Of a DNA stretch of 64,000 nucleotides, positions 1-64,000 are shown one piece after another; position 1 is the first letter of the stretch; every line of letters starts with the position of its first letter. Location of the stretch: NCBI GenBank assembly GCA_021776615.1, contig JAJFFO010000020.1, positions 1-64,000 of the forward strand, written 5' to 3'. This stretch comes from Robiginitomaculum sp. Lineage in GTDB: Bacteria > Pseudomonadota > Alphaproteobacteria > Caulobacterales > Maricaulaceae. The notes beneath the pieces are model-generated. The model saw nothing but the letters and a program-made list of their open reading frames with translations, did no database searches and was not told where the DNA came from. The translations under genes were made by a program, and so were the position numbers.

Positions 1-2
1 CG

Positions 3-749
<747 letters not shown>

Positions 750-762
750 CGGTACATTTCCT

Positions 763-869
763 CCTCTCCCATGGGGAGAGGATAGAGGTGAGGGGATGAG
801 TTTTCTAAAGCATGGCAGGTGCTGGAAAGCACAAGCCCCTCATCCCGACCTTCTCCCAAAGGGAGAAGG
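763..869. repeat. REP-like palindromic element after mdh
   Basis: Two strong short hairpins flank a non-coding centre. The first is CCTCTCC with its complement GGGGAGAGG (763-781). The second is CCTTCTCCC-AAA-GGGAGAAGG (849-869). Between them, GAGGGG near 791-796 and CCCCTC near 837-842 can also pair, so the whole element can fold as a cloverleaf. The CCTCTCC/GGGGAGAGG core recurs near 8378-8397. This looks like a dispersed REP/BIME-type element between convergent genes and may also end transcription. No protein is encoded here. Confidence 0.6.
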
Positions 870-876
870 GCTAAGT

Positions 877-1470
877 TTAGCCCAAATCCTTCACTCGCTC
901 ATAACAATGGCAGTCGGTGGCATGGTCGTTGACTATTCCTACTGCCTGCATGAAGGCATAGACGATGATTGGGCCGCAAAACTTAAAACCGCGCTTTTTT
1001 AAATCCTTGGCGATGGCTTCGGAAATATCGGTTTTGACCGGCGCGTCTTTAAAATCATTCCATGTGTTTTGTATCGGTTTGCCGCCAACGAAGTTCCATA
1101 AATAGGCGCTGAAGTCCTCGCCGCGTGCCTGCATATCCAGATATAGTTTTGCGCCATCAATGGTTGCCTGACATTTGGCGCGGCTGCGAATAATGCCCGG
1201 ATCATTCAGCAAGCGCTCCATATCGGCTTCACCATAAAGGGCGATTTTTTGCGGGTCGAAATCATCAAACGCGGCGCGAATGGTCTCGCGTTTTCGTAAA
1301 ATGGTTATCCACGCCAGCCCGGCCTGCATGCCATCAAGCACCAGTTTTTCCCACAAAGCGCGCGAATCGTACTCCGGAACGCCCCATTCTTCGTCATGAT
1401 AGGCGCAATAAAGCGCATCATTTGGCGGCACCCAGCCGCACCGGGTTTCGGCATTGATGCTGGCATTCAT
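877..1470 (-). CDS. tag: DNA-3-methyladenine glycosylase I
   Basis: Base-excision-repair glycosylase that removes 3-methyladenine from alkylated DNA. The 197-residue protein is close to the family length. The Tag zinc snap is visible: Cys11 (in RCGWV), His25 (in YHDEEWG), His183 and Cys187 (in NDHATDC). KKRGFKFCGP and FMQAVGIVNDH are also family hallmarks. The residue matching the catalytic Glu38 of the E. coli enzyme is Asp46 here (VLDGMQAG), a conservative change I recall in other family members. The start codon overlaps the end of ygfZ by 4 bases, so the two are probably cotranscribed. Confidence 0.95.
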   Translation of the reverse strand: MNASINAETRCGWVPPNDALYCAYHDEEWGVPEYDSRALWEKLVLDGMQAGLAWITILRKRETIRAAFDDFDPQKIALYGEADMERLLNDPGIIRSRAKCQATIDGAKLYLDMQARGEDFSAYLWNFVGGKPIQNTWNDFKDAPVKTDISEAIAKDLKKRGFKFCGPIIVYAFMQAVGIVNDHATDCHCYERVKDLG

Positions 1471-2291
1471 GACGCTTGCTCCGGACTATCAGGTAAAATC
1501 AGGCGCAGCGGTGTGTCGTCCGCCAATATTTCAATGCCGGCCTGCTGCGCGCTCGCCAGCCGGTCCGTTCGTATCAGCGCCATGGCATCGCATCCGGCGC
1601 TGGAACGGATTTCACCAAGCCGTGCCGGACCCGCCATGATCAAAGTGCCAGCTTCCGGTGCAGGGCCGGCAAAACTGGCGGCGCAAAACCGCTTGCGGGT
1701 AGTGCCGCGTCTTTTCATGCGGCTGACCACTTCCTGACCGACATAACAGCCTTTTTTAAACGCCACGCCTTGTTGCAAATCCATATTGGCATCGGCGGGG
1801 AATATCTCCTCCATACCAAAATCCATACCCTGCTCTGGCACACAGGCCAAAATCCGCGCCTTGTCATATTCGGCAATTTCAGTGCCAGCGGGGGCGGGCG
1901 TTTCGTCGGTATTCGGTATAATGTGGCGCCCGCCAAGGGTGCCGGTGCGGGGGTCGCTATAAGCGGCCTTACCCAGCGTTAGCGCGACCATAAATTGGGC
2001 GCTGACGTCTTCAATATCAACCTTGGCACGCAAGCGAAACATACGCAGGCGGCGCATTAAATCGTCAGTATTTTGCGCCAAAATATCCAGCCAATAACCG
2101 CCTTGCGGGGCTTTGCTAATGAAGAAAGTATGGAGAATTTTACCCTGCGCACTGAGCAATGCGGCGTATAAAATCTCATCATCGCCAAGGCGGTTTATGT
2201 CATTGGTGATCAGGCCTTGAAGAAAGGCTTCGGCTTCATCACCAGAAACTGCAAGGACGGCACGGGGGCGGGGGGGTGTGAAATAGCTCAT
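1467..2291 (-). CDS. ygfZ: Folate-binding protein YgfZ (GcvT-like)
   Basis: Tetrahydrofolate-binding protein of the YgfZ/IBA57 family, involved in maturation or repair of iron-sulfur enzymes. The 274-residue protein carries the diagnostic motif KGCYVGQEVVSRM, whose cysteine is the conserved functional residue, followed by the basic stretch RRGTTRKR. The N-terminus matches GcvT-like folate-binding domains (GDEAEAFLQGLITNDI). It is the first gene of a two-gene unit with tag on the minus strand and is divergent from the dihydroorotase gene, with a 50-base shared promoter region. No odd features. Confidence 0.93.
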   Translation of the reverse strand: MSYFTPPRPRAVLAVSGDEAEAFLQGLITNDINRLGDDEILYAALLSAQGKILHTFFISKAPQGGYWLDILAQNTDDLMRRLRMFRLRAKVDIEDVSAQFMVALTLGKAAYSDPRTGTLGGRHIIPNTDETPAPAGTEIAEYDKARILACVPEQGMDFGMEEIFPADANMDLQQGVAFKKGCYVGQEVVSRMKRRGTTRKRFCAASFAGPAPEAGTLIMAGPARLGEIRSSAGCDAMALIRTDRLASAQQAGIEILADDTPLRLILPDSPEQAS

Positions 2292-2341
2292 ATGCTCTAT
2301 ATTCTTGTTTCACTCTCAATACGCAAGGCGAGTCGCAATAA

Positions 2342-3673
2342 ATGACTGAAACTTTTGATCTGCTGATCACCGGCGGCACCATCGTTAATCAGGACGGTAA
2401 TGGTTTGGGCGATGTTGGCGTCAGCGGCGGCAAAATTACCGCTATTGGTGATTTGTCCACCAAACATGCAGGCCAGCGTATAAATGCCAATGGGCTTCAT
2501 GTTTTGCCGGGCGTTATCGATACCCAAGTGCATTTTCGCGAACCCGGCCCCACCCATAAGGAAGATTTACAAACCGGTTCGCGGGCGGCGGTGTTGGGCG
2601 GTGTTGTGGGGGTATTTGAAATGCCCAATACCGACCCCACCACCTCGACCGTGGAGGCGCTGGAATATAAGCTAAAGCGCGCCAAGGGCCGGATGCATTG
2701 TGACCATGCGTTTTACGCCGGGGCCACCCATGATAATGCGGACCTTTTACCGGATTTAGAGCGCGTACCCGGTTGTGCCGGGGTGAAGGTGTTTATGGGC
2801 GCTTCCACCGGGTCGCTATTGGTGGCCGATGATGAAGGTGTCGCCAGTGTTCTGGCCGCGATTTCGCGCCGGGCGGCGTTTCATTGTGAAGACGAGGAAC
2901 GCCTCATTGCCCGCAAACACCTTGCCCGCGAAGGTGATTGGCAGTCTCACGTTGAAGTGCGCGATGCCAAGGCCGCGTTGTTAGCCACGCAAAGGCTGAT
3001 CCGGCTGGCCAGAGCGGCCGGCAAGCGCGTGCATGTGCTGCATGTCTCTACGGCAGAAGAAATGGCGTTTTTGGCGGAGCATAAGGACATTGCCACGGTA
3101 GAGGTGACACCGCAGCACCTGACCCTAAGTGCCCCCGATTGCTATGCGCAAATGCAAGGGCGCGCGCAAATGAACCCGCCGATACGCACCATGGAACATC
3201 AAGACGGCCTGTGGGCGGCATTGCGGGCCGGTATCGTCGACGTAATCGCCACTGATCACGCACCGCATACGTTAGCAGAAAAAGCGCAAAGCTATCCGGC
3301 GTCGCCGTCGGGCATGCCGGGCGTGCAATATCTGGTGCCGATAATGCTCGATCACGTAAATGCTGGCAGGTTAAGCTTAGAGCGCTTTGTTGATCTGACC
3401 AGCGCCGGGCCGAAACGTATTTTCGGTTTGGCCAGCAAAGGCCGGTTGGCGGTGGGCTATGATGCGGATTTCACCTTGGTCGACCTTAAAGAAAGGCGCA
3501 CCATTACCGACGCTGACAGCGCCAGCAAAAGCGCATGGACACCCTATGATGGTAAAACCGTAACCGGCTGGCCAATGGCAACGATTATTCGCGGTATTGG
3601 CGTTATGCGCGATGATGAGGTGGTAATGGCCGGTGCTGGGGAGCCAATTTTATTTGAAGAAGCTTTGGCTTAG
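2342..3673 (+). CDS. pyrC: Dihydroorotase (active type, amidohydrolase fold)
   Basis: Dihydroorotase of the multifunctional-complex type (443 residues), which cyclises carbamoyl-aspartate in pyrimidine synthesis. Metal-site elements are present: carboxylated-lysine candidate Lys149 (GVKVFMGAS), His181 (FHCEDEERL), His234 (HVLHVS) and Asp305 (ATDHAPH). The first metal motif is D60-T-Q62-V-H64-F-R66. The usual first His of HxH is therefore Gln, although the rest of the site and REPG are intact. The gene stands apart from pyrB and its inactive partner 8 kb away. Other cyclic amidohydrolases such as allantoinase are alternatives, but the motif set fits dihydroorotase best. Confidence 0.85.
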   Translation: MTETFDLLITGGTIVNQDGNGLGDVGVSGGKITAIGDLSTKHAGQRINANGLHVLPGVIDTQVHFREPGPTHKEDLQTGSRAAVLGGVVGVFEMPNTDPTTSTVEALEYKLKRAKGRMHCDHAFYAGATHDNADLLPDLERVPGCAGVKVFMGASTGSLLVADDEGVASVLAAISRRAAFHCEDEERLIARKHLAREGDWQSHVEVRDAKAALLATQRLIRLARAAGKRVHVLHVSTAEEMAFLAEHKDIATVEVTPQHLTLSAPDCYAQMQGRAQMNPPIRTMEHQDGLWAALRAGIVDVIATDHAPHTLAEKAQSYPASPSGMPGVQYLVPIMLDHVNAGRLSLERFVDLTSAGPKRIFGLASKGRLAVGYDADFTLVDLKERRTITDADSASKSAWTPYDGKTVTGWPMATIIRGIGVMRDDEVVMAGAGEPILFEEALA

Positions 3674-3763
3674 TTTTTGTGCGCTTCGGCCTTTGGATTG
3701 CACTTCGGACCGCTTTGCTCTATGCACTTTATTGGGGCAGGTAAAAACCTGAAAGGCGAGAAA

Positions 3764-4120
3764 ATGAAGACGATATTTGTTACAATGACTATGGCGACCA
3801 CAATGGCGGTCGCTAGTTCCGCATTTGCCAGCGATATGGATGCGGGGCTCAAAGCCGCTTGCATGACTGACCCGGAAAATTCGGCAGAAGAGTGCACTTG
3901 CGGCGTCGCATACGTGAAAGAACACATGGACACCAAGTCCTACACCTTGATGCACGCGCTGGCGACGACGGAAGATGGCAGTGAAGACCGGGCGAGCAAA
4001 CTTGCCGCTCTGGGGGCGACCCCTGAGAGCATGCAAAGCATGGGCGAAAAATTCCAATCCCTTGCCGGGGATTTGAAAGCCCAGTGCGATGTGAATGTCG
4101 GATCAGGTGACGCTGGCTGA
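3764..4120 (+). CDS. Small secreted cysteine-containing protein, unknown function
   Basis: 118-residue protein starting at the ATG preceded by AAAGGCGAG; an upstream in-frame start exists but lacks this ribosome site. Residues 1-21 form a Sec signal peptide (MKTIFV... ending ASSAFAS). The mature part is about 97 residues and has four cysteines (CMTDPENSAEECTCG near its start and QCDV near its end), which suggests disulfides in the periplasm. The remainder is probably helical. I do not recognise a family. A strong hairpin lies after its stop codon. Confidence 0.75.
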   Translation: MKTIFVTMTMATTMAVASSAFASDMDAGLKAACMTDPENSAEECTCGVAYVKEHMDTKSYTLMHALATTEDGSEDRASKLAALGATPESMQSMGEKFQSLAGDLKAQCDVNVGSGDAG

Positions 4121-4163
4121 TTAGGGCAGACACCCTGATTTTTTAAGGCAATGAATTTATAAG

Positions 4164-4200
4164 GTATTGCACCGCTCGCTTAAGGGGAGCGGTGCAATAC
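4164..4200. terminator. Perfect 14-bp hairpin between convergent genes
   Basis: Arms GTATTGCACCGCTC (4164-4177) and GAGCGGTGCAATAC (4187-4200) are perfectly complementary around a 9-base loop. The hairpin sits between two convergent genes, so it can act in both directions. The T run that should follow is weak (TCTTAT), so it may rely on stem strength or act as a 3'-end stabiliser. Confidence 0.7.
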
Positions 4201-4254
4201 TCTTATGGTATAGATCCTGCCGGATGTATTAGGGTGTAGATTCAGTTTCTGGCA

Positions 4255-4506
4255 TTAATTCATTTGACATTCGCGCATTGAAAACTCGCCGCGCCGGACA
4301 CGGCTTGGCAGATGATTTGCCATTTCCGCCACAACCTCTTCGCCATAAACATCAATAAGGTCTGCAAACGCCGCAAAAATGGCGGAAGTCGCAATTTGTT
4401 CTGGCGCACAACCGCGCCCTAATGCCGTGTCCCATGCGTCTAATATTAGACCCAAGGCACGGTCTTTTTGTTCATTCTTTGGTAAAGTTTCCACAGCTTC
4501 GCTCAT
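4255..4506 (-). CDS. Small hypothetical protein (83 aa)
   Basis: 83-residue protein, probably cytoplasmic and all helical, with no signal peptide or membrane segment. The central part (LILDAWDTALGRG, then IFAAFADLIDVYGEEVVAEMANHLPSRVRRGEF) looks like an amphipathic helical bundle. I recognise no family. It is the last gene of a minus-strand run with the TIGR02301-type gene upstream (78-base gap) and ends at the shared hairpin. Real coding is supported by an intact frame and location, not by homology. Confidence 0.6.
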   Translation of the reverse strand: MSEAVETLPKNEQKDRALGLILDAWDTALGRGCAPEQIATSAIFAAFADLIDVYGEEVVAEMANHLPSRVRRGEFSMRECQMN

Positions 4507-4584
4507 GGCACCAAAGCGCCACCCCTCATTTATCCATTCACCGTCCGGGCAGTTAATCCGCCTCTTGACGAGATGAAATATATC

Positions 4585-4995
4585 TCAATGAAGATAAGGA
4601 TCTGCTAACGCGGTTGCTAAAAATCTACCTTGTTCTGCTTTTAGGCGTTTTTGCGCGTTAATGGTGCCCACGGTTTGGGGGGTGCAGTCGGGATAATAAA
4701 TTTGTTCCTGACGATAGCCGTGATTAAAAGCGGCAATAAGGTTGTCACGCTCTCGCGCCGGTAATTGTTCAACCGCCAGCAATTCTGCCATACGATCACG
4801 CCAGCTTTGTTCCATCACGCCGGAGCAGATAATGGTCAAATAATGCATGGCCCCGAAGGTATCCGACAATAATTGGCGATTGCGCGCCGTATCAGGATTG
4901 CGTTGAATTGGCTCCTGGCCCAAAGCGGGCGCGGCAAGGGTGAAAACACTCAAAGCCGTCAGCACGACAGCCACGGCCTTGAGCCTTTTATACAT
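4585..4995 (-). CDS. TIGR02301-family secreted protein
   Basis: 136-residue exported protein starting at MYKRLKAVAVVLTALS, with a cleavable signal peptide ending near APALGQ. The mature part shows the pattern I associate with the alphaproteobacterial TIGR02301 family: LLSDTFGAMHYLTIIC, then WRDRMAELL, AAFNHGYR and a conserved CTPQT. Two cysteines (IICSG and DCTP) may pair. The function of the family is not known. The start ATG overlaps the end of the upstream 59-residue membrane protein by 8 bases, implying translational coupling. Confidence 0.8.
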   Translation of the reverse strand: MYKRLKAVAVVLTALSVFTLAAPALGQEPIQRNPDTARNRQLLSDTFGAMHYLTIICSGVMEQSWRDRMAELLAVEQLPARERDNLIAAFNHGYRQEQIYYPDCTPQTVGTINAQKRLKAEQGRFLATALADPYLH

Positions 4996-5167
4996 AATAC
5001 CGGCGCACACAGGTGAATGACCATATAAAGGCAATGATCCAGCCAATAAAAGTCCAGCCAAGCAGGAAGTTGAGCACAAAAATAGCGCCGGCATTATGGT
5101 GCCCGCGTATCAATGCAATTATCCATGGCATAAAATAGAGCAATAGTGGAACGAGCGCGAACTCCAT
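4988..5167 (-). CDS. Superinfection-immunity-like small membrane protein (59 aa)
   Basis: A 59-residue protein read directly from the sequence: it starts MEFALVPLLLYFMPWIIAL, continues RGHHNAGAIFVLNFLLGWTF and ends in CVRRYYV. An AGGAG ribosome site lies 8 bases before the ATG. Two hydrophobic helices (about 3-20 and 29-51) surround the polar loop RGHHNAGA, followed by LNFLLGWTFIGWIIA. This is the pattern of the phage T4 Imm-like superinfection immunity family (PF14373), which is widespread on bacterial chromosomes with no proven role there. It overlaps the downstream TIGR02301 gene by 8 bases. The family call is from memory of the motif. Confidence 0.75.
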   Translation of the reverse strand: MEFALVPLLLYFMPWIIALIRGHHNAGAIFVLNFLLGWTFIGWIIAFIWSFTCVRRYYV

Positions 5168-5335
5168 CGCGAATCTCCTAATCTATTGCCCCTCAGCCTC
5201 TCTAATATAGGCATGCCGAGGGGCGGCGTAAAGGGCTGTATAAAACCAATTGTCGCTCGCGCAAAGGTGAATGGTACGTGTTCGCCCGGTGCCATAGGGT
5301 GAAATTACCCAATTCATCAAAGCAAAGAGACGATT

Positions 5336-6316
5336 ATGCGCTTACTCATTTTTTTCATCGCTTTCTATGGCCTGCTGGCAGCACCGGTTTTGGCACAACC
5401 GACTAAGACGCTACAAAAAGCGTGGCCGGATACGGACTTTTCCAAACATAGCGTGGATTTTGATACGATTATGAGCGGTGGACCGCCACGGGACGGCATT
5501 CCATCGATTGATCAGCCGAAATTCATTCACGTTTCTGCCTCTGACCTGCCGGGTAATGAACCGGTGATTGGGCTGGAGGTGAACGGTGTTGCCCGGGCTT
5601 ATCCGTTGCGGGTGCTGACATGGCACGAAATTGCCAATGACGAAATTGGCGGCGTGCCAGTTATTGTGACCTATTGCCCGCTTTGCAATGCCGCCATTGT
5701 TTATGATCGACGCATTAAAGGCGCTCTTGGTGCGCCAACTTTTGGTACTACCGGGCTTTTGCGCCATTCCGATATGGTTATGTATGATCGGTTTAGCGAT
5801 ACATGGTGGCAGCAATTCTCTGGCAAGGGTATTGCCGGGAAATATAACGGTGTTCAGCTCAAACGTCTGCCGTCGCGGCTGGAATCTTTTGATAATTTCA
5901 AAAAACGCTTTCCTGATGCGCAGGTCCTGGTGCCAAATGATCCGCGAATGCGACCCTATGGGCGCAATCCATATGCGGGCTATGACAGCGCCAAAAAACC
6001 GTTTTTATATCGCGGCGATTTGCCAAAAAATGTGCCCCCTATGTCGCGCGTTGTGGTGGTTGGTGACACAGCCTATGCGCTGACCCTCATTCGCGAACAG
6101 GAAAGCCTTACCGACGGCGATGTGCGCCTTAGCTATGTAGGCGATCATGCTTCGGCGTTGGACAATGAGGCCATTGCGCAATCGCGGGCGGTGCCCAGTG
6201 TCGCGGTGCAACGGCGCGATGCTGATGGTGTTTGGGTTGAGGAGCCCTATGACGTTACCTTCGCCTTTGTTTTTCATGCATTTAAGCCGCAAGGCAATTG
6301 GCGGATGGAACTCTAG
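5336..6316 (+). CDS. DUF3179 domain-containing exported protein
   Basis: 326-residue protein with a Sec signal peptide (MRLLIFF... ending APVLAQ). The mature part has the DUF3179 hallmarks: PVIGLEVNGVARAYPLRVL, WHEIANDEI, GVPVIVTYCPLCNAAIVYDR, then GLLRHSDMVMYDR and WWQQFSGKGIAG. The motif YCPLC with two cysteines, close to a conserved WHE, looks like a possible metal or redox site, but no activity is established for this family. It is probably periplasmic. It stands alone, 80 bases before a thioesterase gene in the same direction, which may share its promoter. Confidence 0.88.
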   Translation: MRLLIFFIAFYGLLAAPVLAQPTKTLQKAWPDTDFSKHSVDFDTIMSGGPPRDGIPSIDQPKFIHVSASDLPGNEPVIGLEVNGVARAYPLRVLTWHEIANDEIGGVPVIVTYCPLCNAAIVYDRRIKGALGAPTFGTTGLLRHSDMVMYDRFSDTWWQQFSGKGIAGKYNGVQLKRLPSRLESFDNFKKRFPDAQVLVPNDPRMRPYGRNPYAGYDSAKKPFLYRGDLPKNVPPMSRVVVVGDTAYALTLIREQESLTDGDVRLSYVGDHASALDNEAIAQSRAVPSVAVQRRDADGVWVEEPYDVTFAFVFHAFKPQGNWRMEL

Positions 6317-6396
6317 GTGTAGCGCTTTGTTTTCGTCTCTTGCGCATGTGCCATTAGTAACTTTATCGTCAGTTTTCGCGGTGATGGGGACGGTAA

Positions 6397-6837
6397 ATGC
6401 CAGCAGCAGACGATATGCAAACTCCACTCGGCTATGCGCTGTGGTCGCAAAAGGATCGGTTCGAGCATATTAACGGACCGATTTTTATCCATGCCCAGCG
6501 CGCCCCGGCGTCGGGGCAGGGCTTGGTGAAGTTTTTCTCCCAAAAAAAGCATCTTAATCGCGGCGGTGCGGTGCATGGCGGCATGTTGATGACTTTTGCT
6601 GACACCGCCATGTTCGCCATTGCGCTACCCGCTTTGGATGGTGCGCGTGCGGTCACTGTGACCATGAATAATGAGTTTGTCAGCGCCGGTTGGCCCGATC
6701 AATGGATTGAGGCGGAGGGGGAGTTGGTGCGCCAAACCAAATCCGGCCTCTTATTTGTGCGCGGCAAGGTGTTTAGCGCCGATACGGTGATTTTGACATT
6801 TTCAGGCCTGCTTAAAAAGATTGAACGCAGGCCTTAG
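6397..6837 (+). CDS. PaaI-type hotdog thioesterase
   Basis: 146-residue hotdog-fold acyl-CoA thioesterase of the PaaI/4HBT family, cytoplasmic. The helix motif GGAVHGGMLMTFADTAMFA holds the conserved His-Gly-Gly and the Asp used for catalysis in this group. The pairing strand TVTMNNEFVSAG and GELVRQTKSGLLFVRGKV follow the usual fold order. The substrate cannot be read from sequence. The gene is convergent with gatB, with only 10 bases between the stop codons. The first ATG shown has a weak ribosome site, so MQTPLGYALW, six residues later, is an alternative start. Confidence 0.85.
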   Translation: MPAADDMQTPLGYALWSQKDRFEHINGPIFIHAQRAPASGQGLVKFFSQKKHLNRGGAVHGGMLMTFADTAMFAIALPALDGARAVTVTMNNEFVSAGWPDQWIEAEGELVRQTKSGLLFVRGKVFSADTVILTFSGLLKKIERRP

Positions 6838-6847
6838 GAAACTGCAT

Positions 6848-8326
6848 CTAATCCAGCAATTTTTTCCGCAAGATTTCATTCACCGCTTGCGGGTTGGCTT
6901 TACCTTTGCTGGCCTGCATGACCTGACCAACAAACCAGCCCAGCGTTTTTGGCTTGTCTTTTACCTTGGCGGCCTGATCTGGGTTATCGGCAATAATTTT
7001 GTCAATCATGGCTTCAATGGCACCGGTATCGGTGACTTGTTTGAGGCCGCGATCTTCGACAATGGCTTGCGGGTCGCCGCCTTCTTCCCAGCAAATTTCA
7101 AACACCTGTTTGGCGATTTTTCCAGAGATGACATTATCGGAAATCATGCCAACAATGGCGCGATTGGCGGCGGCCGAAACCGGGCTGTCATTAATCTCGA
7201 CATTTTCCTTGTTCAGCTTGCCGAAAACTTCGTTCAGCAGCCAGTTTGCGGCCAGTTTTTTGTCATTGCCATCGGCCACTTCTTCGTAATAGGCGGCTTT
7301 TTCCCGGTCGCTGACCAACACGCTGGCATCATAAGCCGAGAGGCCATATTCGGCGACAAAGCGGGTTTTTTTCTCGTCCGGCAATTCCGGCAAATCGGCC
7401 TTAATGCCAGCCATCCATTCAGCGCTGAGTTTTACCGGCAACAGGTCCGGATCCGGGAAATAGCGGTAATCATGGGCGTCTTCCTTGGAGCGCATGGTCC
7501 GAGTTTCGCCGGTTTCGGTATTGTACAAGCGGGTTTCTTGGTCAATTTTGCCGCCATCATCCAAAATTTCGATCTGGCGACGGGCTTCATATTCAATGGC
7601 TTGTTGGATGAAGCGCATAGAGTTGAGGTTTTTAATCTCGCAGCGCGTACCCAGATCGCCGCCGGGGCGGCGCACCGAGACATTGACATCGGCCCGTAGA
7701 TTGCCTTTTTCCATATCGCCATCGCAAGTGCCCAAATAGCGCACAAGCGAGCGTAGTTTGCGCACATAAGCCGCCGCTTCACGGGCCGAACGCATGTCCG
7801 GTTTGGAGACAATTTCCATCAGCGCCACGCCGCAACGATTGAGATCGACATAGGTGGCATTGGGGTCCAGATCGTGAATGGATTTGCCGGCATCCTGCTC
7901 CAAATGCAGGCGCTCAATGCCGACATTAATGCTGTCTTCACCCTCAAGCTCGACCTCCAACACGCCTTCACCGACAATCGGGTGGTAAAGCTGGCTGATT
8001 TGATAGCCTTGGGGCAGGTCCGGGTAGAAATAGTTTTTGCGATCAAAGCGTGAAAATGCGTTGATTTGCGCCTTGAGGCCCATGCCGGTGCGTACCGCTT
8101 GTTCGACACAATATTCGTTCAATACCGGCAACATGCCGGGCATGGCCGCATCGACCAGCGCCACCTGGGTGTTTGGCTCGGCGCCATAACCGGTGGCGGC
8201 ACCAGAGAATAATTTGGCGTTGGAAGCCACTTGAGCGTGCACTTCCAGCCCGATAATAATTTCCCAATCCCCGGAAGGACTGGAAACCCAATCTGATTTG
8301 TCGGCGACGCGTTCCGCTGTAAACAT
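6848..8326 (-). CDS. gatB: Asp-tRNA(Asn)/Glu-tRNA(Gln) amidotransferase subunit B
   Basis: GatB binds and phosphorylates misacylated Glu-tRNA(Gln) or Asp-tRNA(Asn) so that ammonia from GatA can amidate it. At 492 residues it is full length. The N-terminal cradle has [21 protein letters not shown] and [19 protein letters not shown]. The centre has [19 protein letters not shown], and the YqeY-like tail ends with [24 protein letters not shown]. The gene is separated from gatA by two small membrane-protein genes, which is unusual. Just before the ATG a GAGAA-type tandem repeat supplies several overlapping ribosome-binding registers. Confidence 0.98.
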
Positions 8327-8351
8327 TTTTTCTCTTCTCTTCTCTTCTCAT
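8327..8351 (-). promoter_or_regulatory. Tandem GAGAA-type repeat acting as gatB ribosome site
   Basis: On the gatB strand the leader reads as repeated AGAAG units immediately before AAAAAATG. A purine-rich repeat of this sort offers more than one Shine-Dalgarno register and is a likely site of slippage that would tune gatB translation. Confidence 0.4.
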
Positions 8352-8397
8352 CCCCCTTGTGGGGGGTATCGTCTTTTCCCTCTCCTTGGGGAGAGGG
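8352..8397. repeat. Palindromic REP-like element upstream of gatB
   Basis: Two adjacent hairpins: CCCCC-TTGT-GGGGGG (8352-8366) and CCCTCTCC-TTGG-GGAGAGGG (8378-8397). The second shares its core with the element at 763-781. The element lies between the small membrane-protein gene at 8453-8776 and gatB, so it may reduce read-through or stabilise the upstream transcript. Confidence 0.55.
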
Positions 8398-8452
8398 CTA
8401 TTATTATTTTCCTACAAACCGTGAAACATCCAAAAGCATGCCATCAAGTTCT

Positions 8453-8776
8453 TCAAGTATTTGATTGTTTTTCTGAATTTGTTTCATCTTCAAAAAGTGA
8501 CTTCCCACTTTCCCCATTCTTAATGCGCTGCAACAGCAAGCCAATTCTGAATAAATACTCAACCATCACCGCAGTCCCAAAAAGGAATATGGAATCGATT
8601 GCTGTCCTGCTGATCAATGCGACATAGGCGCGAAACTGCTTATCGGGATCAATAGTTCCTAATGTGATGTTTTCCCACTGGTCCACCATTTCCAAGCCGT
8701 TAGCAACTAAATAGGCGAAGGCTGCAATGCAAACCCATAAGGCCAGTCTGCTTTTAAAAAACGGGATGCGATTCAT
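8453..8776 (-). CDS. Small two-helix membrane protein, unknown function
   Basis: 107-residue protein with two predicted membrane helices: LALWVCIAAFAYLVANGL (about 11-28) and a second segment around IDSIFLFGTAVMVEYLFRIGLLL (about 60-82). A polar loop (EMVDQWENITLGTIDPDKQ) lies between them and the tail is charged. No family recognised. It lies between gatA and gatB on the same strand, 17 bases after another membrane-protein gene. Its codon use looks less GC-rich than gatA and gatB, which suggests later insertion into the gat operon. Confidence 0.65.
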   Translation of the reverse strand: MNRIPFFKSRLALWVCIAAFAYLVANGLEMVDQWENITLGTIDPDKQFRAYVALISRTAIDSIFLFGTAVMVEYLFRIGLLLQRIKNGESGKSLFEDETNSEKQSNT

Positions 8777-8793
8777 TTCCTCACCACCACTTA

Positions 8794-9282
8794 TCAGTTT
8801 TGACTTAGGTTATCTGGATCTTGATGAGCAATCCATTTTTCAAGGTATTCTACTATAGCCTTCATATCTGCGTGCCGACTCATTTGCAGGAGGGGCGTTT
8901 TCCCTTCTGTGGTAACGATACTTAGTATGTTGCAACCTGGCTCATCATCAATTCCCTCTACATCTTCAAATTCTTCACTATCAAAGCCTAGTACGGTTTC
9001 TCGGCGAAAATTTCCTATAGCCTTAATCGTGATTAAAGCGTTGGTTTTATCAATTTCAATTATTGTTCCCTGCAAAATAGTATAAAGTCCATAGATTGAG
9101 AATGCTATAAGGGTTCCACTTGCTAGCCACCACCACCCGCTTAAAAACGCTAAAAGAATAGCAAAAATAATCGGTAGAACGACAGCAAAAATATTGAGTA
9201 GGCTAAGTGATCTCCAGCCGAGAACTATTACTGCATTTCCTTTTAGGCGAATAAATCGTGGGGTGACCGCGCTCACCACCAT
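8794..9282 (-). CDS. Membrane protein with PH-like tail, unknown function
   Basis: 162-residue protein. Two hydrophobic helices near 28-69 ([21 protein letters not shown] and [21 protein letters not shown]) follow a short basic start. The C-terminal half ([26 protein letters not shown], later [20 protein letters not shown]) alternates strands and ends in a helix, like bacterial PH-type or DUF membrane-tethered domains, but I cannot name a family. Its start overlaps the end of gatA by 10 bases, so it is translationally coupled to gatA. Base composition is visibly AT-richer than its neighbours. Confidence 0.65.
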
Positions 9283-10745
9283 TTGTCAGGCTTGGCATCA
9301 AAGCCTGCTGCACGCTCAAGCGCGCCGCCAACGGCAAAACAGGTTTCTTCATCGAGGGCTTTGCCAATCACTTGCAAGCCCAGCGGCAGCCCGGCGCCGT
9401 CCAGTGCGGCGGGGACGGAGATGCCCGGCAAGCCAGCCAGATTGGCGGTGACCGTGAAAATGTCATTGAGGTACATTTGCAACGGGTCATTATTACGCGC
9501 GCCAATGCCAAAAGCGGCGCTGGGTGCGGTGGGGGTTAGCAAGGCATCGCATTTTGAAAATACGGCTTTGAAATCTTCGGCAATGCGGGCGCGGACTTTT
9601 TGCGCCTGAATATAATAGGCGTCGTAAAAACCGGCGGAGAGAACATAGGTGCCGATCATGATGCGTCGGCGGACTTCTTCGCCAAAGCCTTCACCGCGGG
9701 TTTTCTCATAAGTTTCGGTAAGGTCAGCACCATCAACACGCACGCCATAGCGCATACCGTCATATCGCGCGAGGTTGGACGAAGCTTCCGCCGGGGCGAT
9801 AATATAATAAGCGGGCAGGGCGTATTTGGTGTGCGGCAGGCTGACATCAACCATTTCGCAGCCCTCGCTGCGTAGCCAATCCATGCCGTCTGCCCAAAGT
9901 TTTTCAATCTCTTGCGGCATGCCATCGACGCGGTATTCCTTGGGCACGCCAATACGCATACCCTTTAGAGATCTTGTGCAAGCGGCTGCAAAATCGGGCA
10001 CCTCAGCCTTGAGCGAGGTGGAATCTTTGGGGTCATGCCCGGCCATGGAGCGCAGTAAAATTGCGGCATCTTCGACGGTCCGGGTAATTGGACCGGCTTG
10101 GTCGAGCGATGAGGCGAAAGCGACAATGCCCCAGCGCGAGCAGCGTCCATAAGTAGGCTTTACGCCGACCGTGCCGGTAAAACTGGCCGGTTGGCGAATG
10201 GAGCCGCCGGTATCGGTTGCCGTGGCACCAAGACATAGTCTGGCGGCAACCGCAGCGGCGGAACCGCCCGACGACCCGCCGGGCACCAGTTTTTCATCAA
10301 CGCCGTCGGCGCGCCACGGATTGACCACCGGGCCAAAGGCCGAGTTTTCATTCGACGAACCCATGGCGAATTCGTCCATATTAAGCTTGCCCAGCATGAC
10401 CGCGCCATCGGCCCACAAATTACCGCTAACCGTGCTTTCATAGGGCGGCGTAAAATCGCCCAAAATCTTGCTGCCCGCCGTGGTGCGCGTGCCTTTGGTG
10501 CAGAACAAATCCTTTATCCCAAGAGGGGCGCCATCAAGCGCTTTGGCCTCGCCATTGGCGCGGCGCGCATCCGAGGCATCGGCCATGGCCAGAGCTTGTT
10601 CGGAGGTTGTCAGCAAATAAGCATTCAGCGTGTCGGCACTGGCAATGGCGTCCAGATGGGCCTGCGTTAGCTCTCGCGCAGAAAAATCTTTATTTTCCAG
10701 ACCTTTAAGGGCATTAGCCAAGGAAAAGTTATTTAGCGAACTCAT
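9273..10745 (-). CDS. gatA: Asp-tRNA(Asn)/Glu-tRNA(Gln) amidotransferase subunit A
   Basis: GatA is the glutaminase subunit that supplies ammonia to GatB. 490 residues, full length. The amidase-signature catalytic set is seen: Lys78 ([10 protein letters not shown]), Ser158 ([11 protein letters not shown]) and nucleophile Ser182 ([13 protein letters not shown]). The segment [19 protein letters not shown] is typical of GatA. The start overlaps the end of gatC by 1 base. Downstream, the gene is not followed by gatB as usual but by two small membrane-protein genes. Confidence 0.98.
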
Positions 10746-11032
10746 TATTCTACCGCCTTTGGCATTACAAAAAACCCGGCTTCGGTTTTGGGCGCATTGG
10801 CCAATACCGCTTCACTAATATTGCCATCATTGATCACATCTTCACGGGTCGGCGTTGGCACGTCCTCAACCGAGGCCATGGGGGCAACACCTTCCACATC
10901 CACTTCGCCGAGTTGTTCAATCCAGTGCAATATGCCGTTGAGTTCATCGGCAAGCGGGTTGAGCCGTTCTTCGGCAATTCCTAAGCGCGCCAAATGGGCA
11001 ATTTTGCGCACGATTTTTGCGTCCACAGACAT
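10745..11032 (-). CDS. gatC: Asp-tRNA(Asn)/Glu-tRNA(Gln) amidotransferase subunit C
   Basis: Small belt subunit that holds GatA and GatB together. The start is taken at [19 protein letters not shown] (95 residues), which is the normal GatC N-terminus; a start 9 codons upstream is less likely. The helical N-terminus, then [22 protein letters not shown], and the final [13 protein letters not shown] match the family. First gene of the gatCAB unit. The divergent pyrB promoter lies in the 140 bases upstream. Confidence 0.96.
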
Positions 11033-11172
11033 GGGCTGACTTCCTTGAATACTGTGCAAGGTGTTGGCGTAACAAAGCGGGCGGGAAAGGGCAAGCGGGG
11101 GGCGCGGTTCGTCACAGCTTGCACAATGCGCCGCGCTGCGTTACTTAGCGCCAAATAGAGGCTGATCTCTTT

Positions 11173-12117
11173 ATGAGTGACACATATCGCAAGACCTTCA
11201 CCGGACCGCATTTATTGGGCATTGCCGGGTTAAACCGTTTGGAAGTGGTGGCGCTTTTAGACCGCGCCGCCGATTTCATGGCGTTAAACCGACAGCGCAA
11301 AAAACATTCCGATGAATTAAGCGGCCAAACCCTGATCAATTTATTCTTTGAGCCATCAACACGCACCCAAAGTTCGTTCGAACTGGCGGGAAAACGCCTT
11401 GGTGCTGATGTGATCAATATGGCGATCAACACCTCCTCGGTGGCCAAGGGCGAAACGTTGATCGATACGGCGGTGACCCTAAACGCTATGCACCCGGATT
11501 TATTGGTGGTGCGCCACAGTGCATCCGGTGCCGCCGCGCTGTTAAGCCAAAAAGTGGATTGTGCGGTGGTCAATGCCGGGGATGGTTCGCACGAACACCC
11601 AACGCAGGCGCTTCTGGACGCTTTTACCCTGCGCGCGCATTTGGGTGATTTGGCGGGCAAGCGCATCGCCATTTGCGGCGATGTGATGCACAGCCGCGTG
11701 GCCCGTTCTGACATTATCCTGCTCACCTTACTGGGCGCGCAGGTGCGCCTTTGTGCACCGCCAACCTTGCTGCCGTCCCATGCCACGGATTGGGGCGTTG
11801 AAGTGTTTCACGACATGAAAGAGGCCTTGCAAGATTGCGATGTGGTGATGATGCTGCGCTTGCAGCGCGAGCGCATGACCAGTGCGTGCGTGCCCTCTAC
11901 CCGTGAATATTTTCGCTATTTTGGTCTTGACCGGGCCAAACTGCGTGCTGCCAAGCCGGGGGCTTTGGTCATGCATCCGGGGCCGATGAATAGGGGCGTG
12001 GAAATCGATTCTGAAATTGCTGATGATCCGCAAATCAGCCTGATTACCGAGCAGGTGGAATCCGGTGTTGCGGTGCGCATGGCGGTGCTGACCGCTCTGG
12101 CGGAGGGCCAGACATGA
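11173..12117 (+). CDS. pyrB: Aspartate carbamoyltransferase catalytic subunit
   Basis: Catalyses the first committed step of pyrimidine synthesis: carbamoyl phosphate plus aspartate to carbamoyl-aspartate. 314 residues. The carbamoyl-phosphate loop [19 protein letters not shown], the [12 protein letters not shown] segment and the C-terminal [12 protein letters not shown] are all present. The gene overlaps the next one by 4 bases (ATGA), the classical arrangement with a dihydroorotase-like partner that forms a stable complex with ATCase in many bacteria. No pyrI regulatory subunit is seen. Confidence 0.97.
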
Positions 12118-13403
12118 CAAAGGCACCAAACGAGCCGATTTTGATTGCCGGTGCACGCCTGGTCGATCCGGCCAGTGAGCATGATGCGATTGCCGATGTG
12201 TTGGTAAAAAATGGACGGATAGAGAGTGTCGGTTCCAACTTGGCAAGCGATGGTGCCAGAAAGATAGATGCTAGCGGTCTGGTGCTGGCCCCCGGATTGG
12301 TGGATATATTGGTCAAAACCGGCGAGCCGGGCGCGGAACAGCGCGAAACCTTGCGCTCCGCCGGCGAGGCCGCCGCTGCTGGTGGGGTGACGACGCTGAT
12401 TATTTCGCCGCAGAGCGACCCGGCGATTGACGACCCGGCCATGGTGGACTTTATCAAGCGCCGGGGGCGCGAGCACGCCGTGGTGCATATTGTGCCGGCT
12501 GGTGGGCTGACCAAAGGGCTAAGCGGCGAGCATTTGGCCGAGATTGGCCTGATGCGCGATGCCGGTGCGGTGCTATTCTCTAATGGCGACAAAGCGGTGG
12601 GTAATACGGCGGTTATGCGTAACGCCTTATTGTATGCGAAGGGTATGAAGGCGCTGGTCAGCGCTCGACCCATTGAGCCGTATCTGGACGCCAATGGGGT
12701 GATGAATGCTGGCGATTTTGCCGCGCGCCTTGGCCTGAGCGGCCTGCCGGCGGTGGCTGAGCGCATAATGGTTGAGCGCGACGTGGCGCTGGCCGAGGCT
12801 TGCGGCACAAAATTGCTAATTGATCAATTGTCCACCCGTGCGGCTTTGGATGTTGTACGGCGGGCGAAAGCGCGCGGCGTTTGTGTGCACTGTTCGGTTT
12901 CGGTTCACCATTTGACCTTGAACGAATTGGATGTAGGCGATTACCGAACTTTCGCGCGGCTAACACCGCCTTTGCGCACCGAAGATGACCGCAAGGCGCT
13001 GATTGCCGGTATTAAAGATGGCAGTATTGACGCCATGGTCTCCGGGCATGATCCGCGCCCTGCAGAGGAAAAACGACTTCCCTTTGCCCAAAGTTCGCCC
13101 GGTGCCGTGGGGCTGGAAACCTTATTGGCTGGTGCATTATCGCTGGTGCATAATGAAGAGCTTGGTTTGCATGATGTTTTACGGGTTCTCACCTGTGGCC
13201 CGGCGCAGCTATTGGGGCTGCCAATTGGCGAGATCAAACCAGGCAATAGCGCCGATCTGGTGTTGTTTGACAAGGATGTGCCATGGGTATGCGACGCCGC
13301 AAAAATACGATCAAAGTCAAAGAATACACCGTTTGATGGTCGCCGTATGCAAGGCCGCGCGGTGATGACTTTTGTGGATGGGTGCTGCGTATTTGGGGAT
13401 TAA
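12114..13403 (+). CDS. Dihydroorotase-like protein without metal ligands (PyrX-type)
   Basis: 429-residue amidohydrolase-fold protein paired with pyrB. The metal motif expected as DxHxHxR is D64-I-L66-V-K68-T-G70, so both histidines and the arginine are gone. The loop usually read as DHAPH is [12 protein letters not shown], with the key Asp missing. It is therefore probably inactive as a hydrolase and serves a structural role holding ATCase, as described for PyrC' (PyrX) in Pseudomonas. The true dihydroorotase is at 2342-3673. Start ATG overlaps the pyrB stop. Confidence 0.9.
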
Positions 13404-13462
13404 AGCCCGGGCAAATACTGAATTTCAATTACCAAATATATGGCGATAAATACTTCTGACAA

Positions 13463-13498
13463 AAAAAGGCCAGCATGGATATCCATGCTGGCCTTTTT
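13463..13498. terminator. Bidirectional rho-independent terminator
   Basis: A perfect 36-base palindrome: AAAAAGGCCAGCATGGAT and its exact complement, which ends in TTTTT. It can form a GC-rich stem flanked by A and T runs, so it terminates both the pyrB operon (plus strand) and the TonB-receptor gene (minus strand). Confidence 0.92.
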
Positions 13499-13531
13499 GT
13501 AAGAGCGCCGTGGCGCTCAAAGCAATCTTCC

Positions 13532-16132
13532 TTAGAAGGTTTTCTTCAAAGACACGCCATAAGTGCGTGGCTCATTGGGATAGGCGTTGACAGTTCCTGC
13601 CTGGGCAACCCCTGGGAAGGCGCTGGTGAAGAATTTGTCATCGGTCAAATTGCGACCCCAGACACGAACATCTATGCCATTGTCAAAGCTCAAACCGGCA
13701 CTGGCATTGACGATACTGACCTTGCGCCGTGGCGTGAGAGCCTCAACAACCTGAACACCGCTTTCATACTGATAATCAGCGCGAATAAAGCCGATCATCC
13801 CGTTGTCAAAGTCGTGCGTATAAGTTGCCGACGTGGCCAAGGCTACTGATGGAACGCCAGCAGGTTTTTGCCCGGAAAGGTCGACTACAGTGCTGCCTGG
13901 TCCAGGGCCCTGGACAAAGGAATCAAACACTGGGTCCAAAATGGTCGCGGCCACGGTCAAGGTAAGAGGGTCAACCGGCGAATATGTCGCGTCGACTTCG
14001 AACCCTTGGGTGGATTGCTTACCAGCATTAACCAGCGAGAAGCCAGTGCCAAGGAAGGTATTTGATTGGAAGCCTTTAATCTCCTGGTCAAACACGGCAA
14101 TGTTGATCGCACCGCGGTCAAAGCGGGCTTTCAAGCCAAGTTCAAAAACGGTGGACTTTTCTGGCCCTGCAGACCGGGTGCCGGCTCTTAAGTTAGGCAA
14201 GCCCAACCCTGCACCGTTGACGGCACCTAGATCGGTAGCAAACGGTTTGGAATCCCGTGAGGTATTCCATGAAGTGGCCTTAAAGCCGGTCGCAGCACTG
14301 ACATAAACATTGACATTGTCCGTGGCTTCATAGGCCAAGCGGCCGGTCCAGGTAACCTTGTCATCACGCGAAACTCCCGATTCCACTGCATTCGGGAAAC
14401 CAAGAAATGGCGGGAAGAACTGGAATGGCTGAAGCGCCAATAAGGGGTTCTGAGCAGGGTTGGTCAGGTCAAGCGCGCCAACACCAGCGGCCACTTGTTG
14501 TTGCAGACCACCAAAGGCTACACCGCCGGGGATTCCACCCAGAGCTGGGCAGGAAGCAACACCAAATAACGCGCCGGCATTAGCAGGTGAGAACGGCAAA
14601 AAGCCAAGGCCGCAGGCGGCCGCAACATTCGGGAAGCTTGCGGCAACACCACCTAGAAACAACGTGTTAAACCCTGGAGCACCGGTAAGATCAAGGCCAG
14701 AGAAGGGCTCCGTAGTTACGGCGCTACCGGAAACAGTTTTGTGGTCTTCGGTATAGTTGACACCACCGGTGAGGGTCAGGCGGTCCGTAGCGTGAAAATC
14801 AACCGTGGCAAATGCCGAATAGGCTGAGTTATTCTGTTTAAAGGTGTCAAACAACCCGGTGCCCTCGGCAAAGAAAGCGCCCGGATTGAAACCATTAGCA
14901 GCTTCTATGCCGCCCAAGGCACCCGGTGCGCCAGCTGCAGCGGTCAACTGATCAGCGAAGCCCCTAAATTGCGAGCCACTGACCACCGAGTTATTCACAT
15001 CAACACTTTCGTTGAAGAAGAATCCACCGACCATCCAGTCGACCATATTGTCGCCAGTCGAGGTGACGCGGAGTTCCTGGGTGATGGTGTCAATGCGGTT
15101 ATCGAAGGTCACCTCGCGCAATATATCAACCGTGGTGAAGTCGGCGTCATAACTAGCAAAGCTGTCATTCTCACGATAGGACGAGATTGAGGTAACGGTG
15201 AAGGCGTTAAATTCGCGATCAATGTGCAAGGAAACGCCGCCATCATCAACCGTATTGCGTGGATTGGTATTGGTGAAAGCCTGATAGGCGAATGGATCAC
15301 TCGCATCGGCAACTGCGCCGCCCAAAGCACCAATAATACCGACGGTTGGGCCGTTGATGGCGTTAGTTACATGGCAGCAAATTTCATCAATTTCGCTATA
15401 ATCAGCGATGATGCGGATGTCCACATTATCGGTGGGTTGATAGAGTATCTGACCACGAAGACTAAAGCGATCGCGATCATTGTTGGGTGCCAGGCCTGCA
15501 ACGGAATTCTCGGCAAAGCCGTCACGTTGGTTAAAGCTACCACCAATGCTGACCGCGACCTGGTCGGAAATTGGTCCCGAATAATATCCTTTAAGTTGAT
15601 AAAAATCGAGATTACCGGTGCCGACTTCAATATAACCGGTGGGATCAAATGACGGTTTGGCAGAGACAACACTGATAACACCAGCGGAGGCGTTCTTACC
15701 AAACAAGGTGCTTTGCGGTCCGCGCAGGACTTCGATCCGTTCAAGTACGGGAAGGTCGCTAATTTGCGCCGCCGAGCGGGAGCGGTATACGCCATCAATG
15801 AAAACGCCAACCGAAGGCTCAACGCCCGGATTGTTGGCACCGTTACCAAAGCCACGGATAATGAAAGTGGTATTGGTTGAGGTTTGCAATGTGGAGACCC
15901 TTAAAGACGGGACTACGGATTGCAAATCCGACAAACTTAAAACTTGTGTTTTCTCGATGGTGTCCGCATCGGTAACGCTGACAGCAATCGGTGTTTGTTG
16001 CAGTGTTTGTTCACGCTTGGTGGCGGTCACAATAATTTCGTCGCCGCCGGCCTGGGCCAAAGCCACCGTTGGCACCGCAAAAATGGCTACCAGGGCGGTA
16101 GTTGCAATTGCGCGTAGTTTAAACGTATTCAT
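13532..16132 (-). CDS. TonB-dependent outer-membrane receptor
   Basis: 866-residue TonB-dependent receptor that imports a ligand across the outer membrane. Signal peptide MNTFKLRAIATTALVAIF... cleaves near ALAQA. A TonB-box-like GDEIIVTATKR precedes the plug domain (TPIAVSVTDADTIEK, FIIRGFGNG, GVFIDGVYRSRSAAQ, VLRGPQSTLFGKNASAG). The barrel ends in GVSLKKTF, with a C-terminal Phe as usual for outer-membrane insertion. The long extracellular loops rich in Pro/Gly/Ala and the type are common in sphingomonad and Hyphomonas-like genomes. The substrate is unknown. The adjacent esterase on the same strand may act on the same ligand. Confidence 0.95.
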   Translation of the reverse strand: MNTFKLRAIATTALVAIFAVPTVALAQAGGDEIIVTATKREQTLQQTPIAVSVTDADTIEKTQVLSLSDLQSVVPSLRVSTLQTSTNTTFIIRGFGNGANNPGVEPSVGVFIDGVYRSRSAAQISDLPVLERIEVLRGPQSTLFGKNASAGVISVVSAKPSFDPTGYIEVGTGNLDFYQLKGYYSGPISDQVAVSIGGSFNQRDGFAENSVAGLAPNNDRDRFSLRGQILYQPTDNVDIRIIADYSEIDEICCHVTNAINGPTVGIIGALGGAVADASDPFAYQAFTNTNPRNTVDDGGVSLHIDREFNAFTVTSISSYRENDSFASYDADFTTVDILREVTFDNRIDTITQELRVTSTGDNMVDWMVGGFFFNESVDVNNSVVSGSQFRGFADQLTAAAGAPGALGGIEAANGFNPGAFFAEGTGLFDTFKQNNSAYSAFATVDFHATDRLTLTGGVNYTEDHKTVSGSAVTTEPFSGLDLTGAPGFNTLFLGGVAASFPNVAAACGLGFLPFSPANAGALFGVASCPALGGIPGGVAFGGLQQQVAAGVGALDLTNPAQNPLLALQPFQFFPPFLGFPNAVESGVSRDDKVTWTGRLAYEATDNVNVYVSAATGFKATSWNTSRDSKPFATDLGAVNGAGLGLPNLRAGTRSAGPEKSTVFELGLKARFDRGAINIAVFDQEIKGFQSNTFLGTGFSLVNAGKQSTQGFEVDATYSPVDPLTLTVAATILDPVFDSFVQGPGPGSTVVDLSGQKPAGVPSVALATSATYTHDFDNGMIGFIRADYQYESGVQVVEALTPRRKVSIVNASAGLSFDNGIDVRVWGRNLTDDKFFTSAFPGVAQAGTVNAYPNEPRTYGVSLKKTF

Positions 16133-16227
16133 TCTATTCCCCTCGTTAAGCTGGCACTTTAAATAAGCCTTATTGGCATTCGATCACTTTGTAAGCGTAA
16201 CGTCTAGTGGATTTTTTGCAAAAGTGA

Positions 16228-17988
16228 CTAGTGTTCACACAGTGAATCAGTGATTTTTTCAACTTGAGCGCGAATTTCGGGGAACCAGCCCTTTACACCC
16301 AAGAATGCGTCGCATTTTTGCACGATTTTTGTGAAGCGTTGATCATCGCGTAAAGCCGTCAAAACAGACCCCACGCTGATTTGTTCGGAAGACATCCGTA
16401 TACCGCCATCTGATTCGGTGTCGAGAATCAGTAGCCGGTCATCGGGTCGCTGCCATGGGCGCCATTCCGGCAAATCCCCTCTTATCCCGCGGCCCGGCTT
16501 TGCGTTGGTGGCGAAGGCCGCCCAATAGGACATCATGGCGTCGGACAGCGTATCGCGTTCCGCCGCCCCGGATTTTGGAAAAATCGCACCATTGCCCACC
16601 GGAAAGCCGTCAAACCCGTCGAAAATAAACGGTAATTCCATGGCGTGACCGGCCCCCAACAGCAGCGCGAAATCAGAACCAAGAAAACTGCCTTCCTCAT
16701 CCCAGTCAAAGCGGTAGGCATAGACTGGCACGCCGCCAGAGGCGCCAAGCCGTCGCGCTTGCGTGTCGACTGACCGCGCCCGCCACATTGCACTTTCATA
16801 CTCGGCTTGCAGGTCATAGGTTTTGGCGTTCCGTGGTCGTGGCAAGATGGTCAGGAAGTTTTTGACAAAATGTTCATTGCCAATATTAAACAATTTGGTC
16901 TCGTCGCGATTGGTGCCGGTGATGAATGGCACCACGGTGAAGGACGGGTTATCGAACGCTGCTTCAAGGCTGATGGCGGGCAGCAAAATGTCGTCAGCAA
17001 TGATCAGCGGCGCGCCCGGTTCGGTCTCGGCCTCTTCTTGCGCCGCCACATAGATGTCTGGTGCCGGGGCGGATCGCATAAAGTCGGCCAGCGCTTTATT
17101 GTCCAGACCAGCGGGCGGATTAAGCGCTGCCACAACTGCGTTGGCCCCCTTATAATCCCAGCCGCTATCCCTAGGCACGCCGTTCTGCGCCCGCTCCATG
17201 GTATGTGAGGTGAAATAACCGCTTTGAATGATCGCCCGGTGAAACAGTCCTTGCGCGCGCGGTATGGCCATCAGGCTGGCCACATTATGGGCACCGGCTG
17301 ATTCGCCAAAAATGGTTACCTGTTCCGCATCACCGCCAAACACGGTAATATTACGCTGCACCCATTGCAGGGCCGCTATCATGTCGAGCGTGGCAAAGTT
17401 CGGGCTTTTATCGTCTTCGCTATTCGCGGTTTCCCGTAATGCCGGGTGAGCAAGCCAGCCAAATGGGCCAAGGCGATAATTTATCGACACGACCACCAGA
17501 TTATAACGGGTCGCCAAATGTTGCGCATCATACTGTCCACCATAGCCCCAGACATTGCTGCCGCCATGAATGAAGACCATTACCGGCAATTTGGCGGCGT
17601 CTTGCGCCAAAGGCGGTGTCCAGACATTCAGCACCAGGCAATCCTCGGTGCCGACTAATGTGCCAAGTTCATCATGGATATCGGCCGAACGGGCGCGTTG
17701 CACGCAGCGAACGCCCAAATCCAACGCCTCGTGAACTGTGTTCAGCGGCTTTGCCGGACGCGGTGCCCGCCAGCGCAAATCGCCAATGGGTGGCTCTGCA
17801 TAGGGAATAGCGGCCCATTGATAGGCCCCGGCCGATTGGGTGACCGACCCGACCACATCGCCGGTATCTATATGGCGCAAGGTTTCCATGGCGGCGATGG
17901 GGCGTGCGGGGGCCTTTGGTTTGTTTTGACAGGCGGCTAAAGCGAAAGTGAAAAGAAAAATCGCGGTCAACTTAAAAAAAAGACGCAT
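16228..17988 (-). CDS. Type-B carboxylesterase lipoprotein
   Basis: 586-residue alpha/beta hydrolase of the carboxylesterase/type-B family. The start is a lipoprotein signal with lipobox LAAC, modified at Cys20, so it is membrane anchored in the periplasm or outer membrane. The oxyanion hole is HGGSN (141-145), the family signature EDCLVLNVW is at 116-124, and the nucleophile Ser230 lies in GESAGA. GAGHAMELPFIF has the likely catalytic His. It lies directly upstream of a TonB receptor on the same strand, with a 95-base gap. A joint role in using an ester substrate is inferred, not shown. Confidence 0.93.
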   Translation of the reverse strand: MRLFFKLTAIFLFTFALAACQNKPKAPARPIAAMETLRHIDTGDVVGSVTQSAGAYQWAAIPYAEPPIGDLRWRAPRPAKPLNTVHEALDLGVRCVQRARSADIHDELGTLVGTEDCLVLNVWTPPLAQDAAKLPVMVFIHGGSNVWGYGGQYDAQHLATRYNLVVVSINYRLGPFGWLAHPALRETANSEDDKSPNFATLDMIAALQWVQRNITVFGGDAEQVTIFGESAGAHNVASLMAIPRAQGLFHRAIIQSGYFTSHTMERAQNGVPRDSGWDYKGANAVVAALNPPAGLDNKALADFMRSAPAPDIYVAAQEEAETEPGAPLIIADDILLPAISLEAAFDNPSFTVVPFITGTNRDETKLFNIGNEHFVKNFLTILPRPRNAKTYDLQAEYESAMWRARSVDTQARRLGASGGVPVYAYRFDWDEEGSFLGSDFALLLGAGHAMELPFIFDGFDGFPVGNGAIFPKSGAAERDTLSDAMMSYWAAFATNAKPGRGIRGDLPEWRPWQRPDDRLLILDTESDGGIRMSSEQISVGSVLTALRDDQRFTKIVQKCDAFLGVKGWFPEIRAQVEKITDSLCEH

Positions 17989-18337
17989 TCCTAATTCCTA
18001 TGGTCAATATGCTTGCGAACTTGGCGAAACGGCGGGCTGTATCGCGGTATTGGGACGCCTCGTTTGTGCCTTGTCAAGCGCAAGAAATATGTGCCTGGCC
18101 GGACGGTATTGTATGAGGGGCCGGGTGTGGGGCTAAGGGCCGGGGTAAGGTTTGGTTAAATTTTATGAATCAAACCTTAGTGGAAGTTATTGTTTTTACA
18201 AATAAAAAATCTTATTCACTTTAATAAATTAGAAAGGCTCTAAGTGAAAAAGTCCCTGTGTGGCTGGTCCACAACAGGTGAAAAACAGCCCGTACCCACA
18301 AGAATAATCGGGGCGGGCATAAACAGGGGAGAAAAAA
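17989..18337. other. Divergent intergenic region with an inverted repeat
   Basis: About 350 bases between divergently transcribed genes with no convincing protein. Arms TAAGGTTTG (18146-18154) and CAAACCTTA (18171-18179) form a 9-bp inverted repeat around 16 bases, a possible operator or attenuator. It is followed by an AT-rich stretch (to about 18235) that should hold the promoter of the downstream Sel1-like gene. Confidence 0.45.
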
Positions 18338-18613
18338 ATGGCGTTTACGGATGTCGAAGTGAAAGAGGCTCATGATGCACTGGTTGGTGCCCCTGAGCCG
18401 GAAGATTTAAACCGGCTTGGTCTTATCTATTCCTCGGGCGAGGGCAGAGAGCTTGATTTGGTCGAGGCGCACAAATGGTTCAATCTGGCGGCCGTGCTGG
18501 GTTTTGAAACCGCGAAAGTTTACCGTCAGGAAGTGTCTGACCAAATGAGAAGCGATGAAATTGTTTCCGCTCAACGTGCCGCCCGCAAATGGCTGCAAGG
18601 ACACGACTGCTAA
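18338..18613 (+). CDS. Single Sel1-repeat small protein
   Basis: 91-residue protein. The segment DLNRLGLIYSSGEG followed by DLVEAHKWFNLAAVLG is a clear Sel1-like repeat (alpha-helical TPR-type, with conserved EAHKWFNLAA), and the tail SDEIVSAQRAARKWL is helical. Sel1 repeats mediate protein-protein contact; a single repeat with no signal peptide suggests a small cytoplasmic adaptor. The ribosome site GGGGAG lies 10 bases upstream. A strong terminator follows. Confidence 0.85.
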   Translation: MAFTDVEVKEAHDALVGAPEPEDLNRLGLIYSSGEGRELDLVEAHKWFNLAAVLGFETAKVYRQEVSDQMRSDEIVSAQRAARKWLQGHDC

Positions 18614-18648
18614 TCAGCGAGTTTCTATGATAAATTTTGAAAACTTCT

Positions 18649-18674
18649 AAAACCCCGCTCAAGCGGGGTTTTTT
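18649..18674 (+). terminator. Rho-independent terminator after the Sel1 gene
   Basis: Stem AAAACCCCGC / GCGGGGTTTT with loop TCAA and a run of six T. Functional for the plus-strand Sel1 gene, and also readable on the opposite strand for the export-protein gene that ends at 18695. Confidence 0.9.
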
Positions 18675-18694
18675 CTTAGCCTATTGTGTTTTGC

Positions 18695-19492
18695 TTAATT
18701 CCGATTACCGGATAAATCATAGGTGAAGCCAAAGCTGATTGGCAGGGCATCGCGGATATATTGCCGCATAAACAGGTTCAGTTCGGCAATATTAGAGCGC
18801 GGAACCACCACCACATCGCCGCGTTGCAAGGGCTGAGAATCGTCTTGCCCGCCGCGGTGAATGACATCGCTCATATTGATGACTTTCATCATCGTGCCAC
18901 CGTCGGGATGGCGGCGAACCAATATCACCCTGCGCACTTTTGCGGTTTCGCGAGGGCCACCGGCCATCATCAACGCTTCGAGCACACCGATCTGCCCCGG
19001 CAGTTCGAAGACGCCCGGTTGGCCGACTTCGCCGCCCACATAAATGCGTTGGGAGCCAAAGGCGCGGGGAGTTATTTCCACCGCCGGATTAATCAGCTGG
19101 CTGGCCAAAGCGGCACTGAGCCGCTGCTTTAATTGATCAATGGTGAGATTGGCGGCCATTACCGGTGGCGCCAAAGGCATTTGTACCCGGCCATCGGGTG
19201 CGACCAGTAAAAGTCTCGATAATTCCGGTGCCGAATAAACAATAATGTCCAACTGATCGCCGGGCAGGAGGCGGTATTGCGGGTCGGTGTCCTGCCATTG
19301 GCTAAAGCCCCCCGCATTTGTTGCGCCGGTATTGGTGGTGCGGGCGCCATTGTCAGCCGATCTGCTTGCATATTTACCATGGGAACGGCCAGCTGTGGGG
19401 TAGCGTTCATAGCCCCCGGATCCACTTGAGCAGGCGGTAATTGCCAATGCGGCGGTGGCGGCAAGGGCGAAGGAAATTTTTGGTGAAATCAC
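18695..19492 (-). CDS. Polysaccharide export protein (Wza/BexD-like)
   Basis: 265-residue outer-membrane polysaccharide exporter. A lipoprotein signal with lipobox near ALAITAC (Cys21) starts it. The Poly_export domain begins at LLPGDQLDIIVYSAPELSR and VAPDGRVQMPL, and the SLBB segment is IYVGGEVGQPGVFELPGQIG, followed by ALMMAGGPRETA and a C-terminal strand RGDVVVVPRSNIAELN. It is divergent from the Wzz/GumC-like gene, so the 114-base gap should hold both promoters. Short for a Wza and lacking its C-terminal amphipathic helix. Confidence 0.92.
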   Translation of the reverse strand: MISPKISFALAATAALAITACSSGSGGYERYPTAGRSHGKYASRSADNGARTTNTGATNAGGFSQWQDTDPQYRLLPGDQLDIIVYSAPELSRLLLVAPDGRVQMPLAPPVMAANLTIDQLKQRLSAALASQLINPAVEITPRAFGSQRIYVGGEVGQPGVFELPGQIGVLEALMMAGGPRETAKVRRVILVRRHPDGGTMMKVINMSDVIHRGGQDDSQPLQRGDVVVVPRSNIAELNLFMRQYIRDALPISFGFTYDLSGNRN

Positions 19493-19606
19493 AACGCAAA
19501 CCCTTTGATCTGAAAATTTACCTAAATCTTAACGACAATGGTTAGGAATTGTTAAACACGCTCGGAGAATGATGGGCAAAGTTAAGTTTTGGGACCAAGA
19601 GATTCG

Positions 19607-21295
19607 ATGACGCATGAACCACCATCAACACCGATTTCCCCCAATGCCGGTGCTGAGCGCGCGATGCAAGGCGGTTGGGCGCGTTTGAGCGGCGTTACTT
19701 TTATTGACCTTTTGGCGCAATTGTGGCGACAAAAAATCCTTATACTTGTTGTTTTTATTGTAGTTTTCGGCGCAGCCATGGCCGGCGTTATGACTCTGCA
19801 AAAAACCTATACCGCCAGCGGCAAGGTGTTGGTGCAGTTTGGCGATGAATATATTTACAATCCGATTAATCGCAATAGCGGGCAAAATGTGGCCTATTCT
19901 GCGGACCAGATGATTCAGGCCGAGGTCGGCTTTTTTACCGCCATTGAGCTTAAAGAGAGAGTTTTGCAGCGAATCGGTCTGCAACGCCTCTACCCAAAAC
20001 TGGCGATCGCATTGCAGGCCAAACCGGAAAATGAGGCCAATATTCGCGGCAAAGCATTGGATCAAATTAATAAAAACCTTGGGGTGTATACGGCCCCTAA
20101 CCAGCCATTGGTGTCGGTGGCCTTTCGCCACAAAAACCCACAGATCGCCCGCGAAGTGCTGGATGAATTTATTGCCCAATACCAAGCCTATCGGCGCGAA
20201 ATTTTGCTCGACAATAGCACTGGCGGCTTTGACGTTGAACGCAATGCCTCGGAACTGGCCTTGAGGCAAGTCAATCAGGAATTGGAACAGTTTTTATCGC
20301 GCAATAATATTGGTGACTTTGTCGCCGAGCGCACCGCACAAAGCACCCGTATTGCCCAATTACGCGATCAACTTTTAACCGCGCAAGCCCGCCAACTGGA
20401 ACTTGAAGGGGCATTGTCGACCAGTTATGCGCGCTTACAGCAAATACCTGAAAATATTGAACAGTTTTCGGATGATACCGGTGCCGGGCAATTGGAATTG
20501 CTCAAACTTGAGCGCGAACAATTGCTGGCCCGCTACACGCCGACCTCCAGTCCGGTGCAGGAAATTAATGCGCGTATTGCAAGGCTTGAGCGTTCGGCGC
20601 AAAGCGGTACTATCGGCAATACCGGCACTACCCGTATGGGGGTGAATCTGGTATATCAAAGATTGCAGACCAGCACGCTAACTTTGGAGGCTGAACAAAA
20701 ATCCAATGGTGCCAAAATTGATGTTCTCAGCACGCAAATCGCCAAAGTGAAAGGGCATCAGCAACGGTTTCAGAAGCTATTTCCTGAATATCAGCGTTTG
20801 GCCAACCGCGCGCAAGTTATGCAAAGCAATTATGTGCAGTTTGCATCACGCGAGCAGGAAATTATTTCGCGTCAAAACCTGGCGGCGTTGAAGTCGGATA
20901 ATATTCGGGTGATCGAACGCCCGACGGTGCCGGTCCTGGGAAAATCGATGAAGAAATTCGCGGCGGTCGGCGCGCTAATGTTTGCTGGCTTTGTTGCCTT
21001 GTCTGCAGGGTTATTTGCCGCCGTGTATAAGCTAAGCCGCGCCCCGTCGCCGGCGCTCGTTGTTGCTGAAGCTGCTACTGACGTAGATATGCCCGTGCAT
21101 AAAACTGAGGGAGGCGGGAATGACCGATCACCCGAACCGCTGCAAAAACAACCAGATTTACCGTCATGGCAGGTGCCAGCGGTGGATAATTACGGCGTGA
21201 ATATTGTGCAGGCAGGTTATGACCCTCAGGCGCCGTCTTTTGCTCCGGTTGCCGCCAATGATTTGCCGGTTTTGGGCAATATCGCCCAGCACTGA
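19607..21295 (+). CDS. Exopolysaccharide chain-length/polymerisation protein (Wzz/GumC-like)
   Basis: 562-residue inner-membrane polysaccharide co-polymerase. The start is the ATG with AAGAG 7 bases upstream; a TTG six codons earlier is less likely. A first membrane helix (about residues 39-60, ILILVVFIVVFGAAMAGVM) is followed by a Wzz domain (YTASGKVLVQFGDEYIY), long coiled coils (about 190-400), and a second helix (about 453-473, FAAVGALMFAGFVALSAGLF). The tail is disordered and there is no C-terminal kinase domain; that function seems to be split into the next gene. Confidence 0.9.
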   Translation: MTHEPPSTPISPNAGAERAMQGGWARLSGVTFIDLLAQLWRQKILILVVFIVVFGAAMAGVMTLQKTYTASGKVLVQFGDEYIYNPINRNSGQNVAYSADQMIQAEVGFFTAIELKERVLQRIGLQRLYPKLAIALQAKPENEANIRGKALDQINKNLGVYTAPNQPLVSVAFRHKNPQIAREVLDEFIAQYQAYRREILLDNSTGGFDVERNASELALRQVNQELEQFLSRNNIGDFVAERTAQSTRIAQLRDQLLTAQARQLELEGALSTSYARLQQIPENIEQFSDDTGAGQLELLKLEREQLLARYTPTSSPVQEINARIARLERSAQSGTIGNTGTTRMGVNLVYQRLQTSTLTLEAEQKSNGAKIDVLSTQIAKVKGHQQRFQKLFPEYQRLANRAQVMQSNYVQFASREQEIISRQNLAALKSDNIRVIERPTVPVLGKSMKKFAAVGALMFAGFVALSAGLFAAVYKLSRAPSPALVVAEAATDVDMPVHKTEGGGNDRSPEPLQKQPDLPSWQVPAVDNYGVNIVQAGYDPQAPSFAPVAANDLPVLGNIAQH

Positions 21296-21317
21296 GCGTG
21301 TTTGCCAAAAATAAATC

Positions 21318-21351
21318 TTAACGAGATACCCGCTTGGTCATATCTCGTTAA
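21318..21351 (+). promoter_or_regulatory. Perfect 11-bp inverted repeat between two EPS genes
   Basis: TTAACGAGATA (21318-21328) and TATCTCGTTAA (21341-21351) form a perfect inverted repeat around 12 bases in the 101-base gap. The arms contain TTAA steps resembling response-regulator half sites. It may be an operator for the downstream gene or a transcript hairpin controlling read-through. Confidence 0.5.
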
Positions 21352-21396
21352 TAAAGATTACCTTTACTGGGCATATGGATTCGGGACAGTGATGGC

Positions 21397-22107
21397 ATGA
21401 TTGATCTCAGTAGAGAACTGACTGGCATTTGCCAGGTTTATGAGCGGCTCGCAGCGCAGCAGCGCGGCGTGGTGTTGCAATTTATGGGCGTACATGCCGG
21501 CGCTGGTGTTTCCACCTGCGCCCGGGCTTTTGCCCGTTTGATGACGCCGCGCCTGTCTCGCGGTGTTTGGTTGTTTGATCTCGACTTTTATACCAATGCT
21601 CAGCATTGCGTGTTGACCAGCGAACGGGCGCAGGCGTTTTATGGCGCTGCCGGTCCGGGCATGGATGCCAGTATGGATACAGCACCGCTGTTTTGGCGGG
21701 TGCATCCGGAACTGGTTCGCGAAGACGGGCGCAAGGCCGGGGATCGCTTCTATCTTAACATGCACCAAATTGGTGCTCATGCCTTGTTTGTCAGCCGGTT
21801 TCGCACCGATTTATTGCGCGAGGGGCAGATGGTGCATTTGCGCCAGGCCAAAGCCTATTGGGCTGCCGTGCGTGAGAAAGTCGACCTGACCATTATTGAT
21901 TCTCCGGTACTTAATCGCTCAAGGGGTGGTTTGATCACCGCTGCTGACGCTGATGGGGTGATCATTGTTGCTCATCCGTCACAAGCCGGTGCCCAGGCCC
22001 ATGCCTTGCGCCAGCAGATTGAGGGGCGGGGCGGACGGTGCCTTGGCATTGTTTATAATGCGGCCCCTGTACAAGCGTATCAGAGCGCCAATTACGCCGC
22101 CCAATAA
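21397..22107 (+). CDS. CpsD/Wzc-like P-loop protein with degenerate Walker A
   Basis: 236-residue protein with the ParA/MinD-type fold of exopolysaccharide tyrosine kinases. The P-loop reads GVHAGAGVSTCARAFA, so Val38 replaces the expected lysine before Ser-Thr. A Walker A'-like motif WLFDLDFYTNAQH and a Walker B-like LTIIDSPVLNRS follow. No tyrosine cluster is visible at the C-terminus (a single YQSANYAAQ). It follows the Wzz-like gene and is probably its partner. The missing lysine suggests weak or absent ATPase/kinase activity, possibly a structural regulator. Confidence 0.8.
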   Translation: MIDLSRELTGICQVYERLAAQQRGVVLQFMGVHAGAGVSTCARAFARLMTPRLSRGVWLFDLDFYTNAQHCVLTSERAQAFYGAAGPGMDASMDTAPLFWRVHPELVREDGRKAGDRFYLNMHQIGAHALFVSRFRTDLLREGQMVHLRQAKAYWAAVREKVDLTIIDSPVLNRSRGGLITAADADGVIIVAHPSQAGAQAHALRQQIEGRGGRCLGIVYNAAPVQAYQSANYAAQ

Positions 22108-22172
22108 GGTAAAACTTGTGGCCCAAATCGGGGCAAATGGGCAACACACCGGAAAGCAAAAAGGGAGCCGCC

Positions 22173-23225
22173 ATGTCGCAAAAAGGCTTTTACATTCCCT
22201 CTTTGGATGGTTTACGGGCGATCGCCGTATTGCTGGTATTTGCCGCCCATGCCGGCCTGAGTCATTTGGTACCTGGCGGTCTTGGGGTCACCATATTTTT
22301 CTTCCTCAGTGGCTTTTTGATCACCACCCTCATGCGCCTTGAGTTTGAAAAAACCGGTGCGCTCAGCTTTGGTAAATTTTATCTGCGCCGTGTGTATCGC
22401 ATTTTGCCGCCTTTCTATCTGGTGCTCGCTTTGGTTTTGCTGTTGGCCCTGTCGGGTGCCTTGCAAAGCGACATGCAGTGGGGGGCGGTAGCCGCGCAAG
22501 CGGCGCAATTCACCAATTATTACCTCATCATCGCCGGTGCCGAACACACGGTGCCGGGGCTTACAGTGTTGTGGTCACTTTCGGTGGAAGAACACTTTTA
22601 CTTGCTGTTTCCTTTGGTGTTTTTGGCCATGGCCAGAAGGGTGGGAAACCGCAAAATGGCCAGCATTATCGCGCTGTTTTGCGGGGCTGTATTGGCATGG
22701 CGTTTGGCGCTGGTGCTGGGCATGAATGCGCCGCCGGAACGCACCTATTATGCCAGCGATACGCGCATTGATTCTATCATGTTTGGCAGCATTTTGGCGC
22801 TGTGGAAAAACCCGGTGCTGGACGCCCCGATGTTTAAAAGCAATAGAGCGGCTTTGCTGGCCCTGTTTGCTGCCGGGGCGCTTATGTTATTCACTTTGGT
22901 TTACCGCGAACCGGTGTTTCGCGAAACATTGCGCTATAGCCTGCAGGGCCTAGCCCTTTTGCCGTTATTTGCTTTGGCCATCGCCAAAAGCCATTGGCAG
23001 ATTTTTCGCTGGCTGGAATTTGCGCCCCTGCGCTTTGTCGGCAAAGTTTCCTATACGGCCTATCTTATTCACCCGACCGCCATTGGCCTGGTCGAGCAAA
23101 ATCTGCACACTGGCTTTGTGTTGACATTGGTGTTGAGCTTGACGCTGACTTTGGGGTTTTCGGCGGCAATGTATCATTTGGTCGAGCGGCATATGGCCGC
23201 TTTGCGGTCTCGATTACACACGTAA
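22173..23225 (+). CDS. Acyltransferase 3 family membrane protein (OafA-like)
   Basis: 350-residue integral membrane acyltransferase. The start is ATG with AAGGGAG upstream. N-terminal YIPSLDGLRAIAVLLVFAAHAG carries the family signature with the catalytic His in AAHAG, then GGLGVTIFFFLSGFLIT and LRRVYRILPPFY. There are about ten membrane helices, including LWSLSVEEHFYLLFPLVF. It probably adds an acetyl or other acyl group to the polysaccharide repeat unit before export. 65 bases after the CpsD-like gene, same operon. Confidence 0.93.
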   Translation: MSQKGFYIPSLDGLRAIAVLLVFAAHAGLSHLVPGGLGVTIFFFLSGFLITTLMRLEFEKTGALSFGKFYLRRVYRILPPFYLVLALVLLLALSGALQSDMQWGAVAAQAAQFTNYYLIIAGAEHTVPGLTVLWSLSVEEHFYLLFPLVFLAMARRVGNRKMASIIALFCGAVLAWRLALVLGMNAPPERTYYASDTRIDSIMFGSILALWKNPVLDAPMFKSNRAALLALFAAGALMLFTLVYREPVFRETLRYSLQGLALLPLFALAIAKSHWQIFRWLEFAPLRFVGKVSYTAYLIHPTAIGLVEQNLHTGFVLTLVLSLTLTLGFSAAMYHLVERHMAALRSRLHT

Positions 23226-23259
23226 CCATGCCTTCAGGCCCACAATTTTCCACATCTTG

Positions 23260-23267
23260 TTAACCAT
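23260..23267 (+). promoter_or_regulatory. TTAACCAT CtrA-like site before the ligase gene
   Basis: TTAACCAT lies 51 bases before the ligase start inside TTGTTAACCATAACCG, which is repeated identically upstream of fliQ. TTAACCAT is the half-site bound by CtrA in Caulobacter. No exact second TTAA half-site was found at the 7-base spacing. Confidence 0.45.
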
Positions 23268-23317
23268 AACCGCCTTTACTGAACGCGGATAAAGAATCTG
23301 ATCAGTGTGACGCCCTT

Positions 23318-24592
23318 ATGAGCATGGTTGTAGACGATATCGGCCCGCGCCCCTTTACCCTTGGGCGTTTAGGCGGCGTTTTTGACGTCGGCATGTCGCT
23401 GGCCCTATTGCTTATGTTTTCAGGCGCTTTTTTGGGGCCTTTAATCTCTAGCGGGGCGGATGCGCAGGAAGCCGGTTGGGTGAAGTATTTTTTCTACCCG
23501 GCTTATTTGGTGGCCTTACTTCTGATGATGCGCCGCCCGTGGGCGACCATGAACGGGTTTGCCCGCAGTTTTTTATTGTTATTGCCGGTTATGCTGGCGC
23601 TTGCTTCCACATTTTGGTCTCTGGATTCGGCCATTACCTTTCGCCGGGCTATCGCCCTGTTGATGACCACCGCCTTCGCGATTTATCTGGCGTCGCGCTA
23701 TGATTGGAGCGGTTTGGTTGAATTGTTTGCCACCGTGTTTTCGCTATTGGCGGTAATGAGTCTGGTTTTTATTCTACTGGTGCCGTCACGCGGGATTATG
23801 CAAGAAACCCATGCCGGCGCGTGGGCTGGCTTGTGGTGGGAAAAGAACGACCTTGGCATGAATATGGCCAAGGCGGCGCATTTGTGTCTGTGCGCGATGA
23901 TTTTTAAGCCCAAGCGCGCGTGGCTGTGGGGCACTTTGGCATTATTGGCCATCGGTTTGGTGCTGATGTCGACCTCTAAAACATCCCTATTGGCTTTATT
24001 GCTGGGGCTGGGCGGTGTCGGCGCGCTTTATGTGTTCCGCCGGGGGCCCTTAATCGGTATTCCCTTGGTGTTTTTTGGCTCCACCTTCGCCGGGGCGTTT
24101 ATGTTGGGGCTGGAATATGCGCCCAAATTTATGTTTGGCCTGATCGGCAAGGATCCGTCCTTGACAGGGCGCACGGATATTTGGGAAGCCCTGTTTGATC
24201 AGATCAAAACCCATCCCTGGTTCGGGCATGGCTATGCGGTATTCTGGCTTGACGAGACTGGCCCGGCCTTTTGGGTGCGCCAACGCACCGAATGGCTGGT
24301 GCCCACCGCCCATAATGGCTGGCTGGAGACATGGCTGTCGATTGGCCTGCTGGGCGTGTTATTGTTTGCACTGGCATATATTAGTACCGTCATTACCGCC
24401 TTGCGCGGCGTGCTAAGCGGCAAAGCGGCCTATTGGGCGTTGGTTTCTACGCTGGTGTTTTTGCTATTCTCTTTGTCGGAAAGCAATATTTTGCAACAAA
24501 ACAATCTGGGTTGGACTTTGTTTGCCGCGACCGCGGCCAAGCTATTTGGTGCTGGCCCGCTTAGGCGGTCTCACAGGGCTGAAGCGCCATAA
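23318..24592 (+). CDS. O-antigen ligase/Wzy-like polysaccharide membrane protein
   Basis: 424-residue polytopic protein with about eleven hydrophobic segments and a Wzy_C-type domain (PF04932-like): MNMAKAAHLCLCAMIF, ALLAIGLVLMSTSKTSLLALLLG and GRTDIWEALFDQIKTHPWFGHGYAVF with VPTAHNGWLETWLSIGLLG. The conserved arginine in LTGRTDIW and the loop His in TAHNG are the usual catalytic positions. It may polymerise repeat units (Wzy) or ligate chains; the neighbouring Wzx-like and Wzz-like genes favour Wzy. Its end overlaps the convergent GT2 gene by 22 bases. Confidence 0.88.
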   Translation: MSMVVDDIGPRPFTLGRLGGVFDVGMSLALLLMFSGAFLGPLISSGADAQEAGWVKYFFYPAYLVALLLMMRRPWATMNGFARSFLLLLPVMLALASTFWSLDSAITFRRAIALLMTTAFAIYLASRYDWSGLVELFATVFSLLAVMSLVFILLVPSRGIMQETHAGAWAGLWWEKNDLGMNMAKAAHLCLCAMIFKPKRAWLWGTLALLAIGLVLMSTSKTSLLALLLGLGGVGALYVFRRGPLIGIPLVFFGSTFAGAFMLGLEYAPKFMFGLIGKDPSLTGRTDIWEALFDQIKTHPWFGHGYAVFWLDETGPAFWVRQRTEWLVPTAHNGWLETWLSIGLLGVLLFALAYISTVITALRGVLSGKAAYWALVSTLVFLLFSLSESNILQQNNLGWTLFAATAAKLFGAGPLRRSHRAEAP

Positions 24593-25485
24593 AACCGTGG
24601 CTGAAAACGGTCGGTCCATAGTATTTTTCCAAGTCCGCCAATGGCTTTATCCAACATGCGAACGTGCTTTTCGGCGTTGAAGGGTCGGTAGATCAGGCTG
24701 GCCGAACCATAAACCAAAAACTGGCCCAAGCCGACACCCATCCAATAAGCCACCTTGGCTAAATCGCGGTGCTGCCACGCCACTTGGGTCGGACCTTGGC
24801 CGAAGGCAAAAGCTTTGGAGATCGAGTAAGCGACGGTGGCGCGTTGCGGTGGAATTTCTTCATAGACCAGCGCCTCAGCCGCCCATGCAATGACCCCGCC
24901 CTGGCGTTGTACGGTGGAATAAAGTTCATCATCCTCGCCGCCGGTTTCGTTGGTGATTGGGTTAAACACTGGCATGTCCGAGAAAAACTTGCCGCGCTTC
25001 AGCATGGAATTGCAGCAACCATAATATTTGTCGATCAGGCCGGATTCTGCCGGTCCAAAAGCGCTAAAGCGTTCCTCAATATAGGATTTGTGCGGCACAT
25101 CGGCAGCAATGCGGCCCTTTACCGGGCCGAACACCAAATCGGCATTGGTTTGTGCTTGGACTTCCATAATCGCTTTTAGCCAGCCGGGGGCTGCCGTCTG
25201 GTCATCATCAAGAAACACAATGCGTTTGGCCTGCGCTAGGCGCAGCGCCGTATTGCGCACGGTGGCGACGCCGGGTTCCGGTTCGTGGCCATAGACAATG
25301 GTCCACCTTTTGCCGCACTCCATGCCTTGCACCACTGCCTTGGCAGAAGCGTCCGGGTCGTTATCCACCACCACAATTTCTACCAGAGCTTGCACGTCTT
25401 TTTGTAAAAGGACGCTTTTAATGGCCATTTGTACCTGTTGCGGGCGCTTGAACGTGGGGATGATGACCGAGATATCGGGCTTCAT
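24571..25485 (-). CDS. Glycosyltransferase family 2
   Basis: 304-residue GT-A glycosyltransferase, cytoplasmic side of the inner membrane, adding a sugar to a lipid-linked repeat unit. The start ISVIIPTFKRPQQVQMAIKSVLLQ and the DxD-like VVVDNDPDAS are followed by the metal motif FLDDDQTAAPGWL. The C-terminal region has hydrophobic stretches (WMGVGLGQFLVYGSASLIYRP). The order resembles ExoM-type enzymes. The start overlaps the deacetylase gene by 4 bases, so the gene is last of a four-gene coupled operon. Confidence 0.92.
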   Translation of the reverse strand: MKPDISVIIPTFKRPQQVQMAIKSVLLQKDVQALVEIVVVDNDPDASAKAVVQGMECGKRWTIVYGHEPEPGVATVRNTALRLAQAKRIVFLDDDQTAAPGWLKAIMEVQAQTNADLVFGPVKGRIAADVPHKSYIEERFSAFGPAESGLIDKYYGCCNSMLKRGKFFSDMPVFNPITNETGGEDDELYSTVQRQGGVIAWAAEALVYEEIPPQRATVAYSISKAFAFGQGPTQVAWQHRDLAKVAYWMGVGLGQFLVYGSASLIYRPFNAEKHVRMLDKAIGGLGKILWTDRFQPRFYGASAL

Positions 25486-26255
25486 GCGGCTTTCTCCAAA
25501 AGTTCGAGTTGTGAATAGGCTTCAATGATCGGCAGAACTTCAAACCCTGCCATTTTAACGGCTTCGCACACGGCCTGCAGAAGTTCAGGCGTGCATCCCC
25601 ATTCGCCGGGGTTTGGCGAGATATCGTGACTATAAAAAATCAGCCAGCCGGGCGCTTTGGCGAGGTCATCTACAAAAGAGAGCGCTAATGCCTTATCGTC
25701 TAATCCGCCTTCAAGAGCGGTGGCGTAAAGCTGGTGCGCATCGGCAAAACGGCGATTAATACCGTTTTTTACGCCGCGTAAACAGGCATAATGCTGGCCT
25801 AAAAGTGCTTTGCTGTGAGCACTGGCCTCGCCAAACGGGTAAGCGAAAGTGCGCGGTGTTGGTGCCCCCAAAGCGCGCAGGCGCTTCTGATTTTGCCGAA
25901 TTTCGCGTTCCACGACCACTGGTGGATTTAGCGCGCAATCCACATGGTTTTCCGTATGGCAGCCAATTTCATGACCTTTGCTGACCAAGCGCGCCACGTC
26001 TTGCGCGGTGAATAGCGGGCCTAAATGGTTTTTGGTGCTCTCAAAGCCGGTGCTGGTATAATAGGTGCCGCGCCAGCCATAATTTTCTAGTGTCTGCGCG
26101 CCAATTTGGGCGGCGCTTCTGGGAAAATCATCAAAGCTGAAACTCACGATACGCCGTCCCTTGGTGCAATCCATGGTTTTGCGCGCTTGCAGGCGCGTCA
26201 TTCGCCGCTTTAACGCGCCAAAAACACCGCTTGAGGGAGAGTAGGGTATGTTCAT
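25482..26255 (-). CDS. Polysaccharide deacetylase (NodB-type)
   Basis: 257-residue carbohydrate esterase family 4 protein. The start is the ATG that overlaps the upstream glycosyltransferase stop by 4 bases; longer starts are possible but unneeded. The NodB motifs are present: SFSFDDF with catalytic Asp42-Asp43, and the metal His pair His100 and His104 in GCHTENHVD, with FAYPFGEAS and LIFYSHDISP further on. It should remove N- or O-acetyl groups from the polysaccharide. No signal peptide is obvious, so an intracellular role on the lipid-linked precursor is plausible. Confidence 0.9.
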   Translation of the reverse strand: MNIPYSPSSGVFGALKRRMTRLQARKTMDCTKGRRIVSFSFDDFPRSAAQIGAQTLENYGWRGTYYTSTGFESTKNHLGPLFTAQDVARLVSKGHEIGCHTENHVDCALNPPVVVEREIRQNQKRLRALGAPTPRTFAYPFGEASAHSKALLGQHYACLRGVKNGINRRFADAHQLYATALEGGLDDKALALSFVDDLAKAPGWLIFYSHDISPNPGEWGCTPELLQAVCEAVKMAGFEVLPIIEAYSQLELLEKAA

Positions 26256-27205
26256 GATAAAGCCTGTGCATACCAGCTTGAACGCCATAGTTTCAGCGCC
26301 AAGGTGCGTAATTGTAAGGGGATGAAGCCATTTTCCTGGCGGGCGATTGCCGCAAACAGTGGGCGCAATAGAGAAAAATAGGGAATTTTTTTGATCATTT
26401 GGGCGCTGCGCCAACTGGGCAGGGTGCGGGCTAAATCCGGGTGCCGTTCAACAAAGCGCGCATAATTACCGGCCGAATCCTTAAACCGACGCACCAAGGT
26501 GTCGGCGTTTTCCAGCCCTAAATGCACCGCTGCATTATCAATATGCACAATCGAAAATTTGTCCGCAGCGCGGGCGGCCCATTCAACGTCCTCCCAGCCC
26601 CAACCGGCAAAGCCATTATCGAACGGGCATTGGCCCAGCACGTCGCGCCGGACCAACAGGTTGGACGTGCAGACGTGTTTGGCCGGGTTTTGTGCGCGGA
26701 CATGGGCAGGCAGGCAGTCAGAGGTTTTGGAAAATGCTTGATGCAAAGCCAGCGCCGGTTCCACGGCGTCAAGGTCTTCAACATTAAAGCCGCCAAAAGC
26801 GATGGCCGGGTTATTGGTCTCTATACAATTAAGCCAATTGGGCAAAAATGCACGGTCTTGCGGCATCATGTCAGCATCCAAAAACAATACCCATGCGCCG
26901 GTGCTGGCCTCTATCAGGGCGTTGCGCGCGTGGGAGCGGCCATGATTGTCATCGGCGGTTATCAATTGGACCGGGGCATTGCATGCCTGCACCACAGCAA
27001 GCATATGCGCCGTCAGGACAGCGTCCTGACTGCCATCATCATAGAGGATGATTTGCATACCTTGCCCGCTTTGCCGGTCCAATTGGCGCAACAGATGTGC
27101 CGGGTCGTCTTTGAAAAACGGGATCAGCACGCTCAATTTCGCTGGCCCATCCTGCCAAGCGGCATTGGACACTATATCTGCGGAAGGGGGAGGCGTGTGC
27201 ATCAT
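26252..27205 (-). CDS. Glycosyltransferase family 2
   Basis: 317-residue GT2 with LSVLIPFFKDDPAHLLRQLDR at the start, ILYDDGSQDAV, NHGRSHARNALIEASTGAWVLFLDADMMP (DxD motif) and the later GWGWEDVEWAARAADK, which is typical of galactosyl/glucosaminyl-transferases of this family. The C-terminus is basic and hydrophobic, implying peripheral membrane binding. It overlaps both neighbours by 4 bases, so its expression is coupled to the flippase and the deacetylase. The transferred sugar cannot be read. Confidence 0.9.
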   Translation of the reverse strand: MMHTPPPSADIVSNAAWQDGPAKLSVLIPFFKDDPAHLLRQLDRQSGQGMQIILYDDGSQDAVLTAHMLAVVQACNAPVQLITADDNHGRSHARNALIEASTGAWVLFLDADMMPQDRAFLPNWLNCIETNNPAIAFGGFNVEDLDAVEPALALHQAFSKTSDCLPAHVRAQNPAKHVCTSNLLVRRDVLGQCPFDNGFAGWGWEDVEWAARAADKFSIVHIDNAAVHLGLENADTLVRRFKDSAGNYARFVERHPDLARTLPSWRSAQMIKKIPYFSLLRPLFAAIARQENGFIPLQLRTLALKLWRSSWYAQALS

Positions 27206-28668
27206 GCCTCCACTGCCGTGCGATTGCGCAGGCGCTCAATGACATCCGCCGCGATATGCCGACAATCGGCGAGGTTAAGCGCATATGCCGATGCCCCGTA
27301 AAGGCCAGCGCCAAGCCCGGCTTGCGCCAAAAGCAATGCCAAAGCCGGCCAGTTTTGCGGCCAAGGGGCCAGCAATACGCCCGCTGCCATCACTGCACAG
27401 GCAATCAGGGTTTTTGCCGCCGCTTCAAATGGCAAGGGCAAAGGGAAATACCGCCGTCCAATGACGGCACTTAGCACCATGCCAAGGCCATAGGAAATGA
27501 CCGTGGCTATTACCGCGCCTTGTAAGCCAAGCCGTGGCAATAGCACCATATTAAGACCGATATTGAGCAATGCCGGGAAGATCATAATCGCCGCTAGCAT
27601 ATTGGTGCGTTTGGCCAGGGTGAAAGCGTCTTGCAAATAATACGTCATAATGCCGCTCATCAGGCCGGCGGCACTAATCCAGGGAATAATTTGCGCCGCT
27701 TGATCGCGAAATGCCGGGCCGATCATCACCGCGCTTAACGGCACGGCCACTAAGGCCAGACCGGTGGCGGCGGGGAAGGTGAGCAGCGCCATCAGGCCAA
27801 AGGCCTTACGCGCCATGGCCCGGGCTTCCTTTTGGCCGCCAAGTTCCAAAGCGGCCACGGTCAATGGTGCGGCGGCCATGCCGCCCCAAATGAAAATGAC
27901 ATCCAGTGTGCGGCTGGCAAGATTATAGCCAGCGGTATAAACGCCGACGCTGGCAGTATCCAAATAACCGGCGATGAGAAAACGGTCCGCCGACGACATT
28001 GCCAATGCCATTATCAAGGCTAGCGAAATCGGCCCGCCATAGCGGACGAAAACTTTCAGCTCGGCCACCGAAATTGTGCCGCCTTTGGCCCTTTTGAGCA
28101 TAGGTGGCAGGTCAAACAATAAGGCCATGGCGGCGGCAACAAGCATACCGGCAAAAGGCCCGGCGGCCCCCAGACCTGTAGCAGCGACCAGCATGATACC
28201 AAGGCCGAAACTGCTGCTGATATGGAAAAACTCAATCAGGCTATAGCGGCTGACCTCGCGCGCGGCGCGCCGGCCTTCCAATGTTAAATTTAGGGTGGCA
28301 CGCAAGATAGCGGCGGCCAGTGCATAGCCAAGAATAGACTTAAACCCGGTTGATATGGGCAAAAACACCAAGGCTATACCGCCAAGCGTTGCGCCGATAA
28401 GGGCCAACACAAACATGGTTTGATAGGTGGCAGTCAAATGGTCAGGCAGACGTTGCTGCGCTTCTGCACGGGCGTAAAACCGCGCCATTGCGGCCTCTAT
28501 CCAGGTGAAAAACACGGTGTGAAACAGGGTCATCACCGCGAATGCCAGGCCGTAGAGACCATATTGCTCGGGAGTCAGCAGCCGGGTCAGCAAAAATATG
28601 CCGCCAAAACCAGCTATGGCTTGGGCGATATTTACCGGTAAATAGCCAAAAAGATGACGCCAGAGCAT
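27202..28668 (-). CDS. Polysaccharide flippase (Wzx/MOP family)
   Basis: 488-residue polytopic protein with about fourteen helices. It starts MLWRHLFGYLPVNIAQAIAGFGGIFLLTRLLTPEQYG, the standard Wzx/MurJ-like opening (LLTRLLTPEQYG signature). The helices and spacing fit the polysaccharide-biosynthesis branch of the MOP superfamily, which flips lipid-linked repeat units to the periplasm. First gene of the minus-strand operon of four. Upstream a divergent gene with a hairpin-like spacer (28699-28729) starts. Confidence 0.9.
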   Translation of the reverse strand: MLWRHLFGYLPVNIAQAIAGFGGIFLLTRLLTPEQYGLYGLAFAVMTLFHTVFFTWIEAAMARFYARAEAQQRLPDHLTATYQTMFVLALIGATLGGIALVFLPISTGFKSILGYALAAAILRATLNLTLEGRRAAREVSRYSLIEFFHISSSFGLGIMLVAATGLGAAGPFAGMLVAAAMALLFDLPPMLKRAKGGTISVAELKVFVRYGGPISLALIMALAMSSADRFLIAGYLDTASVGVYTAGYNLASRTLDVIFIWGGMAAAPLTVAALELGGQKEARAMARKAFGLMALLTFPAATGLALVAVPLSAVMIGPAFRDQAAQIIPWISAAGLMSGIMTYYLQDAFTLAKRTNMLAAIMIFPALLNIGLNMVLLPRLGLQGAVIATVISYGLGMVLSAVIGRRYFPLPLPFEAAAKTLIACAVMAAGVLLAPWPQNWPALALLLAQAGLGAGLYGASAYALNLADCRHIAADVIERLRNRTAVEA

Positions 28669-28698
28669 GTTTGGTCCTTGGGCTTGCCCGCAAACGCG

Positions 28699-28729
28699 GT
28701 GTTAGGGTTTTAATGGTAAAACCAACGCC
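28699..28729. promoter_or_regulatory. Imperfect inverted repeat in a divergent EPS promoter region
   Basis: GGTGTTAGGGTTTTA pairs (one bulge, one mismatch) with TAAAACCAACGCC around an ATGG loop. Located between the flippase gene and the CelD-like gene, so it could be a shared operator. No known regulator site recognised. Confidence 0.35.
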
Positions 28730-28749
28730 CTAATGCCTCGTGAACAAAT

Positions 28750-29856
28750 GTGAAAAAATATAAGGGCCCCCCGCCGGTGAATATTGAACTCAAAAGGCCG
28801 ATCGACCTTACCGGTGCCGAGACCAGCGCGTGGCGCGCCTTTCAGGCGGCAGACCCCGCCTTGCATAGCCCCTATTTTGCCGTCGAGTTCGCCCAGGCCT
28901 GTGGTTTGGCGCGGCCGGATACGCAAATCGCGGTAATACGCAAAAACGGCGCGATAAAGGGTTTCTGGCCGTTTCATCGCGCACCATTTGGCTACGCGCA
29001 TCCACTTGGAGGGCCGCTAAGCGATTTTCACGGCGTGGTTGCGGCAGAAGATATAGCTGCCGATTTGCCGGTGATAATGCGCGCTGCCAATATTTGCGTT
29101 TATCCGTTTCACTTTGCCCCGCAATCGCAATCGTGCTTTTCCTCATGTGCGGATCGGGCGGTAGAGACCCATAGTGCTGATTTATCAAATGGGTTTGATG
29201 TTTGGTATGGGGATCGCTTGTTGCAGCATAAAAAAAGCCTCAAACGTTATGAGGCGAAGGCCCGCCAGCTTGAGAAACAGCGAGGTCCGCTGGTTTTTAC
29301 CTTGAATGAGCGCAACCCGGCGGCGTTTGAAACCTTGCTGCGCTGGAAAAGCGCGCAATATCGTGAAACCGGAACTTTTGATGTATTTTCAGTAGCGTGG
29401 ACCAATACGCTGTTGCGCGCGCTGTGGCAGACGCAAAGCGCCGGGTTTTGCGGTCAACTGTCAACCTTGCGCGCGGGCGACACTCTGGTGGCGGCGCATT
29501 TTGGCATAAGCGGCCAACACGGCGCGCATTATTGGTTTCCGGCGTATGACCCGGCCTATGCGCGCTTTGGTGTTGGTAATGCCTTGTTGCTGGCATTGAT
29601 CCGCAGCCATGCGCAGGCGGGGGTTGAGACGTTGGATTTAGGTGTTGGTGATTTTCGCTACAAACATCAATTTGGCGGGCAAAGCCGGACGCTGATTGCG
29701 GGCACGGCTTTGTCGCCATCGCTGGGCGCATTTTGTAGGCAAGGGGCATTAATGGTGCAAAATGGTTTTGAGGCTTTGCCAATGGGCAAAATATCAAACC
29801 TGCCGCGCCGCTTGCTGAGCCGCCTTGACCGCGAAATGGCCTTTCGATTGGTGTAA
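28750..29856 (+). CDS. CelD/BcsL-like GNAT acyltransferase
   Basis: 368-residue protein with an N-acetyltransferase fold of the CelD/BcsL type (Acetyltransf_6, PF13480). The start is GTG; a second GTG nine codons downstream is possible. The C-terminal half has the domain: AAFETLLRWKSAQYRETGTFDVF, VAAHFGISGQHGAHYWFPAYD, GVGNALLLALIRSHAQAGVETLDLGVGDFRYKHQFG. It probably acylates a sugar or lipid component of the exopolysaccharide. Divergent from the flippase operon. Confidence 0.87.
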   Translation: MKKYKGPPPVNIELKRPIDLTGAETSAWRAFQAADPALHSPYFAVEFAQACGLARPDTQIAVIRKNGAIKGFWPFHRAPFGYAHPLGGPLSDFHGVVAAEDIAADLPVIMRAANICVYPFHFAPQSQSCFSSCADRAVETHSADLSNGFDVWYGDRLLQHKKSLKRYEAKARQLEKQRGPLVFTLNERNPAAFETLLRWKSAQYRETGTFDVFSVAWTNTLLRALWQTQSAGFCGQLSTLRAGDTLVAAHFGISGQHGAHYWFPAYDPAYARFGVGNALLLALIRSHAQAGVETLDLGVGDFRYKHQFGGQSRTLIAGTALSPSLGAFCRQGALMVQNGFEALPMGKISNLPRRLLSRLDREMAFRLV

Positions 29857-29860
29857 CCCC

Positions 29861-29925
29861 GCCCTCAACTAGCGGAGCGGTAGGGCATTCAAGCCCTCAA
29901 CTAGCGGAAGCGGTAGGGCATTCAA
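29861..29925. repeat. Two tandem hairpin units
   Basis: Two near-identical copies (32 and 33 bases) of a unit beginning GCCCTCAACTAGCGGA and ending GGGCATTCAA. The copies differ by one inserted A. Each unit can pair GCCCT with AGGGC. They lie after the CelD-like gene, before a small membrane-protein gene on the opposite strand. Probably transcript-end hairpins or a small palindromic repeat family. Confidence 0.7.
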
Positions 29926-29939
29926 AATCAAAAAAATCT

Positions 29940-30209
29940 CTATTGCGGCTTTGGTGCCATCAAAGCCGCAAGGGCAAATCCGGCTGCCAGATAACACCAC
30001 GCACAATGACCTAACAGCACTAAAGCGCCGTCCTGACGGGCGGGAACACTGCCGCTGAGGCATAATTTGATGTGCGCAAACGGGTCCTGATACAGCACGG
30101 TCATGGAAATACAGGAGGCAATGGTGCTGAATAGCGCCAGTGCTGTCAGCCAAGCCTTGGCGCTAAGCGGCGGGCGGTGAAGGGATAATATTGAAACAGA
30201 CATTATCAT
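29940..30209 (-). CDS. Small membrane protein, unknown function
   Basis: 89-residue protein (87 if MSVSILS is the start) with two hydrophobic segments: SAKAWLTALALFSTIASCIS (about 16-35) and ALVLLGHCAWCYLAAGFALAALMA (about 62-85). The loop between them holds DPFAHIKLCLSG. Not recognised. It sits immediately upstream of the cbb3 operon but on the opposite strand, so it shares the regulatory region with ccoN and may be co-regulated. Codon pattern and cysteines give modest support. Confidence 0.5.
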   Translation of the reverse strand: MIMSVSILSLHRPPLSAKAWLTALALFSTIASCISMTVLYQDPFAHIKLCLSGSVPARQDGALVLLGHCAWCYLAAGFALAALMAPKPQ

Positions 30210-30370
30210 TCTCTATTATAATTCTCTATTTTGGCCACACGCGGACCACATCCTTGCATGATGAAGCGCCCGATGAATCATCCCAGTCTTTAATCGGCGG
30301 TGTCGACTCGCATCATCTGCGTGTGTTTGGGTACTCTGGCGCATAATCACGCCCTTGCGAAGTGGCCTAT

Positions 30371-30401
30371 CATATATTGCGACATAATGGCGCAATATAT
30401 G
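30371..30401. promoter_or_regulatory. Perfect 11-bp palindrome upstream of ccoN
   Basis: CATATATTGCG (30371-30381) and CGCAATATATG (30391-30401) form a perfect inverted repeat with a 9-base spacer, 99 bases before the ccoN start in a divergent promoter region. It does not match the FNR box (TTGAT-N4-ATCAA), so another regulator or an untranslated-leader hairpin is likely. Confidence 0.55.
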
Positions 30402-30500
30402 AATTATTCTTGGTTTTGCTCTTGAGCCTGCGCGAAAACAGGCGTTGAAAGGCACTCTGTGGCTGTTTGAGTTTATGGCAATACGTGAAGGTTTGAGATT

Positions 30501-32156
30501 ATGAGCGCAACTGGTTCTCGCAATGGTATCGGTCTCGACGTCCTGACGGTGGGCGTAGTGTTAATTGGTCTGGCATTGGTGAGTTTGTTTTTAAGCGCCA
30601 ATACCCATGATCCGTTGATGAAAGTCCACGCGGTTATTTTTCTGGGGGCCTTTACCCTGGGCATTGCGGCGCTGGCCATGCGTATTGCCGGTGGCTTGCA
30701 CTTCGATCAATCGCGCTATGAAGAAGGTGTGATCAAGGCCGGTGTGATCGCCACCGTTTTTTGGGGCATTGTCGGCTTTTTGGTTGGCTTGGTAATTGCC
30801 TCGCAACTGGCCTTTCCAAACCTGTTATATTTTGATGAGATTGGCTGGTTGAATTTTGGCCGCCTACGGCCTGTACATACGTCGGCAGTGATTTTTGCCT
30901 TTGGTGGTAATGCGCTTATGGCTACCTCGTTTTATGTGGTGCAGCGGACCTGTCATGCGCGTCTTGCGGGCGGCATATGGCCGTGGTTTGTGTTTTGGGG
31001 CTATCAGCTCTTCATCGTGCTGGCCGCCACGGGCTATGTCAGCGGCATTACCCAAAGTAAGGAATACGCAGAGCCTGAATGGCATGTGGATATCTGGCTC
31101 ACCATCGTCTGGGTGGCGTATTTGCTGGTGTTTCTGGGCACGCTGTGGAAGCGTAAAGTCAAACATATTTATGTGGCTAACTGGTTCTATCTGTCCTTCA
31201 TCGTAACCGTTGCCATGTTGCACATTATCAACAATCTCTCGATCCCGGTCGGTCTGACAGAATCCAAGAGTTATTCGCTGTTTGCCGGGGTTCAGGACGC
31301 CATGACCCAATGGTGGTACGGCCATAATGCCGTGGGCTTTTTCCTCACCTCCGGGTTTTTGGGCATGATGTATTATTTCATCCCTAAACGGGCGGAGCGA
31401 CCGGTATATTCCTACCGCCTGTCGATTGTGCACTTTTGGTCGCTAATCTTTATCTATATCTGGGCTGGACCGCACCATTTGCATTATACCGCTTTGCCAA
31501 TGTGGGCCCAGACCCTGGGCATGACCTTCTCCATCATTCTGTGGATGCCGTCCTGGGGCGGGATGATTAACGGGCTGATGACCTTGTCCGGCGCGTGGGA
31601 TAAATTGCGCACCGATCCGGTAATGCGCATGCTGGTAGTTTCCGTCGCGTTTTATGGCATGTCGACTTTTGAAGGGCCGGTTATGTCGATCCGCGCCGTC
31701 AATTCTCTGTCGCATTATACCGATTGGACCATTGGCCATGTGCATTCTGGTGCCCTTGGGTGGGTGGCCTATGTCAGCTTTGGCGCGATGTATTGTCTGG
31801 TGCCGTGGTTGTGGAAACGCAAAAGGCTGTATTCCAACGCTTTGGTGGAGTGGCATTTTTGGATATCGACCGTTGGTATCGTGTTCTACATCACCTCCAT
31901 GTGGGTGAGCGGGATCATGCAAGGGCTGATGTGGCGCGCGTATAATAGTTTCGGCTTTTTGGAATATTCCTTCGTCGAAACCGTAGAGGCCATGCACCCG
32001 TATTACGTTATCCGGGCAGCAGGCGGCGGCCTGTTCCTCATTGGTGCATTTATTATGGCGTATAATTTGTGGCGCACGGCACGCGGCGATCAACGTGCGG
32101 GCGAGAATGTGCCTGATGCGATGCCGTTGGCCAGCGCCATAGCACCAGCACGATAG
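30501..32156 (+). CDS. ccoN: cbb3-type cytochrome c oxidase subunit I
   Basis: Catalytic haem-copper subunit of the high-affinity terminal oxidase, in the inner membrane. 551 residues, about 12-14 helices. Recognised by [36 protein letters not shown] (haem-b ligand region), [26 protein letters not shown] (Cu-B His region) and [22 protein letters not shown], the HH pair binding the copper site. The last part has [19 protein letters not shown]. First gene of the ccoNOQPGHIS operon; the ribosome site GAAGG is 10 bases before the ATG. Confidence 0.98.
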
Positions 32157-32165
32157 GAGGGGAAA

Positions 32166-32900
32166 ATGGCTTTTAAACACGAAATTTTCGAAAAAAACTC
32201 TATTTTGCTCACCATTGGTATTTTGGTGGTGGTTTCCATTGGCGGTCTTGTGGAAATAGCTCCGCTTTTCTATCTCTCCAACACCATTGAGAAAGTCGAC
32301 GGCATGCGGCCCTATACGCCGTTGGAGCTGACCGGGCGGGATATCTATGTCCGCGAAGGGTGTTATCTGTGTCACAGCCAGATGATCCGCCCCTTGCGCG
32401 ATGAAGCGGAGCGCTATGGCCATTACTCTCTGGCCGCCGAAAGCATGTATGACCATCCGTTCCAATGGGGCTCCAAACGTACCGGGCCGGATTTGGCGCG
32501 GGTTGGCGGCAAATATTCCGATGCGTGGCATGTGTCACACCTTAACCACCCGCAATCCGCGGTGCCGGAATCGGTAATGCCGCCTTATCGGTTCTTGAAC
32601 GATAATATTCTGGATGGCCGCACCATTGAAGCCAGTTTGAAGGCCAATAAAACTGTCGGCGTGCCCTATACCGAGGCCCAAATTAGCGCCGCCAAGGCCG
32701 ATTTGGCAACGCAGGTGGATGAGTTTGCTGATGGTTATGACGATTTCATGGCGCGCTATCCCGGGGCCATTGTTCGCGATTTCGACGGGGACCCGGCGCA
32801 TTTGACTGAAATGGATGCGCTGGTGGCCTATTTGCAAATGCTCGGCACTTTGGTCGATTTTTCGACCTATGAGGCCGATGCCATTGAAAATCAGCGTTAG
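32166..32900 (+). CDS. ccoO: cbb3-type cytochrome c oxidase subunit II (mono-haem cytochrome c)
   Basis: 244-residue membrane-anchored cytochrome c. One N-terminal helix ([24 protein letters not shown]) and a single haem site CYLCH (Cys66, Cys69, His70), followed by [15 protein letters not shown], the usual CcoO signature. It passes electrons from CcoP to CcoN. The stop is 9 bases after the ccoN stop codon plus AGGAGG ribosome site, and ccoQ follows 12 bases later. Confidence 0.98.
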
Positions 32901-32912
32901 GGGAGTAGCCAA

Positions 32913-33101
32913 ATGAATTACGAAAGCGTTTCGCATTTTGCGCAAACCTGGGGGCTGGTTTATTTCGCCCTGCTGTTTGGATTGGTGCTGCTATACGCCT
33001 TGTGGCCGGCAAATCAGAAAAAATTCGATGATGCCGCGCGCATGCCTCTCAATGAAGGGCCTCTTGACGATGAGCCAATTGGGAAGGGGGAGAAGTTGTA
33101 A
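32913..33101 (+). CDS. ccoQ: cbb3-type cytochrome oxidase subunit CcoQ
   Basis: 62-residue small subunit with one membrane helix (GLVYFALLFGLVLLYALWPANQ), then the charged tail KKFDDAARMPLNEG. WPANQKKFDDAARMPL is a common CcoQ pattern. It helps stabilise the CcoNOP complex. It ends at 33101, one base into ccoP. Confidence 0.9.
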   Translation: MNYESVSHFAQTWGLVYFALLFGLVLLYALWPANQKKFDDAARMPLNEGPLDDEPIGKGEKL

Positions 33102-33976
33102 TGTCTGACCATCCAGAAGTTGACGACCATTCCGGCACTGAAACAACCGGTCATGAATGGGATGGTATTAAGGAGCTGAACACGCCGCTACCACGTTGGT
33201 GGCTGACCATTTGGTTGGGGACAATTGCCATTGCCTTGGTTTACATGGTGTTGATGCCATCATGGCCGCTGCCGTGGGCAGATACCTATGTCAAAGGTTT
33301 GCGTAATTATTCGGAGCGCGAAACCTTCGCCGCCGATATGGTCAAGCTGGCCGCTTCGCGCGGCGCGGACCAGGAGAAATTGGCTAATACGGCGCTGGAT
33401 GCGGTGCGCAATGATGAGGAATTGTTCAATTTCGCCATGGCTGCTGGCGAGTCTGCCTTTGGCGATAATTGTGCGACCTGCCATGGGGCGGGCGGTGTCG
33501 GCGCGCCGGGATATCCGGCCTTGGTTGACGATGTATGGCTATGGGGCGGTAGCCTGGAAGATATAAAAACCACCATCACCCATGGTATTCGGGGTGCCAG
33601 TGACGATACGCGCTTTTCGCAAATGCCGGCTTTTGGCACCGATGGTATGCTCACCGTCAGCGAGATTAACGACCTTGTTGAATATGTGACCAGCCTGTCA
33701 AACCGCGCCGCTGATGGGGCGGCAATTGATCGGGCAAAAGTGTTGTTTGAGGATAATTGCGCCGTTTGCCATGGCGAGAACGGGCAAGGCGACCGGATGC
33801 AGGGCGCCCCCATTCTTAGCGATACCGAATGGCTCTATGGTGGCGACCGCGAGGCTATTCGGCAGACCATTACCAAGGCTCGTTTTGGCGTTATGCCAAA
33901 TTGGCAGGATCGCCTGGAGCCATGGACCATCGACGCCTTGGCCGTTTATGTGCATTCGCTTGGCGGCGGGGAATAA
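33101..33976 (+). CDS. ccoP: cbb3-type cytochrome c oxidase subunit III (di-haem cytochrome c)
   Basis: 291-residue di-haem cytochrome c. Short N-terminal region EWDGIKELNTPLPRWW and one helix (TIWLGTIAIALVYMVLMPSWPL) anchor it. Two CxxCH motifs: CATCH (Cys124, Cys127, His128) and CAVCH (Cys220, Cys223, His224). It takes electrons from soluble cytochromes. The start overlaps ccoQ by 1 base, so the set is translated together. Confidence 0.98.
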   Translation: MSDHPEVDDHSGTETTGHEWDGIKELNTPLPRWWLTIWLGTIAIALVYMVLMPSWPLPWADTYVKGLRNYSERETFAADMVKLAASRGADQEKLANTALDAVRNDEELFNFAMAAGESAFGDNCATCHGAGGVGAPGYPALVDDVWLWGGSLEDIKTTITHGIRGASDDTRFSQMPAFGTDGMLTVSEINDLVEYVTSLSNRAADGAAIDRAKVLFEDNCAVCHGENGQGDRMQGAPILSDTEWLYGGDREAIRQTITKARFGVMPNWQDRLEPWTIDALAVYVHSLGGGE

Positions 33977-34005
33977 TGAAGCGCTGACCAAGCCGGGAGT
34001 TTAAG

Positions 34006-35538
34006 TTGGGCAAAACAACCATTATTGGCGGTCCGTCGGCGAAATCCGGGGGGGCGGCCAACGCCACGCGCACGGCGGCCGAGGGCGTCGCCAAAATTGA
34101 TGTGGTGGCGGTCAATGCGCAGGAAAACCGCAAGCTTTACCAGGAACGCATTCCGATTTACCCCAAACTCGCCCATGGCCTGTTTCGCAAGATAAAATGG
34201 GCCTTCCTGTTTGTTTTGCTGGGCATATATTATGTTATCCCGTTTGTGCGCTGGGACCGGGGGCCGAGCGCGCCGGACCAGGCGGTGTTGGCGGATTTTG
34301 CCGGACGGCGGTTTTATTTCTTCTTTATCGAATTATGGCCGCAAGAGGTTTATTACATTACCGGGCTTTTAATGCTGGCCTCCTTTGGCCTGTTTATGGC
34401 GACCGCCATGTTTGGCCGGATTTGGTGCGGCTATGCCTGCCCACAAACCGTATGGACTGATTTGTTTATCGCGGTCGAACGCATGGTCGAGGGCGACCGC
34501 AATGCGCGCCTGCGGCTGGCAAAACAGCCGTTTAGCGCGGAAAAAGCTATTAAAAAAGCAATCAAACACGCGGCATGGATTGCGATTTCCTTTCTCACTG
34601 GCGGTGTATTTGTACTGTATTTCCATGATGCGCCGACCGTGGCGCTTGGGTTCTTCACGGGGCAAGCGCCGATATCGGCTTATCTTTTCGCCGCCATTTT
34701 AACCTTCACCACCTATACGCTGGCCGGTACTATGCGCGAGCAAGTGTGCACCTATATGTGTCCATGGCCGCGTATTCAGGGGGCGATGACCGACGAGGAC
34801 ACGCTGGAGGTCGCTTATCGTGGCTATCGTGGGGAGCCACGCGGGCCACATAAGAAAAATGATAGTTGGGAGGGGCGCGGCGATTGCATTGATTGCCTGC
34901 AATGTGTGGCCGTTTGCCCGATGGGCATTGATATTCGCGATGGCGACCAGCTTGAGTGCATTAATTGCGCCTTGTGCATTGATGCCTGCGACGCGGTGAT
35001 GGAGAAAATCGGTCGGCCCAAAGGGTTGATCGCTTATGACACCGCCCGCAATCAGGACCTTGCCCGCCAACACAAAAAGCCGGTGTTCAAACTGTTTCGC
35101 CCACGGGTCATGCTGTACGTCATTTTGCTGGCCGGTATTGGCGGTGCGATGCTTTATGGGTTGGTCAATCGTTCGACATTGGAACTCAACACTTTGCGCG
35201 ACCGCAGCCCGATTTTTGTGCAATTGTCCGATGGTTCTATACGCAATGGCTATACGGTAAAAATCTTGAACAAAGCGACCATTGCCCGGTCTTTTCGCAT
35301 AAGTGTGGCGGGCATTGAAGGGGCCAGCTTAAAGGCCGCCGGGGCACAAAAGCAGAGTGAATTTATGGTGGTGGAAGCCGGGGCCAATAAAGTTAGAACC
35401 CTTAAAATCTATGTGACCATACAAGCGGATACGGCCAAGGTGTTGAAAGCCTCGGTGCCAATAGCCATTTTAGTAGCAGAGACCAATGGCAATGAGGATG
35501 CGGTGAACAATACCGTCTTCCTGTCAGGAAAAAAATGA
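34006..35538 (+). CDS. ccoG: cbb3 oxidase accessory ferredoxin-like protein CcoG
   Basis: 510-residue membrane protein that reduces copper for the cbb3 oxidase. Start is TTG with GGGAG upstream. Helices are followed by TMREQVCTYMCPWPRIQGAM, then two ferredoxin-like clusters: CIDCLQCVAVCPMGIDI and CINCALCIDACD. The C-terminal domain is Ig-like (IFVQLSDGSIRNGYTVKILNKA). Its ccoH-side end overlaps by 4 bases. Clearly part of the assembly set. Confidence 0.96.
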   Translation: MGKTTIIGGPSAKSGGAANATRTAAEGVAKIDVVAVNAQENRKLYQERIPIYPKLAHGLFRKIKWAFLFVLLGIYYVIPFVRWDRGPSAPDQAVLADFAGRRFYFFFIELWPQEVYYITGLLMLASFGLFMATAMFGRIWCGYACPQTVWTDLFIAVERMVEGDRNARLRLAKQPFSAEKAIKKAIKHAAWIAISFLTGGVFVLYFHDAPTVALGFFTGQAPISAYLFAAILTFTTYTLAGTMREQVCTYMCPWPRIQGAMTDEDTLEVAYRGYRGEPRGPHKKNDSWEGRGDCIDCLQCVAVCPMGIDIRDGDQLECINCALCIDACDAVMEKIGRPKGLIAYDTARNQDLARQHKKPVFKLFRPRVMLYVILLAGIGGAMLYGLVNRSTLELNTLRDRSPIFVQLSDGSIRNGYTVKILNKATIARSFRISVAGIEGASLKAAGAQKQSEFMVVEAGANKVRTLKIYVTIQADTAKVLKASVPIAILVAETNGNEDAVNNTVFLSGKK

Positions 35539-35999
35539 GTAAGGACGGCACGTTTCGCATTAAAGGCTGGCATGTGTTGGCGGGCTTTATTGCGTTCTTT
35601 GGTCTGATTATTGCGGTCAATGCGGTGTTTGTTATTCAAGCCACCCGGTCTTTTCCGGGGGAGAGCTTTGAACGGCCTTATGAACGCGGTGTGCGCTATA
35701 ATGAGAAGCTGCAAGCGCGTCGCCGCGCGGATGCGGAAGGCTGGCAGGCCAGTTTTACGCGCGATGATGATTTTGTGGTCAGTATTGTCAATGCTCAGGG
35801 GCCGGTTGATGGGCTTGAAGTGGACCTTGTGTTCAAATGGGCGGGCCAGCCGGACGGCGATAAGAAACTACGCCTGACCGGCATTGGCGACGGCCAATAT
35901 CAGGCGGGCGCACCGTTCACCCTTAAGGGTGGGCGTTTCGAGGGCGCGGCCAGAAGACCCGGCGATTTGTGGGTGTTTGAATTTGGCGGGCAATTATGA
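35535..35999 (+). CDS. ccoH: cbb3 oxidase assembly protein FixH/CcoH
   Basis: 154-residue assembly factor with one N-terminal helix (WHVLAGFIAFFGLIIAVNAVFVIQA) and a periplasmic domain with SFPGESFERPYERGVRYNE, a characteristic FixH segment, then EVDLVFKWAG. It helps deliver copper or assemble the oxidase. Overlaps both ccoG and ccoI by 4 bases. Confidence 0.92.
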   Translation: MSKDGTFRIKGWHVLAGFIAFFGLIIAVNAVFVIQATRSFPGESFERPYERGVRYNEKLQARRRADAEGWQASFTRDDDFVVSIVNAQGPVDGLEVDLVFKWAGQPDGDKKLRLTGIGDGQYQAGAPFTLKGGRFEGAARRPGDLWVFEFGGQL

Positions 36000-38224
36000 G
36001 CGTCGCCAAAATCGATGACCGTGGCTGTCCGACCATGGGCGGGCCAACCGCCATGCACGGGGCCGGGGCAGACCCTTCCGCTTTTGTCATTGAAGATGAC
36101 GGGGTGGCGCATCTTGATTTATTAGTGCGCGGTGCCCGGTGTGCCGGTTGCATCGGCAAGATTGAGGGCGGCGTCAATGCCATTCCCGGTGTGGTTTCCA
36201 GCGCGCTAAATTTAAGTACCGGGAAATTATCCGTGGACTGGGCAATGGGCGGCACCGACCCGGCATTGATTACCCGCACCGTGTCCGATTTGGGCTATCA
36301 AGTTTCTCCCTATGACCCCGGTGAAGCGCAAAGTGAACGCGACCATCAGGGGCGGTTTTTGCTGCTATGCATGGCGGTTTCCGGCTTTGCCGCGATGAAT
36401 ATTATGTTGTTTTCGGTATCGGTCTGGGCCGGATTTTCCGGGGAGATGCAAGACAGCACCCGCAGCCTGTTTCATTGGGTGTCGGCGCTGATTGCCTTGC
36501 CCGCAGCGGCCTTTGCCGGGCAGCCGTTTTTTCGCCCCGCCTTTGCTTCCTTGCGCAAGGCCAAAGCCAATATGGATGTACCAATATCGCTGGCGGTTTT
36601 GTTGGCGTTGGCGGTCAGTCTTTACGAAACCATGGTTGGCGGTCAGGACACTTATTTTGATGCGGCGGTCATGCTGCTGTTCTTTTTGCTGATTGGCCGT
36701 TGGCTTGACCACCGTTTGCGCGGGCAGACCCGCCTGGCGGCGCGCGAATTATTGGCCCTGCAAGCCACCAGCGCCAATTTGTTGCAAAGCGATGGCGCGG
36801 TAAAGGCGGTGCAGGCGCGCGAGATTGAACCCGGTGATATGTTGATCTTGTGGCCGGGCGACCGGGCACCGGTGGACGGGCTGATTGTCGAGGGCGCTTC
36901 CGATGTGGACATGGCACTGGTGAGCGGCGAAAGCGCGCCGGAATTGGTTGGCGCGGGCCAGTCTATTCGCGCGGGCATGGTAAACCTTACCGACAAATTG
37001 GTATTGCGGGCCAGCGCCCGCACCGAGGATTCGCTGTTGGCGGATTTAACCCGGCTGGTCGAAGCGGGCGAAACTGCCCGGGGGCGCTTTGTCAAACTTG
37101 CCGACAAAGCGGCGCAAGCCTATGTGCCGATTGTTCATAGTCTGGCGGCTTTGTCATTTGCCGGATGGTTGCTGGCCGGGGCGGGCATGCACCAAGCGGT
37201 GCTGATCGCCGCTGCGGTGCTGATTATTACCTGTCCGTGCGCCTTGGGCTTGGCGGCTCCGGCCGTGCAAATTGTGGCTGTGGGGCGGTTGTTTAAGCGC
37301 GGCGTACTGGTCAAAGCTGGCGATGCCCTGGAACGTCTGGCAATCGTCGATACGGTATTGCTGGATAAAACCGGCACCCTGACCCAGGGCAAGCCGTATC
37401 TGCTTAATGCCGCGCAGATCGCACCGGAAGATTTACAATTAGCGGCGCTTTTGGCTCGTTCCAGCCGCCATCCATTGTCGCGCGCTATTGCCGATTTGGC
37501 CGGGCCGGGTCCGGTGGCGCCAGACGCCAAGGAGACGCCGGGCTGCGGCGTGGAAGGCGTCATTGACGGTGTACGCGTGCGTCTGGGCCGCGCTGATTGG
37601 GCCGGGGCACCAAAAGGCGAGGACGAAACCAGCGGGTTATGGCTGGTTATCGAGGGAAAAGCCCCGCTTCATTTTGCTTTTGAAGATGCTTTGCGACCCG
37701 ATGCGGCACAATTGGTGGCCGGACTAAAAGCGCGCGGGCTGGCGGTGCAAATGCTGTCCGGTGACCGCGAAATACCTGCCAAAGCCGCCGCGGCACAAGC
37801 CGGCATAGACGCCATCAGCTTTGGCCTGACGCCGCAGGAAAAAATACGCCGGGTTGAGGCCTTGGTTGCTGAAGGCAAACAGGTATTGATGATTGGTGAT
37901 GGCTTGAATGACGCCCCGGCGCTGGCGGCGGCCAATGTTTCCATCTCCCCGGCCAGTGCTGCCGATGCCTCGCAGGCCGCCGCCGATATGGTCTTGCAAA
38001 GCGCCGCATTGGTGCCGGTATTGGCCGCCATTGATCTGTCCAAAGCCGCCCGTGGGCGTATTTTGCAAAACTTCCTGCTGGCCGCTGGTTATAATGTGCT
38101 GGCCGTGCCGCTGGCGGTGTTTGGCATGGTGACACCGATGATTGCCGCTATTGCCATGTCAGCGTCGTCGATTGTGGTGACGCTTAATGCCTTGCGGCCA
38201 TTTTTGCGCAAGAACACATTATGA
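35996..38224 (+). CDS. ccoI: Copper-translocating P-type ATPase (FixI/CcoI)
   Basis: 742-residue heavy-metal P1B ATPase that supplies copper to CcoN. The N-terminus has an extra segment (CPTMGGPTAMHGAG), then a metal-binding domain with GARCAGC (Cys49, Cys52). The membrane CPC motif is Cys413-Pro-Cys415 (TCPCALGL), the phosphorylation site is Asp457 (DKTGTLT), then SSRHPLSRAI and GDGLNDAPALAAANV. The order after ccoGH and before ccoS fits FixI. Confidence 0.97.
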   Translation: MSVAKIDDRGCPTMGGPTAMHGAGADPSAFVIEDDGVAHLDLLVRGARCAGCIGKIEGGVNAIPGVVSSALNLSTGKLSVDWAMGGTDPALITRTVSDLGYQVSPYDPGEAQSERDHQGRFLLLCMAVSGFAAMNIMLFSVSVWAGFSGEMQDSTRSLFHWVSALIALPAAAFAGQPFFRPAFASLRKAKANMDVPISLAVLLALAVSLYETMVGGQDTYFDAAVMLLFFLLIGRWLDHRLRGQTRLAARELLALQATSANLLQSDGAVKAVQAREIEPGDMLILWPGDRAPVDGLIVEGASDVDMALVSGESAPELVGAGQSIRAGMVNLTDKLVLRASARTEDSLLADLTRLVEAGETARGRFVKLADKAAQAYVPIVHSLAALSFAGWLLAGAGMHQAVLIAAAVLIITCPCALGLAAPAVQIVAVGRLFKRGVLVKAGDALERLAIVDTVLLDKTGTLTQGKPYLLNAAQIAPEDLQLAALLARSSRHPLSRAIADLAGPGPVAPDAKETPGCGVEGVIDGVRVRLGRADWAGAPKGEDETSGLWLVIEGKAPLHFAFEDALRPDAAQLVAGLKARGLAVQMLSGDREIPAKAAAAQAGIDAISFGLTPQEKIRRVEALVAEGKQVLMIGDGLNDAPALAAANVSISPASAADASQAAADMVLQSAALVPVLAAIDLSKAARGRILQNFLLAAGYNVLAVPLAVFGMVTPMIAAIAMSASSIVVTLNALRPFLRKNTL

Positions 38225-38385
38225 CAGTGCTGGTTTTTCTTATTCCCGCCGCGTTGTTTTTGGCGCTTTTGGGCCTTGGTGCATTTATCTGGACGGTTAA
38301 ATCGGGCCAGTATGATGATCTTGAAGGCGCGAAGTGGCGCATTTTTCTGGGCGATGATGAGGACGACAATATTCCCGGTGGTTGA
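38221..38385 (+). CDS. ccoS: cbb3 oxidase maturation protein CcoS
   Basis: 54-residue protein too short for many gene finders. It reads MTVLVFLIPAALFLALLGLGAF then IWTVKSGQYDDLEGAKWRIF and an acidic end DDEDD. The helix followed by SGQYDDLEGAKWRIF is the signature of CcoS, needed for cofactor insertion into the oxidase. It overlaps ccoI by 4 bases (ATGA). Last gene of the cluster. Confidence 0.95.
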   Translation: MTVLVFLIPAALFLALLGLGAFIWTVKSGQYDDLEGAKWRIFLGDDEDDNIPGG

Positions 38386-38483
38386 AAAACCCCTGACGGC
38401 TCACCCATTTTTGTGATAGTGTAGTGCGGTCGAGTGTCGCGTATCCGACCTGAATAACCGGATTGGTTAATGGGGATATGCTT

Positions 38484-39983
38484 ATGGACTTGGTGAATAC
38501 CGTTAGAAATGCGCTGCTTTGCGGCACGCTATTGATGGGCCTGCCTGCCTTCGCGCAATCGGAAGACGAAAAGGCGGAAAAGAAAAAACCAGCGGTGAAG
38601 ACCTTAAGCAAGCCAGTGGTAAAAGTGCCGGTGCACACCAGTCCGGCCAAAGCAGGAAAAACACCAACATTGTCGGTCCGCCCGCCGGTCATCGGCGCAC
38701 CCTTGCCACAAGGGGTTGGTGGATCTGGCACGCCAGACAATAAGCCCGTGCAAAATGCGCCAGTTATTGGGGCGCCCCTGCCGCAAGGCGTCGGCGGATC
38801 TAGCGCGCAGGAAAAAAAGCCTGCGCAATCCACCCCAATTATAGGCGCGCCGCTGGCACCGGGCGTGGGTGGCTCGTCCGCTGGCGATAAGAAGCCGGTG
38901 CAAAACGCACCAATTATTGGTGCGCCGGGGCCGGCAACCAGTTCTTCCACTTTTGAATCAAAACCTGTGGAAGCCAGTGTTTCAAGGGGCGGGCGCGAGA
39001 CCTACACGCTTTCAAACGGCCAGCAAGTGCCCCGCACCGGCCCGGATGGTCGCGCCGGCGTACCTGACAATAAGGGCGGTGTTGCCTATAAAGGCGGCAC
39101 CTATATTACTACGGACGAAAGCGGCAATACCGTGGTCAGCCAAGGCGGCAAAGTACAAAGCGTTACACCGCCGCCCGGGTCCGGCACTGGCGGCGCAATC
39201 CCCGGCCGGTCCAGCACCGGTGAATTGACCTATACCCTGTCCAACGGCCAGCAAATTCCACGCTTCGGCCCTGAGGGAAGCGGCGTCGGTGTCGCTGACA
39301 ATAAGGGCGGCGTTGCCTATGGCGACGGCACCTATGTGATGGTCAATGAAAAGGGCGATACCGTGGTTTCGCGCAATGGCGAAGTGGTAAGCACAACGCC
39401 TGCGCCAGATTCTGGGGATTCTGGGGATGACTCATCTTCTGACTCGTCGTCAAACGCCGATGATGATTCTTCAGATTCTGACGATACTTCTTCGGATGAT
39501 GACAGCTCATCAGACGATAAGGATACGGGCAGCGATGATACAGATGGCGCCGAAGCTGGAGATGGTGGCAAAGACGATGGTTCAAAAGACGGTGCCGATA
39601 AATTTGGCGTTGGTGCAGGCGCTAATAGCGGGCCCGGTAAAATCGTGACCGATATTGTCAATCGCCGCATGGGCATTGGCCGTGAGCCAGAATCCAGCGG
39701 CCCGGAAGATTGCACCGAGCAAAACGGCGGCACGGTGATGGACCCATGGGGCGCAGGGCAAAGCAATTGCGTACCCGCCGGTACGCCGCGCCCCGGCGAT
39801 GGTAATGATGATGACCGGGGCACTGCCGGGGCCATTTGGCAGGCACCATCAAAGGGCAGCATACGCGGCGCGGTTACTCAGCCGGGCTTGAATAACCCGA
39901 CTTTGGGTCGTGATCATGGCAAAGCTCCTTTGGAGGTTCTGGAACTTTTCGAGGATTCGGTGACCAACCCTGCGCCAAATTAA
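38484..39983 (+). CDS. Secreted repeat protein with acidic Ser/Asp tract, unknown function
   Basis: 499 residues, starting at the ATG with GGGGA 8 bases upstream (an ATG two codons earlier and a TTG further upstream are possible). Signal peptide ends at about PAFAQ (25). Residues 68-150 hold four 25-residue repeats (core PVIGAPLPQGVGGS). Residues 172-310 hold two about 77-residue modules with YTLSNGQQ(V/I)PR, DNKGGVAY and GTY. Residues 310-372 are nearly all Asp/Ser/Gly. The C-terminus has a Cys pair (410 and 429) and is Pro/Gly-rich. No family recognised. It starts about 100 bases after ccoS on the same strand, but a link to the oxidase is not shown. Confidence 0.8.
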   Translation: MDLVNTVRNALLCGTLLMGLPAFAQSEDEKAEKKKPAVKTLSKPVVKVPVHTSPAKAGKTPTLSVRPPVIGAPLPQGVGGSGTPDNKPVQNAPVIGAPLPQGVGGSSAQEKKPAQSTPIIGAPLAPGVGGSSAGDKKPVQNAPIIGAPGPATSSSTFESKPVEASVSRGGRETYTLSNGQQVPRTGPDGRAGVPDNKGGVAYKGGTYITTDESGNTVVSQGGKVQSVTPPPGSGTGGAIPGRSSTGELTYTLSNGQQIPRFGPEGSGVGVADNKGGVAYGDGTYVMVNEKGDTVVSRNGEVVSTTPAPDSGDSGDDSSSDSSSNADDDSSDSDDTSSDDDSSSDDKDTGSDDTDGAEAGDGGKDDGSKDGADKFGVGAGANSGPGKIVTDIVNRRMGIGREPESSGPEDCTEQNGGTVMDPWGAGQSNCVPAGTPRPGDGNDDDRGTAGAIWQAPSKGSIRGAVTQPGLNNPTLGRDHGKAPLEVLELFEDSVTNPAPN

Positions 39984-39985
39984 AT

Positions 39986-40789
39986 TTACTTCGCCGGTGG
40001 CTGGACCATTTCGCGATAGGCGTGCCAGGTGGCATGGCCCATTAACGGGAATACTACAATCAGGCCTAAAAATAGGAATGCCAGACCGAAAAAAGTGTAA
40101 AGTGCAATCAGCCACGCCCATACCAGCATCGGGCCGGGGTGCATTAATACCATGCGTAGACTGGCCGATATGGCGGTAATACCGTCCACATGGTGTTCTA
40201 GCAAGATCGGGATGGACAGGGCGCTAACCGAAAATGCAAACATGGCGATAACCATGCCGATGAGGGTGCCAATACTGGCCATGGTCAGGCCGGATTTGGT
40301 GGTGAACACGAAAGTGACAAAGTCCTGAGCCGCCAGAGAATGTCCGTTGGAAAACAGCGCAAACAGTAATAATGCAACTTGCATCCACACAATAAACGCC
40401 AACACCAATGCCAGTGCCACATAGGCCAATTGGCGCGGTTCGGCGAAGCGGTTGGGCATTATCACGCTTAAATCCAGCGCTTTGCCTTCTTCATCGCGGC
40501 GCGAAATCGCGTACAGCCCCACTGCCAAAAGCGGCCCCAACATCACAAATCCACCGGCGGCTGCGGGTATTAACGCCTCCCAGCCCAGCTTGAACAAAAT
40601 AAACATCATCAACAGCCCGCCAAAAGTGAAGGCAAAACCGTAGCCCAGCGAATATAATGGGTGACGCCATACATCGTCCCAACCGGCGCTTACCCACCGC
40701 ATTGGCGAACTCATATTTGGTGCCCGCAGCACCAAGCTATCCATATGCCGGGTTTCCTTAACGCCGCCGCTCGATGTGTTGGCCGTCAT
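39986..40789 (-). CDS. DUF2189 membrane protein
   Basis: 267-residue inner-membrane protein. The start MTANTSSGGVKE is preceded by GGGGAGAGG (ribosome site); a longer frame upstream lacks one. The order of helices (YSLGYGFAFTFGGLLMMF, AAAGGFVMLGPLLAVGLYAISRR, LALVLAFIVWMQVALLLFAL, TLIGMVIAMFAFSVSALSIPILLEH) and SSPMRWVSAGWDDVWRHP match the DUF2189 family, whose function is unknown. Its end is 3 bases from the end of the convergent repeat protein. Confidence 0.9.
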   Translation of the reverse strand: MTANTSSGGVKETRHMDSLVLRAPNMSSPMRWVSAGWDDVWRHPLYSLGYGFAFTFGGLLMMFILFKLGWEALIPAAAGGFVMLGPLLAVGLYAISRRDEEGKALDLSVIMPNRFAEPRQLAYVALALVLAFIVWMQVALLLFALFSNGHSLAAQDFVTFVFTTKSGLTMASIGTLIGMVIAMFAFSVSALSIPILLEHHVDGITAISASLRMVLMHPGPMLVWAWLIALYTFFGLAFLFLGLIVVFPLMGHATWHAYREMVQPPAK

Positions 40790-40925
40790 CTGCCTCTCCC
40801 CAATTTCCCCCCGGCTTTTGCCGGTTTGTATTAGTTGTAATGGCATCAGCAAAAACCCTTGCGGGCGCGCGTGCCACCTCTAAAGTGAATCATAACAAAA
40901 AAGAGTCAATTGGGAGAGGGCCAAA

Positions 40926-41693
40926 ATGTCGCGCTTTGATTTTAATTTGTCAGGTAAAATCGCTTTTGTGAATGGCGCCTCGCGCGGTATCGGGGCGGCC
41001 ATCGCTCATGGTCTTAGTCAACGTGGTGCCCATGTGATTTGCGCCAGCCGCAAACTGGACGGTTGCGGTGCCGTCGCTGACGCCATTAAAGCCGACGGCG
41101 GCAGTGCCGAAGCTCTGGTCTGCCATGCCGGGCATATGGACGAGATTGACGCGGCCATAAAACATGTGCGCAAAGCCCATGGTAAGCTGGATATTTTGAT
41201 CAATAATGCCGCGACCAATCCGTTTTTTGGGCCCGGCGTCGACACGCCCGAAGGCGCGTTTGACAAGACCATAGAGGTCAACCTCAAGGGGCCGTTTTTC
41301 TTTTGCGCGCGGGCCATACCGTTAATGCGCGAAGGCGGCGGTGGGGCAATCGTCAATGTCGCCTCCATTAATGCCGTGGAGCCGGGCTTGTATCAGGCCG
41401 TGTACTCGATGACCAAAGCGGCAATTGTGAATATGAGCAAGGCCTTGGCCAAGGAAAATGCACGCGATAATATTCGGGTGAACGCGCTACTTCCCGGCTT
41501 TACTGATACTAAAATGACCAGCGTTTTCAAACAAGACGAAGATAATCTTAAAGCAATGCTGGATCAGCAAGTGCCGATGAACCGGATGGCGCAGCCGGAC
41601 GAGATGGTTGGTGCGGTATTGTATCTGGTGTCTGATGAAGCGGCCTATACCACCGGCGCGCAGATTGTCGTCGACGGGGGGTATTTATTGTGA
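40926..41693 (+). CDS. Short-chain dehydrogenase/reductase (DHRS4-like)
   Basis: 255-residue NAD(P)-dependent oxidoreductase. The Rossmann motif is NGASRGIG, with NNAATNP, the catalytic Ser in VASINAVEPG, and YSMTKAAIV with Tyr and Lys. The GTKMTSVFKQD-like segment (TDTKMTSVFKQDE) resembles SDRs acting on acyl-CoA or retinoids. First gene of a nine-gene catabolic operon and overlaps the next gene by 4 bases (GTGA). The exact substrate is not known; oxidation of a hydroxyacyl chain is plausible. Confidence 0.9.
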   Translation: MSRFDFNLSGKIAFVNGASRGIGAAIAHGLSQRGAHVICASRKLDGCGAVADAIKADGGSAEALVCHAGHMDEIDAAIKHVRKAHGKLDILINNAATNPFFGPGVDTPEGAFDKTIEVNLKGPFFFCARAIPLMREGGGGAIVNVASINAVEPGLYQAVYSMTKAAIVNMSKALAKENARDNIRVNALLPGFTDTKMTSVFKQDEDNLKAMLDQQVPMNRMAQPDEMVGAVLYLVSDEAAYTTGAQIVVDGGYLL

Positions 41694-42748
41694 GTGTGGA
41701 CAATGCCGCCATTGCCGTGCGCCCCGGCGAGTCGGTGGATGCGACGGCGGTCGATCGCTGTTTAAAGGCCAATATTGAAGGGCTGACGGGCCAGCCGAAT
41801 ATTCGCCAATACCCGTCCGGCGCGTCCAATTTGACCTATGCCGTGGATTATCCGGGGCGGTCTTTGGTGTTGCGCCGCCCGCCAAGTGGCGACAAGCCAA
41901 AATCGGGCCATGATATGGGCCGCGAATACCGCATTATGAACGCCCTCAAAGACGACTATGCGGTGCCCAAAACCCTGTTCTACACCGAGGACAGCAGCAT
42001 TATTGGCGCGCCATTTTATGTGATGGAGCGGGTCGAAGGCGTGTTGATCAAGCAAGGCATCCCCGAAGAATGGAAATGGGGCGCGGCTGAGGGCCGCCAA
42101 TTGTGCACGGCGTTTTTTGACAAATTGATTGAATTGCACGCGATTGATTATAAAGCCGTTGGTCTGGGCGACTTTGGCAAGCCTGAGGGCTATGTGGAGC
42201 GGCAAATCCTTGGCTGGGACAAGCGCTATGAACGCGCACGCACGCCCGATGTCGACCGCTTTGACGATGTGCGCAACTGGCTAAAGGCCAATATTCCGGC
42301 CGTTGAACACGCCCCGGCGATTTTGCATGGCGATTTTCGCATCGACAATATGATTTTGGACGCCAAGGACCCGTTTATTGTGCGCGCCGTGCTGGATTGG
42401 GAAATCTCCGCCCTTGGTGATCCGTTAATGGACCTTGGCAATACGCTGGCCTATTGGATTGAATCCAGTGACCCGCCATCAATGCGGGCCTTGGCGCGCC
42501 AGCCAAGCTGGGTGCCGGGCATGATGACCCGCGCAGAAGTACTTGAATATTATGCGCAAAAAACCGGGCGTGATGTCAGTGGTTTTGCGTTTTATTATGT
42601 CTATGGCGTATGGCGGCTGGCGGCGATTATGCAGCAAATTTATTACCGGTTTTATCACGGGCAAAGCAAAAATGCCGCCTTTGCAGATTTCGCCGGTGGG
42701 GTTAATGCCTTGGGGCAATATTGCCGCGCGGTTATTGAAAAGTCTTGA
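41690..42748 (+). CDS. APH-type phosphotransferase (ACAD11 kinase-domain-like)
   Basis: 352-residue aminoglycoside-phosphotransferase-fold kinase. Start is GTG. Brenner motif HGDFRIDN has His213 and Asp215, followed by VLDWEISALGDPLMDLG with the Mg-binding Asp. The N-lobe has RQYPSGASNLTYAV and LVLRRPPSG. The order, including ASNLTY, is that of the N-terminal half of eukaryotic ACAD10/ACAD11 and of bacterial LvaA, which phosphorylates 4-hydroxyacyl-CoA. Not an antibiotic-resistance enzyme in this context. 86 bases before the first dehydrogenase. Confidence 0.9.
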   Translation: MSVDNAAIAVRPGESVDATAVDRCLKANIEGLTGQPNIRQYPSGASNLTYAVDYPGRSLVLRRPPSGDKPKSGHDMGREYRIMNALKDDYAVPKTLFYTEDSSIIGAPFYVMERVEGVLIKQGIPEEWKWGAAEGRQLCTAFFDKLIELHAIDYKAVGLGDFGKPEGYVERQILGWDKRYERARTPDVDRFDDVRNWLKANIPAVEHAPAILHGDFRIDNMILDAKDPFIVRAVLDWEISALGDPLMDLGNTLAYWIESSDPPSMRALARQPSWVPGMMTRAEVLEYYAQKTGRDVSGFAFYYVYGVWRLAAIMQQIYYRFYHGQSKNAAFADFAGGVNALGQYCRAVIEKS

Positions 42749-42834
42749 GGGCACAAGCGTTCGTCCTTTGCTTTGTCAGCCCGATTTCGACGAACTGATG
42801 GACAGCAATATGGCAGTAAGAATGGAGATAAGCG

Positions 42835-44034
42835 TTGAGTGATTTAGAAGAGTTTCAAGCGCAGACCAAAGAATGGCTGGCGCAAAACTGCCCGCCCGCC
42901 ATGCGCAAGCCTCTGCGCTCCGAGGCCGATGCCTGTTGGGGTGGCAAGGATTTTGAATTTACTTGCCCTGATCAGAAACTTTGGCTGGAACGCATGGGTG
43001 CCAAGGGCTGGACGGCCCCGCAATGGCCGCGCGAATATGGCGGCGGCGGCTTATCCCACGAGGAAGCCAAAATTCTCAAACAGGAAATGGCGGCGATTAA
43101 CGCCCGCTCGCCACTATTAAGCTTTGGCATATGGATGCTTGGCCCGGCTTTGCTCAAATACGGCTCGGAAGAACAAAAACTGCATTATCTGCCGCCGATT
43201 GTGCGCGGCGAAGTGCGCTGGTGCCAAGGGTATTCAGAGCCAAATGCCGGGTCGGATTTGGCGAGCCTGCAAACCCGCTGCGAGGACAAGGGCGAATATT
43301 TTGAAGTGACCGGGCAAAAGGTGTGGACCTCTTATGCTGACAAGTCCGACTGGATTTTCTGTCTGGTGCGCACCGACCGCGACGCGCCAAAACATAATGG
43401 CATTTCCTTTATCCTGTTCGATATGCACAGCGAAGGGGTCAGCACCAAGCCGATCACCCTCATCTCTGGAAAATCGCCATTTTGCGAGACGTTTTTCGAT
43501 TCAGTGAAAGTGCCAAAAGAAAACCTTGTGGGCACACTGAATAAGGGCTGGGATATCGCCAAATATCTGCTGACCCATGAGCGGGCCATGATTGGCGATG
43601 CCGGGGGCGGGCTGTTTGGCAATCGCTCCATTGGTCAATTGGCGGTAGACAGTTTGGGCACTGACGCCCAAGGCCGCTTGAATGATAGCGCCTTGCGCGC
43701 TGATCTTGCGGGCGCCGAGATTGATGGCTGGGCATTTTTGCTGACCATGGAAAGGATGAAAGACGAGGCCAAAGCAGGCCCAAAAACTGCGCAGGGCATG
43801 GGCGCGCGCTCCTCCATGCTCAAATACTATGGTACCGAGCTGAATAAGCGCCGCTATGAATTGATGATGGCCTCCAAGGGGATGGGCGCGCTCGAATGGG
43901 AGGGCGAAGCCTCGCAGGACGGCGAATTACCGCGCGCCTGGTTGCGCACCAAAGCCAATTCCATTGAGGGCGGCACCTCGGAAGTGCAATTGAACATTAT
44001 TTCCAAACGTATTCTGGGCTTGCCGGGGGCATAA
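42835..44034 (+). CDS. Acyl-CoA dehydrogenase (first of three)
   Basis: 399-residue flavin enzyme. Start is TTG, with GGAGA 8 bases upstream. N-terminal GWTAPQWPREYGGGGLS, the central VTGQKVWTSYADKSDWIFCLVRTDR and GDAGGGLFG motifs and the C-terminal SIEGGTSEVQLNIISKRILG are typical. Longer than medium-chain enzymes, closer to the FadE-like alphaproteobacterial types acting on branched or cyclic acyl chains. The next gene begins directly at the stop codon, without a gap. Confidence 0.92.
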   Translation: MSDLEEFQAQTKEWLAQNCPPAMRKPLRSEADACWGGKDFEFTCPDQKLWLERMGAKGWTAPQWPREYGGGGLSHEEAKILKQEMAAINARSPLLSFGIWMLGPALLKYGSEEQKLHYLPPIVRGEVRWCQGYSEPNAGSDLASLQTRCEDKGEYFEVTGQKVWTSYADKSDWIFCLVRTDRDAPKHNGISFILFDMHSEGVSTKPITLISGKSPFCETFFDSVKVPKENLVGTLNKGWDIAKYLLTHERAMIGDAGGGLFGNRSIGQLAVDSLGTDAQGRLNDSALRADLAGAEIDGWAFLLTMERMKDEAKAGPKTAQGMGARSSMLKYYGTELNKRRYELMMASKGMGALEWEGEASQDGELPRAWLRTKANSIEGGTSEVQLNIISKRILGLPGA

Positions 44035-45171
44035 ATGGCATTGGTTTTAAACGAAGAAGAGGAAATGCTGCGCGATTCCGCGAAAGGTTTCCTTAAAGAC
44101 AAAGCCCCGGTATCGGCCTTGCGTGCTTTGCGCGACAATGGTGATGCGCTGGGGTATTCACGCGAACTGTGGGCGCAAATGGCCGATATGGGCTGGGCCG
44201 GTATTCTGGTGCCCGAAGAATATGGCGGCATTGATTTTGGCATGGTTGGTGCCGGGCTTATCTGTGAAGAAATGGGCCGCAATCTCACCGCCTCGCCATT
44301 TTTAAGCACGGCAATAATGGCGGTTACGGCGCTGCGCACCGGGTCAGACGAGCAAAAACAAAAATATCTGCCCGCCATTGCTGCGGGTAAAAGCGTCATC
44401 GCGCTGGCCATTGATGAAAGCGTGAAACACGACCCGGCGCAAACCGCCATGACGGCGTCGGCGCACGGCAATGGCTATCGGCTGAACGGCGAAAAGGCCT
44501 ATATTATTGACGGGTTTGATGCCGATGCGCTGATTGTGGCGGCGCGTACCTCCGGCGAAATTGGCGATGAAAGCGGCGTGTCGCTATTCATTGTGCCGCG
44601 TGAAACCAGCGGGCTGAGCCAAAGCCGGACCGTATTGTTGGATTCGCGTAATTATGCGGCGGCGAAGTTTGAAGATGTTGATGTGGCTGGCGATGCGCTG
44701 ATTGGCACGTTGGATGGTGGCTGGGCGGTGTTGCAAGATGTGTTGCATGTGGGCCGCGCCGGGCTGGCCGCCGAATTGCTGGGCGCGTCGCAACAAAGCT
44801 TTGAAATGACCGTCGACTACCTCAAGGAACGCAAGCAATTTGGGGCCATCGTCGGTAGTTTTCAGGGGTTGCAGCACCGGGCTGCGCATTTATATTCTGA
44901 GCTAGAATTGGTCAAATCGGCGAGCTTAAGCGCCTTGCAGGCCTTTGCCACTATGCCGGCAATGGCTGGTGCGGCGTCGGCGCTGGCCAAAGCCAAAGCC
45001 GGTGAAGTAGCTATTTTGACAGCCAATGAAGCGGTGCAAATGCATGGCGGTATTGGCATGACCGATGAATTTGACATTGGACTTTACATGAAGCGGGTGC
45101 GCGCGGCGCAGGAGCTTTTGGGTGATTATGCTTTTCACGCCGATATTTTGGCACGTTTGCGAGGGTTTTGA
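44035..45171 (+). CDS. Acyl-CoA dehydrogenase (second of three)
   Basis: 378-residue acyl-CoA dehydrogenase. GWAGILVPEEYGGIDFGMV near the N-terminus, RDSAKGFLKDKAPVSALRAL, then the mid domain NGEKAYIIDGFDADALIVAART and the final helices TANEAVQMHGGIGMTDEFDIGLYMKR. The shape of the C-terminus (end in DILARLRGF) suggests a shorter heteromeric partner; pairs of adjacent dehydrogenases that make alpha2-beta2 enzymes are known in actinobacterial steroid catabolism. With the preceding gene it could form such a pair (inference). Confidence 0.92.
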   Translation: MALVLNEEEEMLRDSAKGFLKDKAPVSALRALRDNGDALGYSRELWAQMADMGWAGILVPEEYGGIDFGMVGAGLICEEMGRNLTASPFLSTAIMAVTALRTGSDEQKQKYLPAIAAGKSVIALAIDESVKHDPAQTAMTASAHGNGYRLNGEKAYIIDGFDADALIVAARTSGEIGDESGVSLFIVPRETSGLSQSRTVLLDSRNYAAAKFEDVDVAGDALIGTLDGGWAVLQDVLHVGRAGLAAELLGASQQSFEMTVDYLKERKQFGAIVGSFQGLQHRAAHLYSELELVKSASLSALQAFATMPAMAGAASALAKAKAGEVAILTANEAVQMHGGIGMTDEFDIGLYMKRVRAAQELLGDYAFHADILARLRGF

Positions 45172-45173
45172 CT

Positions 45174-46409
45174 ATGGATTTGGGTATTTCAGACAAGGTT
45201 GCGCCATTGGTGGAACAAGTGCGTACCATGGTGCGCAATGAAATTTTGCCGCTTGAAGAAGAGTATTTTACCGAAGTCGGCAAGGCCGCGGGCGGCGAAC
45301 GCTTCGCCTTCACCGCGCGTCAGGAAGAGATTCGCGAAGGCCTGAAGGCCAAGGCGCGCAGAAATGGTCTGTGGAATTTCTGGCTAACCGATTCCGAGCG
45401 TGGCTATGGCCTTAGCACGGTTGAATACGCGCATTTGGCCGAGGAAATGGGTTGGTCGCATTTGGCACCTGAAGTGTTCAATTGCGCGGCGCCGGACACT
45501 GGCAATATGGAAGTGCTGGAACGTTATTGTTCGCAAGCGCAAAAGGACAAATGGCTGACGCCGCTGCTGGAAGGTAAAATCCGCTCGGCCTATGTGATGA
45601 CTGAACCCAATGTGGCTTCGTCTGATGCCACCAATATTTCCATGCCCGCCGTGCTCAAAGACGGTCAATGGGTGATGAATGGCGAAAAATTCTGGTCGTC
45701 TGGGGCGGGTGACCCGCGCTGCTTGATCTATGTGGTCATGGTCAAAACCAATCCCGAAGCTCCGCGCCATGCCCAGCATTCGATGATTTTGGTGCCGGCT
45801 AATACGCCGGGCATTGAAGTGGTGCGGCCATTGACGATTTTTGGCAATGATGACGCCCCCCATGGTCATATGCATTTGCGGTTTAATGATGCCAAAGTGC
45901 CCGAAGAAAATATTATTGGCGGGCCGGGGCGCGGCTTTGAAGTGGCGCAAGGTCGGCTTGGACCGGGCCGCATTCACCATTGTATGCGCGCCATTGGGCA
46001 GTCCGAACGGGCGCTGGACTTATTGTGCAAGCGTTCGGTCAGCCGCGAGGCCTTTGGCCGCCCGCTGGCTAAACTTGGCGCGAATTATGATATCATCGCC
46101 AATTGCCGCATCGAGATTGAGCAGGCGCGCTTGCTGTGCCTGAAAGCGGCGTGGATGATGGATACAAGGGGTGTTAAAGAGGCGCAAACCTTCATTTCCA
46201 TGATTAAAGTCTCCGCGCCCAGCGTGGCCTTGAAAGTGGTCGATGAAGCCATTCAAATGCATGGCGGCACCGGGGTTAGTCAGGATACGCCCTTGGCAGC
46301 CATGTGGTCGGCGTTGCGCACCTTGCGCTTTGCTGATGGCCCGGATGCGGTGCACCGTATGCAGGTGGCGCGGCAGGAATTGCGCCGCTACGTCAATGAA
46401 AAGGTGTAA
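45174..46409 (+). CDS. Acyl-CoA dehydrogenase, ACAD11 catalytic-domain-like
   Basis: 411-residue flavin enzyme. Start taken at the ATG 8 bases after GAGGG; a TTG two codons earlier overlaps the previous stop. GLWNFWL, APDTGNMEVLERY, MTEPNVASSDATNI, FWSSGAGDPRC, HSMILVPANTPGIEVVRPL, QGRLGPGRIHHCMR and LRFADGPDAVHRMQV match the dehydrogenase half of human ACAD11 almost segment by segment, as I recall it. With the kinase at 41690-42748 this gives both ACAD11 modules as separate genes in one operon. Confidence 0.93.
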   Translation: MDLGISDKVAPLVEQVRTMVRNEILPLEEEYFTEVGKAAGGERFAFTARQEEIREGLKAKARRNGLWNFWLTDSERGYGLSTVEYAHLAEEMGWSHLAPEVFNCAAPDTGNMEVLERYCSQAQKDKWLTPLLEGKIRSAYVMTEPNVASSDATNISMPAVLKDGQWVMNGEKFWSSGAGDPRCLIYVVMVKTNPEAPRHAQHSMILVPANTPGIEVVRPLTIFGNDDAPHGHMHLRFNDAKVPEENIIGGPGRGFEVAQGRLGPGRIHHCMRAIGQSERALDLLCKRSVSREAFGRPLAKLGANYDIIANCRIEIEQARLLCLKAAWMMDTRGVKEAQTFISMIKVSAPSVALKVVDEAIQMHGGTGVSQDTPLAAMWSALRTLRFADGPDAVHRMQVARQELRRYVNEKV

Positions 46410-46414
46410 ATACT

Positions 46415-47200
46415 ATGACTGATCTTTTCGATATTTCCGGCAAAACCGCTTTGGTCACCGGCGGGGCATCGGGCATTGGCCTGATGGCCAGTAAGGCGCT
46501 GGCGGCGGCCGGATGTGATGTGCTGATCGCTTCGCGCAAAGGTGCCGTATGCGAAGGCGCGGCAGCGGCAATTAACAAGGAAGTGGGCCGCGAAGCGGTG
46601 CATGGCTTCGCGGTGGATTTGGCCAGTGAAGAAGGCGTGGCGGCGGCGCTGGCGGCGGTGTCGGCGCGTACCGACAGACTGGACATATTGATGAATAATG
46701 CCGGGGCCACATGGGGGGCGCCCATTGGTGAGTTTCCCCGCGCTGGCTGGGACAAGATCATGAACGTCAATGTCACGGGCGTGTTCATGCTAACCCAGGC
46801 GCTTTTGCCATTGCTGGAAGCTGCGGCCAGCGGCGACAACCCTGCGCGCATTGTCAATGTCGGCTCCATTGTTGGCAGCCGCCCGATTGGTAATAATGCC
46901 TATTCCTATGCCGCATCGAAAGCGGCGGTGCACCATTTGACCAAAGTTTTGGCTAATGAATTGGCGGCCCGCCATATTACCGTCAACGCCATTGCGCCGG
47001 GGCCATTTCCGTCGCGTATGATGGCTTTTGTAACTGAAAATGAAGAGTTGGCCGCCTTGGCGCGCGCCGATGTGCCGCTTGGCCGTTTGGGCGAGCCGTC
47101 GGATATTGCCGGTGCCTTGCAGTTTTTATGTTCCAAAGCCGGGGCGTTTGTCAGCGGGGCTATTTTGCCGCTTGATGGCGGCCTGTCGGCCAAGCCATGA
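46415..47200 (+). CDS. Short-chain dehydrogenase/reductase (RhlG/FabG-like)
   Basis: 261-residue SDR. The cofactor motif is GGASGIGL, then NNAGATWGAP, VGSIVGSRP with catalytic Ser and YSYAASKAAVHHL with Tyr and Lys. The C-terminus AIAPGPFPSRMM and SGAILPLDGGL resemble RhlG-type 3-ketoacyl reductases. It probably interconverts a hydroxyacyl- and ketoacyl-CoA within the operon. Starts five bases after the preceding stop codon. Confidence 0.92.
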   Translation: MTDLFDISGKTALVTGGASGIGLMASKALAAAGCDVLIASRKGAVCEGAAAAINKEVGREAVHGFAVDLASEEGVAAALAAVSARTDRLDILMNNAGATWGAPIGEFPRAGWDKIMNVNVTGVFMLTQALLPLLEAAASGDNPARIVNVGSIVGSRPIGNNAYSYAASKAAVHHLTKVLANELAARHITVNAIAPGPFPSRMMAFVTENEELAALARADVPLGRLGEPSDIAGALQFLCSKAGAFVSGAILPLDGGLSAKP

Positions 47201-47210
47201 GGGATAAATA

Positions 47211-47678
47211 ATGGTGAATAGCGTAACAAAAGAAGAATTACTGGCGGCCACAGGCCGGGATTTGGGCGCGTCGGATTGGGTGTTGATTGACCAGCAACGT
47301 ATTAATGATTTTGCCGATGCGACCTTGGATCATCAATTCATCCATGTGGACGAAGAAGCGGCAGCCAAAACCCCGTTCGGGTCGACCATTGCCCACGGAT
47401 TTTTGTCCCTGTCGCTTTTGCCGCATTTGATTGCCGATTTGATTTTGCGACCCGAAAACGTGGTTATGGGGATTAATTATGGTTTTAATTCCTTGCGGTT
47501 TTTAAACCCGGTAAAGGTGAATTCCAAAGTCAGGCTGCACGCAAAAGTAAAAGATGTGGTCGAAAAGTCACCGGGGCAAATTCTGCTAACCACCGAAATC
47601 AGTGTTGAAATTGAAGGCGAGGCGCGTCCGGCGCTGGTCGCCGAATGGCTGACCATGAGCATTTTAGGAAAAGGATAA
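47211..47678 (+). CDS. MaoC-like (R)-enoyl-CoA hydratase
   Basis: 155-residue hotdog-fold hydratase. The hydratase-2 motif is visible: FADATLDHQFIHVDEEAA with the catalytic Asp and His (DxxxxH), followed by TPFGSTIAHGFLSLSL. It adds water to trans-enoyl-CoA giving the (R)-3-hydroxy product, the direction used by the HSD17B4-like gene that follows 3 bases later. Fits a PhaJ/peroxisomal MFE-2 hydratase part. Confidence 0.93.
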   Translation: MVNSVTKEELLAATGRDLGASDWVLIDQQRINDFADATLDHQFIHVDEEAAAKTPFGSTIAHGFLSLSLLPHLIADLILRPENVVMGINYGFNSLRFLNPVKVNSKVRLHAKVKDVVEKSPGQILLTTEISVEIEGEARPALVAEWLTMSILGKG

Positions 47679-47681
47679 ATT

Positions 47682-48605
47682 ATGAGCATTAGATTTGATG
47701 ACCGCGTAGCCATCGTAACCGGCGCGGGCAATGGCCTTGGCCGCACCCACGCGCTGGGTTTGGCGGCACGCGGGGCCAAAGTGGTGGTGAATGATTTGGG
47801 CGGCGCGCGCGACGGTACTGGCGGTTCGTTATCGGCGGCGCAAACCGTGGTCGAAGAGATCAAAGCAGCAGGCGGCGAGGCCATCGCCAATGGCGCCAAT
47901 GTCACCGATTATGCGCAAGTTGAAGCCATGGTCGCACAGGCCATGGAAACATGGGGCCGGGTCGATATATTGGTCAATAATGCCGGTATTTTGCGCGACA
48001 AGACCTTTGCCAAAATGGACCTTGCCGACTTTCAAACGGTGATTGATGTGCATTTAATGGGCTCGACCAATTGCACCAAAGCGGTGTGGGAAATTATGCG
48101 CGGCCAAGGCTATGGCCGCATTGCCATGACCACCTCATCCTCCGGTCTTTATGGTAATTTTGGTCAATCGAATTATGGCGCGGCCAAGCTTGGCCTTGTC
48201 GGGCTGATGAACACCTTGCATTTGGAAGGCGCGAAATATGACATTCGCGTCAATGCACTGTCGCCGGTGGCCGGTACGCGCATGACCGATGATTTAATGT
48301 CCAAGGAAGTCGTGGATGTGCTGACACCGGAATCTGTGTCGGCAGGGCTACTATATCTGGTCAGCGAAGATGCACCGCGACGTACAATATTGGCGGCGGG
48401 CGCAGGCGGTTATGCGCGGGCGATTATTACCGAAACACCGGGGGTCTACCTCAAACCCGAAGACCAAACGCCGGAAAATGTGGCGGCCAATTGGGCGGCG
48501 ATAATTGCTGCGGACGGTGCCGAGGAATACACTATGGGCGGCCAGCAATCGATGAAATTTGTTGGCGAAGCGGCCAAGGCATTGGGATTGGATATTGCAC
48601 GATGA
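47682..48605 (+). CDS. (R)-3-hydroxyacyl-CoA dehydrogenase, HSD17B4-like SDR
   Basis: 307-residue SDR like the N-terminal domain of MFE-2/HSD17B4. TGAGNGLGRTHALGLAARGAKVVVNDLGG is the family signature, followed by NNAGILRDKTFAKM, TTSSSGLYGNFGQSNYGAAK and, at the C-terminus, the characteristic extra domain (YLKPEDQTPENVAANWAAI). Oxidises (R)-3-hydroxyacyl-CoA. Together with the MaoC hydratase it splits into two genes what the eukaryotic enzyme fuses. Overlaps the next gene by 4 bases. Confidence 0.93.
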   Translation: MSIRFDDRVAIVTGAGNGLGRTHALGLAARGAKVVVNDLGGARDGTGGSLSAAQTVVEEIKAAGGEAIANGANVTDYAQVEAMVAQAMETWGRVDILVNNAGILRDKTFAKMDLADFQTVIDVHLMGSTNCTKAVWEIMRGQGYGRIAMTTSSSGLYGNFGQSNYGAAKLGLVGLMNTLHLEGAKYDIRVNALSPVAGTRMTDDLMSKEVVDVLTPESVSAGLLYLVSEDAPRRTILAAGAGGYARAIITETPGVYLKPEDQTPENVAANWAAIIAADGAEEYTMGGQQSMKFVGEAAKALGLDIAR

Positions 48606-49579
48606 AAGCGGTGGTTTGCACGCAATACGGCAAGGTTGAAGATCTGAAATATCAGGACATGCCAGACCCGATTGCCGGGCCGGGGCAAGTGGTGGTCGAG
48701 GTAAAGGCGGCGGGGCTTAATTTCCCGGACCTGCTGTTGGTGCAAGGGCTTTACCAGATGAAACCGCCAACGCCATTTGTGCCGGGCGCGGAATGCGCTG
48801 GTATCATTAGTGCGGTGGGTGAGGGCGTAAACCGTTATAAAACCGGCGATAAGGTTATGGCCTATATGATGAATGGGGCATTTGCGCAAAAAATTGCGGT
48901 GGCGCAAGAGGCCCTGGTGCCACTGCCCACCGGCATGGGTTTCGACATTGGTGCAGGCATTACCACCACCTATGCGACGTCTTATTATGCGCTAAAACAG
49001 CGCGCCAAATTGCAACCGGGCGAGACTCTGGTGGTGCTTGGCGCGGCGGGCGGTGTTGGCTTGGCGGCGGTGGAATTGGGCGTGGCCATGGGCGCAAAAG
49101 TCATTGCCGTGGCCAGTACGCAAGAAAAGCTGGATTTGGCGGCGGCACACGGCGCGCAAATGGGCATTAATTACGAAAAAGAAGACCTGAAAGCGGCGAT
49201 AAAAGCGGCCACCGATGGCAAGGGCGCTGACGTGATTTATGACCCCGTGGGCGGCAAATACGCAGAACCGGCTTTGCGCGGTATTGGCTGGAATGGTCGT
49301 TATCTGGTGATCGGTTTTGCCGCTGGCGAAATCCCCAAAATCCCGCTTAATTTGACGCTGTTAAAATCAGCATCTCTGGTCGGCGTGTTTTGGGGTGCGT
49401 GGGCCATGCGCAATCCGGCGGGCCATGTGCAAAACATGAAAGAGATATTCGACATGTTTGCACAAGGCAAAATCAAGGCCACGGTGACTGCGCATTACCC
49501 CATGGAAGATTTTATGCAGGGGTTTGACGATCTTGCGCAACGCAAAGCCAAAGGTAAAATTGTCCTGATTTCGCCCTGA
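48602..49579 (+). CDS. NADPH:quinone oxidoreductase-like (MDR family)
   Basis: 325-residue medium-chain dehydrogenase without zinc ligands. The start is taken at MKAVVCTQYGKVEDLKYQDM, overlapping the SDR stop by 4 bases. GLNFPDLLLVQGLYQ and PFVPGAECAG are typical of quinone oxidoreductases, the nucleotide motif is VLGAAGGVGLAAVELG, and the tail ends in AQRKAKGKIVLIS. It may reduce an enoyl or quinone electron acceptor in this pathway. Last gene of the operon. Confidence 0.9.
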   Translation: MKAVVCTQYGKVEDLKYQDMPDPIAGPGQVVVEVKAAGLNFPDLLLVQGLYQMKPPTPFVPGAECAGIISAVGEGVNRYKTGDKVMAYMMNGAFAQKIAVAQEALVPLPTGMGFDIGAGITTTYATSYYALKQRAKLQPGETLVVLGAAGGVGLAAVELGVAMGAKVIAVASTQEKLDLAAAHGAQMGINYEKEDLKAAIKAATDGKGADVIYDPVGGKYAEPALRGIGWNGRYLVIGFAAGEIPKIPLNLTLLKSASLVGVFWGAWAMRNPAGHVQNMKEIFDMFAQGKIKATVTAHYPMEDFMQGFDDLAQRKAKGKIVLISP

Positions 49580-49631
49580 AACACCCCCATTTCCCCCCGA
49601 TAGAGTATGGTTTTGAATATAGGGTCGGACG

Positions 49632-50618
49632 ATGCATAACAAAATGAATTTGCCGGATTTTCGCGATGTGGATGGCGCGTATGAACGCCTGAAAGACCGG
49701 GTGGTGCGCACGCCGCTTTTGCGGGCCGACGCGCTGGATGCCGCCGTCGGTCGCCCGGTATTTGTCAAAGCCGAATGTTTGCAAAAAACCGGCTCGTTTA
49801 AATATCGCGGTGCCAGCAATCGGGTTTTGCAATTGACCGACGCGCAACGCAAAACCGGCGTGGTGGCGTTTTCGTCGGGCAATCACGCGCAAGGCATGGC
49901 CGCAGCGGCGGCGGAAGCGAAGGTGCCAGTGGTGATTATTATGCCCAAGGACGCACCGGCGGTGAAGATTGAAGGCGTTCGCGATTGCGGCGCGCAAATT
50001 GTGCTTTATGACCGCTATCATGAGAGCCGCGAGGAGATTGGCGCGCGCATGGCGGCAGAACGCAATGCCGTATTGGTGTCGTCCTATGATGACCCGATGA
50101 TTATTGCCGGGCAGGGCAGTGCGGGCATAGAAGCGGCGCAGCAATTGCAAGAATTTGGCGTGGTCGCGGAAGCCTTGATCACCAATGCCGGCGGCGGCGG
50201 TCTGACCGCCGGTTTGGCGCTGGCATGGGAAGAGTTATGCCCAATTGCCAAAATCTACACCGCCGAGCCTGATGATTTTGATGACCATAAGCGCTCTTTC
50301 GCGGCGGGCGAGCGGCAAAGTAATGCCAGCCTCGCTGGTTCTGCCTGCGATGCGTTGCTGACCCCGGAACCGGGGCATTTGACCTTCACCATTAACAAGA
50401 CCAGAGTGTGCGCCGGGCTGTCGGCCAGTGATGAGGAAGCTTTCGCGGCCATGCGTTTCGCTTTTCGCCATCTTAAAATTGTACTTGAACCGGGTGGGGC
50501 CATTGCCCTTGCCTGCGCGCTGCAAAAGCGGGTGCCGGGCAATGGTCCGTTATGCGTGTTTGCCACCGGCGGCAATGTCGAACCGGCGCTGTTTGCCAAG
50601 GTTTTGGGCGCGGCTTAA
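49632..50618 (+). CDS. PLP-dependent threonine/serine dehydratase-like enzyme
   Basis: 328-residue fold-type II PLP enzyme. The PLP lysine is Lys57 in KTGSFKYRGASNRV, the SSGNHAQGMAAAA motif binds substrate and the phosphate loop is NAGGGGLTAG. There is no C-terminal ACT domain, so it is unlikely to be feedback inhibited and is closer to catabolic threonine dehydratase, serine racemase or 3-hydroxyaspartate ammonia-lyase. Starts 52 bases after the oxidoreductase and may belong to the same transcript. Confidence 0.9.
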   Translation: MHNKMNLPDFRDVDGAYERLKDRVVRTPLLRADALDAAVGRPVFVKAECLQKTGSFKYRGASNRVLQLTDAQRKTGVVAFSSGNHAQGMAAAAAEAKVPVVIIMPKDAPAVKIEGVRDCGAQIVLYDRYHESREEIGARMAAERNAVLVSSYDDPMIIAGQGSAGIEAAQQLQEFGVVAEALITNAGGGGLTAGLALAWEELCPIAKIYTAEPDDFDDHKRSFAAGERQSNASLAGSACDALLTPEPGHLTFTINKTRVCAGLSASDEEAFAAMRFAFRHLKIVLEPGGAIALACALQKRVPGNGPLCVFATGGNVEPALFAKVLGAA

Positions 50619-50643
50619 AAACAAGAGATAGAGGTTTGAAGCG

Positions 50644-51927
50644 ATGTCATCAGTCGAAGTGAAAAAACGCCCGGTATATAGAATGAAACGGCTATGGCTG
50701 GCGCTATTTGCCTTGGTTGTATACGGGCTGTTGGCGTCGTGCGCGACCACGCGGGTATTGATGAAAACCGCGCCTTCCAAACCCAAGGGCGAAGTGGCCA
50801 GCCCGGCGCTTAACCTCTCCTCTCTGGATGTTTGGCAGACCAAGGATGCGCCGCATTTTCGAGCGCAATTGGAAACCCACATTTATGGTGCCTTTCCGCA
50901 AGACCTTATTCTGACCCGCAAAGATCAAAAATTGCTGGCTGGCACGCATTTTGATGATAGCGCGCGCATCACGCTGGAAACCATGGAGCTTCAAAACCCG
51001 GCTAATGGTCAAGCGCGCGAATTTGGTCTGGTTATTGTTCGTCCCGCCGGTGCCCCGTCTGACGGGCCAGTAATCATGATGGAGAATTTTTGCCCCAACC
51101 CAGCGGTTATCCCGCACCCGGATGTGCCTATGCCAAAGGGGAAGTTTTTCTCCTGTGAAGGTGATGGACTGATGGACAAGGTGTTTGGTTATTTCTTTGG
51201 TCGCTATATCACCACGCCGCCGATTGCCGATATTATGCACGCTGGCTATGCCTTGGCGGTGGTGTTCCCGTCCGAATTTATTCCCGACCATAGCGAGCGC
51301 GGCGTGCAGGTTTTGGACACTGTTTTTGCCGATCAGGATGCGGCCAAACGTACCCATGCGGTTATGGCGTGGGCGGCACAATTTTCTAAACTTTCGCAAT
51401 ATTTAAAGGCGGATAAGGGTTTTTCCAAAACCATTGCCTACGGCCATTCGCGGTTTGGTAAATCGGCCTTGGTGGCGGCTGCCTATGATGCGACGATTGA
51501 CGGCGTGATCGCGCATCAATCGGGTACGGGCGGTGCATCCCTGTTCAAGGATCGCGACGGCGAAGGCATTGACACAATTACAGAAGGCTACCCCCATTGG
51601 TTTGTTCCCAAACTTGCCGACTATGGGCCAGACAAAGAAACTTTACCGCTGGACCAGCACTTTTTATTGGCGCTGGCCGCCCCCCGACCAGTATTGCTTG
51701 GCAATGCCCGGCGCGATGTATGGTCGGACCCCAATGGCGCATTCCGCGCGGCGCAAGCGGCATCGGCGGCCTATGAGCTTTACGGGTCTGATGGTTTGCG
51801 CCAAACGTCCTTAACAGCGTTCGACCCCAGTGCCGATATCGCCTTTTGGATGCGCCCGGGCACCCATGGCGTGGTCAAGGAAGACTGGCCGGCTTTTCTC
51901 GAATTTCTGGACGCGCATTTTAAGTGA
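50644..51927 (+). CDS. CE15-like glucuronoyl esterase lipoprotein
   Basis: 427-residue secreted or membrane-anchored hydrolase. The N-terminal helix RLWLALFALVVYGLLASC ends in a Cys (lipobox-like), suggesting a lipoprotein. The CE15 signature GHSRFGKSAL with nucleophile Ser269 is clear, followed by HQSGTGGASLFKDRDGE, YPHWFVPKL, DQHFLLALAAPRPVLLGNARRD and the catalytic-His region RPGTHGVVKEDW. Family members cleave glucuronoyl esters between lignin and hemicellulose, but bacterial members have broad substrates. Start is ATG with GAGG upstream. Confidence 0.88.
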   Translation: MSSVEVKKRPVYRMKRLWLALFALVVYGLLASCATTRVLMKTAPSKPKGEVASPALNLSSLDVWQTKDAPHFRAQLETHIYGAFPQDLILTRKDQKLLAGTHFDDSARITLETMELQNPANGQAREFGLVIVRPAGAPSDGPVIMMENFCPNPAVIPHPDVPMPKGKFFSCEGDGLMDKVFGYFFGRYITTPPIADIMHAGYALAVVFPSEFIPDHSERGVQVLDTVFADQDAAKRTHAVMAWAAQFSKLSQYLKADKGFSKTIAYGHSRFGKSALVAAAYDATIDGVIAHQSGTGGASLFKDRDGEGIDTITEGYPHWFVPKLADYGPDKETLPLDQHFLLALAAPRPVLLGNARRDVWSDPNGAFRAAQAASAAYELYGSDGLRQTSLTAFDPSADIAFWMRPGTHGVVKEDWPAFLEFLDAHFK

Positions 51928-51932
51928 CGCCA

Positions 51933-52004
51933 ATGGGCTGGTACATCATGATCGGGATAACACTGGTGGTGATCTATGTGATGAACCGGGACGGGCGGCG
52001 TTGA
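51933..52004 (+). CDS. Possible 23-residue membrane peptide
   Basis: Short frame reading MGWYIMIGITLVVIYVMNR then DGRR, starting 5 bases after the stop codon of the esterase. One hydrophobic helix and a positive end make it look like a small single-pass peptide, but a convincing ribosome site is not seen. Low support; length is too short to judge by composition. Confidence 0.25.
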   Translation: MGWYIMIGITLVVIYVMNRDGRR

Positions 52005-52061
52005 GCCGACCGCAAGGTCCTTATTACGTGATCAAGGAAGAAGCGAGCACAAAAGCGCCGG

Positions 52062-52703
52062 TTATTCCGCAGCAGGTCCGTCAACTTCCGTTTCAATCAT
52101 GATTTTAATTTCGTCGGAAACCGCCGGAACACCAAAGCCCATACCCCAGTCGGAACGCTTAATCACACCATGGGCAGAAAATCCGGCATGGTGGTTGTCG
52201 CGCACAACGCCGCGTTTATTCAATTTTACCTCAAGAGAAACCGGATGGGTTTGGCCTTTTAATGTCAAATCGCCATGCATCACGCCCGAAACGCCATCTT
52301 CCGTCTCAAACGAGGTGGAGACGAATTTGGCGGTTGGGAAAATGGCGATATCAAACAGGTCTTTGGAGGCGGCGTGGTTTTCAAAACGGTCACTCTCCGG
52401 CGCGCCCAGCCAATAGGCCTTGTCGGCCAGCCTAATCGTCACTTCTATGCTTGATGCACTGGGATCATCAAAATCCAGCATCAATGTGCCGTCATAATCG
52501 GTAAATTCAATGGCTTGGCGGGAAAAACCCCAATGCATCCAGCTACCGCTAATGGTGGTGTGGGTTTTATCAAATGTGTAGGGCGCGGCTTGGGCCATTG
52601 CCGTGTTTGATGCGGCGATAAAGCCAGCGCAAACGCAGGCGCCGGTTAAAATCGCCCGAAACGAAGATTTTACCAGCGATGGTTTTACCATTATGTCATT
52701 CAT
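52062..52703 (-). CDS. YceI-family periplasmic protein
   Basis: 213-residue lipocalin-like YceI protein that binds an isoprenoid-like lipid in the periplasm. The start is the ATG preceded by AGAGGA (7 bases); another ATG two codons upstream is too close to it. Signal peptide MNDIMVKPSLVKSSFRAIL... ends near AMAQA. PYTFDKTHTTISGSWMHWG, GVMHGDLTLKGQTHPVSLEVKLN and SDWGMGFGVPAVSDEIKI mark the family. Convergent with the esterase gene. No operon partner such as cytochrome b561 is seen. Confidence 0.93.
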   Translation of the reverse strand: MNDIMVKPSLVKSSFRAILTGACVCAGFIAASNTAMAQAAPYTFDKTHTTISGSWMHWGFSRQAIEFTDYDGTLMLDFDDPSASSIEVTIRLADKAYWLGAPESDRFENHAASKDLFDIAIFPTAKFVSTSFETEDGVSGVMHGDLTLKGQTHPVSLEVKLNKRGVVRDNHHAGFSAHGVIKRSDWGMGFGVPAVSDEIKIMIETEVDGPAAE

Positions 52704-52987
52704 GTGCATTTCCTCTGGGTGATATTTATGAAAGTTAGTAGCACGACCGGGCCGCGCCCCAAAGTAAATTAAAATTGAACGGCGGCGGCGTGGGGCAAGT
52801 CTTGTTTGGTCGGGATAAAGCATCCCGTATCTGCGAAATTCACCGGCGGGGTGAGATGAGGTGAGGGGCATTTGACCCTGTGGCCATGCCCCTCAAACGC
52901 CCGTCAAGCGCCCCAAATGAGAGGTATATGCGGCAAATTTTGCGCCATAAATGCCCCTCAAATCGAGCTTGTTGACCATAAATGACC
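52704..52987. other. Intergenic region with inverted-repeat element
   Basis: About 285 bases without a convincing gene. GAGGGGCAT (52863-52871) and ATGCCCCTC (52886-52894) form a 9-bp hairpin; a second copy of ATGCCCCTCAAA occurs near 52952. It resembles the other palindromic elements of this window. The promoter of the YceI gene lies near 52710-52800. Confidence 0.4.
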
Positions 52988-54844
52988 CTAGCCTTTGCTG
53001 GCAATCCATTCATCGACCAGTTCGCCAAGTACGGCGAGGGGGACCGCGCCATTGGCCAACACCACGTCGTGATATTCGCGAAGGTCGAATTCTTCCCCTA
53101 ATTTATCCTCGGCGCGAGCGCGCAGACGCTGGATTTCCAACATGCCAATTTTATAGGCTGTGGCCTGACCCGGCATGACGATATAGCGCTCAATGGCGTT
53201 GGTGGCATCGCTTAGAGAATTTGGTGTGTTTTCAGATAGATAATCTATCGCTTGCTGGCGCGACCAACGTTTGTCATGCAGGCCGGTATCAACCACCAGC
53301 CGGGCCGCGCGCCATAATTCCATGGCCAGCCTGCCAAAGTCAGAATAAGGGTCGGCATAAAAGCCCATCTCCTTGGGGACAAATTCTGAATACAATCCCC
53401 AGCCTTCAGAATAGGCGGTATAGCCGCCCAATTTTCGGAACATCGGAACGTTTTCAAGCTCTTGCGCGATAGAGCCTTGCATGTGATGACCCGGAATGCC
53501 CTCATGATAGGCCAAGGCTTCCGCCTGATAAGTTGGCATGCTTTCCATACGGTAAAGGTTGGCATAATAGGTGCCGGGGCGCGAACCATCCAGCGCCGGG
53601 CGTTGGTAGAAAGCTTTGCCAGCGGTGGCTTCGCGGAACGGCTCAACCGCTTTAACGATGATTTCTGCACCGGGCTTGGTGATAAAAATCTCATCAAGGC
53701 GACCGCGCATGGTGTCGATAATATTTACCGCTTCCGTGAGGTAAGCGGCGCGGCCTTCATCATCATCCGGGTAATAAAACTGCGGGTCGTCGCGCATAAA
53801 GGTGAAAAACTCCTGCAAATTACCTTTAAAACCAACGGTTTGCATAATGGTGCGCATTTCGTCGTGAATGCGCGCAACTTCGCTTAGGCCAAGATCATGA
53901 ATTTCTTTGGCCGTCATGTTGGTGGTGGTCATGGCTTTCAGGCGATCTTCATAATAGGTCGCGCCATCAGGCAATTTCCATGCACCATCATCCTCGCCGG
54001 CGGCCGCCCCCTGGCGGGTCATTTCTGCCATTAAACTCTCATAGGCTGGTTTAACGCTGCCGAGCATTGCCGCTTCGGCATCGGCGATAAGTGCGGCTTT
54101 GGCGGTGTCGTCTATCTCGAGTTTATCCACCTTGCCCCTAAAGTCTGCTAGAATAGGGCTGTCAGCTCCGTCTTCAAACGGCGCGCCGCGCAATACGTTC
54201 TTGGAAGCGTCCAGCACCCGCGCATAAACGAACTTTGGCGGGTAAATGCCATTTTCAAAGCGCCGTGTGGCGTTTTGCACTTGGCCGCCAAGGTAATCGC
54301 CTACGCCATTGAGGCGGCTGATATAGGCCCGTGCGTGTTCTTCGGAGCCGATTCGGTGCTGGTTGATGAGGAAAGCGGGAATGGAGGAGTGCGTCCCGAA
54401 CATCTGGTTGAAAATATAGCCATAATCATGAAAGCGCCACCCGGTCTTGGCGCGTTCGCCATTGAATTCGAACAGGCGGTAGGACAATTTGGTACCGTCA
54501 TCCAACGCGTCATAGTCAAAGTCGGCGCGTAATTGCGCCAATTCGGCCATTTCAATGTCGTGGTCTTCCTGGGCGCGTGCCAATGAAGGGTCGTCCCATT
54601 TGCCGTAATCCTCGTCGCGAATGCCGATAAACGTCTTACTCATCGGCGAACGGGCAATGGCTTCGTCGAACCTTTCCTGGAACCAGGCGTTTAGTTTTTC
54701 GGACTCAGTTTGCTGGTTTTCTCCTGCATTTACAGCGGCTTGCGATTTACCCGCGGCCTCATTTGCGGCCTGATTGGCGGGCGGGGTGCAGGCGGTGAGA
54801 AGTGCACAAAGGGCGGCACTGGCGGCCAGAGATTTTAGGGACAT
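52988..54844 (-). CDS. DUF885-family lipoprotein, metallopeptidase-like
   Basis: 618-residue exported lipoprotein with signal LAASAALCALLTAC (lipobox at Cys19). The DUF885 domain occupies nearly all of it: EAERFR-type LNAWFQERFDEAI, FNQMFGTHSSIPAFL, and the zinc-peptidase-like AYHEGIPGHHMQGSIAQELENVP, where HEGIPGHH gives HExxxHH-like ligands, then EGWGLYSEFVPKEMG. Clearly related to a gluzincin-type fold, probably a peptidase, but substrate and activity are not established. Monocistronic, convergent neighbours none. Confidence 0.92.
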   Translation of the reverse strand: MSLKSLAASAALCALLTACTPPANQAANEAAGKSQAAVNAGENQQTESEKLNAWFQERFDEAIARSPMSKTFIGIRDEDYGKWDDPSLARAQEDHDIEMAELAQLRADFDYDALDDGTKLSYRLFEFNGERAKTGWRFHDYGYIFNQMFGTHSSIPAFLINQHRIGSEEHARAYISRLNGVGDYLGGQVQNATRRFENGIYPPKFVYARVLDASKNVLRGAPFEDGADSPILADFRGKVDKLEIDDTAKAALIADAEAAMLGSVKPAYESLMAEMTRQGAAAGEDDGAWKLPDGATYYEDRLKAMTTTNMTAKEIHDLGLSEVARIHDEMRTIMQTVGFKGNLQEFFTFMRDDPQFYYPDDDEGRAAYLTEAVNIIDTMRGRLDEIFITKPGAEIIVKAVEPFREATAGKAFYQRPALDGSRPGTYYANLYRMESMPTYQAEALAYHEGIPGHHMQGSIAQELENVPMFRKLGGYTAYSEGWGLYSEFVPKEMGFYADPYSDFGRLAMELWRAARLVVDTGLHDKRWSRQQAIDYLSENTPNSLSDATNAIERYIVMPGQATAYKIGMLEIQRLRARAEDKLGEEFDLREYHDVVLANGAVPLAVLGELVDEWIASKG

Positions 54845-54912
54845 AGAGGAACTCCGTTAAGCGTTGATGACATTGTATTCTCACCTTCGCAAACGCATTT
54901 GGTGAGGTTTTG

Positions 54913-54920
54913 TTAACCAT
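54913..54920 (+). promoter_or_regulatory. TTAACCAT CtrA-like site before fliQ
   Basis: TTAACCAT 48 bases upstream of the fliQ start. fliQ is a known CtrA-controlled promoter in Caulobacter. A second copy of the surrounding TTGTTAACCATAACCG occurs before the ligase gene at 23258. Confidence 0.55.
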
Positions 54921-54967
54921 AACCGGCGCACTTTGCGGTGTCGAGGCAAGCTGATCGGGAGAAACTC

Positions 54968-55231
54968 GTGAACGGCGCAGAAGTACTGGATATTGCACGC
55001 GATTCCATATGGTTGGTATTGCAAATGTCGGCACCGGTTATGCTGGTCGGCTTGGTGGTTGGCGTGAGTATCGCTTTGCTGCAAGCTCTTACCCAAGTGC
55101 AGGAAATGACCTTGGTGTTCGTGCCAAAAATCGTGGCCATTTTTATATCGCTATTGGTATTTATGAAGCTGATGGGGGCGCTACTGGGCGACTTTATGGT
55201 GCAGATCGCTGATCGCGTTTCGGCCATGTAA
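54968..55231 (+). CDS. fliQ: Flagellar export apparatus protein FliQ
   Basis: 87-residue inner-membrane component of the flagellar type III export gate. Start is GTG at VNGAEVLDIARDSIW, with GGGAG upstream. The family motif is LVGLVVGVSIALLQALTQVQEMTLVFVPKIVAIF, with two helices. Followed by fliR 2 bases later. The TTAACCAT site upstream fits class II flagellar control. Confidence 0.96.
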   Translation: MNGAEVLDIARDSIWLVLQMSAPVMLVGLVVGVSIALLQALTQVQEMTLVFVPKIVAIFISLLVFMKLMGALLGDFMVQIADRVSAM

Positions 55232-55233
55232 TT

Positions 55234-55989
55234 GTGGAAGATCTGAACCTCCCCGCGTCGCTGTTTGCAATATTATTGGTATTTTCGCGCGCAGGCGCGA
55301 TCTTGATGTTGCTGCCGGGCTTTGGTGAGATTGGGGTGCCATCGCGTATCCGGCTGGGATTGGCCTTGGCGGTGTCGTTAATTGTCGGCAATATCGTCGG
55401 TGATGTATTGCCGCCAATGCCGGATCAGGTGTCAGTTTTTGCAGCATTAGTTGTCCAAGAAGTGCTTATCGGTTTGTTTTTTGGCGCTTTAATGCGGATG
55501 ATGATGAGCGGCCTCGTGGTTGCTGGTCAGGTTGCTGGCATGCAGACCGGCTTGGCCTTTGCGCAATCTTTTGATCCCAGCCAGGGACAGCAGGGCGCTA
55601 TTCTGGCCGCTTTTCTTAACCTAACGGCGGTGACCATGATTTTTGCCACCGGGCTGCATCATATGTTCCTCACCGGCATTGTCGGCACGTATGCGATTAT
55701 TCCGGCGGGCAGTATTCCGATGCTTGCCGACGTGGCGAAGCTGGGCACCGAAGTGGTGGCGCAATCCTTTAGGGTTGGGTTGCAGATGGCCGCACCGCTT
55801 ATCGCCTTTGGCTTGATATTTTATCTGGCTTTGGGTGTGCTTTCGCGGTTGATGCCGCAAGTGCAGATTTTCTTTGTGGCTATGCCGGCGAATGTTTTTG
55901 CCGGACTGGCTATTTTTGCCATCAGCCTCGGGGCGATTTTGAGCGTGTGGTACCAACACATTGAAACTTTTGTGCAGAGCTTGAACTGA
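55234..55989 (+). CDS. fliR: Flagellar biosynthesis protein FliR
   Basis: 251-residue export-gate membrane protein. Start is GTG. LFAILLVFSRAGAILMLLPGFGEIGVPSRIRLGLALAVS is the typical N-terminus, and QTGLAFAQSFDPSQGQQGAIL, ALGVLSRLMPQVQIFFVAMP and the final helices follow. The stop shares one base with the flhB start. Confidence 0.96.
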   Translation: MEDLNLPASLFAILLVFSRAGAILMLLPGFGEIGVPSRIRLGLALAVSLIVGNIVGDVLPPMPDQVSVFAALVVQEVLIGLFFGALMRMMMSGLVVAGQVAGMQTGLAFAQSFDPSQGQQGAILAAFLNLTAVTMIFATGLHHMFLTGIVGTYAIIPAGSIPMLADVAKLGTEVVAQSFRVGLQMAAPLIAFGLIFYLALGVLSRLMPQVQIFFVAMPANVFAGLAIFAISLGAILSVWYQHIETFVQSLN

Positions 55990-57062
55990 TGGCTGATGAT
56001 CAGGACCAGAGCCAGAAAACTGAAGACGCCACCCCGCAGCGATTAGCGGATGGTCGCAAAAAAGGTGATGTGGCCAAGTCGCAAGAAATTCCGTCATGGC
56101 TGTTATTGGCGACGACCACCCTTGTTTTGGCAGTTTTTGCGGGTCCGGCAGCGCGGTATTTCAGCAATTGGCTGCGCAGTTATTTTGAGCTTTCGTCGCA
56201 ATTTGTTGTCAACGCCGCCAGCGTTCGGCAATTAGCCATAGACGCCTCCGCGCAGACTTTGCTGGGGCTGGGGATGATTCTGGCGCTGTTAATGGTTGGG
56301 GGCTTTGCCGGGCATGTATTGCAGGTCGGGTTTTTGTGGGCACCCGATAAAATTACGCCAAAGCTTTCCAAGCTATCACCGATTGAAGGCGCTAAGCGGG
56401 TGTTTGGGATGCAGGCTTTGGCTAATTTTTTTAAAGGTCTGGCCAAGATGGGCCTGGTGGGCGTTGCCGCCATGGCAGCAGTGTGGCCGCGTCGCGACAT
56501 ATTGATGACGCTTCCCTATCTGGACCTTGAGGCCCTGTTGCCGGTGATACAGGAAGCGGCGATTGTGTTGTTGATGGCGGCATTGTCGGTGTTTGCCCTG
56601 GTGGCGGCGGCTGATTATGCGTTTCAGCGCCACAGCTTTCTCAAGCGCATGAAAATGTCGCTTAAAGACGTAAAAGACGAGCTAAAAAACTCCGAAGGCG
56701 ATCCTCACGTTCGCGCCCGTTTGCGCCAGGTTAGGGCCGAGCGTTCGCGCCAACGCATGATGCAGGCGGTGCCCACGGCCAGTGTGGTCATTGCGAACCC
56801 AACCCACTTTGCGGTGGCTTTGCGCTATGAGCCGGGGGAGACAGTCGCGCCTATATGTGTTGCCAAGGGCGTGGATGCTTTGGCTTTACGTATAAGGGAA
56901 ACGGCAGAAGGTTCGGGCGTGCCGGTGATTGAAGACCCACCCCTGGCCCGGGCATTGTATGCGACGACAGAGATTGATCATGAAATACAAGGCGAGCACT
57001 TTAAGGCAGTCGCAAAAATCATTGGCTACGTTTTGTCCTTGGCGGAACGGCGTAGAAATTAG
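55989..57062 (+). CDS. flhB: Flagellar biosynthesis protein FlhB
   Basis: 357-residue export-gate switch protein. The start QDQSQKTEDATPQRLADGRKKGDVAKSQEI is characteristic. Four helices are followed by the cytoplasmic domain with the autocleavage site at Asn270-Pro271 (IANPTHFAVALRYE). It selects rod/hook or filament substrates. Last of the fliQ-fliR-flhB unit. Confidence 0.97.
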   Translation: MADDQDQSQKTEDATPQRLADGRKKGDVAKSQEIPSWLLLATTTLVLAVFAGPAARYFSNWLRSYFELSSQFVVNAASVRQLAIDASAQTLLGLGMILALLMVGGFAGHVLQVGFLWAPDKITPKLSKLSPIEGAKRVFGMQALANFFKGLAKMGLVGVAAMAAVWPRRDILMTLPYLDLEALLPVIQEAAIVLLMAALSVFALVAAADYAFQRHSFLKRMKMSLKDVKDELKNSEGDPHVRARLRQVRAERSRQRMMQAVPTASVVIANPTHFAVALRYEPGETVAPICVAKGVDALALRIRETAEGSGVPVIEDPPLARALYATTEIDHEIQGEHFKAVAKIIGYVLSLAERRRN

Positions 57063-57142
57063 ATGCTGATGGTTGTGCGTTCTGTGATTCTCTAAAGCAA
57101 GCAAGATGTTGATACGTGGGGATCCCCACGAAGGAGCCGAAC

Positions 57143-59701
57143 ATGCAAGGGGAAGTTGATATCGTGAAGCAAGAGATGGATGGTGGGTTGATTAGCCAAA
57201 TGTTTCAACGCATCCGCCGCACGCCGATGTCGCGCATTCTGGTGTGGGCGGCGGCAGGCCTTGCTATCTTTGCCGTCATCATTGCCCTGGTCTTGCCAGA
57301 GGAAAGCGGCCCAGCGGCTTTCGTGCTGACTTTTGGCATTGCCGCGGTATTGTTTGTGGTGCTGTACGCCATGGCGGCGGGCAATGCGGCCTTTGCGCAA
57401 ATGGCACCCGGTGGCAGTGCCCAAAGAAGAAGCAGAATGGCTTTTGCCAGTGAGGCGTTGGATGTCGCTCCCGAACCCATTCTTATTACGGGCGCAAATG
57501 GTGACCCGGTATTTGCCAATGCGGCCTATCGGGCGCTGGCGCGTACCGCGGGGCAAATGGGACAAAGTACCCGCCCCGTTCCCTTTGAGCGCATATTGGG
57601 CGCACACCCCGGGTTTTCGGCCATTGCGTTTCGGTTGGCGCGCGCGGCGCGGTCTGGGCAAGTCAGCTTTGAACGCCTGCCTGCCTTTGAAGGGGTGGAT
57701 GGCATGTGCGAGTTGGATGTCCATATTCAACCCTTATCGGCTGACCGGGCATTGTGGCGCATTGTTGATAGGTTGGTGAAAGAAGACAGCGACCAGCCGT
57801 CGGTGGCACCGCAAAGCGGATTATCATTATTAGACGAAGCGCCGGTTGGGTTTTTCTCTGCCGATGAGAAAGGCAATGTGCGCTATATGAACCAGACCCT
57901 GCGCGATTGGCTGGGGCTCGCCAGCGATTTGCCACCGCCCAATGTACGTAGCTTTGTACCCCAAGACGCGGCAAAGGTATTGAACCGAAAAAGCAATCGA
58001 ACGGTGCGGGTAGAGGTGCGACTTAAAACCAGAGATGGCATCGAAACACCCGCTGTGGTGGTCACCAATTGGCCTGCGGATTCCAGGGGGGCGCATTCGC
58101 GCTCTATTATCTTTGGCGCGGCGCAGGGCGGACAGGCACCGGCGGCCATCGCCCGGGTTGATACCCCGGCTATGGCAAATGTTGGCCGCTCTATTGATGA
58201 AATGTTTATGGCGGCGCCATTTGGTGTTGCGCGCTTGGACGTAGCTAACCCAAATACGGCTATTATTGAAGACGCTAATCCGGCGCTTTTGCAAATGACC
58301 GGTGGCAACGCCACGCCGGGTTCCGCGTTTTTGGCAGCTTTTGCGCAAAATGACGAGGGGCAGGCGGCGTTGGGTAACCTTGAAAACGCGCAAGGGGGGC
58401 CGTTCGAGCTGCGGCTGAATGGCAAGAACGGAAAGGCGGTGCATCTTTATATCGCCCCGGATCGGGCCGGTCGTTCTATCGCGTACATTGTTGATATGTC
58501 GTCTTGGAAAGAGATGGAAACCAATTTGTTTCAGGCACAAAAAATGCAGGCAGTTGGTCAATTGGCCGGAGGCGTTGCGCACGATTTAAACAATGTTTTG
58601 ACCGCCATTCGCATGAATTGCGACAATTTATTGTCGCGGCATATGGTTGGCGACCCGTCCTATTCAGGCTTGCAAAAAATCAATGAAGATGGCGTTCGTG
58701 CAGCGGCTCTGGTCGATAATTTGCTGACCTTTTCGCGCAAAAAAACCGTGCGTTTGGTGCCGCTAAATCTGACCAACACCCTCACCGATTTTGGCCATAT
58801 GCTAAAGCGCATCATGCATGAAAGCGTGCCTTTGGAGGTGGTGCATGGCAGGGATCTGCCGATTGTACGCGCCGACAAAGGGCAGATTGAAATGGCGGTG
58901 ATGAATTTGGCGACCAATGCCAGAGATGCCATGTTGGAAAATGGCGGTGGCAAATTGCTTATTCGCACTTCGCGCCAGGAAAGTATTCCCGCAGAAGCGG
59001 TTGGAGATGTTTCGGCTATCGACGATTTACCGACGGGCGCGTGGGCGTTGATCGAAGTGGTGGACACCGGCACCGGGATTGATGAAAAAACGCTGGCGAA
59101 GGTTTTTGAGCCATTTTTTACCACCAAGGATGTTGGCAAAGGAACCGGGCTTGGGCTGGCGACGGTGCATGGCATTGTCAAGCAATCCAAAGGCTTCTTG
59201 CACCCGATCAGCATTGTCGGCAAAGGTACCACTTTTCAGATATGGCTGCCAGAATGCCTGGACGCGGTGGAGAGTGAGAATTCGAGCGCCACAGTCAGCC
59301 CACCAAAAGAGCGCAAGCCAAAGGATTTGGCCGGGCGTGGACGCATTTTGTTTGTTGAAGACGAAGATTCGGTTCGCTCAATAGCGGTCAAAATACTGAT
59401 CAATCGTGGTTATGATGTGCTTGAGGCGGAAGATGGGGAGAAGGCTTTGGAGATTGCCAAGGCCAATGCCGGCAAGATTGATTTGATGATTTCTGATGTA
59501 GTTATGCCGGGTATGGATGGCCCACGATTGCTTGAAGAAGCGCGACCATATCTGAAAGATGCGCGAATCGTGTTTATCTCTGGTTTCGCGCAGGAAGAGT
59601 TCTCTGATACGCTGAGCAAGGACGCAGAAATCAGTTTTTTACCAAAGCCATTTTCGCTAAAACAGTTAGCGGAGAAGGTCAAAGAAGAGCTAAGCTCTTA
59701 A
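57143..59701 (+). CDS. cckA: Cell-cycle hybrid histidine kinase CckA
   Basis: 852-residue membrane hybrid kinase. Start is the ATG with AAGGAG 6 bases upstream. Two helices (about 31-53 and 60-78) precede PAS-like regions (about 100-400), then HisKA with phospho-His480 in GGVAHDLNN, HATPase motifs NLATNARDAM and DTGTGIDEKTL, GKGTGLGLATVHG, and a C-terminal receiver with phospho-Asp785 in ISDVVMPGMDGP. In Caulobacter this kinase feeds CtrA through ChpT, which fits the TTAACCAT sites here and its place between flhB and recA. Confidence 0.93.
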   Translation: MQGEVDIVKQEMDGGLISQMFQRIRRTPMSRILVWAAAGLAIFAVIIALVLPEESGPAAFVLTFGIAAVLFVVLYAMAAGNAAFAQMAPGGSAQRRSRMAFASEALDVAPEPILITGANGDPVFANAAYRALARTAGQMGQSTRPVPFERILGAHPGFSAIAFRLARAARSGQVSFERLPAFEGVDGMCELDVHIQPLSADRALWRIVDRLVKEDSDQPSVAPQSGLSLLDEAPVGFFSADEKGNVRYMNQTLRDWLGLASDLPPPNVRSFVPQDAAKVLNRKSNRTVRVEVRLKTRDGIETPAVVVTNWPADSRGAHSRSIIFGAAQGGQAPAAIARVDTPAMANVGRSIDEMFMAAPFGVARLDVANPNTAIIEDANPALLQMTGGNATPGSAFLAAFAQNDEGQAALGNLENAQGGPFELRLNGKNGKAVHLYIAPDRAGRSIAYIVDMSSWKEMETNLFQAQKMQAVGQLAGGVAHDLNNVLTAIRMNCDNLLSRHMVGDPSYSGLQKINEDGVRAAALVDNLLTFSRKKTVRLVPLNLTNTLTDFGHMLKRIMHESVPLEVVHGRDLPIVRADKGQIEMAVMNLATNARDAMLENGGGKLLIRTSRQESIPAEAVGDVSAIDDLPTGAWALIEVVDTGTGIDEKTLAKVFEPFFTTKDVGKGTGLGLATVHGIVKQSKGFLHPISIVGKGTTFQIWLPECLDAVESENSSATVSPPKERKPKDLAGRGRILFVEDEDSVRSIAVKILINRGYDVLEAEDGEKALEIAKANAGKIDLMISDVVMPGMDGPRLLEEARPYLKDARIVFISGFAQEEFSDTLSKDAEISFLPKPFSLKQLAEKVKEELSS

Positions 59702-59734
59702 AAACATACAGTGTTTCATGAAAGATATTGGCGA

Positions 59735-59740
59735 TATAAT
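59735..59740 (+). promoter_or_regulatory. -10 box of recA
   Basis: TATAAT, 94 bases before the recA start, with the SOS box placed directly after it, where a bound LexA would block the polymerase. A clear -35 was not identified. Confidence 0.5.
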
Positions 59741-59749
59741 ATTTTAAAT

Positions 59750-59764
59750 GTTCCTATTGTGTTC
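59750..59764 (+). promoter_or_regulatory. SOS box (LexA operator) upstream of recA
   Basis: GTTCCTATTGTGTTC fits the alphaproteobacterial LexA consensus GTTC-N7-GTTC exactly. It overlaps the expected start of transcription of recA, so the gene should be induced by DNA damage. Confidence 0.9.
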
Positions 59765-59833
59765 TGAGAACAAAGAAGGTACAAACGCTTCATCGTCAGG
59801 CTCCGTCAAGGGGCGAGAGAATGGAGTATACTA

Positions 59834-60931
59834 ATGGCCAAGGCATCCCTCAAACTTGTAGGAAAACCGGACGTGGATAAACAAAAAGCACTCGAAGCAG
59901 CCCTCAGCCAAATTGATCGCGCCTTTGGTAAGGGGGCCATTATGAAGCTTGGGCAAAAAGACTCTATGGACATTGAAACGATTTCAACCGGGTCTCTTGG
60001 TCTGGATATTGCCCTTGGCGTTGGCGGTGTACCCAAGGGCAGAGTTGTTGAAATTTATGGCCCCGAAGCTTCGGGGAAAACCACACTGACCTTGCACACG
60101 GTTGCTGAATGTCAACGCAATGGGGGCGTGGCGGCCTTTGTCGATACGGAACATGCATTGGATCCGGCGTATGCGGCCAAACTTGGTGTTGATGTTAACG
60201 AGCTTTTGATCTCGCAACCGAATAATGGCGAGGAAGCTCTTGAGATCACCGATACGCTGGTGCGTTCGGGTGCTGTTGACATTGTGGTCGTTGACTCTGT
60301 TGCGGCGCTGACCCCGCGTGCAGAGCTTGAGGGCGATATGGGGGATAGTCTTCCCGGTTTGCAGGCCCGGTTGATGAGCCAGGCAATGCGCAAGCTCACA
60401 GGTTCTATTTCTAAAACCGGGACATTGGTGATTTTCACCAACCAGATTCGTATGAAAATTGGTGTGATGTTCGGTAGCCCCGAAACAACAACCGGCGGTA
60501 ATGCCCTGAAATTTTATTCTTCGGTGCGACTGGATATTCGCCGTATTGGCGCCATCAAGCATCGCGATGAGGTGATCGGCAATCATACGCGGGTCAAGGT
60601 CGTTAAAAACAAAGTTGCCCCGCCTTTTCGTGAAGTCGAATTTGATATTCTGTACGGTGAAGGCATTTCCAAAGTTGGTGAGATTATTGATCTGGGTGTT
60701 AAAGCGGAAATCATTGAAAAATCCGGCTCGTGGTATTCCTATAATTCAGAACGCATAGGGCAGGGACGCGAGAATGTTCGAAATTTCCTTTTGGAAAACT
60801 CAAAAATTGCGGATGAGATTGAAGGGCGTGTCCGCAATGAAGCGGGCTTGATCGCGGAAGATATGCTTACCGGCACGTTGAAGACAAAAACGCCAAAATT
60901 GCCAAAATTAGACGATGCTGCAAACGGCTAA
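59834..60931 (+). CDS. recA: Recombinase RecA
   Basis: 365-residue DNA strand-exchange ATPase and LexA co-protease. Walker A is GPEASGKTT (76-84), with VFIDAEHALD-like [18 protein letters not shown] and DNA loops [18 protein letters not shown] and [24 protein letters not shown]. The SOS box is upstream. A possible terminator follows. Confidence 0.99.
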
Positions 60932-60959
60932 AGCTGCGAAAACACAGTTTAAGCATTAT

Positions 60960-60988
60960 GGGCGCTTGGCTTGGCCGGGCGCCCTTTC
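60960..60988 (+). terminator. Possible recA terminator
   Basis: GGGCGC (60960-60965) pairs with GCGCCC (60979-60984), followed by TTTCT. Short T run and a 13-base loop make this moderate. Confidence 0.45.
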
Positions 60989-61036
60989 TATATCTGCAGG
61001 TTGATAAGTATGTAGAAGATGCACGGGACTGCGAAA

Positions 61037-63697
61037 ATGGCAAGCTTGAACGATATACGCACCGCCTTTTTGGAATATTTCAAAAATGGCAATGGGGTGG
61101 CTGCGCACGAGATTGTGCCGTCCAGCCCCGTGGTCCCACAAAATGATCCAACTTTATTATTCACAAACGCTGGCATGGTGCCGTTCAAGAACGTCTTTGT
61201 CGGCGAGGAAACACGGCCCTATACGCGCGCCGCAAGCTCGCAAAAATGTATCCGTGCCGGTGGTAAACACAATGATCTGGACAATGTGGGCTATACCGCA
61301 CGCCATCACACTTTTTTTGAGATGTTGGGAAATTTTTCCTTCGGCGATTATTTCAAGGAAGAAGCAATTTTTTATGCGTGGAATTTGCTCACGGATAAGT
61401 TTGATATACCAAAAGAGCGGTTATTGGTAACCGTGTATGCCGAGGACGAAGACGCGGCAACGCTTTGGCGGAAAATTTCCGGATTTGATGACCACAAAAT
61501 AATAAGAATTCCAACCGCCGATAATTTTTGGTCAATGGGCGATACTGGTCCTTGCGGGCCGTGTTCGGAGATATTTTTCGATCATGGCGAGGGTATTCCC
61601 GGTGGGCCTCCTGGCTCGCCCGACGAGGATGGCGATCGGTTTATCGAGATATGGAATTTGGTTTTTATGCAATTCGACCAACATGATGGCGAGCAGATAA
61701 AACTACCAAACCCATCCATCGATACCGGCATGGGGTTGGAGCGCATCGCGGCGGTTTTGCAGGGCGTTCACGACAATTATGATATTGACCTTTTTAAGGC
61801 TTTGATCGCTGCTAGTGAGGCGGCGTTAAAGGTCCCGGCCAAGGGCAATGCGCGGGCCAGCCATCGAGTGATTGTTGATCATTTACGCTCGGTCTGCTTT
61901 TTGTTGGCCGATGGGGTTACGCCGTCTAATGAGGGGCGCGGATATGTGTTGCGACGTATTATGCGTCGCGCCATGCGCCATGCCCACCTTCTTGGATCGA
62001 AGGAACCTGTGCTGCACACGTTGGTGCCGTCCCTCTTGGCGCAAATGGGCGATGCATATCCAGAGTTGGTGCGGGCGCAGGCACTTATCGAAAGCAATTT
62101 GCTGCAAGAAGAAGAGCGCTTTTTACGCACATTGGGGCGTGGCATGGGGCTTTTGAATGAAGCCATCACCGGTCTTGGCGAGGGTGCACAGCTTTCTGGC
62201 GACATTGCCTTCAAACTTTATGACACCTATGGCTTTCCGCTTGATTTGACCGAAGACGCCTTACGTGGCCATTCGATCGGGGTTGACCATGCCGGATTTG
62301 AAGCGGCTATGGCGACGCAAAAAGCCGAAGGCCGGGCGAATTGGAAAGGCTCCGGCGATGCTGGTGCCGCCAGCCTTTGGGACGGTGCATATGGTGCGTC
62401 CATTCCTGCCACAACATTTTTGGGATACGCCTGCGAAGCGGCAAAAGGGCGGCTATTGGCGTTGACCAAGAATGGGGTTTCGGCACCGGGTGCGCAGCCG
62501 GGTGACGAGGTTGATCTGGTCTTTGACCAAACCCCGTTTTACGCGGAAGCAGGCGGTCAAACCGGCGATACCGGGCGGATAATTGCGGGCGCTGCTGAAG
62601 TCGTTATTGCCAATACTACCAAGTCATCCAAAGGACATTTCATTCATAGTGGCAAAGTGCAAGGCGGCCCTGTTGAGACGGACTCCGAGGTCGAGCTGAT
62701 TGTCGACCATGAGCGCCGCCGGGCCATTCGCGCCAATCATTCGGCAACGCATTTATTGCACGCGGCCATACGCACGCATCTTGGGTCTCATGTTGCGCAA
62801 AAAGGCTCTTATGTTGGGCCCGATTATTTGCGCTTTGACTTCACCCATTCTGGCCCGATGACTGCGGAAGAATTGGAACGCATAGAATTGGAGGTCAATG
62901 CAATTATACGACAAAATACTCCTGCTATTGTGCGCGAGACCAGCCATGAGGAAGCCATTGAGGCGGGTGCAGTGGCGCTGTTCGGTGAAAAATATGGCGA
63001 CAAGGTGCGGATGTTAAGCCTTGGGACAGATATCAATGATGATGGGCGTCATTATTCTTTAGAATTGTGTGGTGGTACCCATGTCGAGCGCACGGGCGAC
63101 ATCGCCTTGATCAAAATCACCGGCCAAAGCGGTGTGGCCGCCGGGATCAGGCGGATTGAAGCCATGACCGGCGCCAAAGCGCTGGAATATATGCGCGAAG
63201 AGGAAAAGGTACTGCAAGGCGCGGCGGAGATATTAAAATCACGGCCTGTGGACCTTGCCAAAAAGCTGCACAAGCTTGTTGAAGAGCGCCGGGCTTTGGA
63301 AAATGAAGTGTCATCATTGCGTAAGCAGATTGCCATTGGTGGCACCGGGCCAGAGCAGGATGCCAGTGAAGTTATAAACGGGGTGAAATTTATTGGCCGG
63401 GCAGTCGAGAATGTTCCGCCGCGAGATTTGCGTACCTTGGTGGATGAGAGCAAAAGCAAGCTTGGCTCTGGTATTGCCGTTTTTGCAACGAATAATGATG
63501 GAAAAGGTGCGCTTGCGGTTGGTGTCAGCGAAGATTTGCACGATCGGTTAAATGCTGTCGATTTGGTCCGCATTGGTGCCGTTGCCCTTGGTGGAAAAGG
63601 CGGCGGAGGACGGGCTGATTTCGCTCAAGCTGGCGGTCCTGATGGGCATTGCACCCAAGCGGCCATCGATAAAATCAAGGCGACGCTTGCCAGTTAA
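61037..63697 (+). CDS. alaS: Alanyl-tRNA synthetase
   Basis: 886-residue class II synthetase. Start is taken at [20 protein letters not shown], with GGGA 11 bases upstream; an ATG six codons earlier is less likely. Aminoacylation motifs ([36 protein letters not shown]), the editing-domain zinc ligands in [10 protein letters not shown] and [15 protein letters not shown], and the C-Ala domain with [10 protein letters not shown] are all present. Full length and intact. Follows recA, as in Caulobacter-like genomes. Confidence 0.99.
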
Positions 63698-63720
63698 ATA
63701 GATTATCTGACTTCAAAATG

Positions 63721-63757
63721 TACATTAGCTGGCCTGCAGGGCAGGCCAGCTAATGTA
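63721..63757. terminator. Perfect 17-bp hairpin between alaS and icd
   Basis: TACATTAGCTGGCCTGC (63721-63737) and GCAGGCCAGCTAATGTA (63741-63757) are perfectly complementary around AGG. It separates two convergent genes. There is no T run directly after it, as with the hairpin near 4164. Confidence 0.75.
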
Positions 63758-63778
63758 GTGCTGAATTTTCCTGAGGCG

Positions 63779-64000
63779 TTATGCCTTGGCCATCTCATTT
63801 TCCAGGTTTTGCGCCACTTTTTCCAAGAATCCGGTGGTGGTGAGCCAACTTTGCTGTTCGCCAACCAACAGAGCGAGGTCCTTGGTCATGTGACCAGATT
63901 CAACCGTGCCGATGACTATTTTTTCCAAGATTTCCGCGAATTGTGTAACTTCTGGCGTCTTGTCCAAACGACCACGATGGGCCAAACCGCGAGTCCACGC
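63779..64000 (-). CDS. icd: NADP-dependent isocitrate dehydrogenase, C-terminal end (5' end outside the window)
   Basis: The last 73 residues of a TCA-cycle isocitrate dehydrogenase of the eukaryote-like NADP type. The frame stays open to the window edge and gives AWTRGLAHRGRLDK, then FAEILEKIVIGTVESGHMTKDLALLVG and WLTTTGFLEKVAQNL, matching the C-terminus of that family. The start lies beyond the window. Convergent with alaS across a strong hairpin. Confidence 0.93.
   Translation of the reverse strand, partial: AWTRGLAHRGRLDKTPEVTQFAEILEKIVIGTVESGHMTKDLALLVGEQQSWLTTTGFLEKVAQNLENEMAKA

Follow-up and report, generated by a model that had tools for sequence, protein, structure and literature searches.

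The window analysed here, a stretch of 64,000 nucleotides from Robiginitomaculum sp., carries an open reading frame for a repeat protein which, judging from its substitution pattern, is a real, coding gene maintained by purifying selection in two species of the genus. Our favoured reading, which is held tentatively, is that it encodes a taxonomically restricted protein, Sec-exported and probably disordered over most of its length, which resides in the envelope or is secreted and acts as a spacer, tether or matrix component. The gene, its parts and its two neighbours are as follows.

38221..38385, plus strand: small ccoS-like gene at the end of the cbb3 cluster (by eye), which we take to be ccoS by name
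38484..39983, plus strand: open reading frame of the predicted exported repeat protein, 499 aa, stop included
38484..38555, plus strand: putative signal peptide, residues 1-24, cleavage site AFA|QS by eye (ALA|QS in the orthologue)
38556..38681, plus strand: Lys/Pro-rich head, residues 25-66, net charge +6
38682..38990, plus strand: Pro/Gly-rich region with four 25-residue IGAP repeats, residues 67-169
39003..39176, plus strand: predicted beta module 1 (by alignment; model pLDDT about 80)
39231..39407, plus strand: predicted beta module 2 (by alignment; model pLDDT about 80)
39408..39599, plus strand: acidic Asp/Ser tract, residues 309-372, net charge -23
39639..39980, plus strand: C-terminal region with two Cys, low model confidence
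39986..40852, minus strand: convergent DUF2189 membrane-protein gene (PF09955, E 2.5e-30), a neighbour common to both genomes; limits are those of the open reading frame as listed, and the start may be further in

The frame of 499 residues at 38484-39983 on the plus strand, first described in a sequence-only reading, was confirmed, and most of the architecture given there stood. The IGAP motifs start at residues 70, 95, 120, and 145, so the four reported repeats are spaced by exactly 25 residues, with the fourth copy degenerate by eye. The two modules, described as about 77 residues long, were found with a period of 76 (YTLSNGQQ at residues 174 and 250), each consisting of a conserved core of 57-59 residues and a linker of about 17. 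Repetition in this frame is far above chance: 10 repeated 8-mers are observed, whereas 1000 shuffles of the whole sequence gave 0.001 on average and never more than 1. The acidic tract is present as described, but calling it nearly pure Asp/Ser over 60 residues was somewhat overstated: 25 D and 18 S make up 43 of its 64 residues (67%), and only the densest core of 37 residues (309-345) reaches at least 85% D/S. Two cysteines near the C-terminus, C410 and C429, are present as reported and kept in the orthologue, while C13, within the signal peptide, is missing there. The export proposed earlier is supported by the signal peptide recognised by eye. Neither orthologue shows a lipobox pattern within its first 40 residues or an LPxTG motif, so these motifs fit the surface and the periplasm alike.

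The sole orthologue found (locus L005) belongs to the congeneric metagenome-assembled genome Robiginitomaculum sp. OFTM333, which we take to be the same genome as G017, encoding a protein of 479 aa with 67% identity and its parts in identical order. One passage of PMC11442690 names Robiginitomaculum MAGs from a subsea tunnel without mentioning OFTM, and we claim no habitat. Comparison of the two genes gives pN 0.22 and pS 0.74 (Nei-Gojobori), which shows that a coding gene is maintained; the corresponding dN/dS of 0.07 is rough, because synonymous sites are near saturation. The rival explanation, in which the frame is non-coding or decaying and its openness accidental, could draw on overlapping antiparallel frames, the longest of 217 aa, but the frame is intact in both genomes and the substitution pattern refutes this explanation, to which we give practically no credence. 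Identity is highest in module 1 (83%) and module 2 (87%), followed by the IGAP region (70%), the C-terminus (about 65-66%), the acidic tract (53%), the head (50%), and the signal peptide (40%). The orthologue has three IGAP copies against four in the window protein, with constant spacing, and both proteins share the same charge polarity, with the head at +6 in the window and +5 in the orthologue, and the acidic tract at -23 and -30, respectively. No clear common promoter was found in the upstream DNA of the two orthologues.

According to the structure models, the repeat protein is probably mostly disordered. The full-length AlphaFold model has a mean pLDDT of 47.7, with 328 of 499 residues below 50, although it was built from a two-sequence alignment, which makes low pLDDT weak evidence for disorder. 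In this model the modules reach about 69-83, and lower values are seen for the linker (57) and for part of the acidic tract (53-56). The module structure prediction suggested by the sequence-only reading was run on the pair and returned two moderately confident beta-meander modules (pLDDT 80.6, pTM 0.52), almost all beta, with 11 strands of at least 3 residues. The earlier statement that the modular order resembles no known family is also supported: the whole protein has no Pfam, NCBIfam, or PHROGs match at E 1, and the C-terminal region no family match at E 10. Foldseek returned nothing at E 0.001 for the full-length model, against viral structures, or for the module pair against the PDB, and by sequence the best PDB matches had E 0.9 (whole protein) and 0.23 (module profile).

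Below these thresholds, two kinds of beta fold recur. Searched against the PDB with Foldseek, the module pair returns TCP10/CPAP chains in all of its first 8 rows (E 2.8e-3 to 1.9e-2), with TM 0.16-0.22 and rmsd 12-19 A. A TCP10 chain likewise heads the VIA-align list (Z 3.5, rmsd 3.9, 47 aligned), on a par with the rows that follow, among them propeller chains such as Prp19 (Z 3.3, rmsd 2.3, 37 aligned). Like the modules, the G-box of TCP10/CPAP (Tcp10_C, PF07202) is a meander of beta-hairpins that have NG/DG turns; however, its profile reaches 15.8 bits, below the curated cutoff of 36, in one of four modules, which is the orthologue's and not the window's. The passages of PMC3776556 on the TCP domain describe a proline-recognition domain forming a single-layer sheet of about 20 strands, compared with the 11 of the module-pair model. 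For the NHL fold, module 2 matches TRIM71 at a whole-sequence E of 3.4e-4, which sums six weak blades, the best single blade having an i-Evalue of 0.26-0.53 in the three alignments shown; in VIA-align, 37 residues superpose on a Mei-P26 chain (Z 2.8, rmsd 2.1). Pfam NHL was not listed for any of the four modules at E 10, a search in which HMMER filters remove most weak matches. An NHL or other beta-propeller is a closed ring of several blades; the repeat protein has only two modules. Taken together, the weak TCP10/CPAP and NHL-blade matches concur in pointing to a beta-meander, without demonstrating membership in either family.

In the favoured reading of an envelope or secreted protein, the signal peptide recognised by eye would direct export via Sec; the Lys/Pro-rich head would rest on anionic polymers of the envelope; extended hydrated spacers would be formed by the Pro/Gly repeats and by the Asp/Ser tract; and the two beta modules, together with the C-terminus and its possible disulfide, would provide the specific binding. 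The protein as a whole would thus be a tether or matrix component in the periplasm or at the cell surface. The polarised charge, the repeats of fixed length but varying number, and the conserved modules suggest such a spacer-plus-binding-module protein, and a repeat number that varies (4 versus 3) at constant spacing is as expected for spacers. A specific role for the head is weakened by its identity being lower than that of the acidic tract, for which a spacer role is possible. A much bolder version, very improbable in our estimation, holds that the modules form a TCP10-like beta-meander of bacteria that recognises proline and takes as its ligand the PVIGAPLPQG repeats of the protein itself, giving a head-to-tail periplasmic or extracellular fibre hydrated by the Asp/Ser tract; this speculative self-binding case is suggested by proline recognition in the TCP domain and by the protein's own proline-rich repeats.

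The acidic tract has also been read differently. Asp/Ser-rich mineral-associated proteins bind cations in bulk, and the net charges of -23 and -30 in the two orthologues would suit a soluble divalent-cation or mineral-binding protein whose tract binds Ca2+ or other cations in this way. GGxGxD is the motif of RTX calcium-binding repeats, and it has no match in either orthologue; a single EF-loop-like match at residue 365 is missing from the orthologue, so the calcium binding proposed from sequence gained no motif support. Moreover, the tract is poorly conserved in sequence (53%), which leaves composition as the only property of it that could matter, and we consider a cation-binding protein unlikely. 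Another alternative is a surface adhesin or a holdfast or biofilm matrix protein, in which an SD-type stalk carries beta modules that bind a surface glycan. Staphylococcal Sdr/Clf proteins, characterised by long runs of SD dipeptides, by Ig-like domains, and by an LPXTG anchor, are likewise exported with an Asp/Ser tract as a possible stalk, and the putative signal peptide, the SD-rich tract, the tandem beta modules, and some lectin chains among the weak structure rows all fit an adhesin. However, no lectin row is significant, both proteins are without the LPxTG anchor, the window protein is without a Pfam match, and Pfam export or outer-membrane domains were not found either, so this alternative is doubtful as well.

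Beyond the two congeners, no convincing match was found in any other genome sampled. The gene was detected in 2 of 41 relatives and, at E 0.001, in 2 of the 18 genomes of the genus; a third genus genome (G009, E 0.06) was rejected for one internal stop. Eleven of these 18 genomes reach 90% completeness with no more than 5% contamination, with the gene in one of them, and the absence is only partly firm because the other seven miss these limits. Among 299 genomes of the order, three pass E 0.01: the two already named and G062 (L008), whose matching frame has one internal stop, lies in an unrelated region, and was rejected. In the family sample, the C-terminal profile matched 3 of 137 genomes, the third (G073, E 0.009) sitting among unrelated frames, and the module profile matched seven at E 0.1, namely the two and five at 0.01-0.1, of which G058 and G716 are unrelated genes by eye and G733, G012, and G739 (E 0.07-0.1) were taken as chance. 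The module profile also found 4 of 385 genomes of the class at E 0.01, the window's own and three that were rejected (L035 and L036, substrate-binding-protein-like frames by eye; L037, a frame with a stop amid unrelated genes), while 2 of 398 in the phylum at E 0.001 were the window's own genome and a frame with 2 stops (G1101). These relative, genus, order, family, class, and phylum samples overlap. A scan of genome contigs gave the one locus in OFTM333, viral contigs gave no match, and neither plasmids and phages by tblastn nor plasmids by blastn gave any. The sequence-only reading had counted absence of the same repeats outside the genus against its proposal, and in the genomes sampled they are indeed absent there.

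Failure of detection as the cause of this absence, an idea considered in the light of PMC7660931, was rejected: three neighbouring proteins together are 85% identical to the window in OFTM333 and 82-83% identical in seven relatives without the gene, and since the gene itself is 67% identical in OFTM333, it should be detectable in those seven. In a ninth genome, G015, the neighbours are 64% identical and detection is less sure. Foreign origin was also considered; GC3 is 0.564 against 0.61-0.65 in eight neighbouring genes, a slight difference that is not decisive.

The sites without the gene can be read directly in several relatives. The convergent DUF2189 neighbour was detected in 13 of 18 genus genomes, and its flank was read in nine of the 11 without the repeat gene (G001 and G011 were left out). 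In six of the nine (G010, G007, G002, G012, G015, and G004), the distance to the far end of the DUF2189 match is 183-274 nt from the end of ccoI and 25-116 nt from that of the ccoS-like frame, so that the ccoS-like frame and DUF2189 adjoin with no space for the repeat gene; in the other three (G003, G005, and G009), different genes adjoin DUF2189. We infer either that an ancestor of these species acquired the gene between ccoS and DUF2189 or that other lineages lost it; a three-gene tree places the long-branched G015 beside the window and so does not separate gain from loss. The neighbouring cco, SDR, phosphotransferase-like, and acyl-CoA dehydrogenase-like genes bear presumed names, whereas DUF2189 was identified by search.

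The position after the cbb3 cluster, emphasised in the sequence-only reading, is true of the window but does not carry over as a functional signal. In OFTM333 the cco cluster lies on contig C18, where different genes come after it; the repeat gene is on contig C13, together with DUF2189 and the genes beyond. An accessory protein for cbb3 oxidase assembly, which the place of the gene after ccoS might suggest, is therefore very improbable in our view: the gene is apart from the cluster in OFTM333, the cluster ends at this site without it in six of the nine flanks, and conserved linkage was thus found neither in OFTM333 nor in the relatives. Lineage-restricted exported proteins are common in bacteria, and this one is of that ordinary kind and matters little in itself; it offers a clean example, combining gene-less sites in relatives with purifying selection between two species, and a module that is a small unannotated, predicted beta-meander.

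Several minor observations were made at this locus. Short palindromic elements containing GTCATTCCGG occupy the place that the repeat gene has in the window, between the ccoS-like frame and DUF2189 at L030 and L032 and 196-396 nt past the end of DUF2189 at L027 and L029, with a related form by eye at L026; the interval may be insertion-prone. This 10-mer occurs in 9 of 45 loci (5 genomes, several loci overlapping) and not in the window. The genome G014 (99% complete) has no match at E 0.001 to the window CcoN and none to DUF2189, and the cbb3 oxidase may accordingly not be universal in the genus. Finally, ccoN of G012 (L030), which lies about 6.9-7.0 kb ahead of DUF2189, is broken into two frames of 367 and 218 aa that overlap, which is a frameshift or an assembly error.
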